Shown here in pieces: positions 1 through 64,000 of a stretch of 64,000 bases of DNA. The position numbers were made by a program, and so were the translations under genes. Every line of letters begins with the position of its first letter. Positions within the stretch are counted from its first letter, which is position 1. The notes under the pieces were generated by a model, which was not told the DNA's origin, did no database searches, and was given only the letters and a program-made list of their open reading frames with translations. This DNA is from a virus. Location: the IMG/VR virus record IMGVR_UViG_3300029267_005544, positions 62,001-126,000 of that record, one strand, 5' to 3'.

Positions 1-3000
1 TTTTAACAGCAGGGATAGAACCTGTATTTCTACTGTTTATATACAAAGAGCCACCATTGTCCGATGCCCCATCAAGTTTTAATGCATATCCATCGCTATT
101 ACACGCAAGAATCATGGCAGTTCCGCCAGCACCACCGTTACCAGCACTAACATAAATACCAGCGCCTTGTGAATTTACACTAATGCCAATACCAGAGCTA
201 CCGCCAGCAGTAATAGAGACGCCTTGCCCATTTGTGGTAGTAATATCTATACCTTTTCCGGAAGTTGAACCACCTGCTACTTCAATCCCATGGCCAGTAG
301 CACCACCGGCTATCTCTATACCTGCGCCCGTGCCATTACCACTTATCTTTATTGCGGATTGATTGGTACCACCAAATATTCCTATTCCAGCACCAGAGCC
401 ACCAAGGCAGCTAATGTTTATAGCATTGTAGGCTCCATTTCCAAATATAGACAAACCACTTCCGCTTTGAGTTGGATGATTGGAAAGATGTACAGCATCG
501 CCACCAGAAGACGAGCCATACACTTTAATACCAACTTTACTTGTACCTCCCGGGGTAACCAAAACACCAACACCGTTAGTAGTAGAAATATCTATACCTT
601 CTCCGGAAGTCGAACCACCTGCCACATCGATTCCATTACCAGTAATACCACCCTGCACATCAATTCCGGCTCCAGCACCGTTACCTCTTACAAGAATTCC
701 TGGTGCATCAGTATCACTATTCTGGATATTAAGCTGTTTCAGATTAAGCGTCGCGTTATTACCGTTTGTAGCCTGACCGTCGATTGATACAACATTTGCA
801 TCCACAGCTCCTGAGCCCTGATTATCTCTAATTGCTTCTTGAGAATCAGTGGTTCTGTCATAAGAACCGGCATCACTTGTTTTACCAGCAATTGCGGTAA
901 GCATCTCTGTGATTGATGTTCCATCTCCAAGATCCACACCTGATCCGAGTTGCGCAACAATAGCATCAATTTCGTCATCTTTATCGGACTGATCGCTTGA
1001 GCCCATAATATAATTAGTTGGTAATTTTGATACGATAGTGTCGACATTGGTATCAATTGTGTCAATTTTAGTTTCATTAGCATCAATATTATCATTGATA
1101 TCTTTATAAATAGAACCGGACACTGCACCTGTCCCTGAAACATCACGCTCTTTTAACGCCTCTGCAATAATATCTTTATTAGTCGTATTGTCAGCAAGTG
1201 TTGTTGTTCCTGGTGTTGCAGCAAGAACATTTGTACTACGTGAATAATTAAGAAGAGTACTTGATTCTTCAAGTTTGAATGTGGCTGTCCACTGATCCTC
1301 GCTTTCAGTATTTGGAATCTTATAATAAGTTTCATAAACACCAGTGCTTATTTTTACCATCTTCCACATATTTGCATCTATTACACCTGCGGTTGCAGGG
1401 GTTGTGCCACCCGCATCATCGAAGAAGGCATCTTTATCACCACCGGAAACATTCTCATAAAGAATGTCGATTTCATTATTATCCGGATCTTCCATATTAC
1501 CATCAGAATCATAGAAGTGCGCTGTAATCTTATACATTGTATTGCCAGCAGCCGGTATAATCATATACGTTGGAACAGTAGCGACAAATTTTGTATTATT
1601 CTGAATACCATTTACACTCGTTTGAACACTGTCAATCTGATCAGAAAGTGTCTCAAGCGTATCACCATCAGCCCCAGTTCTTGCAACGGCAGTTGAACCT
1701 GTATCTGCTGAAGTAAGCGGGTATGCAGTGGTTTCATCGAATTTAGAAGCTGTGATTGCATCATCATTTAGATTAACAGCGGGGTGATTTGCATATGCTC
1801 CAACAACAAAAGCACCAGTCGCCTCATCGAGCTGAATATCACCATCAGCATTAGCTGTACCAGCAAGGTAGCTCTTAGAAGGCAATTTAGCTTCAATATT
1901 ATTAACACCAGTGTCAATATCGGTAAGTGCTCCTGAATTTGGAAGATTATCAGTAACAGCTTTAATAGCATTAATCTCATCATCCTTGTCTGTCTGAACA
2001 CTTGATCCCATGATATAATTTGTCGGTAACTTAGCTTCAATATTGTTCACACCAGTATCAATATCAGTAAGCGCTCCAGCGTTTGGTAAAGCATCTGTCA
2101 CAGTCTGAATATCATCAAGATGGGTATCAATCGAACCGGCAGCAGGTGCCCCGCCAGTTGGAGCAAGTTTCATTGCATCTCTGACCTGTTGAGCAGTAAG
2201 ACCACCTGCAGCCTGATTGTCTCTGAGAGCCTCAAGCGAATCGGTCGTATTATCAAAAGTATCCCAGTCCGCTGTTGCACTCTTGGATGCTATCTTTGCA
2301 AATACAGAGTTATCTGTCACATCAGTTCCAGTAACAGCAACTGATAGCAGGTGGTCAAGTCCTATATCGCTCAATGCAGTATCAACCTCTGCATTGACAT
2401 CGAGCTTCGCCTGAGCACCTAATGCATTAACGGTGCCAATAGTTACCGCGCTCTGGTCTGCATTCAAATCGACATCTGGATGATTCGCAAATGCTCCAGA
2501 AGGCAATGCACCAGTTGCCTCATTCAATTCAATATCACCGTCAGAATTATTTGTTCCGGCAAGATATGACTTACTCGGTAATTTCGCTTCGATGTTGTTC
2601 ACACCAGTATCAATGTTGTTAATATCTGAATTCGCGGTAATAGCAGCATCGCACGCAGTTTGCACATCAGCAGAAGACAGGTCATTCAATCCTTCAACTG
2701 TTGACTTAATCGAATCAATTTCATCATCCTTATCACTCTGGACACTTGAACCCATGATGTAATTCGTTGGAAGTTTTGCCTCAATATTATTAACACCAGT
2801 ATCTATATCAGTGAGAGCACCGCTATTCGGAAGATTATCTGTGACAGCTTTAATATCATCAACCACACTATCTACAGTATCTATCTTCGTCTCATTCGCA
2901 TCGATGTTATCCATAATATCTTTATACACAGAGCCGGAAACAGCTCCTGTTCCAGACACATCTCTTTCCTTCATTGCCTCTGCAATAATATCGGCATTTG

Positions 3001-5428
3001 TCGTATTATCAGCCAATGTTACAGAACCAGGATTCTCTTCAACGATATTTGTAGTACGTGCATACTGAAGCAATGCAGAAGACTCTTCAAGCTTAAATGA
3101 TGCTATCCACTGTTCCTGTGTCTCAGTACTTGGAAGCTTATAATACGTCTCATAAACACCTGTACTAATCTTCACCATCTTCCACATATTCGAGTCTATT
3201 GTACCAGCGGTCGCTGGAGTAGAACCTGACGCATCATCAAAAAACGCATCTTTATCAGTCCCATCAACACCCTCATAGAGAATATCAATTTCATTATTAT
3301 CTGGGTCTTCCATATTACCATCAGTATCATAAAAATGCGCTGTTATCTTATACATCTTAGTACCGGTATCAGGTATCAACATGTTTGTTGGAACAGTTGC
3401 AACAAATCTCGTATTGTTCTGAATACCATCAACACTGGACTGTACACCGTCAATCTGGTCTGACAAGGTTTCAAGAGTGTCTCCATCTGCACCGGTCCTC
3501 GCAACAGCAGTCGAACCAGTATCGGCAGATGTAAGTGGATAAGCTGTAGTCTCATCAAACTTAGAAGCTGTTATTGCATCATCATTTAATCCAACATTCG
3601 GGTGATTTGCAAATGCACCAGAAGGCAACGCTCCAGTTGCATCGTTCAATTCAATATCACCATCAGAATTCGCTGTTCCTGTAAGATATGATTTGCTCGG
3701 AAGTTTCGCTTCAATATTATTTACACCAGTATCAATATCAGTCAGGGCACCTGAGTTAGGAAGGTTATCAGTTACTGCTTTAATTGCATCAATTTCATCA
3801 TCTTTATCTGTCTGAACTGAGGAGCCCATGATATAATTAGTCGGGAGTTTTGCTTCGATATTATTTACACCGGTATCTATATTATCAATTTCATTAGCAT
3901 CAATATCTTTACCAGTTATTCCACCAATGAGACTTAATCCGTGACCGCTGCCAGTTCCATTAAGCTGCATTCCATCACAATTAGACCCTGCACCTGCATA
4001 AATTCCATGTCCTGCGGTTGATGTGATACGTAGCCCATCATCTTGTGCAGCTATTTCAAATCCATAACTTCCAGTTGTAGATACATAAATTCCTTTTTGA
4101 TTCGATGCTATTGAAATCCCATTGCCACCCGTTGCTGATACATTAATACCAATCCCGGCAGCATTGGTTATATCTACACCAACGCCGGATGTTGTATCAA
4201 TACTGACAGCATCCCCAGAAGTATTTCCGCCTTTAATCCATACGCCACGGCCAGTTTCTCCGCCTTGTACTTCAATACCGGCCCCAGTTCCACTGCCCCC
4301 TATCAATACACCAGGATAATTTCCAGTATTGCAATATATTTCAACGCCAGCCTGAGATGATTCAATGTAAACACCTTGGCCGCTTGTTGCAGCTACTGAA
4401 ATTCCATGGCCATCTGTGGTTGATACATTAATACCTTTACCAGATGTTGAACCACCAATTACATCCATTCCGTTTCCAGTTGGTCCGCCTTGGGCTTTTA
4501 ATCCAGCATTTGAACCAACTCCAAAAGCATAGATTCCATTTCCATTATTCGGAGCCTGAGCGAACAATCCATGGCCAGATGAGTTTCCACCAATCAATGC
4601 TGCTCCATGTCCAGCTGAACCACCGAGGCCATATATACCAGATCCGCCACCATTCCCCTCTGCGCGTATTCCAGAATCTCCACCGCCTGCAGCTTTTGTA
4701 TGAATACCATGGCCGCCAGCAGCACCACCAGAGGAATATATTCCATTACCAGAAGCTCCACCTTCTATATACGCACCATTTCCACTTGTTGATGTTATTT
4801 TTAATCCATCACCTGAAGTTCCGCCCCCATAAACACGTATGCCCTCTCCGGTGGCCCCGGCTTGGACTTTTATACCTGCTCCAGCCCCATTTGCTGTTAT
4901 ATCAATAGCATTGACACCAGTTCCTGTAATGTCAATATCAATTCCAGGGCCTGCTGAGTTTTGAATATCAATAGCACCACCGGCATCGGCCGCATTTATT
5001 GCAAGTTTAGTAAGAGTCATCTGTGCACCGGTTCCATCCATGATAGCTTCAAGATTATCCGCAGCCGTAGAATCATCACTGATTTGCTTCATATTAGACA
5101 CTGCTGGTCTTGTCCAAATAATAACCTCCTGGTCATCCCACTCTTTTGGACTCGTCTGGTCTATAAACTGGACAATAATCGGATACTTTGTATCATCTGG
5201 ATTCAATTCAGTTGCTGTAAAGGTAACAAGAAGCTGGGCTGTCGCTCCAGATATAGCAGAAGGAAGTGTACCTATGTTTGACACATTCCAACTTCCGCCT
5301 GTATGCCTTATAATCTTAACGTCTCCAGCAGCAAGTGTCGGATTCGATTTGTAACTTGGTCGGTTCGCAGCATCAACCAATGGAATTACAGCATACGATG
5401 CAACATTTTGTTCTCTTAATATTTCCAT
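1..5428 (-). CDS. Giant repetitive tail fibre/adhesin, 3' end beyond the window
   Basis: An open frame runs without a stop from the ATG at 5428 to the left edge: 1809 codons, with the C-terminus outside the window. TAAGGAG lies 5-6 bases before the ATG. The first ~150 residues look like an N-terminal attachment domain. Then come two Gly-rich zones (about 4960-3950 and 720-1) with a 10-11 residue repeat of the form xxxxGxGhxh (for example GGSTSGKGINV), as expected of a beta-solenoid shaft. Between them lie repeated linkers containing IDTGVNNIEAKLP and two long copies of one module. It follows the LamG adhesin gene by 16 bases, so both probably belong to the host-recognition apparatus. Fibre identity is inferred from composition, repeats and position; the fold is not proven. 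Confidence 0.8.
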   Translation of the reverse strand, partial: MEILREQNVASYAVIPLVDAANRPSYKSNPTLAAGDVKIIRHTGGSWNVSNIGTLPSAISGATAQLLVTFTATELNPDDTKYPIIVQFIDQTSPKEWDDQEVIIWTRPAVSNMKQISDDSTAADNLEAIMDGTGAQMTLTKLAINAADAGGAIDIQNSAGPGIDIDITGTGVNAIDITANGAGAGIKVQAGATGEGIRVYGGGTSGDGLKITSTSGNGAYIEGGASGNGIYSSGGAAGGHGIHTKAAGGGDSGIRAEGNGGGSGIYGLGGSAGHGAALIGGNSSGHGLFAQAPNNGNGIYAFGVGSNAGLKAQGGPTGNGMDVIGGSTSGKGINVSTTDGHGISVAATSGQGVYIESSQAGVEIYCNTGNYPGVLIGGSGTGAGIEVQGGETGRGVWIKGGNTSGDAVSIDTTSGVGVDITNAAGIGINVSATGGNGISIASNQKGIYVSTTGSYGFEIAAQDDGLRITSTAGHGIYAGAGSNCDGMQLNGTGSGHGLSLIGGITGKDIDANEIDNIDTGVNNIEAKLPTNYIMGSSVQTDKDDEIDAIKAVTDNLPNSGALTDIDTGVNNIEAKLPSKSYLTGTANSDGDIELNDATGALPSGAFANHPNVGLNDDAITASKFDETTAYPLTSADTGSTAVARTGADGDTLETLSDQIDGVQSSVDGIQNNTRFVATVPTNMLIPDTGTKMYKITAHFYDTDGNMEDPDNNEIDILYEGVDGTDKDAFFDDASGSTPATAGTIDSNMWKMVKISTGVYETYYKLPSTETQEQWIASFKLEESSALLQYARTTNIVEENPGSVTLADNTTNADIIAEAMKERDVSGTGAVSGSVYKDIMDNIDANETKIDTVDSVVDDIKAVTDNLPNSGALTDIDTGVNNIEAKLPTNYIMGSSVQSDKDDEIDSIKSTVEGLNDLSSADVQTACDAAITANSDINNIDTGVNNIEAKLPSKSYLAGTNNSDGDIELNEATGALPSGAFANHPDVDLNADQSAVTIGTVNALGAQAKLDVNAEVDTALSDIGLDHLLSVAVTGTDVTDNSVFAKIASKSATADWDTFDNTTDSLEALRDNQAAGGLTAQQVRDAMKLAPTGGAPAAGSIDTHLDDIQTVTDALPNAGALTDIDTGVNNIEAKLPTNYIMGSSVQTDKDDEINAIKAVTDNLPNSGALTDIDTGVNNIEAKLPSKSYLAGTANADGDIQLDEATGAFVVGAYANHPAVNLNDDAITASKFDETTAYPLTSADTGSTAVARTGADGDTLETLSDQIDSVQTSVNGIQNNTKFVATVPTYMIIPAAGNTMYKITAHFYDSDGNMEDPDNNEIDILYENVSGGDKDAFFDDAGGTTPATAGVIDANMWKMVKISTGVYETYYKIPNTESEDQWTATFKLEESSTLLNYSRSTNVLAATPGTTTLADNTTNKDIIAEALKERDVSGTGAVSGSIYKDINDNIDANETKIDTIDTNVDTIVSKLPTNYIMGSSDQSDKDDEIDAIVAQLGSGVDLGDGTSITEMLTAIAGKTSDAGSYDRTTDSQEAIRDNQGSGAVDANVVSIDGQATNGNNATLNLKQLNIQNSDTDAPGILVRGNGAGAGIDVQGGITGNGIDVAGGSTSGEGIDISTTNGVGVLVTPGGTSKVGIKVYGSSSGGDAVHLSNHPTQSGSGLSIFGNGAYNAINISCLGGSGAGIGIFGGTNQSAIKISGNGTGAGIEIAGGATGHGIEVAGGSTSGKGIDITTTNGQGVSITAGGSSGIGISVNSQGAGIYVSAGNGGAGGTAMILACNSDGYALKLDGASDNGGSLYINSRNTGSIPAVK
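963..1880 (-). repeat. Long internal module of the fibre gene, copy 2
   Basis: Encodes a module that begins near SKSYLAGTANADGD, passes through TAYPLTSADTGSTAVARTGA and ITAHFYDSDGNMEDPDNNEI, and ends near SDKDDEIDAI. It matches the module at 2711-3690 residue for residue over long stretches. Many third codon positions differ, so the copy is old or under protein-level selection. Confidence 0.85.
2711..3690 (-). repeat. Long internal module of the fibre gene, copy 1
   Basis: Partner of the module at 963-1880. It carries the same protein blocks (SKSYLTGTANSDGD, TAYPLTSADTGSTAVARTGA, ITAHFYDTDGNMEDPDNNEI). Relative to copy 2 it has an extra linker with KAVTDNLPNSGALTDIDTG near its end. Shorter copies of that linker also occur near 1880-2060 and 3700-3870. 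Confidence 0.85.
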
Positions 5429-5444
5429 AATAACTCCTTAGAAA

Positions 5445-8400
5445 TTATCTGGCACCTCTTCCGATACCAGCTCCCACGCCTCGGTAAATACAAGGTATAA
5501 TAAGTTCTCCAGCGCATGTATTATAAACAAGATATAAACTATACCAAAATCTACTATATGCCCCACTACTGTCAGTCGGCCATGCTGCCGGAAAAGCAAC
5601 ATCAGGGTCTGTACTTACAGCAGCAGAGGCAAACCTTCCATCAGCCCTCTGAAAATCACTTCCCTCTGGGCTTGTATTATATCTCACTGAAAACCCAGAC
5701 GGCAATTTCATCGCAATCCACAATTGAGTATTTTTAGGAATAGATGCCAACCCACCATCTAATTCTTGCCATTCTTCTGTTCCAGAACCAGATGTTTTTC
5801 CACAGTCTTTGACAAGAAATGCGGTCGGTGGTGTAAATACAACCCCGGATGTCTGCCAATCAGCATCTTCCATATTTGTCAATGTTCCATCATTATCATT
5901 ACTTGTTTCATCAGCGGCATTCGTGCCACTTGATTCATTTAGTTTCCAATACCCTACCAGGTTTGCTGCCGAAGGTGAAACGCTCAAATGCATATTATCA
6001 TATATCTCAGCATCAGTACGAACATCACTCCACATTCGAACTTCATCAAGTTTCCCGACAAAATATTCAGTGTCGTTTCCAGCCTGCCCAAGAGTCATAT
6101 TAATACCAGTTGTAGTAGCAGGGTTTGAATTATTCACCTGATTAGTAAACTGACCATCTATATAAAACCGCGCATCATTCGTACCATTAATAGTCACAGC
6201 AGCATGAAACCACCTATCCAATGGACATGACTGATTCGATTCATAATCATGCTTTCCAAATGAAGTATATCTCAAATACCCATTGCTTGTATTATAACCG
6301 AAACCGACACCGTTATCTCCGTTTCGTGACCCAATCCATCTTATTACTCCAGTCTGCCCATGGTCAGATGGTATATATACCCAGCATTCAAGTGTAAAGT
6401 TATTTGTAAAATTAAATACTGAATCGTTACCTATATCAACATACTCAGGGTCTCCATCGAAATTCAGACAATTGCCCTGAGCAGGACCTGAATACACAGC
6501 CAATCTTGCCTGTGCAGAATGGGTGTCGCCTATTCTCACCACAACTCTATCTAATAGCATGTTATCAATATCTGGAGATATACCACCAAATGCTAAAGCC
6601 TGAGTCAATCCTGTTCCATTAGTAGCCAATGCCTTTGTTATTCCCCAACTGCTGGCACCAATAGTGATTATTACAATTCTTCCGTCATTCCCATCAGAAC
6701 CATTACTGGTTGTTCCGCCGCCATTTCCGCCATATCCTGCGTTATCACCATAGTCATCATCACTGGTATTCGGTGGAGTTTGTGAAGAAGCCTGCTGATT
6801 AGACGTATCAGTTGCAGTCCCAATTATATAATTTGAACCGCCACCGCCGCCACCACCGCCGGCATTTCCTGATGCAGAACACGAACCTCCACCACCACCG
6901 GCACGACCTGAGCCGCCGCCGCCGCCGCCAGCAAATCCGGCTTGTGCTCCCATGTTACCACCACCACCGGCACCACCGTTTGTTATACCACCATTGTCTT
7001 CATTTCCTTTGCTGTTGTCATTATTACGGCCATCTCCTCCATTTCCACCAGCTCCAGACACAAGAGATCGAACCCAATCAGAATCTTCCATATTTTGAGT
7101 TGTACCATCTCGACCGTTTGATGTAGAATCAGCAACATTAGTTCCTGATGTTTCATTCATTTTCCAATAAGCTTCAAGGCCGGATTCGTCACCATTAAGT
7201 TCTACCCATGCATTATCTGATAATTCAGAAAGCGTTCTTACATCATTCCAGATTCTTACATCATCAATTTCACGTAACCAATAAGATGTTCCAACATCAT
7301 TACCGATTCTAACATCCAAACTCGATGATGTATTAACAGTTCGTGATGAGCTGGAGCTTATTGTTTCTTCAACACCATCGACATACAATTTAGTATCAGT
7401 AACATTTCCACTTGCAGGAAAAGTACATGCCACTCTGTGCCATTTACCATCATCGAGTACTGTTGTTCCTATTACATACCCATTAGTAACTTCTACTCTT
7501 AATTGTCCTGTAGTAGGCTCTAATTTAAAAACCCATTTAGCACCATCCCCTGACGCAGATCCCCAAGAGAGAATTGTATATCCACGACTTTCTGTACGAA
7601 TCAAAGCTTCACAAGATCGCGCTCCTGTTCCGGTTATTCCTTTGTATCCAGATATGTTAACATATTCGTTTGTACCACCAAATGATAGGCAGTTATGAAA
7701 ATCAACAGATGAATTTATAAAAGGGTCGCCATCACTACCATAATTTGCGCCCCCAATTCCTGCATCACCTCCAGCAGTTTGCGTTCCTCCACCACCGCCA
7801 CCAGCACTACTTGATGCTCCGCCAGATCCACCTGTTGTACCTCCACCAGCACCACCGGCTCCTCCAGCAGTGCCTGATGAATTATCTCCGCCACCGCCAC
7901 CACCACCTGCGCCAGCTATAAACAATGCTGTAGAGCCTCTGAAAATCGATGAACGTCCACCTCCACCGCCACCACCTCCAGAATATGCTCCTGGATAAGT
8001 CCCATTTTCACCCATACCGCCAACATGTAGAGTGAGTGTCTCGCCTGGAGTTACAGCAATTGTTCCCTTCACATAGCCACCACCACCACCGGCACCGCCT
8101 GAACTTGCTGTACCACCAGCAGCACCACCTCCACCAGCACCCCAAGCCTTGACTGTAAGCTGGGTCACACATCTCGGAACTTTGAATGATTGGCTACCAG
8201 GCGTATTGAATATAAAACTTCCAGATGTACCGCCACCAGGCTCAGTATAAGTCACATACAATTTAACCTGTGATATCTCTATCCAGCGTGTAGTTGCATT
8301 ATCACTTCTGGTAAGAACAATACCCCAATTATCAGCAGCATCGTCTATCCAACTTTGAACAAGGTCTTTGATATTGCTCCCACTATCAAGTATCGTATAC

Positions 8401-8771
8401 CATCCATTATCAAGAACACTTCCGACATTATTAAGCTCAGTATCCCAATACTCATGTGTTCCCGGGAAATTACCAAAATCATCATAAATTGGAGGACTTG
8501 ACCAACTATCAGGGTCGGTCTTATTCTGCTCCATAGCATAAACTGTCTGAGCCTCTGTACCGGAACCACTATCAGTAACCTGAAATTGCAAATACGCAGA
8601 ATCAATTGTTTTACCAGCAAGTGAGGAAACATCAAATTGACATAATGTCTCATAAACATATCCATTAGACCTCAAATACATACCAGCTCTCGGTGGTGTC
8701 ACATTCGTATCACCATCGAAATTATTATTCCAAAGTCCGTATGCTGTTGCTGTAAAATTTACTTCTGGCAA
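5445..8771 (-). CDS. Adhesin with DNRLRE-like, polyglycine and two LamG domains
   Basis: 1108 residues. The start is TTG at 8771, 8 bases after AAGGAG; the ATG nearer the site opens only a 5-codon frame. Order of domains: residues 1-190 resemble a DNRLRE-type jelly roll (LRSNGYVYETLCQFDVSSLA, then SWIDDAADNWGIVLTR); next a glycine-rich block starting GSQSFKVP; a first LamG/concanavalin-like domain (about 365-570, with DDGKWHRVACTF and REIDDVRIWNDVRT); a second glycine-rich block; and a second LamG domain (about 780-950, GKLDEVRMWSDVRTDAEI). The two LamG domains share the EAYWKMNE/VGYWKLNE ending. This looks like a carbohydrate-binding tail-tip adhesin. The glycine runs recall the polyglycine-II sandwich of T4-like gp38 adhesins, which is an analogy only. 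Confidence 0.8.
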   Translation of the reverse strand: MPEVNFTATAYGLWNNNFDGDTNVTPPRAGMYLRSNGYVYETLCQFDVSSLAGKTIDSAYLQFQVTDSGSGTEAQTVYAMEQNKTDPDSWSSPPIYDDFGNFPGTHEYWDTELNNVGSVLDNGWYTILDSGSNIKDLVQSWIDDAADNWGIVLTRSDNATTRWIEISQVKLYVTYTEPGGGTSGSFIFNTPGSQSFKVPRCVTQLTVKAWGAGGGGAAGGTASSGGAGGGGGYVKGTIAVTPGETLTLHVGGMGENGTYPGAYSGGGGGGGGRSSIFRGSTALFIAGAGGGGGGGDNSSGTAGGAGGAGGGTTGGSGGASSSAGGGGGGTQTAGGDAGIGGANYGSDGDPFINSSVDFHNCLSFGGTNEYVNISGYKGITGTGARSCEALIRTESRGYTILSWGSASGDGAKWVFKLEPTTGQLRVEVTNGYVIGTTVLDDGKWHRVACTFPASGNVTDTKLYVDGVEETISSSSSRTVNTSSSLDVRIGNDVGTSYWLREIDDVRIWNDVRTLSELSDNAWVELNGDESGLEAYWKMNETSGTNVADSTSNGRDGTTQNMEDSDWVRSLVSGAGGNGGDGRNNDNSKGNEDNGGITNGGAGGGGNMGAQAGFAGGGGGGSGRAGGGGGSCSASGNAGGGGGGGGSNYIIGTATDTSNQQASSQTPPNTSDDDYGDNAGYGGNGGGTTSNGSDGNDGRIVIITIGASSWGITKALATNGTGLTQALAFGGISPDIDNMLLDRVVVRIGDTHSAQARLAVYSGPAQGNCLNFDGDPEYVDIGNDSVFNFTNNFTLECWVYIPSDHGQTGVIRWIGSRNGDNGVGFGYNTSNGYLRYTSFGKHDYESNQSCPLDRWFHAAVTINGTNDARFYIDGQFTNQVNNSNPATTTGINMTLGQAGNDTEYFVGKLDEVRMWSDVRTDAEIYDNMHLSVSPSAANLVGYWKLNESSGTNAADETSNDNDGTLTNMEDADWQTSGVVFTPPTAFLVKDCGKTSGSGTEEWQELDGGLASIPKNTQLWIAMKLPSGFSVRYNTSPEGSDFQRADGRFASAAVSTDPDVAFPAAWPTDSSGAYSRFWYSLYLVYNTCAGELIIPCIYRGVGAGIGRGAR

Positions 8772-8783
8772 AACATATTCTCC

Positions 8784-9317
8784 TTAACCACTTAACTCTC
8801 TCAAATTTGTTGACACTTCAATATCTTCAATATCAACATAATTTTTGAAACCTTTTGTATCAGATACAGCGGGATTTTCAGAACTACTACTCATTAATCT
8901 AACATTCAAAGTCTGATGCAATAATGGCTTTTCAGGTGATACACCATAATTCTCATATGATATAATCAAATCAACCCATTCACCTGACAATCTAACAAAT
9001 TTAGCCGGTGGATATTTTTTCTCAAATTCAATAATAGCTGCTGCTATCTTACTAACCATAAACTTATATGTGGTATCAAATTCAGTAAACAAATCAATAA
9101 GAATTTGAGCCTTTTCAGCAGTATATGGTGGATCAAATTCATTAGGCCCATTAAATATTGTTTCATCGAATGATCCTGGAACAAATTCAGCAGTTGTATC
9201 AGTATTTCTTATCCAAAGCATACCTTTCATCTTTTGATCAATTTCTGCATTACTTTTAGAAGGTATTCTATTTTTAATTGTATCTTTTGATGTTTCTATT
9301 GGATTATATTGTGCCAT
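8784..9317 (-). CDS. Putative tail/baseplate structural protein
   Basis: 177 residues, starting MAQYNPIETSKD. A weak ribosome site (AGGG) precedes the ATG. No family recognised. It sits between the FnIII/zinc protein and the LamG adhesin with 8- and 12-base gaps, so it is surely in the same late operon. The middle has a probable helix (AQILIDLFTEFDTTYKFMVSKIAAAIIEFEKK), followed by beta-rich sequence containing GEWVDLIISYENYG. A baseplate or fibre-attachment role is inferred from position only. Confidence 0.6.
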   Translation of the reverse strand: MAQYNPIETSKDTIKNRIPSKSNAEIDQKMKGMLWIRNTDTTAEFVPGSFDETIFNGPNEFDPPYTAEKAQILIDLFTEFDTTYKFMVSKIAAAIIEFEKKYPPAKFVRLSGEWVDLIISYENYGVSPEKPLLHQTLNVRLMSSSSENPAVSDTKGFKNYVDIEDIEVSTNLRELSG

Positions 9318-9325
9318 AATAAACC

Positions 9326-10813
9326 CTATGGAATTGCCCTTATTACCGGGCTTCTTAATAATATATCAATTGATGTAGTTGATAATGGTTTTGCTATTAT
9401 CATAAAAAATCCAATACCCTCAGCTTGAGGTGTTTGGGTTAAATTTCCGGCGCCATCAAAGAAAATACTTTTTCCGACATCCCAACTCCAGCTTGGATTT
9501 GATAATACTCCCATTTTTTGAACCATTACATCCATACCTATACTGGCAACATTTAAATTTATCCCGACAATTCTGTTTAAATGGTCTATATTGGTATAAT
9601 CTGCAATTATTACTTTACCATCATCATTTACTGCACAAACTTTCATTGTGGTAGAAATAATTTCAGCTGAAATAAATGTATCAATACCGATTGCCCCAGT
9701 ACTATATTTTAATTTTAATTTGCCATCTTCAATTACAAAGTCGTCATCATTTATTTCAAGAGCTAAATCCTGTTGCCCATCAGTGATAATTAATGGGGCA
9801 TTAACTGTAACAGGCATATGATCATTAAAATAAGGTGTTGTACTTCCGGTGCCGCCTTCTTCACTTGGGGGAACTTCTGGTATCCCATCAACATCAAGAA
9901 AATATTCATTATCATCTGGATTAAGCTCTTCCAGAGTTAATAATTGACTAAGAATATAATTTTGTTTTGATAAAATTACGGTAGAGCCTTCTAATTCGCT
10001 TAATTTAGGCAGCTTCGTTGTTTCAACGTGTGTAATAACATATCGTTTATAGTCGTCTTGATTAACTATTAAATCTTTCGGACGTAATAAAGGATAATTA
10101 CACACTCTTGCGCGCTTAGTATCGTATACATTTTCCCATTCTTTCTGTCCATCGGTCTTTCTTGGATCAGAATCAAAAGATATCTGAGTGGCAATTGGTT
10201 GATAATATCCAACAACGAAACCGGTCCCATGGCATGTATCACAATGTGATTTTATTACTTGTCTACGTTCATATGACCAACATGTTGGACATCGTGCTCC
10301 AAAACTTTTTCGTTTGATAATAAGACATGGTTCGCCATGATACATTCGATATAAAGTATCTTCGGCATGTTTAATAGTTTCGTGTACACCATTTTTGTAC
10401 ATACCAATCCATACTTTATCAGAAAATACACCATCACCCTCATCACCCGCATTAATATATCCAAAAGTTGCTACAAGTAAAGGATCTAATTCTGAAGTTT
10501 GTCCATATAAAGCTATTGCCTCAGTTGTTGGGGCGGGGAATTTATCAATCACCATTACTTTGTAATAGCGATCTTTATTGAAGTTATATTGATTGTGCCT
10601 ATGAGTATAAGAGAGTGGGCCAACAGCCCCATCTATAACGATTGTATCACCATTTTCATCCTGTATTGGTATATATCCGGATTCTGGATCGAAACTCCAC
10701 CATATCTGAAACTTATAATCGTCAATAGCTTCACCAGGCCCGGGAGTCATGTCCCATTCTATGTAAAACCAATTTTCTTTGGTTTTTACAACCTCGACAA
10801 ATGCAAATTCCAT
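9326..10813 (-). CDS. Virion protein with FnIII-like start, zinc ribbon and fibre-like tail
   Basis: 495 residues, with AAAGGG before the ATG. The first ~110 residues read like a fibronectin-III-type domain (WFYIEWDMTPGPGEAIDDYK, then YYKVMVIDKF). A four-cysteine zinc motif follows near residues 174-200: CPTC, about 15 residues, CDTCHGTGF, then VVGYYQP. The C-terminal third (PVTVNAPLIITDGQQDLALE, KLKLKYSTGAIG) has the repetitive beta style of tail fibres. It is the first gene after the terminator at 10902-10933, so it opens the tail/adhesin transcription unit. A baseplate or neck component with a fibre extension is the best guess. Confidence 0.6.
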   Translation of the reverse strand: MEFAFVEVVKTKENWFYIEWDMTPGPGEAIDDYKFQIWWSFDPESGYIPIQDENGDTIVIDGAVGPLSYTHRHNQYNFNKDRYYKVMVIDKFPAPTTEAIALYGQTSELDPLLVATFGYINAGDEGDGVFSDKVWIGMYKNGVHETIKHAEDTLYRMYHGEPCLIIKRKSFGARCPTCWSYERRQVIKSHCDTCHGTGFVVGYYQPIATQISFDSDPRKTDGQKEWENVYDTKRARVCNYPLLRPKDLIVNQDDYKRYVITHVETTKLPKLSELEGSTVILSKQNYILSQLLTLEELNPDDNEYFLDVDGIPEVPPSEEGGTGSTTPYFNDHMPVTVNAPLIITDGQQDLALEINDDDFVIEDGKLKLKYSTGAIGIDTFISAEIISTTMKVCAVNDDGKVIIADYTNIDHLNRIVGINLNVASIGMDVMVQKMGVLSNPSWSWDVGKSIFFDGAGNLTQTPQAEGIGFFMIIAKPLSTTSIDILLRSPVIRAIP

Positions 10814-10867
10814 ATATACCCTTTAAGGGATTTGGTAAATCTTTATACAATTTAATGCTATATTTAT

Positions 10868-10880
10868 AATATAGTTAAAA
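10868..10880 (-). promoter_or_regulatory. Candidate promoter motif of the tail/adhesin unit
   Basis: On the minus strand TTAACTATATTATA lies about 55-65 bases before the gene starting at 10813 and just past the terminator that closes the head block. The TAACTAT core recurs before several rightward units (30318, 33719, 49961, 61828). No TTGACA-like -35 box is placed correctly. Promoter role inferred. Confidence 0.35.
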
Positions 10881-10901
10881 AAACATTATTAACCAATTAT
10901 C

Positions 10902-10933
10902 AAAAAGGGGTAGAAAAAGATTCCTACCCCTTT
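10902..10933 (-). terminator. Intrinsic terminator closing the head-gene block
   Basis: On the minus strand AAAGGGGTAG and CTACCCCTTT form a 10-bp stem around a 10-base loop, followed by more T residues. The stem also has T residues on its other side, so it may work in both directions. It separates the head genes (right) from the tail/adhesin genes (left). Confidence 0.8.
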
Positions 10934-10965
10934 ATTATAACTCAATGAGAAAAGTTAGCCAACAA

Positions 10966-11748
10966 TTAAATTTTTCCCGCCTTTGCCAACTGTATCATTT
11001 TCGCAACAGTCTGAGCATCATACATCTGATTTTCACCAGCACCATTTGCAGGAACTGGTTGCCCAGCCGGTTGTGGGGCTACTTTTGTATTTACAGCTTT
11101 ACTTCCACCTTCGGGTGGCAAACCTTCTGCTGGTGGTTGTGGTGGAGTTGCGTTTTGTTCAGGAATAATTTGGTCTGCAACAACACCTTCTGGAGTTGAT
11201 GGGCCAGGAGGAGCGGCAGCGGGCGGAGCACCTTCAGGCCCTGCAGGAACAGCAACAATTCCAGACGGGGCGCCTTCAGCTGAAATAGGAGCCTCTCCAG
11301 GTATACCTTCTGGAGAAATTTCTTCGGCAGAAGCTCCTCCATTCATTGATATGGATGCTTTTTCCGTGACAGAAGCCGCTATTGCCCCTGCAGTTCTGGC
11401 AATAATATCAGCAGCAACCGGATCTCCGCTGACAGCTGCCTGTATAATCTCCGGACCAATAAAAGATTGAGCTGCACGCGCACCAATTGCTTCAGGCGTA
11501 TCCATCGGTGCTGCTTCAGCAGGAGCAGGAGGTTGTGCAGCTGCTTCTGCAGGAGCTTGTGCCGACTCGGGTGGGCCAGCCTCTTTTTTCTTTGGCTTTT
11601 CACCATTTTTCTCTTCCTCATCATCATTCACAGGAGGGGCCTCATTAAATTCAGTTGATTCATTTTGTGCCACCTTAAGCAGAAGGTTCCTGAATTTTTG
11701 ACTTACTCCTGCAAATTTGGTAATTTCCTCTTCAGTCAAAGGTTTCAT
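10966..11748 (-). CDS. Ala/Pro-rich low-complexity virion protein
   Basis: 260 residues, with AAAGGAG before the ATG. The N-terminus (LTEEEITKFAGVSQKFRNLL, then LKVAQNES) is a helix with K-hydrophobic-A patterns like those in other late proteins here. A charged stretch follows (DDEEEKNGEKPKKKE), then a long Ala/Pro/Gly-rich region, and a short helix at the end (AKMIQLAKAGKI). No enzyme motif. Such composition is common in scaffold or linker proteins of phage heads. It is the last gene before the block terminator. Confidence 0.6.
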   Translation of the reverse strand: MKPLTEEEITKFAGVSQKFRNLLLKVAQNESTEFNEAPPVNDDEEEKNGEKPKKKEAGPPESAQAPAEAAAQPPAPAEAAPMDTPEAIGARAAQSFIGPEIIQAAVSGDPVAADIIARTAGAIAASVTEKASISMNGGASAEEISPEGIPGEAPISAEGAPSGIVAVPAGPEGAPPAAAPPGPSTPEGVVADQIIPEQNATPPQPPAEGLPPEGGSKAVNTKVAPQPAGQPVPANGAGENQMYDAQTVAKMIQLAKAGKI

Positions 11749-11762
11749 TTCGACTCCTTTGT

Positions 11763-12242
11763 TTAAAAAATGCTATTCGGATTTAAACTTTTTTCAGTAC
11801 CATGAAGTCTGGCATATGGTGAGTAAACTCCTCCCCATCCGCCTTCTATATTTAAAGATATTTTAAGATTTGTATACACTTTAATTTCCATATCAGCCAT
11901 TCTATATAATTGTTGCAATAATCTCAGGTATCTATCGCCATCAGACACTTTAACAGTTACACCGCCATTATTATAAGTTAAATCATTTCTTGCCTGAACA
12001 ATACTATTTGATATCAGGCATTCTATTGTTGCCTGATGAACAAGCAATGCCGGTAATGGAAATTGTTCAATTGTAATATTACCTATAAATGGAGGTATAT
12101 AATTAAGAAATCCAAGCGCCATATTTAAATACAAATCAAGTTCATCATCTGTATTTTCATGAATAAATTGAAGAAGCCTATTAAGAGCCTCGTGGTCCTT
12201 AATATAATTTCTTAAAGCTGTTCTATATTCTATTAAAGTCAT
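11763..12242 (-). CDS. Putative head-completion/connector protein
   Basis: 159 residues, starting MTLIEYRTALRNYIKDHEAL, with a weak ribosome site. The sequence is mixed alpha/beta, with TVKVSDGDRYLRLLQQLYRM in the second half and an aromatic C-terminus (GGWGGVYSPYARLHG). Position, size and lack of catalytic motifs suit a neck or head-tail connector. The family is not recognised. Confidence 0.55.
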   Translation of the reverse strand: MTLIEYRTALRNYIKDHEALNRLLQFIHENTDDELDLYLNMALGFLNYIPPFIGNITIEQFPLPALLVHQATIECLISNSIVQARNDLTYNNGGVTVKVSDGDRYLRLLQQLYRMADMEIKVYTNLKISLNIEGGWGGVYSPYARLHGTEKSLNPNSIF

Positions 12243-12253
12243 TGTTTACCAGG

Positions 12254-12592
12254 TTACTTTTCTGATTTTTCCTCGATTTTCTCCTCAACTACCTCTTCTT
12301 GTTTTTCTTCAGGCTTTGATTCTTCCAGAATCGGTTTAGTTTTCTTTTTCTTTGGAGGTTTTAATGGCGACTTTTCTTTTTTAGCAGTTTCTATCTTCTC
12401 TTTTGTAGCAACTATATTTTTACTTTTTAAAAATTGATCTTTTGTAACAAAAGATAAGTCAGAATTTGCACTAACCAATAATTCAAGATTTGCATTATCT
12501 GGTAAAGAGCACATACCATCAGGTATAGTCATCATATTTCCACTTGTATATTTAACAATTTTTACATTCCCTTTATTTAATACAAATTTCAT
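12254..12592 (-). CDS. Small late protein with charged C-terminus
   Basis: 112 residues, with AAGAGG before the ATG. The first ~65 residues are globular (MKFVLNKGNVKIVKYTSG, then DLSFVTKDQFLKSKNI). The rest is nearly all Lys and Glu (KEKSPLKPPKKKKTKP, then a run of EE-rich residues). It lies 9 bases from the next upstream gene, in the head cluster with two paralogous small proteins of similar layout (globular start, charged tail). Function unknown. Confidence 0.55.
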   Translation of the reverse strand: MKFVLNKGNVKIVKYTSGNMMTIPDGMCSLPDNANLELLVSANSDLSFVTKDQFLKSKNIVATKEKIETAKKEKSPLKPPKKKKTKPILEESKPEEKQEEVVEEKIEEKSEK

Positions 12593-12601
12593 AATGACCT
12601 C

Positions 12602-13036
12602 TTAAGAATTTTCTAATACATAACGATATTTGTTTTGACTCTTAGCGGCAGCAAGCACATCTTTGATAAGTTTATCTTTTTTATCAGCCCATTTTAAATC
12701 GATATCAAGAAGCTCTTCACCAATCTCCATAATACGTTTTTTAGTCATACCTTCAAGAGATTCTTTAAGCTCTTTTCGATCCACGGCCAACTGTTTTTTA
12801 TCTGGCTGCACAGGTTTTGTTTCTTTTTTAACCGGACTCTTCTTGCTTTTTGAATCTATTTTTTTTGGCTTAATATTTGTATTATCATCAACCAAACGCA
12901 TGAATGCAGCATTTCCACCAAGATGTCTTACATCAGTTGAATCAAGATCAACCCTTTCACCAGGGGCGATCCAGCGTTTTACACGACGCACAGCGACGAG
13001 TTTGCGAACCTTCGCAATATTCTCATATAACGCCAT
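12602..13036 (-). CDS. Small head-cluster protein, paralogue of the upstream gene product
   Basis: 144 residues, with AAAGGAG before the ATG. Residues ~12-45 contain VRRVKRWIAPGERVDLDSTD and then VRHLGG. This matches the next gene upstream (KRRVKRPVQPGEIVNLDQAD, then VLHSSS), so the two are tandem paralogues. The C-terminal half is Lys-rich and ends in a SAP/HeH-like helix pair (LKESLEGMTKKRIMEIGEEL). Role unknown; probably a virion or assembly protein. Confidence 0.6.
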   Translation of the reverse strand: MALYENIAKVRKLVAVRRVKRWIAPGERVDLDSTDVRHLGGNAAFMRLVDDNTNIKPKKIDSKSKKSPVKKETKPVQPDKKQLAVDRKELKESLEGMTKKRIMEIGEELLDIDLKWADKKDKLIKDVLAAAKSQNKYRYVLENS

Positions 13037-13087
13037 GAGTAACTCCTTTATTAATAGTATACAATTTTTCTATTCAGTTTTTTATAT

Positions 13088-13627
13088 TTAATCGTTATTT
13101 TCTGATTCTTTTGTTTCCTCAACAAGCTTAGGGTCGCTTAACCCCGCTAATCCTTCTATTTCTTCCCGTTCCCCGGCGGTGTCGGCGGTATCGGCGGGTT
13201 CCGGTCCACTGGGTTCGTCGGTTAGTCCTTCGGCCTCTTCGGTTTGTTGTGCTTCTTCATTTTCTTCATCGACCTTTTCATCACCCTCAGTGTTATTATA
13301 TTCTTCAGGCCTTTTCGAATCTTGAACCCGCTCAGTTTCAGTATTCTCACTTTGTTCATCAGGGACCCCTTCTGCTGATTCCGTTTCAGTTATACCAGAT
13401 TCTGTTTCAGGTGTTTTAAAATCTGGCACTTGAGTATTATTATCATTTGCCCCTTTTACTGTTTTATTTTCAGGCCTGTTATCAAGGCTTTCAAAAAATC
13501 TTAATGCCGAACTTGAGTGCAGAACGTCAGCTTGGTCAAGATTAACAATTTCACCAGGTTGTACTGGTCTTTTTACCCTTCTTTTCACAACATATTTAAT
13601 GCTATCTGATTTATTTACGAAACGCAT
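13088..13627 (-). CDS. Small head-cluster protein with acidic tail, paralogue of downstream gene product
   Basis: I place the start at ATG 13627 (MRFVNKSDS), 9 bases after GGAGG, giving 179 residues; an in-frame start 51 bases further up lacks a better site and would enter the terminator. The N-terminus shares RRVKR..PGE.V.LD..DV.H with the neighbouring gene. From residue ~65 on the chain is a highly acidic, Glu/Thr/Pro-rich low-complexity tail. A head decoration or assembly role is possible; unproven. Confidence 0.55.
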   Translation of the reverse strand: MRFVNKSDSIKYVVKRRVKRPVQPGEIVNLDQADVLHSSSALRFFESLDNRPENKTVKGANDNNTQVPDFKTPETESGITETESAEGVPDEQSENTETERVQDSKRPEEYNNTEGDEKVDEENEEAQQTEEAEGLTDEPSGPEPADTADTAGEREEIEGLAGLSDPKLVEETKESENND

Positions 13628-13660
13628 TTCCCTAACCCTCCGCGATAGATGTTTATTTAG

Positions 13661-13693
13661 AGAAAAGGCCCAGCCCAACTCCTGGGCAGGGCC
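13661..13693 (-). terminator. Intrinsic terminator after the capsid gene
   Basis: On the minus strand GGCCCTGCCCA and TGGGCTGGGCC pair around a short GGAGT loop, followed by TTTTCT. It lies just downstream of the major capsid gene. It may attenuate transcription into the small genes beyond, allowing high capsid expression. Confidence 0.75.
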
Positions 13694-13727
13694 TCAATGA
13701 CTATAATGAAAAAACCTCTTCTCAGAC

Positions 13728-14753
13728 TTATATTGTCAGTCCGGCATAGTAATTGGTAATATTAGCTGTAACCGTACCATCTGACGAAATGGTAAGATCA
13801 GTTGAACCACCCGGGTTAACTGCGCTTGTCAGTGTCAGAAGTGCGGTTGAAAGAGCATTACCAATACCAGTAGCAATTGATTCTTTGGTTTGCCATTCGA
13901 TGAGGCCGAAATTTGATTTAATTTCAAAACTCGGATCACCAAGGGCAAAATTATGACCAAGAAAATCAGGTGTGGTAAAGGCCCAGATATGGCCGACAGG
14001 AAGAAGATCGCTTTTGATTGTTTTCACAACCTTTGTTCCGTATAAAGTGTCGGAAGTAATACCGTGAAGAACACGATCTTTACCAAAATCGTCACCAGCA
14101 CCCGGCAGAAATACTGCAGTTTCAAATGCTTCCTGGCACATCAAAAGACATGCAACTTCTTTTCTCTTTGCGTCGGAACCATTAATTCCTGAAGCAAGAG
14201 TATTTTTCAGTTTTACAAAATCACCCGTTGCAAGCGTTAAAGCTGTAGTTCCAGCAGAATCAACAGCTTTTTGTGAACCGGCAGCAGCAACTGAAAGTGA
14301 TGCGCCACACAGGCGAAGAAAATAAGTGTCCTCAAGTTTTTCGAGAACAGGAACTGATTTATCCTCGATACGCTTTGTGATTTTGTATTGATAGGCCCGA
14401 AGGTCTTCAACAGTAATCTGAAAACGTTTGGTCACAAAATTAATAACCGGTATAATATACCGTTCGCCTTTGACGTACTGGCCGTCAGGCTCACCCAGAT
14501 TATCAACTGCAACAGCAGCTGCATCGGGCTCTATGTCACGAATCAGATACAGAGAATTGTCATTAACATTCCTCTGACAGTCCGCAACAGTAATTGGTTC
14601 CTGCGGGATTATGGCACGAGTAAACGCGGCTTCCTGCAGCTCAGTTTTCACATACTGGCGACCGGCTTCCGAAAGCTGTGCCTGGCCCTCAAGAGTACTG
14701 ACCTTTTCAAGAAAGGCCTCATTACTTTGCATGGCCGTTACATGGTCTAACAT
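13728..14753 (-). CDS. Major capsid protein, HK97-like
   Basis: 341 residues, with TAGGAG before the ATG. The order fits HK97-fold capsid proteins: N-terminal helix region (EAFLEKVSTLEGQAQLSEAG), E-loop style segment (GEPDGQYVKGERYIIPVINF), spine-helix region (KLEDTYFLRLCGAS), and A-domain sequence with HGITSDTLYGTKVVKTIKSD and HIWAFTTPDFLGHNFALGDP. Its place directly after a decoration-like gene and downstream of scaffold and protease genes supports the call. It lacks a long N-terminal delta domain, in keeping with a separate scaffold gene at 15853-16839. Followed at once by a strong terminator. Confidence 0.85.
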   Translation of the reverse strand: MLDHVTAMQSNEAFLEKVSTLEGQAQLSEAGRQYVKTELQEAAFTRAIIPQEPITVADCQRNVNDNSLYLIRDIEPDAAAVAVDNLGEPDGQYVKGERYIIPVINFVTKRFQITVEDLRAYQYKITKRIEDKSVPVLEKLEDTYFLRLCGASLSVAAAGSQKAVDSAGTTALTLATGDFVKLKNTLASGINGSDAKRKEVACLLMCQEAFETAVFLPGAGDDFGKDRVLHGITSDTLYGTKVVKTIKSDLLPVGHIWAFTTPDFLGHNFALGDPSFEIKSNFGLIEWQTKESIATGIGNALSTALLTLTSAVNPGGSTDLTISSDGTVTANITNYYAGLTI

Positions 14754-14838
14754 AGTTTACTCCTACTTTGAGTAGTTTTGAATAGTTTTTTTTAAAGAGC
14801 TGGTATTATCCAGCCCAGATATTTCAACAAATTAGCTA

Positions 14839-15312
14839 TTAAGTAGCTGTATATACTGCTACAGACCCAGGTGATAACGTTCTGAAGATAATATAACCAT
14901 CAGTAGTATTCACCTCTTCTGCACGAGCGACAACTTCATAGTCACCAGCGGCTTCAGTCTCATTGGTAACACCAACCAGCTTTCCTTCCTGACCGGTTTT
15001 GGTGGAAACAATCAAATCCTCACCAACAACCACTGTTCCAGCATACCCTTCAGAGTCAACTTTACAACGGACGCCAAAAGATTCTACAGTGGTGATGCGG
15101 CCAACACTTACATCATGAGATTCATAAATGTTGTCTGAAGCGTTTCCGATAACGAGTTTATTCATTGCCCCGGGCGTATCTGTGGTTATATTCTTAATAC
15201 TACCATCAGTATCAAGCTCCGCCCAAATACCAGGGACAGCAACGAAATTGTCAGGATCGATTTTGCGTGATACACGCTCGATCTTGTTCATGAGAGTTAA
15301 AATCTCAAGCAT
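14839..15312 (-). CDS. Putative capsid decoration/stabilising protein
   Basis: 157 residues, with AAGGAG 7 bases before the ATG. After a short helix (MLEILTLMNKIERVSRKIDP) the chain is all-beta with many Val/Thr/Gly residues (GITTVESFGVRC-like strands, TVVVGEDLIVSTKTGQEGKL). It sits directly upstream of the capsid gene, the usual place for a head-stabilising protein. Assignment rests on size, beta-rich look and position. Confidence 0.55.
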   Translation of the reverse strand: MLEILTLMNKIERVSRKIDPDNFVAVPGIWAELDTDGSIKNITTDTPGAMNKLVIGNASDNIYESHDVSVGRITTVESFGVRCKVDSEGYAGTVVVGEDLIVSTKTGQEGKLVGVTNETEAAGDYEVVARAEEVNTTDGYIIFRTLSPGSVAVYTAT

Positions 15313-15336
15313 TTCAATGCTCCTTGTTAATGGTGA

Positions 15337-15840
15337 TTAGAGAACGCCGTCAAACATCCCCCTCTTCCCGGAAGAAGATGGAAGTTCGTTTGCGACTTTA
15401 TCAAAGATCATACTTTCTCCTTCACCGCTTTGAGCAATTTTAATTGCCTCTTTAATTACTTCAAGACCTTTTTCATCTTTTTTCATTAATTCAGCAATTT
15501 TTTCTTCGGCATCACACTCGTCTGAAACCAAACCTGAATGAATCAGGTCATCCAGAATTAACCGAACTTGGGCCGCCTTTTCCAACCCAGAATTTCGCTC
15601 GTTCACGGAATTAAGAGATTCCGTTACATATGCTAAACAATCAGAGGCTATTTTCATAATTTCCTGAACTGAAGTGTACACTTTCTCATTACAAGGAAAT
15701 GATGCCACTTTAGCCAAGCCATCAGAAATTTTTTTAGCCTCTTCTGCAGTATAGCTTTCAGAAGCTGTTTTTTCAGTGGTAGGTTGATTCGAAGCAAGAT
15801 GCTTCAAAATCAACTCACCAAAATTTTTATTAAAGACCAT
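15337..15840 (-). CDS. Helical head-cluster protein of unknown function
   Basis: 167 residues, with AAAAGGAGG before the ATG. Mostly helical and charged. Near residue 20 it has TTEKTASESYTAEE, the same K-T-A-S pattern seen in the scaffold and protease gene products. It ends SGKRGMFDGVL. It sits between the probable scaffold and the decoration gene, which suggests an internal head protein or assembly factor that could be processed by the prohead protease. Confidence 0.55.
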   Translation of the reverse strand: MVFNKNFGELILKHLASNQPTTEKTASESYTAEEAKKISDGLAKVASFPCNEKVYTSVQEIMKIASDCLAYVTESLNSVNERNSGLEKAAQVRLILDDLIHSGLVSDECDAEEKIAELMKKDEKGLEVIKEAIKIAQSGEGESMIFDKVANELPSSSGKRGMFDGVL

Positions 15841-15852
15841 TAAGGCCTCCTT

Positions 15853-16839
15853 TTAAAGAAGACCTTTTTCCTTCAGCGTCCTTACCGACTCAGTTACCTT
15901 TTCATCCTTCATCAGCTCGGCAATTTTTGTTTGCTCATCAGTCTTTGATTCAGTTTCTGGAGTTTCATTACCTGCTTTTTTCTCCATCAATTCGGTAATA
16001 GCAGCAACAAAATTCTGAGCATCTTCACGACCTTGAGCCTCAGCGTCTTCTGCTTCTTTTTCCATTTCGAGAGCTTGATAAGCAGCGCCAATAATATCTT
16101 CGCGGGTAAGCTGCTCTTTGTTGGCAATCTTTGCAAGATAATCAACAGATTCACCTGCTTCTTTTGTCATACCCTCATCCTTGATATTATAGCCTTCAAG
16201 GAGACCAGCTGTCTTCAATAGAGTAAGCGCTTCAGTGTACTCCTGATCCTGTGCGGATTTTTCAAGATGCTTTTGAAAGCTTTCAGCTATCTTAATACCA
16301 ATAGCATTTGCTTCAGCAGCAGTCTTTTCACTCATAGATCCCCCTGTATCTGAGGCAGCCGCTGCAACAGCCGCTGGAGTTCTATGAAGATTGTTGGCAT
16401 CAGTAACCACACCGTCACCGGCTGATATTGCAGTACCTTCATTTGGTTTGGTTGCCGCAGGCTGTTCGCCAGCCGTTGCTTCGGCATTGTTTCCACCAGC
16501 GATTTCTGTCTGAGGAGTGGCAACACCTTCAGTTGCAGCCACTACAGCCGGGGCCGCACCGGCAACACTTGAATCTGCAGGTTGAACCTCACCTTCTGCT
16601 GCCGGGGCAGAAGTATCAGATACAGAAGCTCCAGCACCAGCACCACCCGGAGCCTTTTTCTCACCACCGGTTTCAGGCGGAGTTGCTTCAGCAGTTTTCT
16701 CTTCGCCAATGCCGAGTTCCTGTGCTAACTTGTCAAGTAAAGAGCCTTCTCCTGCTTTTGGGGCAGAAGCGGTCTTTTCCTGACCAGACTCGACAATGCT
16801 GAGATGATCCTCAAAACTTGTCTTGTTTCTGGGACTCAT
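15853..16839 (-). CDS. Probable scaffolding/prohead core protein
   Basis: I start it at ATG 16839 (MSPRNKTSFEDHL), 6 bases after GGAGG: 328 residues. An Ala/Glu/Pro-rich disordered first half (with GQEKTASAPK and EEKTAEATPP) is followed by long charged helices (LEKSAQDQEYTEALTLLKTA, EALEMEKEAEDAEAQG-like). It ends in KVTESVRTLKEKGLL. Composition, order (protease, then this, then decoration and capsid) and high charge fit a phage scaffold. Repeated KTA sites are candidate protease cuts; inferred only. Confidence 0.65.
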   Translation of the reverse strand: MSPRNKTSFEDHLSIVESGQEKTASAPKAGEGSLLDKLAQELGIGEEKTAEATPPETGGEKKAPGGAGAGASVSDTSAPAAEGEVQPADSSVAGAAPAVVAATEGVATPQTEIAGGNNAEATAGEQPAATKPNEGTAISAGDGVVTDANNLHRTPAAVAAAASDTGGSMSEKTAAEANAIGIKIAESFQKHLEKSAQDQEYTEALTLLKTAGLLEGYNIKDEGMTKEAGESVDYLAKIANKEQLTREDIIGAAYQALEMEKEAEDAEAQGREDAQNFVAAITELMEKKAGNETPETESKTDEQTKIAELMKDEKVTESVRTLKEKGLL

Positions 16840-16963
16840 GTATAACCTCCATTGGTTAAACAAATAGGATTATTGTCAATTGCATGTTTAATAACAATAT
16901 AAGTTCATGATATATCGAATGCAATATTTTTCCCTATACTAAATATAATTAAATTATATAGTT

Positions 16964-18757
16964 TTAATTAATTTCAAACAACTTTTTTTTCAATATTTCA
17001 GAGTTAATTTCATCTAACCAGAATTTATTATTAAACTGTTGATTAGAAAAAATTATACTTCCAGTTTTACAAAATGCGCTTTGATTATATGAATTAATTA
17101 TATATGAGTTTGGAAGCGCTATTGCTTCAGCTAATGTATTAAACGCTGACTGTTTAACCATCTTTCCTGAAAAATTAGTATTTTGAAGAATATTTTCATA
17201 ATTAACAGCCGGACCAAGCATAGGATTTGTATTTCCTGATTTATTTATTTCTTCAAATATTTTGTACATTACTCCGCCGCCAATGATAGATCGCAACCAT
17301 GGCTTTTTAGTAAATATTTCAGCAAGTTGTTTTGGTCCATATCCTTTTGCTTTTAATTTTAATCCGGCATAAAGTGCCGCAAGCCCGGAAAGAACTGCCG
17401 CAGGAGTTCCTATTTTCAATTCTTTTTTAGGCTCTTCCCATGGAAGGTCTTGTGAAGCAGCTTCTTTGAGCATTGCTATAGAAAGTCTTGGTCGCAGCAA
17501 TGACGGAAAGCAACTTCTTTTTTCCAGACAAAATGCAAACGATTTTGCAAGAGCATCATCGTAATATTTATTCGATATGTCTATATATTGTGGTTCGACT
17601 TCACTGCGATAATCAAATATGGTACCCTGTTTCTCCAATTCGTCAGCAAGTGATTTTTTGCCAATACGTATTAGAACTATTCTTTGAAACTCATCTGGTT
17701 TTGGATGTATACCAAGTCCTAATATAGTAGATAATATTTTACTTAATGGATGAGTAGCCGCAACAGAGTCTAATAAATTATTTGGAATTTTTGGCTCTGC
17801 AGCAATGACTTTATTCATTTTTTCATCAAGGGCTTTTCTTATGACAGTTGAGTTATCTATAGGTTTCATTGTCCCATCGATATCATCTTTTCCAAGTGCG
17901 CCAACCTCTTTATCTATATCACTTTCTTTATTCACAGAAGAAATTTTATCAAACATATCATCTGTTACACCATATGCGTCAGCAAGATATGCTGACGGTA
18001 TAATAATACTTGCAGATGCGGCTTTTCCAAGAATAAAAGAGGTTCTATCTGCCCCTATATACACTCTTGATAAATCAAAAAATCTTGGAAAATCGTTCCA
18101 TGCAAAAACCATTGTTCCTGGAAGTATAGTTTTACCAAGCTCTTTAGACCATAGTGCAGCAAGCTCAGGAGTTACTATTTGCCCCATATAATTTTTAAGA
18201 TGTTTACAATATGCGTCTTTTGTTTTTGATTTATTATCACATATATTACAACGATCATACTTTACTCTACAACCCATCGACACTGCGACAGGTTCACCAT
18301 TCTCAAGGGCAGTAACAATATCAGCAGCTTTGACCACATCAATTGCCACTATAAGTTCGACACGATGAAGAACAGGGTTCCAGTGAGCAAATATAATTTC
18401 ACCAAACGATCGGCTCGGATCCTTATTTACATGATGTTTATAGAATTTTGCATAGTATTCAAAGGTTTTATACCCATAATCATTTGCAGTATTCATGTCA
18501 GTACGCAATGATTTATGGGAAAGCCCGGTCTCCGGAAACGCATCGCCGTTACGATTTGCACCCCAAACCTCATAAGATCCAAGTGCATTAATTACAACAT
18601 AATAACGCTCCGGCTTACGTTTAAGGTTAAGAATAACCTTCATTAATTCCGGAGCGTAATTACTCGCTGCAGTTTTATTGAGATGCATAATTGAATTAAC
18701 CGGGACGATATGGTTCCCGGTCTCATCAATAGAATCATATTGGATATATTTAATCAT
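16964..18757 (-). CDS. Prohead (capsid maturation) protease
   Basis: 597 residues. The N-terminal ~250 residues match phage prohead proteases: WGANRNGDAFPE (about 65-75), a histidine in YKHHVNKDPSRSFGEI (H108/H109), IIFAHWNP, and the probable nucleophile S160 in GEPVAVSMGCRV. A zinc-like cluster follows (C170, C173, C184, H186: CNIC...YCKHLKNYMGQ). The long C-terminal part (250-597) is not recognised and has an Ala/Gly membrane-like stretch (AAVLSGLAALYAGLKLKAKG). KTAA near residue 29 and KEAA near 430 could be self-cleavage sites. The ribosome site is weak. It lies upstream of the scaffold and capsid genes, as usual. Confidence 0.8.
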   Translation of the reverse strand: MIKYIQYDSIDETGNHIVPVNSIMHLNKTAASNYAPELMKVILNLKRKPERYYVVINALGSYEVWGANRNGDAFPETGLSHKSLRTDMNTANDYGYKTFEYYAKFYKHHVNKDPSRSFGEIIFAHWNPVLHRVELIVAIDVVKAADIVTALENGEPVAVSMGCRVKYDRCNICDNKSKTKDAYCKHLKNYMGQIVTPELAALWSKELGKTILPGTMVFAWNDFPRFFDLSRVYIGADRTSFILGKAASASIIIPSAYLADAYGVTDDMFDKISSVNKESDIDKEVGALGKDDIDGTMKPIDNSTVIRKALDEKMNKVIAAEPKIPNNLLDSVAATHPLSKILSTILGLGIHPKPDEFQRIVLIRIGKKSLADELEKQGTIFDYRSEVEPQYIDISNKYYDDALAKSFAFCLEKRSCFPSLLRPRLSIAMLKEAASQDLPWEEPKKELKIGTPAAVLSGLAALYAGLKLKAKGYGPKQLAEIFTKKPWLRSIIGGGVMYKIFEEINKSGNTNPMLGPAVNYENILQNTNFSGKMVKQSAFNTLAEAIALPNSYIINSYNQSAFCKTGSIIFSNQQFNNKFWLDEINSEILKKKLFEIN

Positions 18758-18773
18758 ACTGTGCTACCAACAT

Positions 18774-19358
18774 TTAGTCTTTATATTTTTCAATCAGCTT
18801 TTTAGCGCCAGAGCCATAGCCTCTGATTGCTCCACCGTAATACCCAGCAAGACCTGCGCCAATAGCTCCTGCAGCCGCACCAGCTTTACCACTTTTTCTT
18901 AGAGCTTTTGCCGCTAACGCCCCTATACCAGCACCAGCACCTGCCCCAGCGGCTCCGCCAACAATCCCTCCAGCAAGAACTCTACCACTAACAGTGCCCA
19001 TTGTATGGCCAAGTGCTTTTGGTTGAGATATTGTTTTACCAGTATGTTTCTTGACAAATTTCTGAGTGCCCACAGCTGACCCTTTTAATGATCCAGCCAA
19101 TGATCCTGCATACCCAGCACCAATAGCGCCAGCAAGAGCCCCAGCCCGACCACTGCGCTTTAAAGCTTTTGCCGCTAACGATCCAATTGCAGCACCAGCT
19201 CCAGCCCCTGCAGCTCCACCTGCTAGGCTGTATCCAAAAGATCTGGGCATAACATGTCCAGCAAAGCTAAGTCCAGCCTTTGTCTTTGTCATTCCATCTT
19301 TGGCTATTTTTTGAAGCTCATCTTCAAACGCAGCATTGTAAATGTCTTGCGGTGTCAT
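18774..19358 (-). CDS. Glycine-zipper repeat protein with AFEDELQKIA start
   Basis: 194 residues, with AGGAG before the ATG. It opens with DIYNAAFEDELQKIAK, a motif shared with other late proteins. Two similar ~60-residue blocks follow, each made of small residues (AGGAAGAGAGAAIGSLAAKA and GGAAGAGAGAGIGALAAKAL, each followed by SGRAGALAGAIGAG or SGKAGAAAGAIGAG). Such glycine zippers insert in membranes or pack as helices. It sits just upstream of the prohead protease gene. A plausible role is an internal head protein that enters the host envelope at injection; this is inferred. Confidence 0.6.
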   Translation of the reverse strand: MTPQDIYNAAFEDELQKIAKDGMTKTKAGLSFAGHVMPRSFGYSLAGGAAGAGAGAAIGSLAAKALKRSGRAGALAGAIGAGYAGSLAGSLKGSAVGTQKFVKKHTGKTISQPKALGHTMGTVSGRVLAGGIVGGAAGAGAGAGIGALAAKALRKSGKAGAAAGAIGAGLAGYYGGAIRGYGSGAKKLIEKYKD

Positions 19359-19448
19359 TTTTTTTTACTCCTATGTTAAAAGTTCAATTTTTAATTTCTG
19401 TTTTAGTCATTTTTTTTAAGGTTTTACTCCAGACAATATTAAAAAATA

Positions 19449-19811
19449 CTATTCTTTATTATAAACATTAACACTTGAAGATGATGCAGCAGCCTGTTCA
19501 AGTGCTGCTTTTCTTTCTTGCTGTTTTTCATAAGCCGATTTTAAATCTGGATATTGTCTTGCAAGATTTTTTACAGCCTCATCATGTGTAACAGATGTCA
19601 TAACAGCCGCTGGAATAACACCAGTTAAAAATGGATGCCTGAGAACAAAACTTTTTTCTTTAGCGGCATCAAGAATACCTTGAGCAACTTCTATCTGTTC
19701 CGGAGAAAATATAGTTCCCAACCTATCTTCAACAGCATTAACATTTAAAAATGCTATCTTTTCAAGCTCATCTTCAAAAGCTGCCTGGTAAACCTCATCA
19801 TAGATATTCAT
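19449..19811 (-). CDS. Small late protein with AFEDELEKIA start
   Basis: 120 residues, with AAGGAA before the ATG. The first 20 residues, EVYQAAFEDELEKIAF, match the gene on its downstream side. The middle holds a hydrophobic helix (HPFLTGVIPAAVMTSVTHDE) and the end is Ser/Ala-rich. Probably a minor virion protein carrying the same targeting or cleavage signal. Confidence 0.55.
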   Translation of the reverse strand: MNIYDEVYQAAFEDELEKIAFLNVNAVEDRLGTIFSPEQIEVAQGILDAAKEKSFVLRHPFLTGVIPAAVMTSVTHDEAVKNLARQYPDLKSAYEKQQERKAALEQAAASSSSVNVYNKE

Positions 19812-19824
19812 ACTATATTCCTTA

Positions 19825-20130
19825 TTATGTTAAAGGGTGTATAACAGGTTTCTGTTTAATGACAGATGCAATATCTTTTTCATTTTTTGTATTATCAGCA
19901 ATTTGTTGTAATAAATCAGTTTGACCTTTCATAATTTTACGCTTACGCATTTCACTGGTTATATTATACAAATCATGAACCTTATTTGCAATACCAAGCG
20001 TCGCAGCACCGGCCCCGAGCAGACCTAGGGTATAAATAGGATACCTTATCTCTTTTGGTCCAGTCGCGAGAAGGTATTTAATAACCTTTCCACCAACACC
20101 AATTTTTTCAAATCCACTTAATGGTATCAT
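19825..20130 (-). CDS. Small putative membrane protein
   Basis: 101 residues, with AAGGAAAAATA before the ATG. A hydrophobic segment near residues 30-50 (YPIYTLGLLGAGAATLGIAN) looks membrane-spanning and is followed by a charged tail. It overlaps the stop of the upstream gene by one base, so translation is probably coupled. Function unknown; part of the late small-protein string. Confidence 0.5.
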   Translation of the reverse strand: MIPLSGFEKIGVGGKVIKYLLATGPKEIRYPIYTLGLLGAGAATLGIANKVHDLYNITSEMRKRKIMKGQTDLLQQIADNTKNEKDIASVIKQKPVIHPLT

Positions 20131-20735
20131 TATTTTTCCTTACTTAATTGAAAACCGGTAATCTGCTTGTTCTCGTCAAATTCTACAGTTGTTTTCTCAG
20201 ATGGGATTATTGGAGTTGCCACAGCTTTACTAACAGATTCGACAACCGTTGGAGCAACTTTTGGTTGTGGCATACCGGCCTGAATTGCAGATAGATCCTG
20301 TACCAATTTATGATCAACACCGCCAAATTGCATCATTTTATTAACCAGAGCGCCGGCGACTAAAGGATTGGAGGCTGCTTTTGGAGAAAATGTTTTAACT
20401 ACATTGAAATAATCCTTCATTTGTTCTTGATCGGCTTCAGCAAGCTGTGGAATTTTTTTCTGCATTATTTTAAATGATGTGTTTATTTTATTTTTTTCAA
20501 CCAGTGGATCGACAATTAATTCTTTTCCACCGATACCTATTGCTCCAAGATAAGCAATCGGTTTTAAAATATTAATTATTTCAGCATGGTCTGGAAGTTT
20601 TTTTCCGACCGTCTTAAGACTATCCATGAGTGTTTTAAATTTGAATGCAACTTTACACAGCTCGCCATGTTCTTCTCTGGTTATATTGCCTTTTTTAAGC
20701 AAGCTGTCTGCTGCTATTTTTATTCTATTTTCCAT
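20130..20735 (-). CDS. Late-operon protein of unknown function
   Basis: 201 residues, with AAAGGAG before the ATG. It starts MENRIKIAADSLLKKG, again with a K-I-A-A pattern. Mostly helical, with a hydrophobic stretch near residue 60 (ILKPIAYLGAIGIGGKELIV). The C-terminal part (GVDHKLVQDLSAIQAGMPQP) is more polar. No family recognised. Its neighbours suggest a minor head or injection protein. Confidence 0.5.
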   Translation of the reverse strand: MENRIKIAADSLLKKGNITREEHGELCKVAFKFKTLMDSLKTVGKKLPDHAEIINILKPIAYLGAIGIGGKELIVDPLVEKNKINTSFKIMQKKIPQLAEADQEQMKDYFNVVKTFSPKAASNPLVAGALVNKMMQFGGVDHKLVQDLSAIQAGMPQPKVAPTVVESVSKAVATPIIPSEKTTVEFDENKQITGFQLSKEK

Positions 20736-20746
20736 CGAAAGCTCCT

Positions 20747-20998
20747 TTAAAATGTATGAGGAGTCGTAGTTTCTGTTAATCCGGTTTTTTTACCACCTTC
20801 AAACTGATATTGGTAAGGTGACTGTAATTTTAAATTAGACGCAGCCTGTCTATTTAATGGAGTAAGCTGTGTTGCTATATTTGATTGATTTATTTTATCT
20901 TTAAGATTCATTAGATTCATTCCATACATAGCAATACTCATTGGATTTATTGCTGTCTTTTCCATTTCTCTGAAAAAAGAATTCCATATATGATTCAT
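20747..20998 (-). CDS. Small late protein with FFREMEKTA start
   Basis: 83 residues. The N-terminus WNSFFREMEKTAINPM resembles the DELEKIA motif of other late proteins. The rest is polar and Gln/Asn-rich. The start overlaps the stop of the upstream gene (ATAATGA), so expression is coupled. Function unknown. Confidence 0.5.
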   Translation of the reverse strand: MNHIWNSFFREMEKTAINPMSIAMYGMNLMNLKDKINQSNIATQLTPLNRQAASNLKLQSPYQYQFEGGKKTGLTETTTPHTF

Positions 20999-21792
20999 TA
21001 TCTCATTCCCAACTTTCTTACAGCAACAAGATCTTCTTGAGAAAGCTGTTCTGGTTTTATATTTCCGGCAAGTATATTATTTCTTAAAAATGTGGTATAA
21101 TTTTGACCAGACAGTTTTTTTCTCGCCTGATATAATCTGGATGCCCCCATTAAACCAGCCGCACCAAGAGCACCTACTCCTCCACGCACACCCCACGTGT
21201 GTATACCACCAAGAACAGATCTTCTATACCCACCTTTTACAGCTATGCTCGGAATTGTTTTTGGAGTTCCAGCTAAACCTTTACCAATAAATTTAGTTGC
21301 CCCTTTTGTAGTTGCTGCAACCCCAGTACCAATAGCTTTTCCTGTGCCAATTACAAATCTTTTTGCAAAAGTGCTTAATAGCGCCCTTTTCTCAATATAT
21401 GATGATTTTTTAAAAAAAAGTGGAGCCTCTTCTTGAACACGTTTTGTTGTTCCAACAAGTTCAGAATATGCCTCCTGAGCATTTTCTTTTGGAACTTTTT
21501 TTTGTATATATTCAAGATATTTATTATGAACACTAGGCGCATTCCATCCAAAAGCAGCACCAGCCATACCGGAGACAGCAACAGGAACTTTTTTTAATTT
21601 ATATGCCTCTTTAAAAGAAACCTTTTTTCTTAATAAGGCTGGTAATATAGGCGAAGCCGCGATTGCTGCCGATGCAATAGTTCCAAGAGCACTCCATCTA
21701 AGCTTATCGGCAAACTCATCTCCTAACGGTTTATCTGTTGGTTTGACAGTTTTGCCGATTATATCAAGCTCAATATTTTCTCTTGTTCCCAT
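20998..21792 (-). CDS. Putative membrane-active late protein
   Basis: 264 residues. Several Ala/Gly-rich hydrophobic stretches (ALGTIASAAIAASPILPALL, VAVSGMAGAAFGW, GGVGALGAAGLMGA) alternate with basic helices (KRFVIGTGKAIGTG). It ends KPEQLSQEDLVAVRKLGMR. The ribosome site is weak. It belongs to the run of small hydrophobic late genes between terminase and protease, which could encode proteins ejected with the DNA. No family recognised. Confidence 0.5.
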   Translation of the reverse strand: MGTRENIELDIIGKTVKPTDKPLGDEFADKLRWSALGTIASAAIAASPILPALLRKKVSFKEAYKLKKVPVAVSGMAGAAFGWNAPSVHNKYLEYIQKKVPKENAQEAYSELVGTTKRVQEEAPLFFKKSSYIEKRALLSTFAKRFVIGTGKAIGTGVAATTKGATKFIGKGLAGTPKTIPSIAVKGGYRRSVLGGIHTWGVRGGVGALGAAGLMGASRLYQARKKLSGQNYTTFLRNNILAGNIKPEQLSQEDLVAVRKLGMR

Positions 21793-21797
21793 ATTAA

Positions 21798-22634
21798 TTA
21801 TTTCTGGCCAATAAGCTCTTCACTTATAACTTTATTAAAAGCTGCGACTGTTTTATTTACATTTTGCAGCATTTCAGTAGTTGCTGCTATTTTTTCTAAA
21901 GACATTATCAGCTGATCAACAGGTTTAAGCATCTCTGCATTTTTGTTAATACGAAGAGATGACACTTTTGTAAAACCTGTTTTAACAGTGAAACCATCGC
22001 CAATCAAGTCTTTATGAATTACATCATATGCAGCAGCAATCTTCATGGGATCGAGACCCATATCTTTAACATATCGTGATGCAATTTTCGCTATATCTCC
22101 GATTGATTCACCATTTGAAATCATAAGTTTTGCATCGTGGGCCATTTTTAAAAATGCTTTTTCAGCACTCTGAACCTCATTGTATCTTAATGATTCAATA
22201 TCACTAATAAATGCTTCAAAAGCATTTCTATAATTACCCAGCTTCTGAAACTCAGCAAGTTTTTCACCGGCATCTGGGGCCTGTTCTATATTACCAACAT
22301 CATTACCAACAATTAATGTCAACAGCGAACGGAAATCGCTAGGTGGTGTTGCGTAATTTTCCATAGCTTTCTCACTTTTTAGAATTTCATCTTTTAATTT
22401 ATTGAAATTAGCAAGATCGAATGATATATTCGATTTGTCTGTTTCTTCATTTTGATATAGTGAAAGGTATACATTTTGATTAGCGAGTTCACAAATTCTT
22501 TTTAATACTTCAAGATTGTCAACATCACCTTCATAGTAGGATGATAATATAGTATCATTCATATCATCACCGGTTAATAAATAATTTTCTGATGCTTTAT
22601 GAGCAATATTTTTTATACTATCAACTAAATTCAT
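21798..22634 (-). CDS. Helical late protein of unknown function
   Basis: Start taken at ATG 22634 (MNLVDSIKNIAHK), 278 residues; an in-frame TTG 12 bases upstream is the alternative, and neither has a clear ribosome site. The chain is mostly helical and polar. Near the end it has SLEKIAATTEMLQNVNKTVA, again with the EKIA pattern. It is the first gene of the leftward run after the single rightward gene at 22770. Probably a minor virion protein. Confidence 0.5.
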   Translation of the reverse strand: MNLVDSIKNIAHKASENYLLTGDDMNDTILSSYYEGDVDNLEVLKRICELANQNVYLSLYQNEETDKSNISFDLANFNKLKDEILKSEKAMENYATPPSDFRSLLTLIVGNDVGNIEQAPDAGEKLAEFQKLGNYRNAFEAFISDIESLRYNEVQSAEKAFLKMAHDAKLMISNGESIGDIAKIASRYVKDMGLDPMKIAAAYDVIHKDLIGDGFTVKTGFTKVSSLRINKNAEMLKPVDQLIMSLEKIAATTEMLQNVNKTVAAFNKVISEELIGQK

Positions 22635-22769
22635 TATAAATGCCAAATTGAAGGTTCTATCAAAAATATAACATATAAGTCATTAGCTTGCAACTATTAT
22701 TGATTAATCGTTTACCCTGTGTTATCTTATATATAATATCATGAAACTCATAAAAAGGGTGGCTATTTT

Positions 22770-23165
22770 ATGCAGAAAGAAAATTTTGATTTTCAAAAAG
22801 AACTAAAAGCCTCTATTTTCGGTGCTGATGAGAAGCAGGATCGTCACGAGTTGGTGGCTATGATATTCAAATCATACGTTGCAAAGTGTATTGAATATAC
22901 TTTAATAAAGAAGACAAACCGTATAGAATTGATGGCAATGTATCAAATTAGACGTAATCTTATTAATGAGTTCAGAAACGCTGAGCTTGGTGAATATCAA
23001 AAGTCAGTTAAACAATATGAAGAATTATTTAATACGGCTATTGAAGAAATATTCAATGAGGCCAGCCATGCGCATGAAGGAATAAATATAGCAACAGTTG
23101 ATCAGACTTTAGAGATTAACAAAAGAGCATATGCAGAAAATAGAGGGATAATCATTCCAAATTAA
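22770..23165 (+). CDS. Small rightward protein of unknown function
   Basis: 131 residues, helical and charged (MQKENFDFQKELKASIFGAD, RIELMAMYQIRRNLINEF). AAAAAGGGTGG lies before the ATG, much as for the gene at 45540. It runs against the flanking leftward late genes and overlaps the end of the 23162-23527 gene by four bases. It therefore needs its own promoter; a TATAATAT sequence lies about 40 bases upstream. Perhaps an early regulator, but no motif proves this. Confidence 0.55.
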   Translation: MQKENFDFQKELKASIFGADEKQDRHELVAMIFKSYVAKCIEYTLIKKTNRIELMAMYQIRRNLINEFRNAELGEYQKSVKQYEELFNTAIEEIFNEASHAHEGINIATVDQTLEINKRAYAENRGIIIPN

Positions 23166-23527
23166 AATTGTACATGAGATGTTTTGCGATTTCTTCTTAG
23201 TATACCAGTATTTCGTGCTGTTACTTCATTCCGGTATTCTACAGGAGTCATGCCTTTCATTTTTTCTTCTTTTGTTGTTGAAATCATATCTTGCTGAATA
23301 ACTCTTGCTTTCAATGGAGGCGATTTCTGCGGATTAAATAATTTTTTTGCTATTTTAATAAACAAGTCTGATAATTCAGCATTCTTAACGTGTTCAGGAA
23401 GAGATTTTATATCTGGAGTTTCTTTTGCCCATTTTTTTGAAGTCCCTTTTGGAATTTCACCTTTTTTTTCTTTTGCAAAAAACAATCTCATTTGCGCAAT
23501 TGATTTAAATGGTGAAACCTTTATCAT
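23162..23527 (-). CDS. Small phage protein of the AQxRxFFAK type
   Basis: 121 residues, with AGGAGG before the ATG. The N-terminus (FKSIAQMRLFFAKEKKGEIP, then KKWAKETPDIKSLPE) resembles a short domain often seen in phage genomes (FKS-AQ-RFMYA...W--ETP--K-LPE). A LFIKIAKKLF segment follows. It lies 9 bases downstream of the terminase gene. Function unknown. Confidence 0.6.
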   Translation of the reverse strand: MIKVSPFKSIAQMRLFFAKEKKGEIPKGTSKKWAKETPDIKSLPEHVKNAELSDLFIKIAKKLFNPQKSPPLKARVIQQDMISTTKEEKMKGMTPVEYRNEVTARNTGILRRNRKTSHVQF

Positions 23528-23536
23528 AATTGCCTC

Positions 23537-25210
23537 CTATCCTAATGAAATTGCCGATGGCTCTTCTTCTCCAAACGGATCTGCGCCACCACTAAGATAT
23601 TTAGAATATTCACCTCTTGCTATTTTACAAGCTATTCTACTGAACATATATGCATGAAATGCATCATCAGGAACATTATGATCATATTTTGTCATTCTTA
23701 GTTGTTCACTATATTCTGAAAATATACCTGTAAAATCTGGTTGAAATTCTTTAAATTGCTCATACCTAAAAAAATCGATTTCGGCACGTTTAATCTCCAT
23801 TATCATATCTGTCATCATTTGGGTCCGATTAATAATATAATATCCTTTATCTTTATCCCATCTTATTTTCTTTTTTAAAGACCCGTGCTCATAAAGCTCA
23901 CCAAATCTTCCAGGACCAAGAGCTTCTACCATTAATGCGTTCGATGTACGACCATCGCCGGTATCGGCTATTGTAAGGACACATCTGAAACGATTAATTA
24001 TTCTGAGCATGTCTTTAACTTGTGGTATTGGGGCGGATAATCTTCCAGTATATTTTTTAGAAAATAATACTTTAAATTTTGCCTGATGCCATGTGCTTAT
24101 TGTCAAAACCGAATATGATGTTCCTGATGCTGTATCACCTTTACCCCAATCAATTCCCGCAAAATTAATACTATTTTTGACAACAGGGTCACTCGGGGCC
24201 CATTCATCATCAACCATTTCATATTCTTGACAACACCTTTTAATTTCTGCTACACTTAATGGATGTTTTGCGGCCGCATAAGGTAATGCAAGAATTTCAT
24301 TGAAGTATTTTTCAGTAGAATATATTTTTCGTGTTTGTATAACGTTTATTTGCCATGCTTCAGGGTGCTTTTCATTATTAACCCAATTTAGAACAATCTG
24401 TGGAAGCCTAAATCCATCGATGTATGGGTCAGTGTTATTCATTTGCACCCACTGTCCATCACGATAATATATTGGTTTGCCGCATTTATTACAAATTAAA
24501 CAGGTATCACCTATATTATATTCATTTATGAAATTATATTTCTTACACCCAGTATTCTGACATTTAATAATCCATTCATTCTGAGTTGATTCCTCCCAAT
24601 AACGCTCCATTGTATTTTCAACTGTTTTAGGTGTGCCTGCATATAATTTACAGTTAAATAAATGCATTGGTAGGTCTGGAAATTGTTTTACAAGATGTTC
24701 CCATTTAGCAAGACTATGGCTCATCGCCTGTTCTATAACAGGGACATGATCGCTAATTATATCTTGAATTTCATCTATAGCAGAAAAATCAGTAGATATA
24801 CCACGTATAGAGTCAGCAGTATGGAAAGCAGAACGAAGGTATATTTTGCTTCCATTTTTCATTTCTTTATATGATACCTGGTCTTTTGTTTTAGTATCAA
24901 AATAATGATCTTTTACCAAATCAGATTCATGTAATGCGCTATTCAATTTATCAGTTGAAAATACAGATACTTGATTTCCGGTTGGGGCAACGTAAAGCGC
25001 ATGATATGATGGATATTTAACTGCTGGTAACGATAATTTAAATCCAACCGTCGTAGACTTATGAGTCTGACGACCAAATTTGAACATCATTGCATTGGAC
25101 CGTTTATTATATATTGGATAAAGGTGCCTCATTGAATCATAAGGCATTTGAAGGGGCATTCTATTTAAACAAAATATCCCTGTTGCAAATTGTGATGGGC
25201 TTATACTCAT
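23537..25210 (-). CDS. terL: Terminase large subunit
   Basis: 557 residues; the start ATGA overlaps the stop of the upstream gene. The ATPase half shows a Walker A-like FGRQTHKSTT (46-54), Walker B FSAIDEIQD (142-150) and coupling motif AGTPKT (191-196). A cysteine zinc-ribbon insertion follows (C217, C222, C237, C240, C243). The nuclease half shows GIDWGKGD (D354), IADTGDG and DDAFHAYMF, the acidic triad of the RuvC-like nuclease. It packages DNA into proheads. It is the anchor for calling this a tailed phage. Confidence 0.93.
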   Translation of the reverse strand: MSISPSQFATGIFCLNRMPLQMPYDSMRHLYPIYNKRSNAMMFKFGRQTHKSTTVGFKLSLPAVKYPSYHALYVAPTGNQVSVFSTDKLNSALHESDLVKDHYFDTKTKDQVSYKEMKNGSKIYLRSAFHTADSIRGISTDFSAIDEIQDIISDHVPVIEQAMSHSLAKWEHLVKQFPDLPMHLFNCKLYAGTPKTVENTMERYWEESTQNEWIIKCQNTGCKKYNFINEYNIGDTCLICNKCGKPIYYRDGQWVQMNNTDPYIDGFRLPQIVLNWVNNEKHPEAWQINVIQTRKIYSTEKYFNEILALPYAAAKHPLSVAEIKRCCQEYEMVDDEWAPSDPVVKNSINFAGIDWGKGDTASGTSYSVLTISTWHQAKFKVLFSKKYTGRLSAPIPQVKDMLRIINRFRCVLTIADTGDGRTSNALMVEALGPGRFGELYEHGSLKKKIRWDKDKGYYIINRTQMMTDMIMEIKRAEIDFFRYEQFKEFQPDFTGIFSEYSEQLRMTKYDHNVPDDAFHAYMFSRIACKIARGEYSKYLSGGADPFGEEEPSAISLG

Positions 25211-26247
25211 AAATCAGCTTTATCACCTGCTATATCGCCTAATACGTCTGGTAAATCGTCAATATTAGCAATAACTTCTGTACAATCAGTAAATTCAAGT
25301 TCAAGTTGATTCATTTTCTTAAAAAAGTCATCCGAATCGCTACGATCGTCTGGCATATGCTCTTTAGCTTTAATATATATATCAAGCCATTTTTTAGCCG
25401 CATTAGCCTTCATTTCTTCAACATTACGACGCTTCGTTTTTGTTGAACTAAATCCCCCCATTTCATTTTCACCGATTTCTTCTTCTGTTTCAACACTTTG
25501 TGTCATGGACATGGTTTCATAGAATTTATACATACTATCGGTTTGCACTTTTTCAAGGAAATCTTTTGGTTTTGGAGGTTGAACAACGTACCCTATTTTC
25601 CACTTTATATAATCCATATTATGAAAATGGACTGGCAAATCACACCCATCAGAAGACGAATTATAAAGAAGCTCGAGTTCAGACCCGCTTCTAAATTGCC
25701 GTATTATAAGAGCATTATTCCTAAAAGGGATACAATATTTCATTGCAGCCTTCGCGCACATTTCAGTTGTATCCCAAAATATTTTTTGATATAAATTAAG
25801 AGCCTCAATTCCAATTTTTTTTCTATATTTGACAAATATAACATCAGAAATTGTATCAACAGGCTCATTATTATAAAAAAATATATTAACTATTGACATA
25901 ACATCTTTATTTGCGTGTATCCATACACAATCATCACACCATTTAAAATATATTGGAGGATTGTTTATATTTTTTGCAGATCTTACAATATGGTCATATA
26001 TTTCGAATATTCCAAAATGATTAAGCCATTCTACATGAGATTCATCACTAACACGAAGTATATTACCTGAATTTACAATATCTCTTATTGATTCGGGAAG
26101 GATTGCCCTTATTTCATCAAATATATTTGATACCTCTTGGGCTTCTACGTAATAATTAAAAGTTTTTAATTTATCAACAATTCCATTGATATCTTTTCCA
26201 CAAAATAGGAGTGCGATGATAAATTTTTTAAATGGAATTTTGTACAT
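25207..26247 (-). CDS. Terminase-linked protein of unknown function
   Basis: Start placed at ATG 26247 (MYKIPFKKF), 5 bases after GGAG: 346 residues. It overlaps the terminase start by four bases, so the two are translationally coupled. Mixed alpha/beta with cysteines (KWCDDCVWIHANKD) and a charged, partly disordered C-terminus (TKTKRRNVEEMKANAAKKW, then acidic). It could be a small-terminase counterpart or an adaptor, but I recognise no family. Confidence 0.55.
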   Translation of the reverse strand: MYKIPFKKFIIALLFCGKDINGIVDKLKTFNYYVEAQEVSNIFDEIRAILPESIRDIVNSGNILRVSDESHVEWLNHFGIFEIYDHIVRSAKNINNPPIYFKWCDDCVWIHANKDVMSIVNIFFYNNEPVDTISDVIFVKYRKKIGIEALNLYQKIFWDTTEMCAKAAMKYCIPFRNNALIIRQFRSGSELELLYNSSSDGCDLPVHFHNMDYIKWKIGYVVQPPKPKDFLEKVQTDSMYKFYETMSMTQSVETEEEIGENEMGGFSSTKTKRRNVEEMKANAAKKWLDIYIKAKEHMPDDRSDSDDFFKKMNQLELEFTDCTEVIANIDDLPDVLGDIAGDKADL

Positions 26248-26398
26248 TAAATCTCCATAAGTCATTATATTATGAAAAATATAATATTTTTTATAGGATT
26301 GCTAATTTATTAATTTATTTTGCCCTTGTTAATTATGTGATTTATATTCTATAATATGATTATATAATTATATAGAAACTTTTTCAAAGGAAGTTTTT

Positions 26399-27073
26399 AT
26401 GAATAAAGAAGCAAAAGCCGCTCAGGCGATATTAGGTTTTTTGAGAAAATCAGCCCCATATGCTGCGGCAGGATTGGCAGGTGCTGGTGCCGGTAGCGTC
26501 GCCGGACATCGTTTTGGAGTTCGTGCTGGTGCTGAAAGGATGGGGAATGAAATGGCAACCGCATTCTCTGAAGCAAACACAAAAGAAAACAAAGCTATTA
26601 TCGACTCATTTAAAGCATTTAATAAAAAGGAAAATGCTATCCTTGCAAATCAGTATCTCAGACGCGGCATAAATATGGGGTACAGTATGGCTACGGCAAA
26701 ACCAGATAAGGGTGTAAGCAAAACTGCGTCTGATATTGCAGAAAAAGCGTTTTATGATGAGCTTGAAAAGCTTGGTTTTAGCATGGGTGCGCTAAAGGAT
26801 GTTGGTGCAAAAGCTATTAAATCTTTAGGAAATTCATTTTCAAGACTTGGTAAAAATATCCATTATTCAGGCTCAAATCTAAAATCTGCATTTAGGTCAG
26901 CTGATGGCCAAGCAAAACGCATGTATTTAAAATCTGCTAAATCACACATGAAAGATGCAGTAACTAAAAGTCCGTTGGCTGCAAGTATTATCGGCGGTAC
27001 GACATTAGCTGGTGGCGGCTACTATCTTGGGAAAAATCGACCAAAAAGAACTGTTGTAGATTATAGGTATTAA
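26399..27073 (+). CDS. Gly-zipper protein with internal AFYDELEKLGF motif
   Basis: 224 residues, with AAAGGAAG before the ATG. Two hydrophobic small-residue segments flank the protein (YAAAGLAGAGAGSVAGHRFG near residue 22 and LAASIIGGTTLAGGGYYLGK near 195). Between them lies SKTASDIAEKAFYDELEKLG, the motif shared with the leftward late genes. It is transcribed divergently from the terminase unit. Likely a minor virion or envelope-interacting protein. Confidence 0.55.
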   Translation: MNKEAKAAQAILGFLRKSAPYAAAGLAGAGAGSVAGHRFGVRAGAERMGNEMATAFSEANTKENKAIIDSFKAFNKKENAILANQYLRRGINMGYSMATAKPDKGVSKTASDIAEKAFYDELEKLGFSMGALKDVGAKAIKSLGNSFSRLGKNIHYSGSNLKSAFRSADGQAKRMYLKSAKSHMKDAVTKSPLAASIIGGTTLAGGGYYLGKNRPKRTVVDYRY

Positions 27074-27075
27074 AA

Positions 27076-27339
27076 ATGATTCCAATATCAGTAAAAAGCT
27101 TCCAGGGCTGTCTCGAGAAGATAGCCCTGTCAGTCACTCGCACTATGCACAGCGAGCGTGAGAACGCAGATCTACAGCCTCTCAGTAAAGATAGGCGTTC
27201 TATTAGCACTCCGCAGGATTTACCTTTCTCAAAAAAAATGACCAGAACAAATATCAGTAGAAGTCATCTTGAAGATAAAAGAATGACTCATCACCATTTG
27301 AGAAAGAATCGTATTCGTAGTAGTTATTTTCGATATTAA
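27076..27339 (+). CDS. Small basic protein, doubtful
   Basis: 87 residues, three bases after the previous stop, with no good ribosome site. It starts MIPISVKSFQGCLEKIALSV, which again contains LEKIA; the rest is Arg/Ser/His-rich and low in hydrophobics. Coupled translation and the motif support it, while the odd composition speaks against it. Confidence 0.35.
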   Translation: MIPISVKSFQGCLEKIALSVTRTMHSERENADLQPLSKDRRSISTPQDLPFSKKMTRTNISRSHLEDKRMTHHHLRKNRIRSSYFRY

Positions 27340-27407
27340 CATGTAATAACAATATTGTAGAGAGATTCTATTGGCTTTCTGTGCTAACAGAACTCTTAAT
27401 ATTTTTT

Positions 27408-27439
27408 GGATCGGAATGAAAAACCGGTCCACTTTTTTT
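27408..27439 (+). terminator. Intrinsic terminator before the DHH/RT cassette
   Basis: GGATCGG and CCGGTCC pair (one wobble) around AATGAAAAA and are followed by ACTTTTTTT. It ends the 26399-27339 unit. The cassette gene starts 24 bases beyond. Confidence 0.75.
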
Positions 27440-27462
27440 ACCCATTTTAAAAAGGAGTACTG

Positions 27463-28578
27463 ATGAAGAATAGGACGGTACATCTTTTCTTTCATGATGA
27501 TGTTGACGGAATTGTATCAGCAGCAATGATAATGAAAGGCTTTTTCAATGATCATGTTTATCGGCTTTATCCAGTAAAGTCCTCTATGAGAGGGGAGAAG
27601 TTTGACACCACCATCAAAAATCTACGCAAAGAAGCTCCGGAAGATGCCATTATAATAGTTGATTATCAGCACCATGCAGATGCTGATTTGTGGATTGATC
27701 ACCATTATAATCCTGACCTCGGTGAAAATGAATTGAAAAATGGAAATTTATTTTACAATTCAAAAGTAAAATCTGCTGCAAGGGTTATATATAATTGGTT
27801 TGAAAGCAATTCTGTATTAAAGGGCGCTGTGAATCAACATATCGTTGATATTGTAGATATGATTGATAGTGCTGGTTACAAAGATATCGATTATATATTC
27901 TCCAGCACCGAGCCACTTATGATTCTTAAGGCTTACCTGGAACGCCTGTCAATTTATGTCGATTCTACTTATTGCAGAATAGTTGAATTAATTTATCATT
28001 ATGATTTCGATATTGATAAAGTGTTATTTACGCTAAATATCGATAATAACATTATTGATGAATTGAGAAAGTCAGCTAATGCTATTGGAAAGGCTATGGT
28101 TGTTAATGGTGTAATGGGTGTAACTGAGATGAATCGCTTATACGCATACCCAAGATATTCAGAATATTTTGTAAAGCCTGATTTAATGTATTGTATCAGA
28201 GTTGTTCATTTGGGTGGTGACCGCGTCCAAATGGATGTTGGATATAATAAATGGCAAGATAAACCGTGTAAAGTACATATTGGTAAATTACTTGGTAGCC
28301 TTGAATATGCTATAAGTGGAGGTGGTCATTTTACTGTTGGTGGTGCGATAATCATAGAAAATGATATTGAGCGATTTATTGATGATATGTGCGTTCAGTT
28401 TAATGGTTCGGAGGACAGTATGGAAAAATATTCTGTTGATAAAACAGATCCTGTTGAGAAAAAATCTGATGAATTAATTAAAACCGGTGACGCTAAAACA
28501 AAAGCCGATGCCAGGAGCAAAGTAACATCAAAATTGGAAGGAGGAGATTCAGAACGTGTTCAAAGCGGGGACGTCTAA
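27463..28578 (+). CDS. DHH/DHHA1-family phosphoesterase
   Basis: 371 residues, with AAAAAGGAG before the ATG. It shows HDDVDGIVSAAM (11-22, in place of the usual H-D-DG start), VDYQHH near 70, WIDHHYNPD (the DHH signature) near 78, and GGGHFTVGG near 287 for the DHHA1 substrate site. Relatives are nanoRNases, pAp phosphatases and RecJ nucleases, which use two metal ions to cut short nucleic acids or nucleotides. A Lys/Glu-rich tail follows. The end overlaps the reverse transcriptase start by 23 bases, so the two are coupled. In this context it could process or oppose the RT product; that role is inferred. Confidence 0.8.
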   Translation: MKNRTVHLFFHDDVDGIVSAAMIMKGFFNDHVYRLYPVKSSMRGEKFDTTIKNLRKEAPEDAIIIVDYQHHADADLWIDHHYNPDLGENELKNGNLFYNSKVKSAARVIYNWFESNSVLKGAVNQHIVDIVDMIDSAGYKDIDYIFSSTEPLMILKAYLERLSIYVDSTYCRIVELIYHYDFDIDKVLFTLNIDNNIIDELRKSANAIGKAMVVNGVMGVTEMNRLYAYPRYSEYFVKPDLMYCIRVVHLGGDRVQMDVGYNKWQDKPCKVHIGKLLGSLEYAISGGGHFTVGGAIIIENDIERFIDDMCVQFNGSEDSMEKYSVDKTDPVEKKSDELIKTGDAKTKADARSKVTSKLEGGDSERVQSGDV

Positions 28579-29626
28579 TTTCGACCTCAAACAGGTTCTA
28601 GGTGCAGAGCTAGAAACAGTCGATGAAATAATCGCTAATAAAGAAAATCATATTGAGCGAATATCAATTCCAAAAAAAAGCGGGGGCAAAAGAAATATTA
28701 TAGCCCCCGACCCGCAATTAAAATATATTCAAAAAAGTATATATTGGCGTGTATTCAGAAGGTATAAAGCTGACTCATCAGCTCACGGATTTGTTTCAAA
28801 AAGAGGAATCGTTACAAATGCCGATTGCCATGTTGGAGCCAAATGTCTTGGAAAAATAGATATTAAAGATTTTTTTGATTCAATATCTATTGACCATTTA
28901 AAAAATTGTCTTTTTGGAAATAAACATATCTGCAGATATTGCAAGCATTATGAAAGAATGCTTGATGGAAGATGCAATCCATCATTGTATCACAATAAAA
29001 CCCAAGTTTTTGATTTCAAATGTGAAGAAATTAAAGCAGTACATATACCTGAATATTGCGAAGAAACAGGATACATTTCATTATTTAATAGAATTATAGA
29101 ACTTTGCACTTTTGAAGGATTTACCGCGCAAGGATTCCCGACATCCCCTATGCTTGCCAATATAGTAATGCGCGGATTCGATAAATCAATGAAAGAATTC
29201 TGTACCACAGAAGGAATTGCATACACAAGATATGCAGACGATCTTGCTTTCAGCAGTCATAATTTGACAAAATTCGAACTGAAAAAGAAAATAAAACAAA
29301 AAGCCTATCAATTATTATGGGCTTATGGATTTACTCCAAATAAAAAGAAAACTATATGGAAATCAAGCGCCGGCCGACTTAAAATATGCGGTGTGGTAGT
29401 GAATGTTAAAAAATCAGTACAACGTAGAGATGTACATAAATTCAGAGCAGAAGTACATCATGCTACAGTAAAAAATGCTGATAAAACAACAAAAGGGGAT
29501 TTGAGAAAATTAAAGGGATGGGCATCATTTTTAATGTCCATAGATCCTGTAAAGGGTAAAAAATACATGAATCAGCTTCTCAAGTTTGAAGCAGATAAAT
29601 TTTCCATAAAATCAAAAGGAATATAA
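28556..29626 (+). CDS. Retron-like reverse transcriptase
   Basis: 356 residues, GTG start after AAGGAGGAG. Motifs: HGFVSKRGIVTNADCH (77-92), which includes the NAxxH of retron region X; motif A KIDIKDFFDSI (100-110); AQGFPTSPMLANIV (191-204); the catalytic YADD (226-229); and ICGVVVN (277-283), corresponding to the VTG of region Y. A cysteine cluster (C126, C129, C140, C156) is inserted between motif A and the QGFPTSP motif. Length and motifs fit stand-alone retron RTs and not group II introns, which are longer and carry maturase domains. It is followed at once by an RNase H gene and then a structured RNA. The retron assignment is a strong inference; msDNA production is untested. Confidence 0.85.
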   Translation: MFKAGTSNFDLKQVLGAELETVDEIIANKENHIERISIPKKSGGKRNIIAPDPQLKYIQKSIYWRVFRRYKADSSAHGFVSKRGIVTNADCHVGAKCLGKIDIKDFFDSISIDHLKNCLFGNKHICRYCKHYERMLDGRCNPSLYHNKTQVFDFKCEEIKAVHIPEYCEETGYISLFNRIIELCTFEGFTAQGFPTSPMLANIVMRGFDKSMKEFCTTEGIAYTRYADDLAFSSHNLTKFELKKKIKQKAYQLLWAYGFTPNKKKTIWKSSAGRLKICGVVVNVKKSVQRRDVHKFRAEVHHATVKNADKTTKGDLRKLKGWASFLMSIDPVKGKKYMNQLLKFEADKFSIKSKGI

Positions 29627-29632
29627 TAAATA

Positions 29633-30136
29633 GTGGAATTTATGATATATACAGACGGGGGTTGTTCAGGAAACCAAAGAGGCGCTAACTGTCCGGGCGG
29701 ATATGGTTATATAATCATTGATGCTGGAAATAATATATTGCGTCGTGGTGGTGGTTATCGAATCAATGTTACCAATAACCAGATGGAATTAATGGCTGTT
29801 ATTCAAGGAATGAGGGCTTTAAAAAAGCTTCTGGATCAAGAATATGGTGGTGCTAAAAACCACTCATGTTTAATAAGGCCTGATTCTAAATATGTTTCAG
29901 ACAATTACGAAGAATACTTACCTACATGGAAGAGAAATGGTTGGAGAAAGTCAAACAGAAAACCAGTTCTTAATGTTGCGTTATGGAAAAAGCTGGATGC
30001 TTTGACCCCCGAATTTAAAGCATTCAAATTTAGTTGGGTCAAGGGTCATGCCCGAAGCAAGTTTAATAATATGGCTGACGGTATTGCTCAGGACAAAATT
30101 AAAGAAGCAAAAGAATCCATAATCAATTCTGTGTAG
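29633..30136 (+). CDS. rnhA: Ribonuclease HI
   Basis: 167 residues. Acidic active-site residues are in place: D8 (IYTDGGCSGN), E52 (NNQMELMAVI), D84 (RPDSKYV) and D149 (NNMADG), with the histidine in WVKGHARS. YLPTWKRNGWR is typical of the family. It cuts the RNA strand of RNA-DNA hybrids. The start may be GTG 29633 or ATG 29642; neither has a strong site. It follows the RT by 6 bases. Retrons normally need host RNase H to trim the template, so a phage-encoded copy here makes functional sense. Confidence 0.88.
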   Translation: MEFMIYTDGGCSGNQRGANCPGGYGYIIIDAGNNILRRGGGYRINVTNNQMELMAVIQGMRALKKLLDQEYGGAKNHSCLIRPDSKYVSDNYEEYLPTWKRNGWRKSNRKPVLNVALWKKLDALTPEFKAFKFSWVKGHARSKFNNMADGIAQDKIKEAKESIINSV

Positions 30137-30144
30137 GAGGAGCA

Positions 30145-30321
30145 ATGAAAAAAGATGAAAATGGTCAAGAGAAACATAATGCTCTGGTGGCAAAATTTAA
30201 TCTTGCGGTTGATGCTGTATCATCATTTGCAAAAGGAATTTTTCCTTTTACAGTAAGGCTTGTAGTCGGCTTAAAAGATATATTTCATAAAAATGAAAAA
30301 TCGCCTGAATCTAAAAATTAA
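30145..30321 (+). CDS. Small amphipathic protein at the end of the RT operon
   Basis: 58 residues, with TAGGAGGAGC before the ATG at 30145. A hydrophobic middle (AVDAVSSFAKGIFPFTVRLV, then VGLK) lies between charged ends. It could bind or insert in a membrane. It ends 11 bases before the structured RNA. In known retrons small or membrane proteins can be effectors; here that is only a possibility. Confidence 0.6.
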   Translation: MKKDENGQEKHNALVAKFNLAVDAVSSFAKGIFPFTVRLVVGLKDIFHKNEKSPESKN

Positions 30322-30329
30322 CTATTGTG
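30318..30329 (+). promoter_or_regulatory. Candidate promoter motif before the structured RNA
   Basis: TTAACTATTGTG ends 3 bases before the 5' arm of the RNA at 30333. The same core appears before 33743, 50006 and 61874. This placement suits a start site at the first pairing arm. Inferred. Confidence 0.35.
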
Positions 30330-30332
30330 AAA

Positions 30333-30588
30333 GGAGAGAGTAAAATCTCTCACCTGAAACGATTCGTTTTGGGGGGTGAGTAATAAATGGTGCGGGCTTT
30401 TATCTCTCTTCAAGTTGAAGAGAGTATAAAATCCGAGTCAATCTCCGCCTGGTCACAGACCCGACACCACAACGTGTCGGGTCTGTGCGGGCCAGGCTTG
30501 GTGAGAACCAGCCTGGCCCCCGACCCCAGTCAGGTTCTGTTCCACAATAAGTTAATTGGAAACTCTCTCCCGACCAGAGGGTTTTTTT
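30333..30588 (+). ncRNA. Candidate retron msr-msd RNA
   Basis: No convincing gene lies here, but the fold is rich. The ends pair: GGAGAGAGT (30333-30341) with ACTCTCTCC (30562-30570), like retron a1/a2 arms. Inside are an 8-bp hairpin (30404-30411 with 30417-30424), a 13-bp perfect hairpin (30455-30467 with 30474-30486) extended by GCCTGGTC (30447-30454) pairing with GGCCAGGC (30490-30497), and a rival hairpin in which GGCCAGGC pairs with GCCTGGCC (30511-30518). A weak terminator-like end (AGAGGG then seven T) closes at 30588. Unlike most retrons, the RNA lies downstream of the RT gene. The assignment rests on position beside a retron-like RT and on the closing arms. Confidence 0.6.
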
Positions 30589-30632
30589 AGCTATTAGAAG
30601 TTATTCTGATATGTAATATGGTATAACTATAA

Positions 30633-30696
30633 TAACCTGTAACTCAGGGGAAGAGTGCTGGAAACAGAAGTCGGAGGTTCGAGTCCTCTCAGGTTT
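30633..30696 (+). ncRNA. tRNA-like element without an anticodon arm
   Basis: The sequence folds as a tRNA in all but the middle: a 7-base acceptor arm (TAACCTG with CAGGTTT, one terminal mismatch), TA at positions 8-9, a 4-bp D stem (ACTC/GAGT) with loop AGGGGAA, and a 5-bp T stem (GGAGG/CCTCT) with loop TTCGAGT. Where the 17-base anticodon arm should be there is only CTG-GAAA-CAG, a 3-bp stem with a GNRA tetraloop. It cannot decode. No CCA is encoded. It could be a decayed tRNA or a tRNA mimic. Confidence 0.6.
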
Positions 30697-30710
30697 TTTT
30701 TATCTATAAT

Positions 30711-30740
30711 AAAAAAAAGCCCGGGGCATCACTCCCGGGC
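30711..30740 (-). terminator. Intrinsic terminator of the leftward unit ending at 30774
   Basis: On the minus strand GCCCGGGAGTGATGCCCCGGGC forms an 8-bp GC stem followed by eight T residues. It lies 33 bases past the stop of the 733-residue gene and faces the rightward RNA region. Confidence 0.88.
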
Positions 30741-30773
30741 AACACATCACACATCCGCTTTCTATGAATAAGG

Positions 30774-32975
30774 CTATTCAATAGCAAGTTTTATTTCTTC
30801 AAGATTCTCTATTACCGTTTCAAGCCCATCCATTGCTTTTTTTACAGCGCCATCATCAACAGTGCTTAATCCCATTCTTGAAGCAACCAAAAGCTCAGCA
30901 AGATCTCCAGAGACCTTTTTCATTTCACGCACATTTTCAATATATCCATTAAGATTATCTTCGTTAATGAAATTTAATGACAAAACAACGTCTACCGCTT
31001 CAGGGTCATCAAGCACACTTGCTTCTTTAATCAGATTAATCCTCAAATTAGAACATTCATCTCTGATAATTTGTTTTATTTTTGCCATTTTATCAAGATG
31101 CTTTATAACCCCAGTGTCAATATAATCGTTATTTACACCATATATAATTACTTTTTTATTTTTATTGTCGGTATTAGCATATTTTTCCAAAGCTGTTTTC
31201 ATTGCTTTTGCTGAATCATCATGTCCCATTCCCATTATAGCTAACGCTTTATATGTTTGATCTGTTGTTAACGGATTTCCATTAAGATGGGCAACTTTAT
31301 TTAATGGTTCGAATGGATCCCCCGCTATACAATACCCACCATCTTTAACATATAAAGCCACTTTATTAATATTGGCATCTTCATATATTTTCTGGATTGA
31401 TTTTGATGGGCGTAAAAAATCTTCTCTATTAAGACATTTCATCATTGATGCATTTATAACAAGAGAACCTTCCGGAATGAGAAATATTTTATTAACTTTA
31501 CCCAATATCATTTTATAAACAGGATCAAGAACAGTTTTAACACGTTGTACAGATGCAACGTTGGCAGGTATTATAGCCTCTTCTCTTGATACATATACAT
31601 TTGAATTATTTACCCTGTATTTTCTAAATTTTCGACCAAATGAAAGGCATTCAAATGCATCATCGGCACCATATATTATCAAAAGATTTTGTCCGTATCT
31701 GCTAGAAGGAACTTCACCATAATACCCATCATCTTTTTTTCCCTGATCCATAATCTGTTGCATTTCTTTATGTACCGCTAAGAAATTTTTATCTGATCCA
31801 TCATTTTTATTTTCAGGATCAATATTTATTAAATCGTCAGTAACCCTTTTCGCAAGATACTGGATTGCTTTTTGAAGCGCCCCTTCTTGAGTTAACACAT
31901 TAGAGCCATAGAAGCCTATTCCAGTACGATTATAATCATCATATTTGCAGTAATATTTTCCGTCAAGCGATATAAAAATTTGATTACGCCTTTGACGTTC
32001 GTTTTTCTTTTCTGTATTTTTATCAACAGGATAGCATGTCTCAGGTTCATCAAATCTTTGGTTTAAATCATAACTATCAGTCATATCAAGAATAATTCCT
32101 GATAACGGTTTTCCAGTTGTACTTGCCAGAAAGCGACTGGCCATATTTTTACCACTTTCAATAAAATCCTCCATTGATGGATATTCATACATTCTTAACT
32201 CACAAACAGTAGGAGCAATCATAGGTTTCAATTGATTAACATCAATAAATTGTGAATCAAGAATGGTAACTGCGCGCTTTGCTTTGACTACTTTATAAGT
32301 ATCAAGTATACCATCTTTATGATCATCACCAATTATCCTATTATGCCTGTTTAATTCTATAATATTACCAACCAAGTCGCCAGTATTGTCAATAAAATTT
32401 TTACCAACATTTTCATCTGTTTCCATTTGCACAGCAAGTTTTTCAATAGCCTCTTTATCTGCTTTTATTGGCCATCCAGACATTTTTGCAAAATGAGGGT
32501 ATGCTGCGAGGTCCGGTACGTCTTGAATACTTACCGGCGTTTTAGGATAAATGCCACCAACTGGTTTTATTGCTTCAAAGGCCCCTCTTGGATATTTATT
32601 TTTTGGAGTTCCCAGTTGCTCTGACATAAGAACTTTTTTAATATTTTTCAAATTTGCAGCTACATATTTAGTCTTGTCCCCATCCCTATAGACAAAAATA
32701 TCAAACGGGCTTAATTGAAAATTTTTTACAATAACTGGAAAATTAATTTGCTTATTCTGATACCATACAGCAACACTCCCCTTTGCATACCCTTCGTTTT
32801 CATCTACATTTTTAACTATCACATCGGTACCAAACTCTTTTGGAAGATAGTTAATCTGTTCGAAAAACTGATCCAGTATTTCCTGATCCCATTCAGAAAT
32901 ATTTTTAGGCAACTCGTAAGTGCCAATTTTTTCAAATACCAATTGGTTTATTACTGATTCTTTTACTGTAACCAT
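30774..32975 (-). CDS. Large late protein of unknown function (733 aa)
   Basis: I start at ATG 32975 (MVTVKESVINQL), placed after AAGGAA; a start 57 bases upstream would overlap the previous gene and lacks a site. No family recognised. It has no signal peptide, membrane span or clear catalytic motif. Segments such as VIVKNFQLSPFDIFVYRDGD and SGIILDMTDSYDLN are mixed alpha/beta; the C-terminus (about 660-733) is helical. Two small paralogous virion-type proteins lie upstream in the same operon and a terminator lies downstream. Large size and late position suggest a structural or injected protein. Confidence 0.6.
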   Translation of the reverse strand: MVTVKESVINQLVFEKIGTYELPKNISEWDQEILDQFFEQINYLPKEFGTDVIVKNVDENEGYAKGSVAVWYQNKQINFPVIVKNFQLSPFDIFVYRDGDKTKYVAANLKNIKKVLMSEQLGTPKNKYPRGAFEAIKPVGGIYPKTPVSIQDVPDLAAYPHFAKMSGWPIKADKEAIEKLAVQMETDENVGKNFIDNTGDLVGNIIELNRHNRIIGDDHKDGILDTYKVVKAKRAVTILDSQFIDVNQLKPMIAPTVCELRMYEYPSMEDFIESGKNMASRFLASTTGKPLSGIILDMTDSYDLNQRFDEPETCYPVDKNTEKKNERQRRNQIFISLDGKYYCKYDDYNRTGIGFYGSNVLTQEGALQKAIQYLAKRVTDDLINIDPENKNDGSDKNFLAVHKEMQQIMDQGKKDDGYYGEVPSSRYGQNLLIIYGADDAFECLSFGRKFRKYRVNNSNVYVSREEAIIPANVASVQRVKTVLDPVYKMILGKVNKIFLIPEGSLVINASMMKCLNREDFLRPSKSIQKIYEDANINKVALYVKDGGYCIAGDPFEPLNKVAHLNGNPLTTDQTYKALAIMGMGHDDSAKAMKTALEKYANTDNKNKKVIIYGVNNDYIDTGVIKHLDKMAKIKQIIRDECSNLRINLIKEASVLDDPEAVDVVLSLNFINEDNLNGYIENVREMKKVSGDLAELLVASRMGLSTVDDGAVKKAMDGLETVIENLEEIKLAIE

Positions 32976-32989
32976 TTTTATTTCCTTGT

Positions 32990-33295
32990 TTATGTTTCGA
33001 TTACATTCGGTTTCAGGACTGAGTACATCCACTGCCCAACAGGACCTCCAGCAGTAACAGATGACGGAGGTACCGGCGGCGGAGCTATTCCTGCAGCAAA
33101 AGCTGATTGCATTATCGGACTAGATAAAGCAAGAGCTATACCATATGAAATTGCATTAGCAACCATCTCATTCCCATCTTCATAGGTTGCGCTATTCTGC
33201 TTTTTCATATACTCAATATTATCTTTAAGGAATTTTTCAATTTTTGGTTCTAAGTATTTCCCTAATGCTGAGACAGAAAATCTTATCTGTGACAT
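32990..33295 (-). CDS. Small virion-type protein, paralogue of the upstream gene product
   Basis: Start at ATG 33295 (MSQIRFSVSALG), 5 bases after GGGAG, giving 101 residues. Shares A-AI-YGIA-ALS-PI-QSAFAAGI and GGPVG with the gene at 33298-33576, so the two are tandem duplicates. The N-terminal half is helical, the end is Pro/Gly-rich. Function unknown; small proteins of this look occur in phage virion operons. Confidence 0.6.
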   Translation of the reverse strand: MSQIRFSVSALGKYLEPKIEKFLKDNIEYMKKQNSATYEDGNEMVANAISYGIALALSSPIMQSAFAAGIAPPPVPPSSVTAGGPVGQWMYSVLKPNVIET

Positions 33296-33297
33296 TA

Positions 33298-33576
33298 TTA
33301 CTCCCGGCAAGAATTACTCAAAGGTGAGTATATAAGATTTCCAACCGGGCCGCCAGCCGGTGGGCATATACCTGCTGCAAAAGCACTTTGGACAATAGGG
33401 TCTGAAAGAGCTTTTGCTATACCATAAGCAATAGCATGCGCCGTTGCTTTTGCACCGTCTTCTGGTGTAATATTGGTATCATTTTCCATAGCCCTCGCAT
33501 TGTCATTAAGAAATCTTTCGATATCTCCAACTATGGAATTACCAAGAGTTGATCGTGTTCTTCTTACTATTGGCAT
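33298..33576 (-). CDS. Small virion-type protein, paralogue of the downstream gene product
   Basis: 92 residues. Contains AHAIAYGIAKALSDPIVQSA then FAAGICPPAGGPVGNLIY, matching the next gene. It is the first gene of the leftward unit that ends at 30711, so a promoter should lie in 33577-33742; there an 8-bp inverted repeat (GAATTTCA/TGAAATTC, 33611-33640) is visible. Confidence 0.6.
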   Translation of the reverse strand: MPIVRRTRSTLGNSIVGDIERFLNDNARAMENDTNITPEDGAKATAHAIAYGIAKALSDPIVQSAFAAGICPPAGGPVGNLIYSPLSNSCRE

Positions 33577-33718
33577 AATAACCCTTATATAGTATACAAT
33601 ATAATTCAGCGAATTTCAAATTGCCAATTAGCTGAAATTCAAAAATATCTGGGATAATATCAATATAGAGCTTATATTTTAAAAATAAGCAATTGGTACA
33701 ATATTTCCCATCATTTTT

Positions 33719-33729
33719 TTAACTATTAC
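33719..33729 (+). promoter_or_regulatory. Candidate promoter motif before 33743
   Basis: TTAACTATTAC lies 14 bases before the ATG, with AAAAGGGG between. It matches the core seen at 30318, 49961 and 61828. If it is a promoter the leader would be very short. Confidence 0.3.
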
Positions 33730-33742
33730 AAAAGGGGTTTAT

Positions 33743-34204
33743 ATGCCGATAAGTCATGAAGAGCAAACCAGGCAGGAGACCAAGGAGCATATTAACAATG
33801 TTCGTATGTTCTTAGACATAATTATGCAGCAGATAATAGCTCGTGCAAAAGACCATGACCGCTCAAAGCTTGAAGAGCCGGAGTTCTCTATCTTCGTGGA
33901 ATATACGCCTAAATTAAAAGGTAGTACTTATGGGAGTGATGAATATAAACAATTTCTTAAAGAAATGAAAGTAGCTCTTGATCATCACTATTCAGCAAAC
34001 AGACATCATCCTGAATGGCATGAAGATGGGATTGATGGAATGAATCTTGTTGACCTTATTGAAATGCTTTGTGATTGGAAAGCTGCATCAATGAGACATG
34101 ATGATGGTGATATAAACAAAAGTATAGAATTAAATATCGAGAGATTTAATTTATCTCCACAGCTTGTAAAAATATTTAAAAATACAGTTAAAATTCTGAA
34201 ATAA
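33743..34204 (+). CDS. DUF5662-like protein
   Basis: 153 residues, with AAAAGGGG before the ATG. Histidine/aspartate-rich sequence: RAKDHDRSKLEEPEF, DHHYSANRHHPEWHEDG, then MNLVDLIEMLCDWKAASMRH and SIELNIERFNLSPQLVKIF. This order resembles the uncharacterised phage/bacterial family DUF5662, whose H and D pattern suggests a metal site. It is the only rightward gene in the 30.7-43.6 kb block and ends one base before the convergent gene. Probably expressed at another time than its neighbours. Confidence 0.65.
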   Translation: MPISHEEQTRQETKEHINNVRMFLDIIMQQIIARAKDHDRSKLEEPEFSIFVEYTPKLKGSTYGSDEYKQFLKEMKVALDHHYSANRHHPEWHEDGIDGMNLVDLIEMLCDWKAASMRHDDGDINKSIELNIERFNLSPQLVKIFKNTVKILK

Positions 34205-35581
34205 TTATACTGATTCAAAATTATCAGTATCTTTTATAATACCAGTAGACGGGGCGTCTTTACCTGTTGATGTAAAGCCGCCTTGTTTTCCAAATTTCTG
34301 TATACCGGCTTGAAAATCAGGAATTATTGCTGGATGTATTGGTGCTGGGCCACCTATTGATGTCACCTGGCACCATTGGGCTTGATATTTATTGAAGAAG
34401 TCCATCCATGCTTTTAAAAGAACTTCCTGCCCATTAACACGGAGACCGTTAAGCGCTGTAATATCAATTCCATTTTTTGGATCCATTACTATTGAATTGT
34501 TTGACTCATCATTGTCGCCATGAGATAATGTTATCTTTCCCTTTGAATGGACTGTAAGGTTGCCATCACTATTTATACTCAAATGGAATGCGTTGAAATT
34601 TGAAGTAGGAATTCCTTTGCCGGCGACTCTTAAATCGAACTCACCTTTATCACTGATTTGAAGTTTAAATCTGTTTCCCATTATTGCCGGAGTTGCGCCT
34701 GGTGATACAGGTACATTTTTCTCATTTACTTTAACATCGTCCACGCGAACATTTATAAATGATTCACCAGGTTCTCCAATTTCAATAGTCGTTCTTGTAT
34801 TATTGAAATTAATAGCTTTTGAAAACAGAACATCTTTTCCTTTATTAACTTCTTCATTATCTATATTCGCACCGACCCATGGATTAAAAGCTCCTTCGCA
34901 TGTAGAAACCCAGTTGTCGGGAGATCGCGTTTGGGTAACAAATCTACGATATAAAACAAGATGGTCTTCATCACTAATCCTGCCGGCTTTATCATTAATA
35001 TCAGAACCAGAGTACATTCCAAAATGCTCCCTGGCAAAATAAAAAGGGGCGTTATGAGATATGATACGATGATAATTCTGCGCAAGACTATGGTTGACGT
35101 TTTCATGAATACCATATCCAAAAGGCTTGAGAATTGAATTAATTGCACCAGAAGTGGCTAGAGTTAGTTGCCCATTGTCGGTAGCTATTACCCCGGCGCC
35201 ACTTTTTTTATTTATAAATCTTATTGCATCAGTTACTTCTGCTGATATAGGATTTTCAACTTTGATATTGGCAAGTGAGCGCTCGTTGAATGTGCCAATG
35301 ATATAATTATTCATCCCGGTAGCAACATCAAGAAATTTATTTTCAGCCCCACCGAAGGTAAAGCAAACCATAACTTTTACACGGTCACCCTGTTTATAAT
35401 CGCCGTCATGCCCGGGTGAATAAATCAAAGCACAATAGATCGGCCCATTAAGCTCTCCAAGAGGAGATTCATATATATCAACCTCATATGTTTCAGTGTT
35501 GGTTAATTTACTGGTAATGACACCACTGCATATGCATGGTACGGGTGTGTAGGAAACAACATCAGTGGGGTTTCCGATCAT
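34205..35581 (-). CDS. Putative baseplate hub/spike protein
   Basis: 458 residues; the start overlaps the previous stop. The N-terminal ~110 residues look like the OB-fold of gp5/gpV/VgrG-type spikes (VDIYESPLGELNGPIYCALI, then DYKQGDRVKVMVCFTFG). The C-terminal part is beta-helix-like (GNLTVHSKGKITLSHGDND, then NGIDITALNGLRVNGQEVLL) and ends in IGGPAPIHPAIIPDF, similar to VgrG-like tips. I infer the membrane-piercing spike or its hub. No lysozyme motif is visible. Confidence 0.5.
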   Translation of the reverse strand: MIGNPTDVVSYTPVPCICSGVITSKLTNTETYEVDIYESPLGELNGPIYCALIYSPGHDGDYKQGDRVKVMVCFTFGGAENKFLDVATGMNNYIIGTFNERSLANIKVENPISAEVTDAIRFINKKSGAGVIATDNGQLTLATSGAINSILKPFGYGIHENVNHSLAQNYHRIISHNAPFYFAREHFGMYSGSDINDKAGRISDEDHLVLYRRFVTQTRSPDNWVSTCEGAFNPWVGANIDNEEVNKGKDVLFSKAINFNNTRTTIEIGEPGESFINVRVDDVKVNEKNVPVSPGATPAIMGNRFKLQISDKGEFDLRVAGKGIPTSNFNAFHLSINSDGNLTVHSKGKITLSHGDNDESNNSIVMDPKNGIDITALNGLRVNGQEVLLKAWMDFFNKYQAQWCQVTSIGGPAPIHPAIIPDFQAGIQKFGKQGGFTSTGKDAPSTGIIKDTDNFESV

Positions 35582-36009
35582 TATTCAACACCTTTTTCTT
35601 CTTTTTTATTTTTAAATGCCTTTGCTCCAAGAGCCCCAATCGCAGCAGCAACAGTTCCACCGGCCGCCGCAATTACCTTTAGTGCCTTAGTACTTATAAT
35701 GGGATTAACATCATAATCGATGCTAAATTTACGCCTCGGATCAGGGCCTCTTGGAGCTTTAGTCTGCATTACACCTTCACCCTTCCAAACTTTGCCCTTA
35801 TCGATAAAATATCTTTTATAACGGGCGGTTGTCCCAATTTTATTTCTATGAAGGGCGTTTAACGCCTTTTGCTTTGGCAGTCCTTTTAAAAGTTGCGAAT
35901 CCACATGGGTATATCCAATTGGGATACCAAAAGCCTTAAGATATTGCCCCTCTTTAGGGTCAACTCTTAAGGCGTACCTCAACCTTCTAAGGGAAAGCTT
36001 TTCAATCAT
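35581..36009 (-). CDS. Basic small protein with C-terminal membrane helix, copy A2
   Basis: 142 residues. The C-terminal AAAGGTVAAAIGALGAKAFK is a predicted membrane segment followed by KKEEKG. It is a paralogue of the 36123-36572 product (shared layout LRRLRYALR, GKTKRY/TARYKRYF, GALGAK-KNKK). The start overlaps the stop of a decayed gene fragment by the ATGA arrangement. Function unknown. Confidence 0.55.
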   Translation of the reverse strand: MIEKLSLRRLRYALRVDPKEGQYLKAFGIPIGYTHVDSQLLKGLPKQKALNALHRNKIGTTARYKRYFIDKGKVWKGEGVMQTKAPRGPDPRRKFSIDYDVNPIISTKALKVIAAAGGTVAAAIGALGAKAFKNKKEEKGVE

Positions 36010-36116
36010 GCTGTCTCCTTGATGAATTTGTGATACCTGCTTATAGCCCCGGCAAGTGTCGGCCTTTTATTATAAGCCCTGTGTGTGTTTGTTACATACG
36101 TAGTCTTGTGGGCTTC
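36006..36116 (-). pseudogene. Remnant of a second copy of the 36572-36877 gene
   Basis: Read on the minus strand it gives TTYVTNTHRAYNKRPTLAGA, ISRYHKFIKETA and a stop. The last ~32 residues of the intact gene at 36572-36877 are the same except for one change (KGTA). Upstream of it are three successive in-frame stops and no start codon. It is the tail of a duplicated gene whose 5' two thirds are lost. Confidence 0.85.
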
Positions 36117-36122
36117 CTATCA

Positions 36123-36572
36123 TTATGAAGCTTCCTTTTCTTTCTTTTTATTTTTTAAAAGCTTTGCACCTAAAGCGCCAATTGCAATAGCGGTGCCAGA
36201 TCCGGCTAAGGCTCTAACAAGTGTTTTAGTTTTCATTATTGGTTTAATATTCATCTGACCCTTCATTGTATACCTTGTGCTCTCAGGAACATACCGAGAT
36301 TCTTTTAATTTTTGCCAAACGCCATCTGCTTTATATATGATTCCTTTATGATTAAAATATTTACTATAACGCTTTGTTTTTCCAAGAGGCTGTTTATAAA
36401 TATCTCTTTGCCTTGGGATACCCGCATAAAACAAAGCGTGCTGATTTTTACCTATTCGTTTGTTTTTAAAAAATGACACAAACTCGCTAGTGCTTTCACC
36501 TGGCAACATTTTATCATATGACCTTAATGGACGCAATGAATAGTCAAATCTTTTGAGAGCAAACTTATTCAT
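36123..36572 (-). CDS. Basic small protein with C-terminal membrane helix, copy A1
   Basis: 149 residues. Starts MNKFALKRFDYSLRPL; has GKTKRYSKYFNHKGIIYKAD and ends with the hydrophobic SGTAIAIGALGAKLLKNKKK. Its start overlaps the stop of 36572-36877 (TAATG). Paralogue of the next gene downstream, the pair having arisen by tandem duplication together with the neighbouring gene. Function unknown. Confidence 0.55.
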   Translation of the reverse strand: MNKFALKRFDYSLRPLRSYDKMLPGESTSEFVSFFKNKRIGKNQHALFYAGIPRQRDIYKQPLGKTKRYSKYFNHKGIIYKADGVWQKLKESRYVPESTRYTMKGQMNIKPIMKTKTLVRALAGSGTAIAIGALGAKLLKNKKKEKEAS

Positions 36573-36877
36573 TATGCAGTACCCTTGATAAATTTATGAT
36601 ACCGGCTTATCGCCCCGGCAAGTGTCGGCCTTTTATTATAAGCACGGTGGGTATTTGTTACATATGTCGTCTGTTTGGTTTTTGGGTTAAACGACTTCCA
36701 CACAGCAGGGGTTTCCTTTCCGTTTGGACCATGATGCCACACGGCCTTCCTCCTCATTACTTCAGCATGTTCTTCTGGAGTAAGTGGAACTTTATATTTC
36801 TGAAGAATTGCAAACGAACTTTTTTTTGCCAATTTTATCATGTGATGAGAGAGCGCCCGCATTATTTCTGGGTTCAT
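36572..36877 (-). CDS. Small basic protein, intact copy of a duplicated gene
   Basis: 101 residues, with AAAGGAT before the ATG. The N-terminus ALSHHMIKLAKKSSFAIL has the K-L-A-K pattern of other late proteins. The C-terminal third is the part found again as the fragment at 36006-36116. It abuts the upstream gene (TAAATG). Function unknown. Confidence 0.55.
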   Translation of the reverse strand: MNPEIMRALSHHMIKLAKKSSFAILQKYKVPLTPEEHAEVMRRKAVWHHGPNGKETPAVWKSFNPKTKQTTYVTNTHRAYNKRPTLAGAISRYHKFIKGTA

Positions 36878-37213
36878 TTATTTAATCCTTTTTGATTTTT
36901 TCGGAGCAACCTTCCCATGTGATTTACATGCTGCAATTTTATTAATTTCATCAATAAAAGCAGCATTGTAAATTTCTTCAATAGAAGATTTTTTTTCCAT
37001 TGAACGCTCTTTTAAAGCAGGGTATTTTTTATACACTTTTGCCCTTACTGTTGATTGTTCTCCAGGAGTTCCATGAGCTGAAACTCTTGCAAGAGCGTTT
37101 CGAGCATGAGCAAGATCATGAATAGGATATCTTTTTTCTTTCGGATACACAAAATTCTTTTTAGCCACATGCTTTCTACCTGTAACAGACAACTCTTTTG
37201 ATAATTTTTCCAT
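36878..37213 (-). CDS. Small phage protein with HARNALARV and AAFIDEINKIA motifs
   Basis: 111 residues, with AAGGAG before the ATG. KRYPIHDLAHARNALARVSA followed by HGTPGEQSTVRAKVYKKYP resembles a small conserved phage family (probably DUF6582). It ends with EEIYNAAFIDEINKIAACKS, the late-protein motif, here near the C-terminus. The two parts seem joined as modules. Lies 18 bases downstream of the polymerase gene. Confidence 0.6.
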   Translation of the reverse strand: MEKLSKELSVTGRKHVAKKNFVYPKEKRYPIHDLAHARNALARVSAHGTPGEQSTVRAKVYKKYPALKERSMEKKSSIEEIYNAAFIDEINKIAACKSHGKVAPKKSKRIK

Positions 37214-37231
37214 ACTAATACTCCTTATATT

Positions 37232-40200
37232 TTACCATGTGTACTCTCCAGTTACATATTGTGGAATCGGATGACCCTTCTCAGGATCTATAGTAGTTTT
37301 CCATCCCTGGGTTGTTCCCTCTTCAAGAACCTTTTTTATCCGGTTGTGAGCAAGGCGCGCAATCCAATCCTCAGAAGCCTGGGCTTTTGCACTTATTCCT
37401 GCTGGAGTTAAAAACGGTTCATGCTTTATTCTATTCTTAAAAACTTTAATTCTCTTATTTCCCTGTTTTGCTAAATCATTCATTATCATACGGCTTATCT
37501 TCTGATGTTTTTTATGGCGACCATAATCCTGGGCGAGATGGTCTCCCTCTGAATTTTCAACGTCTTCTTCCTTTTCGTTATTTTTATTATAATATTCAAC
37601 AGATGATAACTGTGCAACATCGTGAGGAGTATAAGTACTTGAGCCAGGATCTATTATACGTGTTGTATTTGTAATTCCACGAACGATAGTTTCTATATCG
37701 CGTTTATCAAGTTTCCCTTCATTTACATCACTTATCTGTTCTACAAGGAACCTTTGTGTATCTTTCATACCTTTGTATTTAAGTATATCATGGGCGCTTG
37801 GTGTTCCAGTTGATAATTTATCGCCACTTCGAACTTTATCTCCTTTTCTTACAAGAAGATTGTTGTTTGGATCAATATATCTGGTTTCCTCTTTTATTCC
37901 ATTTGAAAGAACAATATCCCACCCACCAATTGGTGATTTGGTAGCAGATTTTATTTTACCATCCATGCTGGCAAGTGTTGCTTTATCTGGAATATTTTTT
38001 GTAAAACGTAGAGTTCTATCGAGAACATCAAATTTTGTTCCAGTTGTTATTTTACCCGCCTCAAGAGCGCCGCCTGTATGAAACGCTTTCATAGCAAGAT
38101 CTAGGGAAGGTTCTGTGAGTGTATGGGCTGATATTACTCCGATATTATCTCCTACATTATGACGTTTTCCTTCATAATCAGTCCCATATGACCAGCTGGA
38201 AAACCCATCACCAGGGCTCGGATCGGTAAGTGGTGATTGAATAAATATCTTTTTTATTTTATGCTGATTAAGTTTATTAATAGTATCACTGGTAATAAGC
38301 TCATTGCGTTTTGCAATAATTTTTCCACCAGTATCTTTTGCGTCTTGAGCAAGATAGCGATTCATTACTGCTTTTTTATCATCAATATTATATTCAAGAC
38401 CTTCATTATCAACGGGATCATCACTATATATCCTTGTATCGTAAATAGAATTCATTAAATCTTTAGTCAACCATCCTGGTTTAAACGATGAAACTGATTT
38501 TTTAATATTTCCACCACGAGCACCATGAGCAGCAGCCCAATAATCAAATGTTCCAAGACCTTCTGAGTAAGACCTTTCAATTGGAATTGGAATAGGTTTA
38601 TCATTTGCATCAGTAACTATCCCAGGCATAAAAGTAATAGCAGCAGTATTTCCTATGTCTCTTCCAGCCCCAGACGCTATACTAATCCCAAGCATTGTTT
38701 TGTCACCAAGTTTCTTTTCAATTATTTTTTGCCCTTTTTCTTTTGCTTGAGCATACGCTTTAATTACACTATTTTCTCTACCAGGAATAATTTTTGATTT
38801 CGCTTCGTTAAGAAGTGGTTTCCTAATCGAATCATCAACGAGTGTGTCAGACACGCCGAGTGTAAATCCATATTGTGTCACATAATCGTTACCAACCTCC
38901 TTAATTTTATCAGCAAGACCAAGAGCAACTTTACCATTATGTTTTTTGGTAATATTATTTATCCAACCCTCTACATTTTTAGAATTGAGCTCTATGTTCC
39001 AATCCTGCATGTCATCAGGTACAACAGAATTTATTTCATGCATTCCAAATGGGGCCTTCTTACCGCCAATATCAACAAAGTCAGCATAGGTAAATTTATT
39101 ATTTTTAAATGCGAATCTTGCCTCATCAAGGTCTTGAAATTTCATACCGGTATCTTTTCCACCCTTGCCTTTTGACACTAACCAGCTACCTGCAACCATA
39201 TCCATCTGAGGAACATTTAATACCGAATCATAACCGGTTTTCAGCATACTTGCAGATGGCTTCATACCCTCAGCTTCTCTGAGCGCTTTTGGTCCAACAG
39301 GGGTATGTATTTGAAAAGTGTCGCCATCAAAATCACCTCCGAAATTTTTACTGACAACAACAGCTGGAACCTCTATTGACCGACCGTCAGTGAGCTTTGG
39401 TTTAAAAGCAGTCATATTCCATCTATGAAGAGTTGGAGCTCTATTCGCTATAATCAGTCTTTCATCTGAAACAACTTGTCTTGCTCGTTTAAATATTGGT
39501 GACTCATCTTTAATATGTTTTTGAGCCTCGAGTGGTTTGTAACCCCAGCTTACCAATTTTTGCATAATGAATGGTTGAAATATCTTACTGGCCATATCTT
39601 TTGGAATGCCAAGTTCATCTCCACCAAGTTGAGGATTAAGTATAATGGTTGATCGACCAACGAGATCTTGTCTACGTTCAAGAACTTTATCCTGAAAAAA
39701 TCCTTCTTTTGTCTGTTTTGTTTTTCCACCATCAATTTGAGTAATGAAGCCTTTTTTATTTTTTACACGATGGAGATAAGATGTAGGCTCTGACAATCCA
39801 GCAACTGCCTTTACATCATTATATAAAGCCCCTCTGATTTCAGCAAGATTAAGATTTTCAATATCAGCATTGCCTATTTCTTTAGTTTGTTTTTTAAGAT
39901 CGTTTAGTGCGTTGTTGGTTCGTGATGTTTGCTGGTATAAATCATTTATATCTGAAAGAATAACAGTATTGTCTGTACCCATAGTTACAACAGGTCGATA
40001 CTTTGACGGTGTAACAAGAACATTTGAAATCATGTAATCAGTCGGTTTCATATTATTTTCTTTAAGTGATTTCAAATACCTTATTTTACGATGAGTCTTA
40101 TTAAGTTCAGATGGATTTGTTATACGTTTTGCTATTTCCTGAGTGTTTGATAATTCTTTATCAACATTAATCCTTCCAAGCAAAAGCTCTACAGCCGGGC

Positions 40201-43200
40201 CTCCTGATATTGAACCCTGTGAACCAGGCTTTACAATTTCTCCTGTTGTTTTATTTACAAATTTTTTACCCACAATTATATCGTTCATCTGGCTAACAGG
40301 AATTCCTATTAGGGCTGCGGCAGCAGGAGCTGTTACAGGATTAAGAACCTTCTCTGAAAGTTTGAAATGAGTATAATGGTCACCAAATAATCCACCAGCT
40401 TTAACAGGATCGAATAACCCTTCTTTCATTGGAGCAAGGTCTTTTTTACGATAAGTAAGATCGGGCCGCTTTATTTCTCCACGAGAACGATCAACTATCT
40501 CTGTATCAGTCATAGGTTTTAAAGTAAATGTTTTACCTTTTTGCTCAACATCAATACCAGCCCCAGCCATCATTGCGAGCATTTTATCCCATACAAATGC
40601 TTTTTTAGGTGGAGGTAGACTCTGACCGGTTTCCATCGCTTTCCAATACTCATCATTTCTCTGGCCTTTAATTTCAAACATCTCCCTTAGATTCTCATTG
40701 GCACCACGGGCAAGCATTGCCGCCATCTCCATCCTGCCGAGATTCTTTCCTCCGGTTTTGCCGCCAGACACAGGCTGCTCATTCGCATCATAGCCGTCTT
40801 TATAACGAGCTGAAAATTTATGATCAACAACGTGCTCGAGTTTTAATATATTGGAAACGCCATTAGCAACAGGGTTGATAAACGGCTTTCCTGTCTCGGG
40901 ATCGATAAGTATATCTTTATCAGATAGTCCTGCTTTTTTAAGATCTGCCATTATTTTTTTGGAATTATCTTTACCAGAGAAGTTCTGTATTACATATTGC
41001 TCACCGGTTTTTGCTGCTATTTTTCCAGCTGCATTTTCAAGAAGCTGAGATGTATTTATTCTATTGGAAACGCCAATCGGATTCATGGTAAGTTCAATGT
41101 GCTCACCAGTCTCAGGATTATATGGCATTTCACTATCAGGAACTATCTTCGAAATAATATGTTTATTGCCATGAAGCCCTGATATCTTGTCAGCAACCTT
41201 GAGTTGTTCATCAGTCTTTACACTTACAACAACGCTATTTCCTGACTTCTCAACATTCGTAACAGTGCCAACAATATCTTTATTCCATTTAAGAGCATTA
41301 TTCGACATGTCTCTTTTTAATTGTTTATCAAGGCGCCCGAGAGCTATGTCATCAGCTGTTGGAGGTTTATGCTCCATATGTGCAATAAGGACATCATCAC
41401 GTTCTACCTTTTGCCCGACTTTTATAACACCATCCTTATCAAGCTTTTTCGATTGGTTTGCATTAAGTTCTTCTGGGTAATACGCTTTAAATTTATCCCT
41501 TGAGAAAACTCCTTTCGCAGAGCGTTTTGTTTTAAAATCATACATATGCTCAGAAGTTAATTTTTTAGCGCCACTTTCCGACATTATTGCCGAATCTTCG
41601 TAATTGTACCCTTTATATGGGAGGTATGCAGTTCTGAGATTAGCCCCTATCGCAACTTGACCATCTTTAGTAAAATTATTATCAGCAAGGAGATTTCCGC
41701 GTTTGACACTATCTCCTTCTTTTACAACCGGCTCATTGTGAAGAAAACTTTCTGAATTCATTGAAAAATTGTTATAAAGTTGTATGCGATGCTTCTCACC
41801 GTTTTTATCAGTTACTGTGATATTATCAGATGTAACTTTTGTAACGGTGCCGTCGACTGGAGATTTTGGTAATGCCATAGACCCGGCAAGTATTTCACTG
41901 ATACTATTACCTTTTTCATCAACTACTTTAAATAATGGTTTATCACGATTTTTTAGAGGCAGCGCCTGCTCCTGCATTTTTGACGCTGTGAGCCCTCTAT
42001 TTCCCTGAATAGAATTAAGAAACGGTATTGAATTTGCAGACGTATCAAACATTCCTACAGGACTTGATATAATAGTATCAACTTTTGATGCTGCAATTTC
42101 AGCCAATTTACCTCTATTGATAACCTTGACTTTTCTCTTTTTTGGTTTCGGCCTATCTTTTGTCAAATCATATTCATCGGGGAATGCCACATTTTTATCC
42201 CACGTATCAGTTGGTTTCAACAATAACTTTTCACCATTTGGAGTAATATGCTTTGCGTATATATCCGTTCCGGCTTTAATGGCATCCATAGTACTATGAA
42301 CAGCAACTCCGATACCTGGCCCCTCCGGAGTATGAAGAGGATCAAAGTAACCTGCTTCACTATTGGATATTTGCCTTGTTTCATTGGTAATAGCATTTGA
42401 TGTTCCTATACCACCTTCACCCATAATGGTATATTTATTACTTTCACCAATAATTGACATAATATTTGTTTGATTTGGAGGGTTTGAGAGCTGACTGTTT
42501 GTGAGTACTCCGACAACGAATGGGTCAAATACCTGTGAACTTATTGATTTATTTATGGTATGATTTTTCTTTAGCTTGTGTTTGATATTATTAGTAATCT
42601 TGCCACTATTTTTAACAAGCTTCTCTCTAATATGATCTTCAACATCAAAAAATGATTTAAAAACAAGAGATTCGCGGTCATCACCATCAAGTTTACCTGA
42701 GTGGATATCAATTATTTTTTTTGAAGCATCGAGAAGAACGTCTTTATTGACATTTTTATACGCTTTGCCGAGAGTTATCTTTGTTGTTTCGGGGTCAAGT
42801 CCAGTTTCAAAAAGTCTGTCATTTATTTCTTTTTTGATAGTTTCTGGTCTCGAGCCTACTGCAGGAGCCCTGCCGAATATTGCCTCATATAATTTATTCT
42901 GATCTCTGGTCTCATGCTTATCATATGCTTTTGCATTGGCTTCATAAACTTGCTCGCCCCATCTTTCAACCAGTTCATTTCTGGTAACACCAACAGCTTT
43001 AAGCGCATTAATTAGAGGAACATTCTTGCTACCATACCCCATAGTGAAAGTCTTTTTTTCAGGGGAAAAATTTATTTTGAAATTATTATTAAAACCCCTA
43101 TCGAAGTCAATTGTTTTATCAACATTGAAAAATGAACTGATTTCTCCATTTGCTTGTTTTTTGGTATATACGCCAGGCTTTAATCTCGACTGTTTAGTAA

Positions 43201-43570
43201 ACTGGTATTCATTACCTTTTATCAAATACGTTCCACGATCAGTTATTTTAGGAATGGTAGTAACTTTAATACTTGGAACATGATCTATTATTTTTCCGGT
43301 TTCTTTATCAATTACAGACAAATCAGCGCGTAAATCGTTAGCCCATATCTTTCCTTTGTTTCTTACTGATTTCTGAGAAGATATGTCTTTATTATTATAT
43401 TTTTCATCAACCCATACCTTATTAACCTGTAATTTAAAATCGTTATCTTCTACGGATTGTAGTATTTTTTTTACTGTATCAGACACGGTCACGTTCATGA
43501 GCGTGTTGTTTCTCGCATCAGCTTCCATCTCTGATAATTTACGAAGAACGTTCTGTTCTTTTGTCGGCAT
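37232..43570 (-). CDS. Single-chain multisubunit-type RNA polymerase, beta fused to beta'
   Basis: Start ATG 43570 after AAGG (a TTG 9 bases upstream is the alternative): 2112 residues. The beta half (1 to ~1030) shows TDRGTYLIKGNEYQ then LKPGVY, DPLHTPEGPGIGVAV, NRGLTASKMQEQALPL, ANLRTAYLPYKGYNYEDSAI, DKISGLHGNKHIISKI and NLGRMEMAAMLARGA. The beta' half follows at once: LVGRSTIILNPQLGG, IIANRAPTLHRWNM, catalytic NFGGDFDGD (aspartates 1413, 1415, 1417), EGLGTFDYWAAAHGARGG of the bridge/trigger region, GVISAHTLTEPSLDLAMKAF and a C-terminal ASEDWIARLAHNRI. The motif set is nearly complete, unlike highly reduced YonO-type enzymes. It makes RNA from phage promoters. Position beside virion genes suggests late synthesis and possibly packaging. 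Confidence 0.93.
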   Translation of the reverse strand: MPTKEQNVLRKLSEMEADARNNTLMNVTVSDTVKKILQSVEDNDFKLQVNKVWVDEKYNNKDISSQKSVRNKGKIWANDLRADLSVIDKETGKIIDHVPSIKVTTIPKITDRGTYLIKGNEYQFTKQSRLKPGVYTKKQANGEISSFFNVDKTIDFDRGFNNNFKINFSPEKKTFTMGYGSKNVPLINALKAVGVTRNELVERWGEQVYEANAKAYDKHETRDQNKLYEAIFGRAPAVGSRPETIKKEINDRLFETGLDPETTKITLGKAYKNVNKDVLLDASKKIIDIHSGKLDGDDRESLVFKSFFDVEDHIREKLVKNSGKITNNIKHKLKKNHTINKSISSQVFDPFVVGVLTNSQLSNPPNQTNIMSIIGESNKYTIMGEGGIGTSNAITNETRQISNSEAGYFDPLHTPEGPGIGVAVHSTMDAIKAGTDIYAKHITPNGEKLLLKPTDTWDKNVAFPDEYDLTKDRPKPKKRKVKVINRGKLAEIAASKVDTIISSPVGMFDTSANSIPFLNSIQGNRGLTASKMQEQALPLKNRDKPLFKVVDEKGNSISEILAGSMALPKSPVDGTVTKVTSDNITVTDKNGEKHRIQLYNNFSMNSESFLHNEPVVKEGDSVKRGNLLADNNFTKDGQVAIGANLRTAYLPYKGYNYEDSAIMSESGAKKLTSEHMYDFKTKRSAKGVFSRDKFKAYYPEELNANQSKKLDKDGVIKVGQKVERDDVLIAHMEHKPPTADDIALGRLDKQLKRDMSNNALKWNKDIVGTVTNVEKSGNSVVVSVKTDEQLKVADKISGLHGNKHIISKIVPDSEMPYNPETGEHIELTMNPIGVSNRINTSQLLENAAGKIAAKTGEQYVIQNFSGKDNSKKIMADLKKAGLSDKDILIDPETGKPFINPVANGVSNILKLEHVVDHKFSARYKDGYDANEQPVSGGKTGGKNLGRMEMAAMLARGANENLREMFEIKGQRNDEYWKAMETGQSLPPPKKAFVWDKMLAMMAGAGIDVEQKGKTFTLKPMTDTEIVDRSRGEIKRPDLTYRKKDLAPMKEGLFDPVKAGGLFGDHYTHFKLSEKVLNPVTAPAAAALIGIPVSQMNDIIVGKKFVNKTTGEIVKPGSQGSISGGPAVELLLGRINVDKELSNTQEIAKRITNPSELNKTHRKIRYLKSLKENNMKPTDYMISNVLVTPSKYRPVVTMGTDNTVILSDINDLYQQTSRTNNALNDLKKQTKEIGNADIENLNLAEIRGALYNDVKAVAGLSEPTSYLHRVKNKKGFITQIDGGKTKQTKEGFFQDKVLERRQDLVGRSTIILNPQLGGDELGIPKDMASKIFQPFIMQKLVSWGYKPLEAQKHIKDESPIFKRARQVVSDERLIIANRAPTLHRWNMTAFKPKLTDGRSIEVPAVVVSKNFGGDFDGDTFQIHTPVGPKALREAEGMKPSASMLKTGYDSVLNVPQMDMVAGSWLVSKGKGGKDTGMKFQDLDEARFAFKNNKFTYADFVDIGGKKAPFGMHEINSVVPDDMQDWNIELNSKNVEGWINNITKKHNGKVALGLADKIKEVGNDYVTQYGFTLGVSDTLVDDSIRKPLLNEAKSKIIPGRENSVIKAYAQAKEKGQKIIEKKLGDKTMLGISIASGAGRDIGNTAAITFMPGIVTDANDKPIPIPIERSYSEGLGTFDYWAAAHGARGGNIKKSVSSFKPGWLTKDLMNSIYDTRIYSDDPVDNEGLEYNIDDKKAVMNRYLAQDAKDTGGKIIAKRNELITSDTINKLNQHKIKKIFIQSPLTDPSPGDGFSSWSYGTDYEGKRHNVGDNIGVISAHTLTEPSLDLAMKAFHTGGALEAGKITTGTKFDVLDRTLRFTKNIPDKATLASMDGKIKSATKSPIGGWDIVLSNGIKEETRYIDPNNNLLVRKGDKVRSGDKLSTGTPSAHDILKYKGMKDTQRFLVEQISDVNEGKLDKRDIETIVRGITNTTRIIDPGSSTYTPHDVAQLSSVEYYNKNNEKEEDVENSEGDHLAQDYGRHKKHQKISRMIMNDLAKQGNKRIKVFKNRIKHEPFLTPAGISAKAQASEDWIARLAHNRIKKVLEEGTTQGWKTTIDPEKGHPIPQYVTGEYTW

Positions 43571-43746
43571 CGACAGCAACCTTGGTTATAAAAACGAAAA
43601 CGAGGTTATATAGATAATATAACATTAATGTATGATTACGGCAAATGCCTATGTGATTATCAAAAAAAATCTGATATAACAATTATAGAAGATATTATTT
43701 CCCAAAAAGTATCCACTAACCTTTTCGTGTAAGGAGATAAGAGTAT
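43571..43746. promoter_or_regulatory. Divergent intergenic region between polymerase and rightward units
   Basis: 176 bases without a gene. Very AT-rich, with TATAGATAATATAAC near 43605-43625 and ATAACAATTATAG near 43676-43690, candidates for leftward and rightward promoters. AAGGAGA precedes the ATG at 43747. No firm operator seen. Confidence 0.4.
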
Positions 43747-44340
43747 ATGAAATGTTTCACCTTCGTCCATGGCGCAATTCATGAGGGTATTCAAATTAAT
43801 ACCCAAGGCGGCTTGCATGTATTTCTTGGAGAGTTGGGAAGCGGCTCCGGAGATAGATGTAAAGCTTGCAGATTAGAAGTAAGCAAGGACGATCCTCCCC
43901 AAATTGAAGACAATGTCTTATTAAATGCGTTTGCGGGTATTTCACACCGCAGCGAAAGATATGCACTCATGCATACCGATCAACTAAGCAGCTCTGTTTT
44001 GCTAAGGATAAACACGTCCTGCCCCGAACCCGCTAGACACGTTAAAGGTAAGTGGTTTCAGGTATTTGGGAAATTGAATATAGTGGAATTCGGCAAAGGA
44101 CCGGCATATATCGATTCAGTAATTGTACTGAAAAGTGGATGCTCAGTCATAATTACTGAAGAAGGTGGGAATAAGTTTCTTGTAACTAATTACAAGGGTT
44201 CGATGGTCTGTTCTGAAGTTAAACAACAAGTGTGGTTTGAAGACAGACGTAAAAAAAAGAGAAAAGTTCAAGACGACCGCACCCCCGAAGCGGTTGGTAG
44301 TGAGAATATAGATGAGGCGGTTTTAGCCGACCAGGAATAG
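43747..44340 (+). CDS. Protein of unknown function at the head of the rightward block
   Basis: 197 residues, with AAGGAGA before the ATG. Starts MKCFTFVHGAIHEGIQINTQ. Beta-rich, with several cysteines (GDRCKACRLEV) and a basic then acidic C-terminus (RRKKKRKVQDDRTPEAV). Its codon use is less AT-biased than its neighbours. It forms a unit of its own, ended by the terminator at 44405. Placed opposite the polymerase gene; a regulatory role is possible but not shown. Confidence 0.55.
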   Translation: MKCFTFVHGAIHEGIQINTQGGLHVFLGELGSGSGDRCKACRLEVSKDDPPQIEDNVLLNAFAGISHRSERYALMHTDQLSSSVLLRINTSCPEPARHVKGKWFQVFGKLNIVEFGKGPAYIDSVIVLKSGCSVIITEEGGNKFLVTNYKGSMVCSEVKQQVWFEDRRKKKRKVQDDRTPEAVGSENIDEAVLADQE

Positions 44341-44404
44341 AAAGGGGGAACATATGTTATCACTATACTTTCTTCGTATAAGATGGTAACTTAATATTTT
44401 TTTA

Positions 44405-44432
44405 GGGGAGGACGATTCCTCCCCTTTTTTTT
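44405..44432 (+). terminator. Intrinsic terminator
   Basis: GGGGAGGA and TCCTCCCC form a perfect 8-bp stem around CGAT, followed by eight T residues. It separates 43747-44340 from the next unit. Confidence 0.9.
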
Positions 44433-44449
44433 ATCTAATGGAGGATATA

Positions 44450-44800
44450 ATGAGTAATGATTTATTAAAATATGCTGAAAAAATGGCAAATCCTGCTATT
44501 GTCGTTCAATCAGTTTTCAATCTTACTAAAGAAGAGTGGGCCTCTATTTATAAAACAATCGGCATTGTTACAAAAAAAATATCAGAAAAGATAATGCCTG
44601 TAAGCACAACTTTTATCGATTTGCTTGATAATAAAGGAAAGTGTCCTGGAAATTATGGTAAAGAGCATGAATTGGCTCCATCTTCTAAACTTGATACAAG
44701 TATTAAACCTGAATGCTATATGTGTGTTCATTGTCTTGAAAAATTTAAAATGGCAACCAGTACAGATAAAACATTTTTCCCGGAGGAGAAAAAAAATTGA
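44450..44800 (+). CDS. Small protein of unknown function with CxxC near the end
   Basis: Start ATG 44450 (MSNDLLKYAEKM) after GGAGG: 116 residues. The second half has GKCPGNYGKEHELA then ECYMCVHCLEKFK, which may bind zinc. Its stop overlaps the TTG start of the exonuclease gene (TTGA), so the two are coupled. Confidence 0.55.
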   Translation: MSNDLLKYAEKMANPAIVVQSVFNLTKEEWASIYKTIGIVTKKISEKIMPVSTTFIDLLDNKGKCPGNYGKEHELAPSSKLDTSIKPECYMCVHCLEKFKMATSTDKTFFPEEKKN

Positions 44801-45333
44801 GCTCATACATTATTGATATTGAAGCAGACGGCCCAATACCTGGTGATTATAGTATGATTGAATTAGGGGCTATTAAGCTAACAGAAGAACTTAATGAGAC
44901 CTTTTATATTGATATTAAACCTATGTCAGAAAAATTTTCTATTGAACATCTTGATTCTATTGGGCGCACAAGAGATGAGACTTTTAATTTCAATTATCAG
45001 CCCCACCAAGCTATGTTGATGTTCAGAAAATGGATTGAGGAAACTAATACGAGGAACACCAGGCCAATATTCTTTTCTGATAATAATGGATTCGATTACA
45101 TGTTCGTACACTGGTATTTTATTCATTTCATTGGAGAGGATCCATTTGGTCATAGCTCAAGGAATCTTCAGGATATATTTAAGGGGATGAATTTCGATAT
45201 GAAAAATCGAGGATTTAAAAAAATGAGAGAAACAAAACATACTCACAATCCAGTTGATGATGCTAAAGGAAATGCTGAAGCGTTGCTTAAAATGATAAAA
45301 ATATGGAATTTAAAAGGTATAAAAACAATATAA
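44797..45333 (+). CDS. DEDDh 3'-5' exonuclease, DnaQ-like
   Basis: 178 residues, TTG start after CGGAGGAG. ExoI motif IIDIEADG (D7, E9), a middle FSDNNGFDYMFV (ExoII) and a C-terminal HNPVDDAKGNAEAL (ExoIII with the DEDDh histidine). It removes nucleotides from 3' ends and may proofread or trim nucleic acid. It is one of three DEDD-type nucleases in this region. Confidence 0.8.
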   Translation: MSSYIIDIEADGPIPGDYSMIELGAIKLTEELNETFYIDIKPMSEKFSIEHLDSIGRTRDETFNFNYQPHQAMLMFRKWIEETNTRNTRPIFFSDNNGFDYMFVHWYFIHFIGEDPFGHSSRNLQDIFKGMNFDMKNRGFKKMRETKHTHNPVDDAKGNAEALLKMIKIWNLKGIKTI

Positions 45334-45539
45334 TACAATATATTGTGCCCCAATATTTTGTATATAACATGCATAATATATACAATTTATAGTAATAAAA
45401 GCGCTTAAATTTATTATAAAATTAAAATTTATATTATCCATTTGTAAATTATGCCACAATATTTATTTGTTGACTTTCATTTACCCACGCTTTAATTTGT
45501 TTAATACATCTAATTCCAATTCTAAAAAAGGGTGGCTTT
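45334..45539. other. AT-rich gap without visible gene
   Basis: 206 bases, very rich in AT, with several TATA-like stretches. Apart from the ribosome site near its right end I see no hairpin, repeat or reading frame of note. It may hold a promoter for 45540. Confidence 0.4.
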
Positions 45540-45830
45540 ATGAGTAATTTACCAGGTAATGAAGTCTATTCTCATACAATGTCAAACGGTGTTGTGTTTG
45601 ATATTAGAGAGATACCCGGTTTTGGCGATAGAGCAGAAATCGGGTTTTTTATTAAAGATAAGTGTATCGGCACATTTGTGGTCGATAGAAAAAGAAGTGG
45701 CAATATTGATGTTAAGCCAACTATGATGCATCAACAAAAAATTGGTAATAATAATGATAAAGAGGATATCATTGATGGAAGTATTCAAGCTCCAAGCTTG
45801 AGTGACATTGCAGATTCAGAAGATGAATAA
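45540..45830 (+). CDS. Small protein of unknown function
   Basis: 96 residues, with AAAAAAGGGTGG before the ATG, like the gene at 22770. The first 60 residues are beta-rich (GVVFDIREIPGFGDRAEIGF, CIGTFVVDRKR); the end is acidic (SLSDIADSEDE). Stands alone between a 206-base AT-rich gap and a terminator. Confidence 0.55.
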   Translation: MSNLPGNEVYSHTMSNGVVFDIREIPGFGDRAEIGFFIKDKCIGTFVVDRKRSGNIDVKPTMMHQQKIGNNNDKEDIIDGSIQAPSLSDIADSEDE

Positions 45831-45838
45831 ATAAAAAA

Positions 45839-45878
45839 AAAGAAGCTCTTATCTTATCCGATAAGGGCTTCTTTTTTA
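45839..45878 (+). terminator. Intrinsic terminator
   Basis: AAGAAGCTCTTATC and GATAAGGGCTTCTT pair around TTATCC and run into T residues. The stem is long, with one mismatch. Confidence 0.88.
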
Positions 45879-45921
45879 TTTAGAAACTTTTCCCCCTGCG
45901 CGAAGGAGGTTCCCTTGTATT

Positions 45922-48900
45922 ATGTCTTCTAAATATAAATTAAGCAAAGGACAATTGAAAACTTTATTTGCATCAGCAGACATGCTGATGGAGGGTCAGT
46001 ACCGCGAACTCTACAAGCGTCTCGGATGGCGCGAAGGCGGTAACAAAAATTTCCACTGCTGGAATACTTCAGGACACTCAGAAGGTGTCGATTCCCACGC
46101 CTCCCTGTCAATAAATGAACAAACCGGTCAATGGCACTGTCACACTTGTGATATTAAGGGTAACTTTCAGTCGTACTGGCGTGATTACATTAAAGGTACT
46201 GCTCCATACGGTGACCACTACCATGATTTCATTATAGACTTCCTCGGCATGACTGAGGGCCAATATACCGTCCCGTTCGCTGAGAGTTTTGATGATCCTA
46301 AGTGCGCTGAATATTATGAAGATTTATTAAAGCTTCATGCTAAGCTCGATGAAATCAGAAAAAAGAAGGGTGAGGGCAATTATGTCCTGAAAGATGAGTT
46401 GGTAGCCCTGGCAAACGAGGAATCATCTCTCCCGATGAAGCTATTGGACGTATGTGTAGAAAGATTACTCAATAACCCGCAGAAAATGAAATACCTACTC
46501 GAAGAGCGTAAAATTAATGAAGATATGATACGGGCATTACGCCTCGGCCTTGATGATAGAGGAAGAGTAGTTTTTCCACAGATCAACGCCGAGGGTGAGC
46601 TGCTCAACATGAAACTGTATGACCCATGGTGCAGTGATAAGCGCTTTAAATGGCAATACAGCCACAAGGGCCGTGAAACATGTCCGACTCCCATGGTGAA
46701 TTTCACCAACAACTCATTGCTCATGATGGCCGGGGAACCTGATATGCTTTGCGCTATCGGTTTTGGTTTTGAGAACGCTGTCACAATGGGTGCAGAACGC
46801 AATACCGATGTGGTTAAGGTATTTGGCCGGGAAAGGGCGAAGCAGCTGTTCTCCGGGAAGGAAATAACGATCTGCCTGGATGCTGATGATACCGGGAAAG
46901 CGGCTGCTCAGAAACTGGCGCATTCTCTGTATCCGTTTGCGAAGCAGATAAAGATAATCAATCTTGATCAGTCGAATATAAATCCGTTCGGACTCGATCC
47001 TGATAAAATGATTGAAGTTACCACTAAGAATGGGAAGAAGAAAATGAAGCGGGTTGAAACCGACTTCACTGATTTTATGAAGAAGAATGGGTTCGAAAAC
47101 GATGCCAAAGAAAGATTTATTGAATTAATAAAAAATACCGAAGCGTATACAGAAAATATTGACCGTATTGAAAAGAAATTATACAAAGTAACTCTTCAAG
47201 AAAGTCGTATGTCAAAATATTATTCTTCTGATGAATCAAAAGAGCTTGAAGTTATTGCTGCTGTTGGGGAATTTAATGATAGCGCTTATCAGTATTCTGA
47301 TCATTTTTGTTTAAGTTGCCCCCAAACAGGAGATCCAAGTAAAAAGCTGTATGCATCATGTAAAAAATGTTCAGTACCATCAATACCTGAATTTCGTGAT
47401 AAGGAATATGTTGATTTCTTTTTAATAAGAGGAGAAATACCAAAAGAATATTCAGGATACCCTTCATGTATAAGTGTAAACGCTCACGAAATATTAGACC
47501 TTATTGAATGTGCAGAAAGTAAAAAAAATAAAAATCTTAAATTGATATGCGGTATAAGCCCAACATGTCAGCAATTTAAAGTAAGACCGGTGACTACTAA
47601 AAAAATACTCAGAGCAAGGCTCGCTAGAGACGTTTCTGAATATGGCGATAGTAGTGTTGATGGTTCTGCAGAAAGCACTTCAATAGAAATGGATGCATAT
47701 ATTCTTGGTGATATGGATATATATCCTAATAAATCATATAAATTTACCGGCGTTCAAACAGTATCGCCTCAAACACAGCATCGAGTATTATACATACATA
47801 AAGCTGAGCCAATAACTACATCAATTGATAATTTTGTCATGGATCAAGAAATTCATGATATGCTTAAAATATTTAGACCAAAAGGTGGTGAATCTGTAGA
47901 TAGTGCGCTTGACAGACGTTATGAGGTATTTGCTCATGCAGCAGGTGTTACCGGTAGAAGAGAAATGTTTCTTTTAAACGACCTTGCATTCTTTTCATCA
48001 GCAGAAATAGATAATAAAAGATTATTTCCTAATTTAAAAAGAGGATGGGTTGAAGTCCTCATAGGTGGTGACACCAGATGTTGTAAAACATTGATTAGTA
48101 AATTTCTAATGAATTATTATAAATATGGTGAAATGGTTTCTGGATCAAGTGCAATAACAAGAGCAGGTCTTATGGGAGGGACAATTTACGTTGGTAAAAA
48201 TCCTAAAGTATCTTGGGGAAAAATACCAATGAATGATGGTCGCTGTTTAATATTTGATGAACTCAGTATGATTAAACAAGAAATATTGAGTGATTTAACC
48301 GATTGTAGATCGTCAGGTATTATTGATGTCACGACAATAAGCGGTTCTAAAAAAGCTCCCGCAAGAGTAGCAAAAATAATGTTATCAAATGCGCGATCTT
48401 GGACTGGCGATAAGGCGCCTTCGTTTGGTAGTGGCATGAGTTTTCTTAAAAATCTCTGTTTTAAAGATGAAATATTATCTCGATTTGATATAGCGTGGAT
48501 AGTAAAGGCAGGTGACATTAATTATGAAAAGCTTGATGATAATTATAGGCAGCCAACTACTGAATTTACTTCTTTTCAATGCAGATATTTATTGATGTGG
48601 GGAAAATCAAGAAAACCAGATCAATATATATATGAAGAAGGAATAGAAACATTTATAAATGAAAGTCAGAAAAAATTACTTGCAATGTTTCATACAAGTA
48701 CGCAGCTTATAAATCAAGAGATAAGATTAAAAATAGCCCGAATGGCAAAATCAATTGCAGTAATGTGTTATTCAACTGTTAAAAATGATTGGGAAAAAGT
48801 ATATGTTAAAAAAGAACATGTCGATTTTATTGTAAGACTGTTAATACGATTATATTGCCATAGAAATATGGGTTTTGATATATACTCACAACAACAAAGA

Positions 48901-49347
48901 AGTCAGGAAAAACTTGGCGATATGCGTTTTATGGAGAATATTATAAAATATATAGAACCAAGCTCTTTACTTCTTGAAGATGAATTTACAGACAAAACAC
49001 TTCAACAAATTTTTTCTGACTACCTTCAGCGCGTATGGGATGGGCAGCTTTCAATGGTAGATGCAAAAAATGATAAAATAAGAACTACCGGTATGACTAC
49101 TTCTCAAGGTCTGCCGAAATTGATTAATACATTAGTCTCGCGTAAATGTTTAATAAGGGTGCGTGGCTCGTACAGAAAAACACCTATATTTAATGAATGG
49201 TTAAAAGATATGATAAAAAAGGAGAAAAGTGAAGAGTTGTCAAATATACTCGAAAATCCAGGGAATGAATCAAGTGCTGAAGACCTTAAGATCGTCCAGA
49301 ACTTTATCAAAAATAGTAAACCAGATCAACAGGAATTACAAGGTTGA
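45922..49347 (+). CDS. TOPRIM primase fused to MCM-like helicase
   Basis: 1141 residues, with AAGGAGG 12 bases before the ATG. N-terminal zinc motif (C46, H52, C73, C76) and TOPRIM domain with AGEPDMLCAIG near 270 and ICLDADDTG near 316 resemble DnaG-type primases. A second part has the layout of an MCM N-terminal domain: four cysteines (CLSC near 463 and CKKC near 481) and an OB-like strand run (MDAYILGDMDIYPNKSYKFT). The AAA+ part shows Walker A GGDTRCCKT (~715), Walker B GRCLIFDELS (~775), sensor-1 IMLSNAR (~820) and LSRFD (~852), the last typical of MCM. It would prime and unwind DNA at the fork. A winged-helix-like end is possible. The first ~370 codons are less AT-rich than the rest. 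Confidence 0.85.
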   Translation: MSSKYKLSKGQLKTLFASADMLMEGQYRELYKRLGWREGGNKNFHCWNTSGHSEGVDSHASLSINEQTGQWHCHTCDIKGNFQSYWRDYIKGTAPYGDHYHDFIIDFLGMTEGQYTVPFAESFDDPKCAEYYEDLLKLHAKLDEIRKKKGEGNYVLKDELVALANEESSLPMKLLDVCVERLLNNPQKMKYLLEERKINEDMIRALRLGLDDRGRVVFPQINAEGELLNMKLYDPWCSDKRFKWQYSHKGRETCPTPMVNFTNNSLLMMAGEPDMLCAIGFGFENAVTMGAERNTDVVKVFGRERAKQLFSGKEITICLDADDTGKAAAQKLAHSLYPFAKQIKIINLDQSNINPFGLDPDKMIEVTTKNGKKKMKRVETDFTDFMKKNGFENDAKERFIELIKNTEAYTENIDRIEKKLYKVTLQESRMSKYYSSDESKELEVIAAVGEFNDSAYQYSDHFCLSCPQTGDPSKKLYASCKKCSVPSIPEFRDKEYVDFFLIRGEIPKEYSGYPSCISVNAHEILDLIECAESKKNKNLKLICGISPTCQQFKVRPVTTKKILRARLARDVSEYGDSSVDGSAESTSIEMDAYILGDMDIYPNKSYKFTGVQTVSPQTQHRVLYIHKAEPITTSIDNFVMDQEIHDMLKIFRPKGGESVDSALDRRYEVFAHAAGVTGRREMFLLNDLAFFSSAEIDNKRLFPNLKRGWVEVLIGGDTRCCKTLISKFLMNYYKYGEMVSGSSAITRAGLMGGTIYVGKNPKVSWGKIPMNDGRCLIFDELSMIKQEILSDLTDCRSSGIIDVTTISGSKKAPARVAKIMLSNARSWTGDKAPSFGSGMSFLKNLCFKDEILSRFDIAWIVKAGDINYEKLDDNYRQPTTEFTSFQCRYLLMWGKSRKPDQYIYEEGIETFINESQKKLLAMFHTSTQLINQEIRLKIARMAKSIAVMCYSTVKNDWEKVYVKKEHVDFIVRLLIRLYCHRNMGFDIYSQQQRSQEKLGDMRFMENIIKYIEPSSLLLEDEFTDKTLQQIFSDYLQRVWDGQLSMVDAKNDKIRTTGMTTSQGLPKLINTLVSRKCLIRVRGSYRKTPIFNEWLKDMIKKEKSEELSNILENPGNESSAEDLKIVQNFIKNSKPDQQELQG

Positions 49348-49936
49348 TTGGAATTCGTGGGATGTTAAAAATGCAGAAGAAGTTCTTGATTTATTTCTCC
49401 AAAGAAAGCTATGCAAAAAAGTAAATGATAGAAAAGAGCAATATAATTTATTGCTTGTAGCATTTTGTAAAGTCGAAAATAATATAGGTGCTATGTTAAA
49501 ATCAAATATAAAAAAAACGCCAGAATTAAAAAAATTTATGGTTACACATTCTATATTTGATGTTAGCACAAAAAAAAGAAGAGATTGGCTTCAGCGTATT
49601 ATGATAAATATTTTAAAACCAACACAAAAAGAATTGTATGAATGGTTTCATCCAAAATCAATTCCTGAAGAATTGCTTTATAAATTTAAAATATTTGAAC
49701 CTGAACAAATAATTCTTGAAATTGATCCTATAAAAATTCAATATGGTATGTGGCGAAAAGGTAGTAATGGAAGATTAGTAGATCCAATACATATTATATA
49801 TGAAGATTTTGAAGGCATAAAGTTTTTAAAACAGGAAGAGGTTGCAAAAGAACTTGCGAAATATCAAGAAATTGAAAGTGACCCTGTTATAATTAATCAT
49901 GATGATTGGTTAATAGAAGATGATTTACCGTTTTAG
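49229..49936 (+). CDS. Protein of unknown function overlapping the primase-helicase gene
   Basis: 235 residues from GTG 49229, which follows AAGGAG by 4 bases. This start overlaps the previous gene by 119 bases; a shorter form starting at ATG 49265 is the alternative. Helical and Lys-rich (SIFDVSTKKRRDWLQRIMIN), ending in the acidic INHDDWLIEDDLPF, a tail like that of SSB-type proteins. It may partner the helicase. Family not recognised. Confidence 0.55.
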   Translation: MKSCQIYSKIQGMNQVLKTLRSSRTLSKIVNQINRNYKVDWNSWDVKNAEEVLDLFLQRKLCKKVNDRKEQYNLLLVAFCKVENNIGAMLKSNIKKTPELKKFMVTHSIFDVSTKKRRDWLQRIMINILKPTQKELYEWFHPKSIPEELLYKFKIFEPEQIILEIDPIKIQYGMWRKGSNGRLVDPIHIIYEDFEGIKFLKQEEVAKELAKYQEIESDPVIINHDDWLIEDDLPF

Positions 49937-49959
49937 TGTGATTACCAATGTGTTTTTGT

Positions 49960-49972
49960 AATAACTATAGTG
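49960..49972 (+). promoter_or_regulatory. Candidate promoter motif before 50006
   Basis: AATAACTATAGTG about 35 bases before the SSB-like gene. The core TAACTAT and the TATA(A/G)TG end recur before 61874. No -35 box. Inferred. Confidence 0.35.
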
Positions 49973-50005
49973 TAGTGGTTAAATCTATTTCTTTCGGAGG
50001 AATTG

Positions 50006-50800
50006 ATGGAAAACAGCGAAAACAATGTGCTTGATTTTTTTAACAAGCATGGTGCTGAAGGTGCAGAAGCTGTCGAAAAAAGTTTTGATAGCGCTGATTC
50101 TCAACAGAGAGTAAATTTAAATTATTCAGGCCGATACCGTATGAAAGTTGGAACGTTTGGCTATGTAAAAGACAATGTTTTCAAATCATTCCCAAATATG
50201 TACGAGAGTGCTAAGAAAAAAGCTCTTATGCTTACCGTATCATTAAGGGTTATTGATGGAACAGAACTTGTTCCAAAAGGCGCATCTATATTTCATAACA
50301 TTACACTGGCGCCGGCACCCGGGGCAAAACAGGAAACAATTCAGGCTATAGCCAGAATTTCAAAACCGCAACTTGTCGCCCTGTATGGAAAAGACGATAT
50401 AAAAGCCACTCCAAAATGGCTTATTGACAATTGCCTTCCTAAATTTGAACAGGATGGTGATAATTGGAAATTAGTAAAAGACCACAATCTTCAAAGTGAG
50501 GTTATGGTAGAGGTAGTTGATGATTATTATAACAATCAGGAAACTCTTAGAGTTAATTCTATAGTTCCTGCGAGCCCAATCGACAAATCGATTACAAATA
50601 AACCAAAAGGTATTAAAGACATTGTCTCTTCTGCGCAAGCTGTGTCAGATGGTGAAGTTATTACTGATGACGATGCTGAAAAACTTGCAGAATCAGCGTT
50701 TGGTGATGATACCATTACACCTGATGATATACCTGATATACCTGCTGGAGAAGATGCTGATGAAGGGGTTGCTCCGGAAAGTACTACTGAAGATTTTTAA
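50006..50800 (+). CDS. Putative single-stranded DNA-binding protein
   Basis: Start ATG 50006 after CGGAGGAA (an adjacent TTG is possible): 264 residues. The core has RYRMKVGTFGYVKDN, LTVSLRVIDGTELVPKG, IFHNITLAPAPG and VMVEVVDDYYNNQETLRVNS, a beta-rich pattern as in phage SSB-like (DUF669-type) proteins. The last 50 residues are strongly acidic and end in TTEDF, like the protein-binding tail of SSBs. It lies between replication genes. Called from layout, not from a signature. Confidence 0.5.
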   Translation: MENSENNVLDFFNKHGAEGAEAVEKSFDSADSQQRVNLNYSGRYRMKVGTFGYVKDNVFKSFPNMYESAKKKALMLTVSLRVIDGTELVPKGASIFHNITLAPAPGAKQETIQAIARISKPQLVALYGKDDIKATPKWLIDNCLPKFEQDGDNWKLVKDHNLQSEVMVEVVDDYYNNQETLRVNSIVPASPIDKSITNKPKGIKDIVSSAQAVSDGEVITDDDAEKLAESAFGDDTITPDDIPDIPAGEDADEGVAPESTTEDF

Positions 50801-50828
50801 TTAACCACCTTTTTTAATTAAGGAGGGA

Positions 50829-51899
50829 ATGTTGATTAAAGGTTTGACCCACGATGATAGTGGGGCGCTCAACATGATTGAAAAATATAGGGGTAAGATT
50901 TCTACTGGTTATGCTCCTGGAGAGGGTCCTAACAAAAAAAATCACCCTGTTGCTGCAGGTTTCTTTCGAATATTAAAAGAAATCACAGAAACAAAAAGAG
51001 TTGGGAATTCCGATGCTCAAGTTGTAATTAAAAGCTGGAAATTAAATGATTCAATACAGAAAAAGCTTGAAACAACTCTTAAAAGTAAAATGCCACGAAG
51101 AATTGAGCTGGTAAGTTTTTATCAAACAATTGATGAAATGTGGGAAAGCTGTCTTGCAATGTTTTCATCATCTGAAGGTTTAATGTGTAAAAGCCATGGA
51201 GAAGGAACGAACGCAAGACAATTAACATTCACACCTGATGGTGATCGTGAATGGGTTGATAGAATATTTAATGGAAAAAAGGGATGCCCATACAAACAGT
51301 GTCCTGATTATATTTCTAAAAAATGCAAACCCCTTGGAATGCTAAAATGTTTTCCAATTATTGATTTGACACCAAATCCATATAGATTCGAAACAAGATC
51401 GTTGAATACTATAATGGGTATTGAATCATCTCTTACTAAATTATGGAATTTATTGAATGTAGCACATGCTATTAAACAAAAAGAAGCCAATAGCCTATTA
51501 AAATTTGATGGGTTTTTTGGAGCAAAAATGTATTTAATTCATAAAAAAATAAAGTCTGGCGGTAGGGATGTTTTCATATCCGAATTATTGCCAACACAAT
51601 CTTTTATTGATGAGGTTATGGAGCCAATCAAAAGAGGGTTGGACATGAAATCAAAACAGGCAAAAATTGCAGCATCAAATGAAAGTATGTCATTACTTGA
51701 AATGGCAGAAACAGCATTACTTGAATCTGGAATCAATGATGGTACAGATGAAGAGTCTGTTCCATTAAGCATTGAAGACCAGCAACATATAGCTAAAGAA
51801 TTTGGTGCTGATGCAGATATACATGGGCCTCAAGAAGAGGCTTCTCTTGATGATGTTAAGAAGGAAGTTGCTGAAACGCTACTTAATGAAGAGGAATAG
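50829..51899 (+). CDS. Gp3/RDF-like zinc-binding protein
   Basis: 356 residues, with AAGGAGG before the ATG-like TTG/ATG start. A cysteine group (CPYKQCPDYISKKCKPLG, then LKCFPI) is followed by PNPYRFETRSLNTIMG. This resembles the phage Gp3-like family that includes recombination directionality factors of phiC31-type phages. The C-terminal 100 residues are acidic. Without an integrase in view the role is open; DNA replication or recombination is likely. It ends just before the giant RNA, which may be transcribed with it. Confidence 0.55.
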   Translation: MLIKGLTHDDSGALNMIEKYRGKISTGYAPGEGPNKKNHPVAAGFFRILKEITETKRVGNSDAQVVIKSWKLNDSIQKKLETTLKSKMPRRIELVSFYQTIDEMWESCLAMFSSSEGLMCKSHGEGTNARQLTFTPDGDREWVDRIFNGKKGCPYKQCPDYISKKCKPLGMLKCFPIIDLTPNPYRFETRSLNTIMGIESSLTKLWNLLNVAHAIKQKEANSLLKFDGFFGAKMYLIHKKIKSGGRDVFISELLPTQSFIDEVMEPIKRGLDMKSKQAKIAASNESMSLLEMAETALLESGINDGTDEESVPLSIEDQQHIAKEFGADADIHGPQEEASLDDVKKEVAETLLNEEE

Positions 51900-51914
51900 A
51901 AAAAAATTAAAGTA

Positions 51915-52894
51915 CAAGAGTGATACTGGTGATTCGCCAGTGCGAAAATATTTATGTGGACGCGATGTTACATAGCGCAGGGACCTGCAGCGGGAGTCAT
52001 TAACACTCCCGATTCCAGGTTCGGGCCTGAGTCCTACACCTGGAATCGGGTAGCATAATGACTCCCGCTGCAGGTGGTCGGCGCTAGTAACATCTGCTAA
52101 ACCTGAATACACGATTTTAATCGGCTGAAATCCCGGAAAATGCGGTAGCTTTTCCGGGATAGCAGCACGATCTAAAATCGCTCATTAAGGTCTATCTTAG
52201 TTGTACTTCAAAAAGAATATTAAGCATGAGAGCTTTACACCTGATGTTTCGTCAGGGTAGCTTACCGCTAAAGCTGACATCCCTCACGAGTTGGTCGGAA
52301 AATAAATTCCTGTACCAATATCCGTCGGGATGACCGTCAGCTTTCGCTACTTTTCATCCCGACGAATGTTGGACCAGGAATTAATTTTCCTCTTGCCAAC
52401 TCGCAGTGATGATCTATATTAGTCATGCTTTTGAGCGGGAAAGGTGATGAGTATCACCTTCCCGCCATTATTGTAAGGGCGAATCTGATGGTTCATCAGA
52501 AATGAAGTTAAATAAGTACACAGTATTGTGTTACCTGGAGGAACACGGGCCCATCCGCCCTGCCTGTTTCAGTCTTCTTACAGAAGACTTACACGGCGTG
52601 CGGTAGGGCCCGCCGTTCCCCAGCAAACCCAATCTGTATCAAAATTATAGTTACAATTTAATAACGCAAGTTGCTCAATCGAGACGTTTCGTCTCGGCCC
52701 GATTTTGGGTGCGCAGGCACCATCTGAAAAATTATTCCAGGTCCGTTCCCGGATACTCGGGTTCGCTGGAATAAGCGATACCCGGGTATCCGTTCAGGAC
52801 CGTTTCACAATTTTTCAATAGGTGCTCTGCTTTCTTGACCAGCAAAATATTCTATATAGTTGCGTCAATGGCGTGAAAGGCGCTAATTTTTTTT
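51915..52894 (+). ncRNA. Giant ornate structured RNA, about 980 nt
   Basis: No credible gene lies here, but dense long-range base pairing does. Perfect or near-perfect helices: 51984-52002 with 52056-52074 (19 bp); 52008-52020 with 52038-52050 (13 bp); 51964-51978 with 52081-52094 (outer stem); 52130-52140 with 52150-52160 (11 bp) inside 52112-52119 with 52173-52180; 52287-52312 with 52375-52403 (24 pairs, small internal loop); 52323-52333 with 52354-52364 (11 bp); 52435-52448 with 52453-52465; 52535-52552 with 52606-52623; 52571-52578 with 52582-52589; 52750-52762 with 52780-52792. Two pseudoknots: 52270-52278 with 52336-52344 and 52732-52740 with 52766-52774, 9 bp each. It ends at eight T (52887-52894). 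The style matches giant phage RNAs such as GOLLD and ROOL. Confidence 0.85.
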
Positions 52895-52929
52895 AAATAA
52901 GATTTGATATATAAGAATTAAAAAAAAAG

Positions 52930-53065
52930 GATGGTGTTTCGCCATCATGTTAATTAATTAAGACCTCAAAAATTGATGGTGCAGCTCGGCAACAGTCCTC
53001 AGTTTTAATCCTTGATAAGAATTAAAACTCACGGACTTTTTGCCCGGCTGCTCCACAATTTTTTT
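52930..53065 (+). ncRNA. Second structured RNA or elaborate terminator
   Basis: A 7-bp hairpin (52930-52936 with 52940-52946, loop TTT) is followed by one long stem of several parts: AAAAATTG (52968-52975) with CAATTTTT (53056-53063), 52981-52992 with 53040-53051 (11 of 12), GTCC with GGAC, and GTTTTAAT (53002-53009) with ATTAAAAC (53021-53028). A run of seven T closes it. Nothing coding fits here. It is separate from the large RNA by about 35 AT-rich bases. Confidence 0.6.
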
Positions 53066-53123
53066 CACCTTGTAATATCAATATTAGTTATATATCAAAT
53101 TACATTAATATTGGAGGGTTTTA

Positions 53124-53600
53124 TTGGTACTAATTGGAGGAATTATATATACTATAATTTTATTATTATGTATTATGTATTGCATCATACAACATCTTCA
53201 AAATAGAGAAACAAAGAAGCAATACATTCATATAATTAATGAATTAACTGAGTCAAGTGAACAAAAAATAGTTAATATAAACACATTGTATGAAAAGATA
53301 GAGATGTTGACTGATGAAAAACTCTATTATAAAGATAGAGTTGATGATTTGGAAAAAGCTATAGAAACTGGATTTGGAATATCAGTACGAAAAAATGTTA
53401 CAATTGTCAATACAGATTTACTTAAGTTTGACTATGTTATAATGCTTGCTGGTATTAATAAACTTATAAAAGACAATCCAGAAAAAATTGATGATATAAA
53501 ATATTATATTGAATTAATGGAAAAAATACAGGCAATTCTTGATAAAATGCCAGAAATACAAGAAGAAAAAGGAGCTAGTGAGATAATAAATGCAATATGA
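53124..53600 (+). CDS. Membrane-anchored coiled-coil protein
   Basis: 158 residues, TTG start after GGAGGG. Residues 2-23 (VLIGGIIYTIILLLCIMYCI) form a membrane segment. A coiled coil follows (NELTESSEQKIVNINTLYEK), and a helical end. The layout (one N-terminal membrane anchor, then coiled coil) recalls inner-membrane spanins, but the gene is in the replication block and overlaps the nuclease gene by 11 bases, so another role is as likely. Confidence 0.55.
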   Translation: MVLIGGIIYTIILLLCIMYCIIQHLQNRETKKQYIHIINELTESSEQKIVNINTLYEKIEMLTDEKLYYKDRVDDLEKAIETGFGISVRKNVTIVNTDLLKFDYVIMLAGINKLIKDNPEKIDDIKYYIELMEKIQAILDKMPEIQEEKGASEIINAI

Positions 53601-55665
53601 TTATGTTGGTGTAGATACAGAGACTACCGGCCTCAACCATCAGAATGATGAAATTGTTGAAGTTACAGCAATAGAGTTTAATCTATCTGGACAAATTGGT
53701 AAAAAATTATCGTATTTATGCAAACCAATGGCAGAATTTATACCAGTGGAAGCATCTAAAGTAAATGGTATTACTTACGAAATGGTAAAAGATAAAAGAA
53801 CATATCTTAAAGATGGTGTGAGAGAAGAAATTGCTAAATTTATTGGTTCAAGAACTGCTGTCGGTCACAATATTGAAAGATTCGATCTTAAATTTCTTAA
53901 AATAAGACCGAAACGATATGAGGATACACTTCTCATGTGCAGAAGTAGGTTCTCAGGAGGCAATAAATTAAAAACAGCATGCATGAGACTTGGTATAAAA
54001 TGGGATGACAAAGAGGCCCATAGGTCTGAATACGATACACTGCAATGTATTAAACTGTTTATTAAATTGAAAAATATTGAGGAACAGGAGAATACTAAAA
54101 AGCAAGAAATGCCATTATTTACTGTCGATACCGGTGATAAAAAAATACAAGAAGCAATGGTATCACTTGGTGTCACTCCAACACCTTCAGATAAAGAATT
54201 AATGGCCACTCAAACATATTCATTTTCAAGAATAAATCTTTTTCATCAGTGTCCTTTTAAATGGTATATGCAGTACATAAAAAAGATAAAACAACCGGAT
54301 GTAGATTATCTTGTTGCTGGTAAAATATGCCACAAAGCCGCTGAATGGTGCGGAGAGTGGGTCTATCGTGAGACATTTGCAATTAAACTTGCTGAGTATG
54401 CAAGAGTAGAATCTCTTCCATTATCAGATAGAGCAAAAGGTGTTCTGGAAAAAGAATTTGATATAAAAACAGAAAATGCTACTTTTTATGATTTAGGATA
54501 TTATCTGTATAAACATCAAAATGAAATATCAGAGTACTTTCCTGATATGAAAGGTCTTGCGAGTCTGATATATAAAATTGATAATACCATTGATAGTAGC
54601 AATTACGAAAAACCTTCAATGCCAGATAGAGAGTCGTATGATAAAATAGTAAATCGCGCTGTGGCTTTTTATAAATGTACAAGTCCTGAAATAATAATAG
54701 ATGTTGGATTTATAATGGCAAGGTTTTACGAAAAACAAGATTTTTCATTATTACCTGGTGATATAATGCTGACAGAAAAAAGGCTTGCATTTGATCGTGA
54801 TTGGAAATTATTGAAAGACTTTTATTCAAATAAAGCATTTATGCGCGGCATTATCGATGTACTGTCATATTTAGAAAATATTGTAGTAATAACAGATTAC
54901 AAAAGTTCAAGAAAAATGATGACAGTAGATCAATTAAAAGAAGATATGCAAATGAAAATATATATTCTTCTTGTATATCATCTTTTACCACCTGAAAGTT
55001 ATAATAAATTCATTATCCGTATTGAATATATCAGATTTGGAGTTAGTGTTGAATATGAAATAACTGATGTAAAATCGGTTGCCGAATCTGCGCAGCAATG
55101 GATAGATGATTCAATTCAAATGATAGAGGCTGAAATGTTAAAAACAGATAATGCATTTGAGCCTAAAAGAAATGAATATTGCCATACATGCTTTATTGCT
55201 GAAGATGGAAAATGTCCATTATTTAGTAAAAAATTTATAAATAATATTGACAATGTAGATCAATTTCTGATAAAAGATATTGAAGATTGTCAAATAGCAT
55301 GGAAAAGGGTTGAAGCAAATAAAGCTGAAAATATACATTTAACAAAATTATGTAAAGCATTCGCTAATGGGTGCACAAATGAAATTAAGATTGATGAACA
55401 TGCATCTCTCGATTATTATGTAAAAGAAAACAGAGATTTTTTCTCACTTGCAACAATGAAACTTCTATTAGAAAAAGGTATTAAAATAGAGGATATTATC
55501 AAAAAGTTCAGTATTACTGAATCCAAATTTAATGAGCTTATTGAAACAAAAAATATTGAACTTACTAATGATGAGCTCGAATCCATTTCTAAAGTAAAAA
55601 GAAAATCAACTTTTGAAGCTTGCACAAGAAAAGAAGCAAAATCAAAAGGATATATTAACGCATGA
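53590..55665 (+). CDS. Fusion of DEDDh exonuclease and PD-(D/E)XK nuclease
   Basis: 691 residues; its ATG overlaps the previous gene. Residues 1-170 are a DnaQ-like exonuclease: GVDTETTGL (D9, E11), GHNIERFDLKFL and AHRSEYDTLQC. From ~210 a RecB/Cas4-type nuclease follows: FSRINLFHQCPFKWYMQYI, VAGKICHKAAEW, then MRGIIDVLSYL and VVITDYKSSRKM with the D and D-x-K of the active site, and QMKIYIL. Cysteines in FHQC and in the late YCHTCFIAEDGKCPLF could hold an iron-sulphur cluster as in AddB/Cas4. It would resect or repair DNA ends. The C-terminal 120 residues are unassigned. Confidence 0.82.
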   Translation: MQYDYVGVDTETTGLNHQNDEIVEVTAIEFNLSGQIGKKLSYLCKPMAEFIPVEASKVNGITYEMVKDKRTYLKDGVREEIAKFIGSRTAVGHNIERFDLKFLKIRPKRYEDTLLMCRSRFSGGNKLKTACMRLGIKWDDKEAHRSEYDTLQCIKLFIKLKNIEEQENTKKQEMPLFTVDTGDKKIQEAMVSLGVTPTPSDKELMATQTYSFSRINLFHQCPFKWYMQYIKKIKQPDVDYLVAGKICHKAAEWCGEWVYRETFAIKLAEYARVESLPLSDRAKGVLEKEFDIKTENATFYDLGYYLYKHQNEISEYFPDMKGLASLIYKIDNTIDSSNYEKPSMPDRESYDKIVNRAVAFYKCTSPEIIIDVGFIMARFYEKQDFSLLPGDIMLTEKRLAFDRDWKLLKDFYSNKAFMRGIIDVLSYLENIVVITDYKSSRKMMTVDQLKEDMQMKIYILLVYHLLPPESYNKFIIRIEYIRFGVSVEYEITDVKSVAESAQQWIDDSIQMIEAEMLKTDNAFEPKRNEYCHTCFIAEDGKCPLFSKKFINNIDNVDQFLIKDIEDCQIAWKRVEANKAENIHLTKLCKAFANGCTNEIKIDEHASLDYYVKENRDFFSLATMKLLLEKGIKIEDIIKKFSITESKFNELIETKNIELTNDELESISKVKRKSTFEACTRKEAKSKGYINA

Positions 55666-55717
55666 CCCGTTGAAACTACTGCTCTCCCCCGAGACAGTAT
55701 GTTTCAAAGGAGGGTCT

Positions 55718-55840
55718 ATGCGTTTTATCTTTCTCGCAATGTTAGTCAGATTTATTAGTATACAGATTGAAATATTACTATGGAATCTGTTTTTCAAATT
55801 TTTACGCAAACTTTTTAATCGTATTGGCTGGGGCGTATAA
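55718..55840 (+). CDS. 40-residue hydrophobic basic peptide
   Basis: AAAGGAGGGTCT precedes the ATG at 55718. The peptide is almost all hydrophobic and aromatic with basic residues (MRFIFLAMLVRFISIQIEIL, then LLWNLFFKFLRKLFNRIGWG-like end), so it would sit in or on a membrane. A GGGGCGT/ACGCCCC hairpin overlaps its stop. The strong ribosome site supports it. Function unknown. Confidence 0.5.
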   Translation: MRFIFLAMLVRFISIQIEILLWNLFFKFLRKLFNRIGWGV

Positions 55841-55862
55841 TAACGCCCCGGTATCTTTTTCA
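55827..55862 (+). terminator. Possible terminator or attenuator hairpin
   Basis: GGGGCGT and ACGCCCC form a 7-bp stem around TATAATA at the end of the small peptide gene, followed by GGTATCTTTTTC. The T run is late and short, so termination is uncertain. Confidence 0.4.
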
Positions 55863-55872
55863 AAGGTGGTAT

Positions 55873-56598
55873 ATGGAAAAAGTGGTAATTAAAGCAAAAA
55901 ATATTACCATAAGGGATGAAGAAATACTTAACAGATTAAAAAAATTAAAAATAGAATTTATTCATCTCGTAGCCCATAAAGAGGAAAATGGTTCCGTTTG
56001 TATAATTGCAAAACAACCAGAAAACGATGAATTAACTATACCGACATGGTATTATAAAATATCAATTAGTAATAATTCAGCTTCAATAAGAACTCCAAAT
56101 TTCTTAAAAAAATATTTGAGAAAAACTGTATATTGTTATATAGAAAGACTATTTAAAGAAAAAAACGAATTATTCAGGATGCAAGCTGTAAATTTTATGC
56201 TTGATATTAATAGTAAAAAAGATAGAAGAACTGCAATTGATAAATTTCCTTATTTTACAAAAAATGGCGAATTTGTAATTCCTCAATATTATTTAAATAA
56301 AAATCTTAAGCATCAATTTTGTAAAATGAAGGTATCTATGAGTAGAACAAACAAAAATATATTAAATCAAAATTTTATATTTGTATTTTTAATAAAATTA
56401 AAAGATTCGCATTTAATCAAAGACAATAATCTTTTTGGTTTTAGAAAATTTTCTAATGGGATAAGAACTAAAAAACTTACTTTTTTTATTGAATATCTAA
56501 AAAAGAATAATAAGACTTTGAACAATTATCGATATATAACAACTGTTCCTTATAATAATTATCCATACGGGTTAATAGTTTTCGAGGAGAAAAGATGA
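55873..56598 (+). CDS. Lys-rich protein of unknown function
   Basis: 241 residues, with AAAGGTGG before the ATG. Lys/Asn-rich with beta strands (KIEFIHLVAHKEENGSVCII, TWYYKISISNNSASIR). Extreme A/T use in codons. The stop overlaps the next ATG (ATGA). No family recognised. Confidence 0.5.
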   Translation: MEKVVIKAKNITIRDEEILNRLKKLKIEFIHLVAHKEENGSVCIIAKQPENDELTIPTWYYKISISNNSASIRTPNFLKKYLRKTVYCYIERLFKEKNELFRMQAVNFMLDINSKKDRRTAIDKFPYFTKNGEFVIPQYYLNKNLKHQFCKMKVSMSRTNKNILNQNFIFVFLIKLKDSHLIKDNNLFGFRKFSNGIRTKKLTFFIEYLKKNNKTLNNYRYITTVPYNNYPYGLIVFEEKR

Positions 56599-57062
56599 AT
56601 GAAGAAAAATACCTTGATTACGCAAAAGCCCTTGATGCATTAAATTCTGCAGAAAGAGAATTATGTAATAGAAAAAGAGCCTTACAAATAATAAAGGATG
56701 AATTAACATCAGAAGGCAACGACGGAAGTTGTGGTGTAGATATATCAGATCATGCTTTTAAACAAGTGTCTGAAAGGCTTGAGGACTTGGTAATGGAATA
56801 CCCTTTTATTTATAGGGATGTAATAAAAGCTGAAGAGCCAAATGAATCATTACTTCTTGCATCAAATATGAAATCATTTATAATAACAATGCTTGCAAAT
56901 GCAAAATTAAAAGGAAAAGAAATTGAGAATGATTCAAAAAGTGGCGGAAAAGAATACAGATTTATTATTGATATAGGAAAATGGAGTAGAGATAAAACTC
57001 TTCAATTTGTTGCTATTGTAGAAAATAATAATATAAAAACTGCTTTCTTTAATTGGGTGTAA
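56595..57062 (+). CDS. Protein of unknown function upstream of the SNF2-like helicase
   Basis: 155 residues, with GAGGAGA before the ATG. A helical first half (NSAERELCNRKRALQIIKDE), then HAFKQVSERLEDLVMEYPFI, and a beta end (YRFIIDIGKWSRDKTLQFVA). The last part looks like a small barrel or RelE-like fold, a guess. Coupled to its upstream neighbour. Confidence 0.5.
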   Translation: MNEEKYLDYAKALDALNSAERELCNRKRALQIIKDELTSEGNDGSCGVDISDHAFKQVSERLEDLVMEYPFIYRDVIKAEEPNESLLLASNMKSFIITMLANAKLKGKEIENDSKSGGKEYRFIIDIGKWSRDKTLQFVAIVENNNIKTAFFNWV

Positions 57063-57064
57063 TT

Positions 57065-58846
57065 ATGAAAATAAGCATTCTCAATAAGTATCAGTTTCTT
57101 ATAGGGTGTAATGATAAGCTCCTTCTTGGAAAAATGAAGGAAATGATGAATGGTAAAAAAGTAAGAGGGTATAATAGAATAATTATACCTTTAAAATCTG
57201 GGCCAAAAATATATCGGTTCAAAAAATATGGAATAGAATGGGGAGACGGAGCGCAGAGGCTTATTAATAATATTTTAGCAAATACAAAGAAGCGTACTCA
57301 GGTTATTGCTAAAATAAAAAATCAGTATGGCAGTAATATTAAATTCGATTATGATTATCAGGGTTCATATGAACCTATGGAGCATCAAAAAATATTATTT
57401 AACATGATGGTATATCCTGAAGTGTCATGTATCATAGCAGATACTGGTACATGTAAAACTGGTCCATATTTATGGGCAATTGACAAAAGAATACAAAGAG
57501 GACAAGTTAGAAAAGCGCTTGTTATCACAATGACGGATTTGAAAAAAAATGTTCTGGAAGAAATGAAGGTTCAGGTTCCTCATTTAAGAGGTGTAATATT
57601 AAAAAATAAAACTCAATCTAACAATGTAATTAATAAAACTTATAAAATTAAAAAAAAGAATATGGACTACGATATTTATATAGGAAATTACGAATCCATG
57701 TTCTCAGTGTTAAGTATAACACCAGATGATTATTTTGATATGGTTATTCTTGATGAGGCCCATAGAATTGGCAGCCCACATTCGAGACAAACTAAAAAAA
57801 TAGTTAAAAAATTTGAAAACTGTAAATTTAAATATATAGTTACAGCCACATTGATATCAAACAATCTTATGTCATTTTTTATGCCTTTTAGATTTCTTGG
57901 TACAGACACAATACCTTATGCAAAACATGACGAATTCAGAGGGCAATTTATGCATCCTGTTGATCAGGATAGGCATGTGTGGATTCCTAATGATGGCTCA
58001 GAAGAAAAGGTTTCTGTAATAATAGGAAAAATATCAGCATCATTTAAAAAAGAAGATTGTCTTAATCTTCCGCCATTAATACGGGAAAAAGTAACATGTG
58101 ACATGGGATCAGAGCAATTAAGATTATATAATTCAATGAAAAAAGATTGTATAGCAATTATTGAAGATATGTGCAAACTGTGTAGCAGTAAAGGAAAATG
58201 TGACATGTCTTGTGAGCAAACACTTATTGCCCAAAATGCGTTGACACTTACAACAAAACTTCAACAAATAGCATCTGGATTTTATATTAATTCAAGAACA
58301 AAAATATCACCAGATGGAAAAGAAATCAAAGAAAAAAGTATTATCACTCTTGAAGAAAATCCGAAATTAAGATTACTTATTCAAGTTTTAAATAATATTC
58401 CTTCAAATAAAAAAGTAATTATATGGGCGCATTATGTTCCAGCAATAGAACTTATCAAGAAGGCTATTGGTAATGCTTTTGGTGAAAATAGATATCTTAC
58501 CTGTTATTTAAAACAGGATGCTTTTGAACAAGTACAGAAATTTAGAGACCCACAATATCGATTTTTAATTGGAAATCAAAAAAAAATGGGTCACGGGCAT
58601 AATATACAATTTTCTAATTATCAGGTATTTTTTTGTAATCCATATTCATATATTCAGCGCGACCAGGCGGAAGGGAGGCAATACAGAAAAGGTCAAGAGC
58701 TATCAGTGACAGTTATAGATTTAGTAACAAAGCTTACTATTGACGAGGTAGTATTAAAGGCTTTGGGTGCCAAAGTTGATTTATCCATGAGTCTCGAACA
58801 ATGGGCAAGAGTCCTAAAAAAAGGACCTGATGCATTAGAGCTATAA
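57065..58846 (+). CDS. SNF2-like superfamily 2 helicase/ATPase
   Basis: 593 residues from ATG 57065; the ribosome site is weak (GGGTG). An unassigned N-terminal domain of ~100 residues precedes the motor: Walker A IADTGTCKTG, motif II ILDEAHRIG, motif III YIVTATLISN, and in the second lobe GNQKKMGHGHNIQFS and QRDQAEGRQYRKGQ (motif VI). The Q-rich motif VI is typical of SNF2/Rad54-like translocases. A cysteine group (CKLCSSKGKCDMSC) is inserted between the lobes. It would move along duplex DNA in replication, repair or remodelling. Confidence 0.82.
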   Translation: MKISILNKYQFLIGCNDKLLLGKMKEMMNGKKVRGYNRIIIPLKSGPKIYRFKKYGIEWGDGAQRLINNILANTKKRTQVIAKIKNQYGSNIKFDYDYQGSYEPMEHQKILFNMMVYPEVSCIIADTGTCKTGPYLWAIDKRIQRGQVRKALVITMTDLKKNVLEEMKVQVPHLRGVILKNKTQSNNVINKTYKIKKKNMDYDIYIGNYESMFSVLSITPDDYFDMVILDEAHRIGSPHSRQTKKIVKKFENCKFKYIVTATLISNNLMSFFMPFRFLGTDTIPYAKHDEFRGQFMHPVDQDRHVWIPNDGSEEKVSVIIGKISASFKKEDCLNLPPLIREKVTCDMGSEQLRLYNSMKKDCIAIIEDMCKLCSSKGKCDMSCEQTLIAQNALTLTTKLQQIASGFYINSRTKISPDGKEIKEKSIITLEENPKLRLLIQVLNNIPSNKKVIIWAHYVPAIELIKKAIGNAFGENRYLTCYLKQDAFEQVQKFRDPQYRFLIGNQKKMGHGHNIQFSNYQVFFCNPYSYIQRDQAEGRQYRKGQELSVTVIDLVTKLTIDEVVLKALGAKVDLSMSLEQWARVLKKGPDALEL

Positions 58847-58870
58847 TTGTTAAAAATAAAATAAATTGTA

Positions 58871-58905
58871 AAGGGGCTGCTATTTCTTTTAGCGGCCCTT
58901 TTCAT
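58871..58905 (+). terminator. Intrinsic terminator
   Basis: AAAGGGGCTGCTA and TAGCGGCCCTTT pair (one wobble) around TTTCTTT and are followed by T-rich sequence. Ends the helicase unit. Confidence 0.8.
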
Positions 58906-58922
58906 TTAACAAAGGAGCCCTT

Positions 58923-59483
58923 ATGGGATTTAAAAAAATGACAGCTGCGACATTGCTAAAGCGGCTAAAAAAAATAAAAACCTGCATTGATAAAGGCGGG
59001 AAGACTTCGCTTAACGAAGTATGTAATGAGTTTTTGAAGACTTCTGTTTATTCAAGAGCTTTTATGAAACACAATCCTGTTCATAGATTAAAAAATGGGA
59101 CTCTTCGGTGGAATGGATTGGCAGTTAATTTAAAATTAGCTGAGACAATCTTAAAAGAGGGAAGGGAAACAGCTAGGCTAATGGCTAAAGCAAAAAGAAA
59201 AATTGAAACGGCAGGTAGCATACAGCCTCGTTCTGTTGATATCAACGAAATGCTTGATAAAACAACTCTCAATAAAATTGCCAAATCACTTGGTGTGTCA
59301 GATAATGTTGATACATCAAAAACGCTTGAAGCTATACTCAATTCCATTAAAGAAATAAAAGGTAACATTGCCGAACTTCGTTATGATATTGATAGGATAA
59401 AGTCTGGCATGTGGGATTTACACGCCGACCATAAAGAACGATTGGCTGAAACTATAACCCAACAGATTGGAGCACAAATTTAA
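58923..59483 (+). CDS. Protein of unknown function
   Basis: 186 residues, with AAAGGAGCCC before the ATG. Basic, helical N-terminal half (ATLLKRLKKIKTCIDKGGKT) that could bind DNA; C-terminal helices (LEAILNSIKEIKGNIAELRY) that could form a coiled coil. First gene of a two-gene unit ended by the terminator at 60096. Confidence 0.55.
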   Translation: MGFKKMTAATLLKRLKKIKTCIDKGGKTSLNEVCNEFLKTSVYSRAFMKHNPVHRLKNGTLRWNGLAVNLKLAETILKEGRETARLMAKAKRKIETAGSIQPRSVDINEMLDKTTLNKIAKSLGVSDNVDTSKTLEAILNSIKEIKGNIAELRYDIDRIKSGMWDLHADHKERLAETITQQIGAQI

Positions 59484-59486
59484 TAT

Positions 59487-60095
59487 ATGACAAACACTCC
59501 TATAATAAGACCTAAAATAACAAAGGAGTTGCGGCTAAGAATTTATAAAGAAATAATAGATTTTCCTGAAATCGGTGGAACTGAAATAATGGATAATTTA
59601 ATTCAGGAAGATCCAAGAAATGCAGCATTTTTTTTCAGCAGTAGAGTTGATAAAACTTTCACTTTAGAAGAGCTGATGATGATATATCGATGCAAAACTA
59701 TTGCTGAAGCAAAAAAAATGTATCGAAAACTTGGCCGCAATAGATCAGACGAATTCTCTATGAATAATGCTGTTATCACTCGGGCAAAAACCTGGCTCAA
59801 TAAAAATCATGCCCCAAAAACACCAAACGGCGCTGTGTATGGTGCATCAGGCCTTGGTTATGTTACTGAAAACGCACTTAATATGAATAGAGCCGCACGA
59901 TGGATGTATCCACGTTTAAGGCAAATGCAACATGAATGCATGGCCTGGAACAAAACAGCTGAAAGACTTGATAGATCCGACTCCCCCGAGCGGAAAAAGG
60001 TTTCTGAAGCTGTTCGTAGATGGGTGTCAAAGGCTATGGTTTATAGAGAGATTAAAGATAATACTGATGGAATTCGTGATCAATTTTTACATTAA
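59487..60095 (+). CDS. Protein of unknown function
   Basis: 202 residues, three bases after the previous stop, with only a distant GGAG. Basic and helical (KELRLRIYKEIIDFPEIGGT, AKKMYRKLGRNRSDE, RMYPRLRQMQHECMAWNKTA-like). No family recognised. Could act with its upstream neighbour on nucleic acid; inference from charge only. Confidence 0.5.
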   Translation: MTNTPIIRPKITKELRLRIYKEIIDFPEIGGTEIMDNLIQEDPRNAAFFFSSRVDKTFTLEELMMIYRCKTIAEAKKMYRKLGRNRSDEFSMNNAVITRAKTWLNKNHAPKTPNGAVYGASGLGYVTENALNMNRAARWMYPRLRQMQHECMAWNKTAERLDRSDSPERKKVSEAVRRWVSKAMVYREIKDNTDGIRDQFLH

Positions 60096-60122
60096 AAGGC
60101 GGGGCTTCTTAGCCCCTCCTTT
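60096..60122 (+). terminator. Intrinsic terminator
   Basis: AAAGGCGGGGC and GCCCCTCCTTT pair around TTCTTA with one mismatch and T-rich sequence after. Directly follows the stop at 60095. Confidence 0.8.
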
Positions 60123-60145
60123 ATTAATTTGTTATAGGAGGGTAC

Positions 60146-60433
60146 GTGAGTAGTAAAAGGTTTAGCAAAGAACAAATGCAATTAATGGTTAATAGGCATG
60201 GATCTGATCAAAAAATAGCTGATGCATTAGGGACAACTCGCCAGAATATACAACAGCAAAGAAATAACCTTGATATCGATCCATATAAAAAAACAGTATT
60301 AAGAAAAAGAAATGCAGATATATTAAGAATGAGAAATAATGGATGGATTATTAGTGATATAGCTCATAAATTTAAATTATCAGAACGACAGATAATTAGA
60401 ATAATAAAAAGGGGAAATAATGAAAATAATTAA
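60146..60433 (+). CDS. Small helix-turn-helix DNA-binding protein
   Basis: 95 residues, GTG start after TAGGAGGG. Two HTH-like segments: QKIADALGTTRQNIQQQRNN near residue 28 and ISDIAHKFKLSERQIIRIIK near 72. The first is Xre-like, the second resembles resolvase or sigma-4 HTHs. Likely a phage transcription regulator. It heads a tight cluster of small genes. Confidence 0.75.
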   Translation: MSSKRFSKEQMQLMVNRHGSDQKIADALGTTRQNIQQQRNNLDIDPYKKTVLRKRNADILRMRNNGWIISDIAHKFKLSERQIIRIIKRGNNENN

Positions 60434-60836
60434 TTCCGCTATATTAGAACTTGCTCTTGAATTCGCAGCAGGTGAAGCATATCAATGTGAAGTAATTGAT
60501 ACAGAAATGGAAGATTCATTAATAGGCTGCAATGCAGAATATGAATCAGCTGAAGAATGGATCAGAAACAAAGTTAAATGGTGGATTGATTCAGTCTCGG
60601 AAAAATTTAAAACATTTCACCAATCAAAGACAATCGAATATAATGAGTATACCGTTAAAGCTGCTCATATTTTTTATAAACTAAAGCTTGGTGAAACTAT
60701 TAATATAAATGACCAAACAATGATAACAAGAGTCCCTGGTGGATGGATGTGGGTTTCAGTATCACATCCAAGAAATGGGACATTTATTCCATATAATAAT
60801 GAATTTATATCAATTATTGAAGGAGAAAGTGATTAA
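60420..60836 (+). CDS. Protein of unknown function
   Basis: 138 residues, with AAAGGGGAAATA before the ATG; overlaps the HTH gene by 14 bases. Contains GEAYQCEVIDTEMEDSLIGC and VPGGWMWVSVSHPRNGTFIP. Its stop overlaps the next start. No family recognised. Confidence 0.5.
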   Translation: MKIINSAILELALEFAAGEAYQCEVIDTEMEDSLIGCNAEYESAEEWIRNKVKWWIDSVSEKFKTFHQSKTIEYNEYTVKAAHIFYKLKLGETININDQTMITRVPGGWMWVSVSHPRNGTFIPYNNEFISIIEGESD

Positions 60837-61420
60837 TGAATTACTTTATCGATACAGAATTTATTGAAGATGGTATTATCCTTGATCTTCTCAGTATTGG
60901 TATTATTTCAGAAGATGGAAAGGAAATGTATCTTCTTAACTCTGGTGCACGCATCATGAGAGCAGATAGTTGGGTAAAAAATAATGTATTAAAATACCTT
61001 CCAGGTATTACTATAACTGACAAAGGTGATATCCAATGTGATGAAAAATATCCAAACCCAATGTTCGGATGGGTTTCTATACATGGTATAATGCTCCAAA
61101 TAATTGAATTAGTCAATGGTGATAATAAACCGGTATTCTGGGCTGATTATGGAGCGTATGATTGGGTTGCTTTTGCAAGGTGTTTTGGTAGACTAATAGA
61201 TCTTCCTAAAGAATTTCCAATGTACGTAAAGGATTTTCAGATGCTTCTTGATATATGTGGAAATCCAAATTTACCACAATTGCGAAATAAAAATAATATA
61301 GAGCATAAAGCTATTGATGACGCGCGCCATCTTAAAATGCAATTTGAATATATTAATAAACGATTTGAAATAACTGTTGATGATCATGAAAACAAATCGG
61401 TATTTACAGCAGAATTATGA
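60836..61420 (+). CDS. DEDD 3'-5' exoribonuclease, Rv2179c-like
   Basis: 194 residues. MNYFIDTEFIEDG (D6, E8) with LLSIGIISEDGKEMYL, then FWADYGAYDWVAFARCFG and the late HKAIDDARHLKMQFEY match the Rv2179c-type exoribonuclease group of the DEDD superfamily. It would degrade RNA 3' ends. A good ribosome site (AAGGAGAAAG) precedes the ATG. It overlaps the small gene downstream by ATGA. Confidence 0.82.
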   Translation: MNYFIDTEFIEDGIILDLLSIGIISEDGKEMYLLNSGARIMRADSWVKNNVLKYLPGITITDKGDIQCDEKYPNPMFGWVSIHGIMLQIIELVNGDNKPVFWADYGAYDWVAFARCFGRLIDLPKEFPMYVKDFQMLLDICGNPNLPQLRNKNNIEHKAIDDARHLKMQFEYINKRFEITVDDHENKSVFTAEL

Positions 61421-61542
61421 AAATAAAACAGCCTCGTGATAAGATCGGTCGGTATCGAACTTATTATCTGGCCGCAAAAGTTCTCAAATTTGGAATATCA
61501 ATATGGCACGGAATGAGAAAAAAATTCAAACGAAAATCTTAA
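61417..61542 (+). CDS. 41-residue basic protein, tentative
   Basis: Its ATG overlaps the previous stop (ATGA). Very basic (KIKQPRDKIGRYRTYYLAAK then MRKKFKRKS), and overlaps the VRR-NUC gene by 40 bases in another frame. Coupled start and composition favour it; overlap and size speak against it. Confidence 0.35.
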   Translation: MKIKQPRDKIGRYRTYYLAAKVLKFGISIWHGMRKKFKRKS

Positions 61543-61829
61543 AAGACCTAGAGTCTTTTGGAAAGTATTGCGAATGCTTTAAAATAGAAAAGGCAAATAA
61601 GAATGGTGAGCCTGATATATTCTTTACCACATTACTTACTGGCGCTGTTTTTATTGAATGTAAGCGCCTTACCGGATATGCTAAAAGATTACAGCTATTT
61701 AAAATAGAAAAATTGAAAAATTGTGGATGTAAAGCATTTGTATGCCACTCATGGGAAGAGTGGTGCGAAATAAAAAATGAACTTGGTTTAACAAAAATAG
61801 CTGTTATCCGCTTATACAATATGGAATAA
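61503..61829 (+). CDS. VRR-NUC type nuclease
   Basis: 108 residues. E5 in RNEKKIQTKI, D38 in NGEPDIFF, E52-x-K54 in VFIECKRLTG and a following Gln-containing helix are the PD-(D/E)XK core of stand-alone phage VRR-NUC proteins. Such enzymes cut structured DNA such as junctions or flaps. No clear ribosome site; translation may depend on the upstream gene. Confidence 0.82.
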   Translation: MARNEKKIQTKILKDLESFGKYCECFKIEKANKNGEPDIFFTTLLTGAVFIECKRLTGYAKRLQLFKIEKLKNCGCKAFVCHSWEEWCEIKNELGLTKIAVIRLYNME

Positions 61830-61838
61830 CTATAATGT
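61828..61838 (+). promoter_or_regulatory. Candidate promoter motif before 61874
   Basis: ATAACTATAATG overlaps the end of the VRR-NUC gene. TATAAT is a good -10 box but no -35 box lies 17 bases upstream. Matches the cores at 30318, 33719 and 49960. Inferred. Confidence 0.4.
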
Positions 61839-61873
61839 AAAGAATAATATTCATATTAAGGAGGATATATATA

Positions 61874-63805
61874 ATGGACCAAACATTTGGTTTTATAGAA
61901 GTATGGCTCGCTGATATTTTACATATTGAATATCTTGAGTATGCGCTTGAAAATGGTTCAATTGCTGCTGCTGTCGGGCAAGATGGTTTTAATGAATCAT
62001 TTACTGCTATATCATATTTATGGGAAAAATTTGACCAAGATGATGCATTTAGACCAAGAGTGGTTGATTCAATAATTTCTGGTATGAAAATTGCAATCCA
62101 TAAATATTGGGCTAATGATGACTTGTTAAATGATTTAACAGGTGAGCGTGCAAAATTATCAGAAGTTTATCTTAACGTTATCGGAATTGGTCCTGGTAGA
62201 TTTTCGCTTGATGCAATTAAGGATGAAATAAATAATAGAAATATAAATATACATCAGGATAATAATGCTGATATAAACAACAATGAGGCCATTCCTGAAG
62301 AACAAAATGTTGATATTAAACAGAATAAGGAATTGCAGTTTGATACTATTCCAATATGGAAAACGCGAATTGAAGAAATTGTTCATATTATAAAATCGAT
62401 TACATACCTTGATCCAACTCGTGATGAAATATTTGGTGAAGATAAAGTGAGAGTTGTGTCATTTAAGGGTGAAGAAGTTAGTGATGATCAATTTGATAGA
62501 ATTATTAAAACAGCAAAAGGAATTAAAAAAAGTGTCATATGCATTTATAGCGCATCTGATGCAAATTTGATAATCGATGCGTTAAAACGTAATTATAATA
62601 TGGATGATATATCAAAATATGTATTATTTTTTATTCATTCATTACCAACAAGTAAATTTACATTAACTGAAAATGCAAAATCTCTTTGTTTTGGATATGA
62701 AATAGATGAGATATATAAAATACCAGGCACATCAAATGAAAATGACGAGATAAATAAAATAAGAAACGACAATTCGTTAAATGATGCTGAAAAGCAAGAT
62801 TCTATCAATTTAATTCTTGCAGAAAGAAAAAATTCTCCTATATATAAATTCGATGGAATATACAAAGATACTGTTACTAATGTAATATGGGCTGTTAAAG
62901 ACAGATGTATTATATACTTTTTGATTCCATATTCTACTGGAAAAAATACGGCAGTATATAAATGTATATATAACGAATTAATAAGAAGGTATTTAAAATC
63001 TTTACCATATAGAGAACTTGTCAAAATAGATCTTGAATATATGGAAAAGATGCATAGCAATAATAAAGAAGATTATATTAACTTTGCTGTAGAAAGTTCA
63101 AAAGTTATTACTGAGCAAATTAAAAAAAAAATGGAACAGCATCGCAGCCAATATAAAGAACATCTTGATCAAGCTATGGAGCATGCAAAACTATTTCAAA
63201 AATATTTTGATCAGATTTCATATTTCGATGAAAAAAAATTTATAAAAGATCAACGTAATAAAGCAAATGAAAATTATGAACAAACTATGGCAATTGATAA
63301 AATAAGTGCTATTACGGTAAAAGATAATACTGTACATGTGTATACACATAATTTATATGCGCAGGATGAAAGGACTAAACGTTGGCATGACATAGGAACT
63401 TTTCATATTGCAATAGGGATGCATAGTAATGCATATGATGCAAATAGAACAGTAATAATTAAAAATACTAAACATATGATACAAGTTGGAGCTTCAAAAA
63501 TGAATGCCCCGCATGTGTGGGAAAATGGAACCTTTTGTCATGGAAATCTTGCTTCAGGAATGATTGATGCATATAAAAGGAAAAATTTATTTGAATTAGT
63601 TTACCAATTAATATTATTTCTTGAATCAGCGAATACATCGGATTCTGCTGGTGAAAAGGTAAATAGATGGCCAGAAGTTTCAGAAGAAGTTGCATTGAAT
63701 ACAGATTATAATCAAAACTCTGTTTATGAAATAATGGAACAAATGGCACAAGCTGAAAAGAAATTTGATGATGCATTAGCAGATGCAATACCTATTCATA
63801 TTTAA
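61874..63805 (+). CDS. Protein with E2-like (ubiquitin-conjugating fold) C-terminal domain
   Basis: 643 residues, with AAGGAGG before the ATG. Residues 1-110 are helical; 110-150 is an Asn-rich linker. A middle beta-rich domain follows, then a long coiled coil (QIKKKMEQHRSQYKEHLDQA). The C-terminal ~140 residues run ITVKDNTVHVYTHN, DIGTFHIAIGMHS, APHVWENGTFCHGNLASGMI, LVYQLILFLESANTSDSAGE. The H-V...NG-x-x-C sequence and the strand order are like E2 cores around the catalytic cysteine (HPNV..G..CL). Such E2-like proteins occur in prokaryotic PRTRC and Bil-type gene sets. Fold and function are inferred; no E1 or protease partner is visible in the window. Confidence 0.5.
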   Translation: MDQTFGFIEVWLADILHIEYLEYALENGSIAAAVGQDGFNESFTAISYLWEKFDQDDAFRPRVVDSIISGMKIAIHKYWANDDLLNDLTGERAKLSEVYLNVIGIGPGRFSLDAIKDEINNRNINIHQDNNADINNNEAIPEEQNVDIKQNKELQFDTIPIWKTRIEEIVHIIKSITYLDPTRDEIFGEDKVRVVSFKGEEVSDDQFDRIIKTAKGIKKSVICIYSASDANLIIDALKRNYNMDDISKYVLFFIHSLPTSKFTLTENAKSLCFGYEIDEIYKIPGTSNENDEINKIRNDNSLNDAEKQDSINLILAERKNSPIYKFDGIYKDTVTNVIWAVKDRCIIYFLIPYSTGKNTAVYKCIYNELIRRYLKSLPYRELVKIDLEYMEKMHSNNKEDYINFAVESSKVITEQIKKKMEQHRSQYKEHLDQAMEHAKLFQKYFDQISYFDEKKFIKDQRNKANENYEQTMAIDKISAITVKDNTVHVYTHNLYAQDERTKRWHDIGTFHIAIGMHSNAYDANRTVIIKNTKHMIQVGASKMNAPHVWENGTFCHGNLASGMIDAYKRKNLFELVYQLILFLESANTSDSAGEKVNRWPEVSEEVALNTDYNQNSVYEIMEQMAQAEKKFDDALADAIPIHI

Positions 63806-63821
63806 TTAAGAGGAGGACTTA

Positions 63822-64000
63822 TTGTTAACGTTGTTTATTAATCCGAATCTAGGCTTTACTATGAACACGCTTCCAGAAGGCATGTTCAATATTATGCAAA
63901 GTATAGATGTAGGTTCAGACAACACAATACAAGTCGTTATCGAAGATAATAGACTTGAAGAAGCTCGTGAAATACTGTCCGATGCTTATACTGGTTTTGT
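63822..64000 (+). CDS. Start of a gene, cut by the window edge
   Basis: TTG at 63822 after AGAGGAGG opens a frame of at least 59 codons (MLTLFINPNLGFTMNTLPEG at the start) to the right edge. It follows the E2-like gene by 16 bases, so it is in the same operon. Too little is present to name a family; a small ubiquitin-like partner is a possibility worth checking. Confidence 0.6.
   Translation, partial: MLTLFINPNLGFTMNTLPEGMFNIMQSIDVGSDNTIQVVIEDNRLEEAREILSDAYTGF

Follow-up and report, generated by a model that had tools for sequence, protein, structure and literature searches.

Retrons are bacterial anti-phage defences that normally comprise one template per reverse transcriptase (RT), beside an effector. 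Among the hallmarks of their RNA are a G, at a1's inner end, from which synthesis is primed, and a UUU-looped msr stem to which the RT binds (PMC6868368). Apparent duplicate msr-msd copies with no RT nearby occur in bacteria in the case of Retron-Nex1 (Ne160), so that the existence of multiple templates is not wholly new (PMC6868368). As a control query we used the ncRNA sequence of Retron-Eco1 (Ec86), which had matches of at least 99% identity in 48 genomes of E. coli, where genes of the 'retron St85 family' lie next to it; in it a1 is followed by G, the GGATGTTGTTTCGGCATCC hairpin, the msd hairpin and a G before a2. Our literature search, which covered mainly openly accessible papers and is not proof of absence, returned no report of phage retron arrays, nor did it turn up an RT/RNase H operon of the phage core whose templates, some in tandem and others scattered, vary in their msd.

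The locus described here lies in the window, i.e. the whole stretch of 64,000 nucleotides that was analysed, which corresponds to positions 62001-126000 of the host record G000 (186,450 bases); coordinates are those of the window unless preceded by the name of a record. We read it as an array that very probably consists of five tandem msr-msd templates of a phage-encoded retron, on the grounds of the anatomy of the units, their conservation, the pairing that is kept in them, the presence of an RT/RNase H operon, and synteny. The array occupies the following stretch, among genes for a primase-helicase, an RDF-like protein and an exonuclease:

51900-53100: intergenic structured stretch, between the gene of a 356-aa Gp3-like protein and a 158-aa ORF, with an RNase T/PD-(D/E)XK exonuclease gene next.

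An earlier note on this DNA had described about 1 kb of it as a gene-free region full of strong helices, and on both points it was right. There is no convincing ORF across 51900-53100, whose start is overlapped only by a 57-aa out-of-frame tail and by a 77-aa antisense ORF, and the helices are borne out by arm pairs, closing repeats and folding z-scores. The minimum free energy of 51900-52900 is -449.6 kcal/mol, and in a GC-corrected scan of all 186 kb the strongest folding outlier of G000 is the segment 113921-115121 (window 51921-53121), with z = -8.5. The 19-bp helix singled out in that note (51984-52002/52056-52074) is real, but it is the outer part of a longer arm pair (51983-52020/52038-52075), in which arms of 38 nt are 87% complementary; a second arm pair, of 37 nt, is formed by 52297-52333 and 52354-52390. 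Among the closing repeats are 51907-51917/52201-52211 and 52902-52914/53088-53100, the second of which pairs at 13 of 13 positions. The T-run that had been taken for the end of the element is also present, at 52869-52895, but the structured region continues to about 53101 with a fifth unit. Within G000 the DNA of the array has no match beyond itself and its own palindromes, and a comparison with INPHARED phages at the DNA level gave only chance matches of about 30 nt. Overall, the element is genuine: it is carried by the phage, does not code for protein, is structured and conserved, and shows compensatory change.

What had been seen as one multi-branched RNA resolves into five consecutive modules, each shut by its own a1/a2 helix and each with the same order of parts: a1, a G, a G-NUU-C hairpin, a long variable hairpin, a U-rich stretch with AG at its end, and a2. 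The modules and the elements between them are:

51910-52208, plus strand: unit 1, found by the scanner described below, with relatives at the same position in contigs L007, L001 and L011; a1 AAGTACAA (51910-51917), candidate priming G (51918), msr hairpin TACTGGTGATTCGCCAGTG (51925-51943), then two long msd hairpins, and a2 TTGTACTT (52201-52208) directly preceded by AG.
52222-52430, plus strand: unit 2; a1 AAGCATGA and G, msr hairpin CCTGATGTTTCGTCAGG, msd hairpin with 37-nt arms, AG, a2 TCATGCTT.
52434-52466, plus strand: linker hairpin between units 2 and 3, kept with altered sequence in G001 and G007.
52470-52657, plus strand: unit 3; a1 ATTGTAA and G, msr hairpin TCTGATGGTTCATCAGA, AG, a2 TTACAAT.
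52664-52865, plus strand: unit 4; a1 ACGCAA and G, msr hairpin TCGAGACGTTTCGTCTCGG, AG, a2 TTGCGT.
52869-52895, plus strand: intrinsic-terminator-like hairpin and T-run, 3' of unit 4 and before unit 5.
52901-53101, plus strand: unit 5; a1 GATTTGATATATAA and G, msr hairpin GATGGTGTTTCGCCATC, AG, a2 TTATATATCAAATT.

Against dinucleotide shuffles the folding z-scores of the five units range from -7.8 to -13.9 (-13.1, -13.9, -8.5, -10.1 and -7.8 for units 1 to 5, respectively), with the msd as the dominant contribution. All units share one orientation; their a1/a2 helices, 6-14 bp long as compared with about 8-30 nt for the terminal repeats of retrons, differ in sequence from unit to unit. Each folds into P1, a UUU-type msr hairpin and a long msd hairpin like the Ec86 control, with which the units have in common the a1/a2 pairing, the G after a1, the msd hairpin, the G before a2, and the msr triloop (NUU here, UUU within GUUUC in Ec86) closed by a G-C pair.

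Since msd length varies too much for a covariance model, units were counted with a rule-based scanner and shuffled controls, in which consecutive 2-base blocks were permuted (an approximation). In G000 the scanner recognized the five array units and two more elsewhere, with 0.63 expected by chance per 186 kb; a relaxed version added a third, G000:51198-51527, and gave 34 matches over 1.07 Mb against 0.83 expected, among which those of G004 duplicate those of G003 and the one at G006:144163 is doubtful. The units outside the window, all with little or no coding potential, are:

G000:17481-17678: further unit.
G000:51198-51527: further unit.
G000:51686-51906: further unit.

In 37 unit cores both partners change in all P1 pairs and in 5 of the 6 msr pairs, the remaining msr pair being an invariant G-C; this count (11 of 12) is partly circular, because the scanner itself demanded pairing, and support for pairing that is not circular comes from the whole-unit folding z-scores and from the cis ncRNA described below. 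The G after a1 is invariant in the same cores; it was required by the scanner, but had first been noticed by eye in unselected copies. The context of this candidate priming G is AAG[ACGT], as compared with the usual TAGC. The G-NUU-C loop is present in every unit, with N = T in 30 of 37.

These data bear directly on the proposal of the earlier note that the region is one giant ornate RNA, either a divergent GOLLD or ROOL or a new class; such an RNA would act as a single fold or as an RNA multimer. In its favor, the element is about 1 kb long, is phage-borne and has an intricate fold, and as a large structured non-coding region carried by a phage it does resemble GOLLD and ROOL. However, a search of the array against Rfam gave no family that reached the gathering score, and no plausible candidate at E<=10, a result that would be weak alone, as Rfam misses the genuine Ec86 ncRNA too (a blindness that may explain why arrays of this kind lack annotation). 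Membership in a single giant class, known or new, is argued against more directly by the modular construction: the units are closed separately, occur singly at three other places in the genome, vary in number, are interrupted by a terminator-like site between units 4 and 5, and are accompanied by a retron-type RT. We consider a giant RNA of this sort extremely improbable.

A second alternative is that these are palindromes acting at the level of DNA (attC-like sites, transposon ends or origin hairpins) with no role as RNA. Terminal inverted repeats, long hairpins, and the gain and loss of units are what such elements would display; but the unpaired motifs are strand-specific (the G after a1, the GNUUC loop, the U-rich stretch with AG) and the units share one orientation, the terminal repeats vary by unit as they would not in a transposon family, and there is an association with a retron RT, all of which makes this explanation highly improbable.

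Relatives were collected from IMG/VR through the Gp3-like protein, a DNA motif, and alignments of the primase-helicase and of the exonuclease; they include contigs L001 (42 kb), L007 (208 kb), L011 (181 kb), L014/L015 (64/85 kb), L018 (126 kb) and L019 (175 kb). The Gp3-like gene was not found in GTDB genomes, and contig L006, which matches the motif of unit 2, was discarded as a chance match, being unrelated and without the module. A similar non-coding element occupies the matching intergenic place in L001, L007, L011 and L014, and in L019 elements lie between small genes nearby; in L018 the element is absent at the syntenic place of the array. Units identified as such hold the matching syntenic place in G001, G002, G003, G007 and G012. 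It can be seen that across relatives the short motifs are conserved, as are the msr and the ends at matching positions; the large stems have diverged in sequence and remain able to pair. Positional relatives from different phages are 66-100% identical in the msr (97-100% for unit 2 in G001 and G007) and 55-76% in the msd, the DNA identity of the neighbouring gene between G000 and G001 being 75%; within G000, identity between the solo unit at 17481 and unit 5 is 88% in the msr and 61% in the msd. Unit 3 is missing in L001/G007, where the linker runs straight into unit 4, and in L007 and L014 a GC-rich hairpin with a T-run is found at the position matching the terminator-like site 52869-52895. 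Directly 3' of unit 5 in L001 (6095-6772) there is an RRXRR (IscB-like) ORF with a weak match to HEARO RNA, which is probably a mobile-element insertion adjoining the array.

The anatomy of the units led us to predict an RT, and a PF00078 search of G000 then yielded a single match, at window 28667-29395, about 22 kb from the array. The operon to which it belongs is organized as follows:

27463-28578, plus strand: DHH-superfamily protein, 371 aa, with a fold like RecJ/PAP phosphatase/GdpP.
28556-29626, plus strand: retron-type RT, 356 aa, with YADD, NAXXH (NADCH), and ICG replacing VTG.
29633-30136, plus strand: RNase HI, 167 aa, adjoining the RT.
30145-30321, plus strand: small, partly hydrophobic ORF of 58 aa that separates RNase HI from the cis ncRNA.
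30322-30551, plus strand: cis retron-like ncRNA, 3' of RNase HI and of the 58-aa ORF, with a1 CTATTGTGAAA, a2 TTCCACAATAAG, a stem-loop GGAGAG/CTCTC, a GNUUC stem-loop and a conserved CTGGCCCCCGACCCCAGTCAGGTTCTG.
30563-30588, plus strand: terminator ending the operon, with a conserved CCGACC loop and a T-run.

The best sequence match of the RT in the PDB is the Ec86 RT (1.6e-28), which is also the best fold match of its predicted structure, a model of modest confidence (mean pLDDT 65) built from 7 sequences. Its best family matches are RT_XIII and RT_III-A in PADLOC and retron_St85_RT in NCBIfam, the latter with a score of 210.8, under the St85 family cut-off of 235; partner proteins of the RT_XIII, RT_III-A and St85 types were not found. 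With respect to these families the RT stands apart in a phage-only clade among those sampled: in our tree the 18 viral rows form one clade (100/98) without sampled bacterial members, independently of two bacterial rows (L189 and L220) that lack YxDD and are probably misframed. YADD and the NAXXH of region X are present in all 18 members, in which the VTG of region Y is mostly ICG, VCG or LCG. INPHARED contains no close relative of this RT, the best match being below 35% identity. The RT is present in all 7 longer relatives (G001-G007), contigs that had been found without using it, and was not found in G008, a 20-kb fragment; the order DHH protein, RT, RNase HI is retained in the relatives inspected. 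Since retron RTs rely on RNase H1 for proper msDNA termination (PMC8989520), an RNase HI encoded by the phage fits well in this setting. The C-terminal tail of the DHH protein (27463-28578), MEKxxVDxxDPVEKxADELxKTG, is conserved in its relatives. Just after the operon, at 30633-30697, lies a tRNA-like gene (39.7 bits in Rfam) that is not matched by ARAGORN. Diversity-generating retroelements also combine a phage-borne RT with an RNA template; this assignment was rejected, as G000 contains no template/variable repeat pair and the RT is of the retron type.

The cis ncRNA was first spotted as a folding outlier and then located, by means of its motif, in 13 contigs. In an alignment of eight copies, with the 5' and 3' parts spliced together, compensating changes of both partners preserve 14 of the 29 consensus pairs, each in one sequence or more. 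Its GGAGAG/CUCUC first stem-loop and its GNUUC stem-loop have counterparts in Ec86. It would thus be the RT's own operon template, with a conserved end, and the array units look like extra templates in trans.

G005, the most divergent relative, has the RT and no unit by the scanner rule, and no unit was found in several shorter contigs with the RT. At 48000-49500 of G005 (L071) there is a different tandem hairpin array, in which an AAGAGAAGCTCTT motif is repeated with variable stems in between, and which may be that phage's own template array with another msr; G005 also has a GTTTC hairpin downstream of its RNase HI gene. Two contigs intended as negative controls, G020 and G021 (RT 29-32% identical), carry units, and thus do not serve as controls. 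At least two units are found near phage RTs from outside the clade (about 29-32% identical) in L114 (6684-7227), L116 (6811-7307) and L126 (2650-3726), which suggests that the arrangement extends to more distant phage lineages and is not a single oddity.

In comparison with Ec86, then, the phage has several templates for its RT, both in tandem and scattered, adds its own RNase HI and a DHH gene, has no known effector, carries xCG in place of VTG, and has made the RT part of the phage core. In comparison with the duplicates of Retron-Nex1, the phage units differ from each other in a1/a2 and msd, are syntenic across phages, and have a matching RT in the genome.

According to the mechanism that we propose, each unit would be transcribed from the plus strand, and a1 would pair with a2. 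The RT (28556-29626) would recognize the GNUUC hairpin of the msr, prime on the 2'-OH of the G that follows a1 directly, and copy the RNA, starting immediately upstream of the G that precedes a2 and proceeding across the long variable hairpin; RNase HI (29633-30136) would remove the template. Several branched msDNAs would be produced by one RT in trans, plus one from the cis ncRNA (30322-30551). As an example, the RT-DNA is predicted to start near 5'-TAAGATAGACC for unit 1 and near 5'-TAATATAGATC for unit 2, joined in both cases to the RNA at the G after a1. Expression, priming at that G and msDNA formation are inferred.

What purpose such msDNAs might serve can be considered in the light of the operon's content and conservation. 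No known retron effector domain was recognized in the RT operon with PADLOC, NCBIfam or Pfam, and for this reason we do not file it as a retron defence system. An array directed at competing phages, i.e. a form of superinfection exclusion, would need an unrecognised effector, for example the small ORF 30145-30321; this ORF may possibly encode an effector or membrane protein, and similar small ORFs are found in G002, G005 and G006; in relatives, too, such an ORF adjoins the cis ncRNA. Known retrons do act against phages, have effectors, and may be carried by prophages (PMC6868368, PMC8867640). Nonetheless, besides the lack of a known effector domain, the array is not beside a candidate effector, and within the lineage the RT behaves like a core gene, a status that argues against casual defence cargo; we therefore regard exclusion of other phages as unlikely.

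The core status of the RT, which every one of the lineage's eight longer contigs encodes, would agree with msDNAs used in replication, recombination or packaging, as primers, origin structures or a supply of ssDNA. The location of the array among primase-helicase, RDF-like and exonuclease genes points in the same direction, as do RNase HI and the RecJ-fold protein, which are both nucleic-acid processing enzymes. On the other hand, a strict replication signal is poorly suited by an msd that varies, a copy number that changes and positions that are scattered, and the msd matches no other part of the genome, which argues against its use as a recombination donor. A role of this type is conceivable, if on balance somewhat doubtful.

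For retron templates with a conserved msr and a variable msd, we tentatively put forward another role as our leading guess: the variable ssDNA hairpins may act as decoys, or as a sponge, for defence proteins of the host whose triggers are phage DNA or the ssDNA-binding proteins of the phage. Retron Eco8 reportedly senses phage SSB via its msDNA (PMC13158370). By analogy, and speculatively, phage msDNAs could saturate Eco8-like sensors, or other defence proteins that bind ssDNA. At a more general level, we think it reasonably probable that this lineage of large phages has a core machine, composed of RT, RNase HI, DHH protein and cis ncRNA, that acts in trans on msr-msd units, both tandem and scattered, whose msd changes fast, and that supplies a shifting set of structured ssDNAs to the benefit of the phage, in counter-defence or replication.

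In this phage lineage, then, the retron RT is a core gene, RNase HI is encoded alongside, and the templates are many, five of them in tandem; their parts for recognition are conserved and the parts that code for DNA are variable. If the msDNAs are made, one RT for many natural templates would be useful in multiplexed ssDNA production, and these phages would turn reverse-transcribed ssDNA to their own advantage, the opposite of the known use of retrons against phages.
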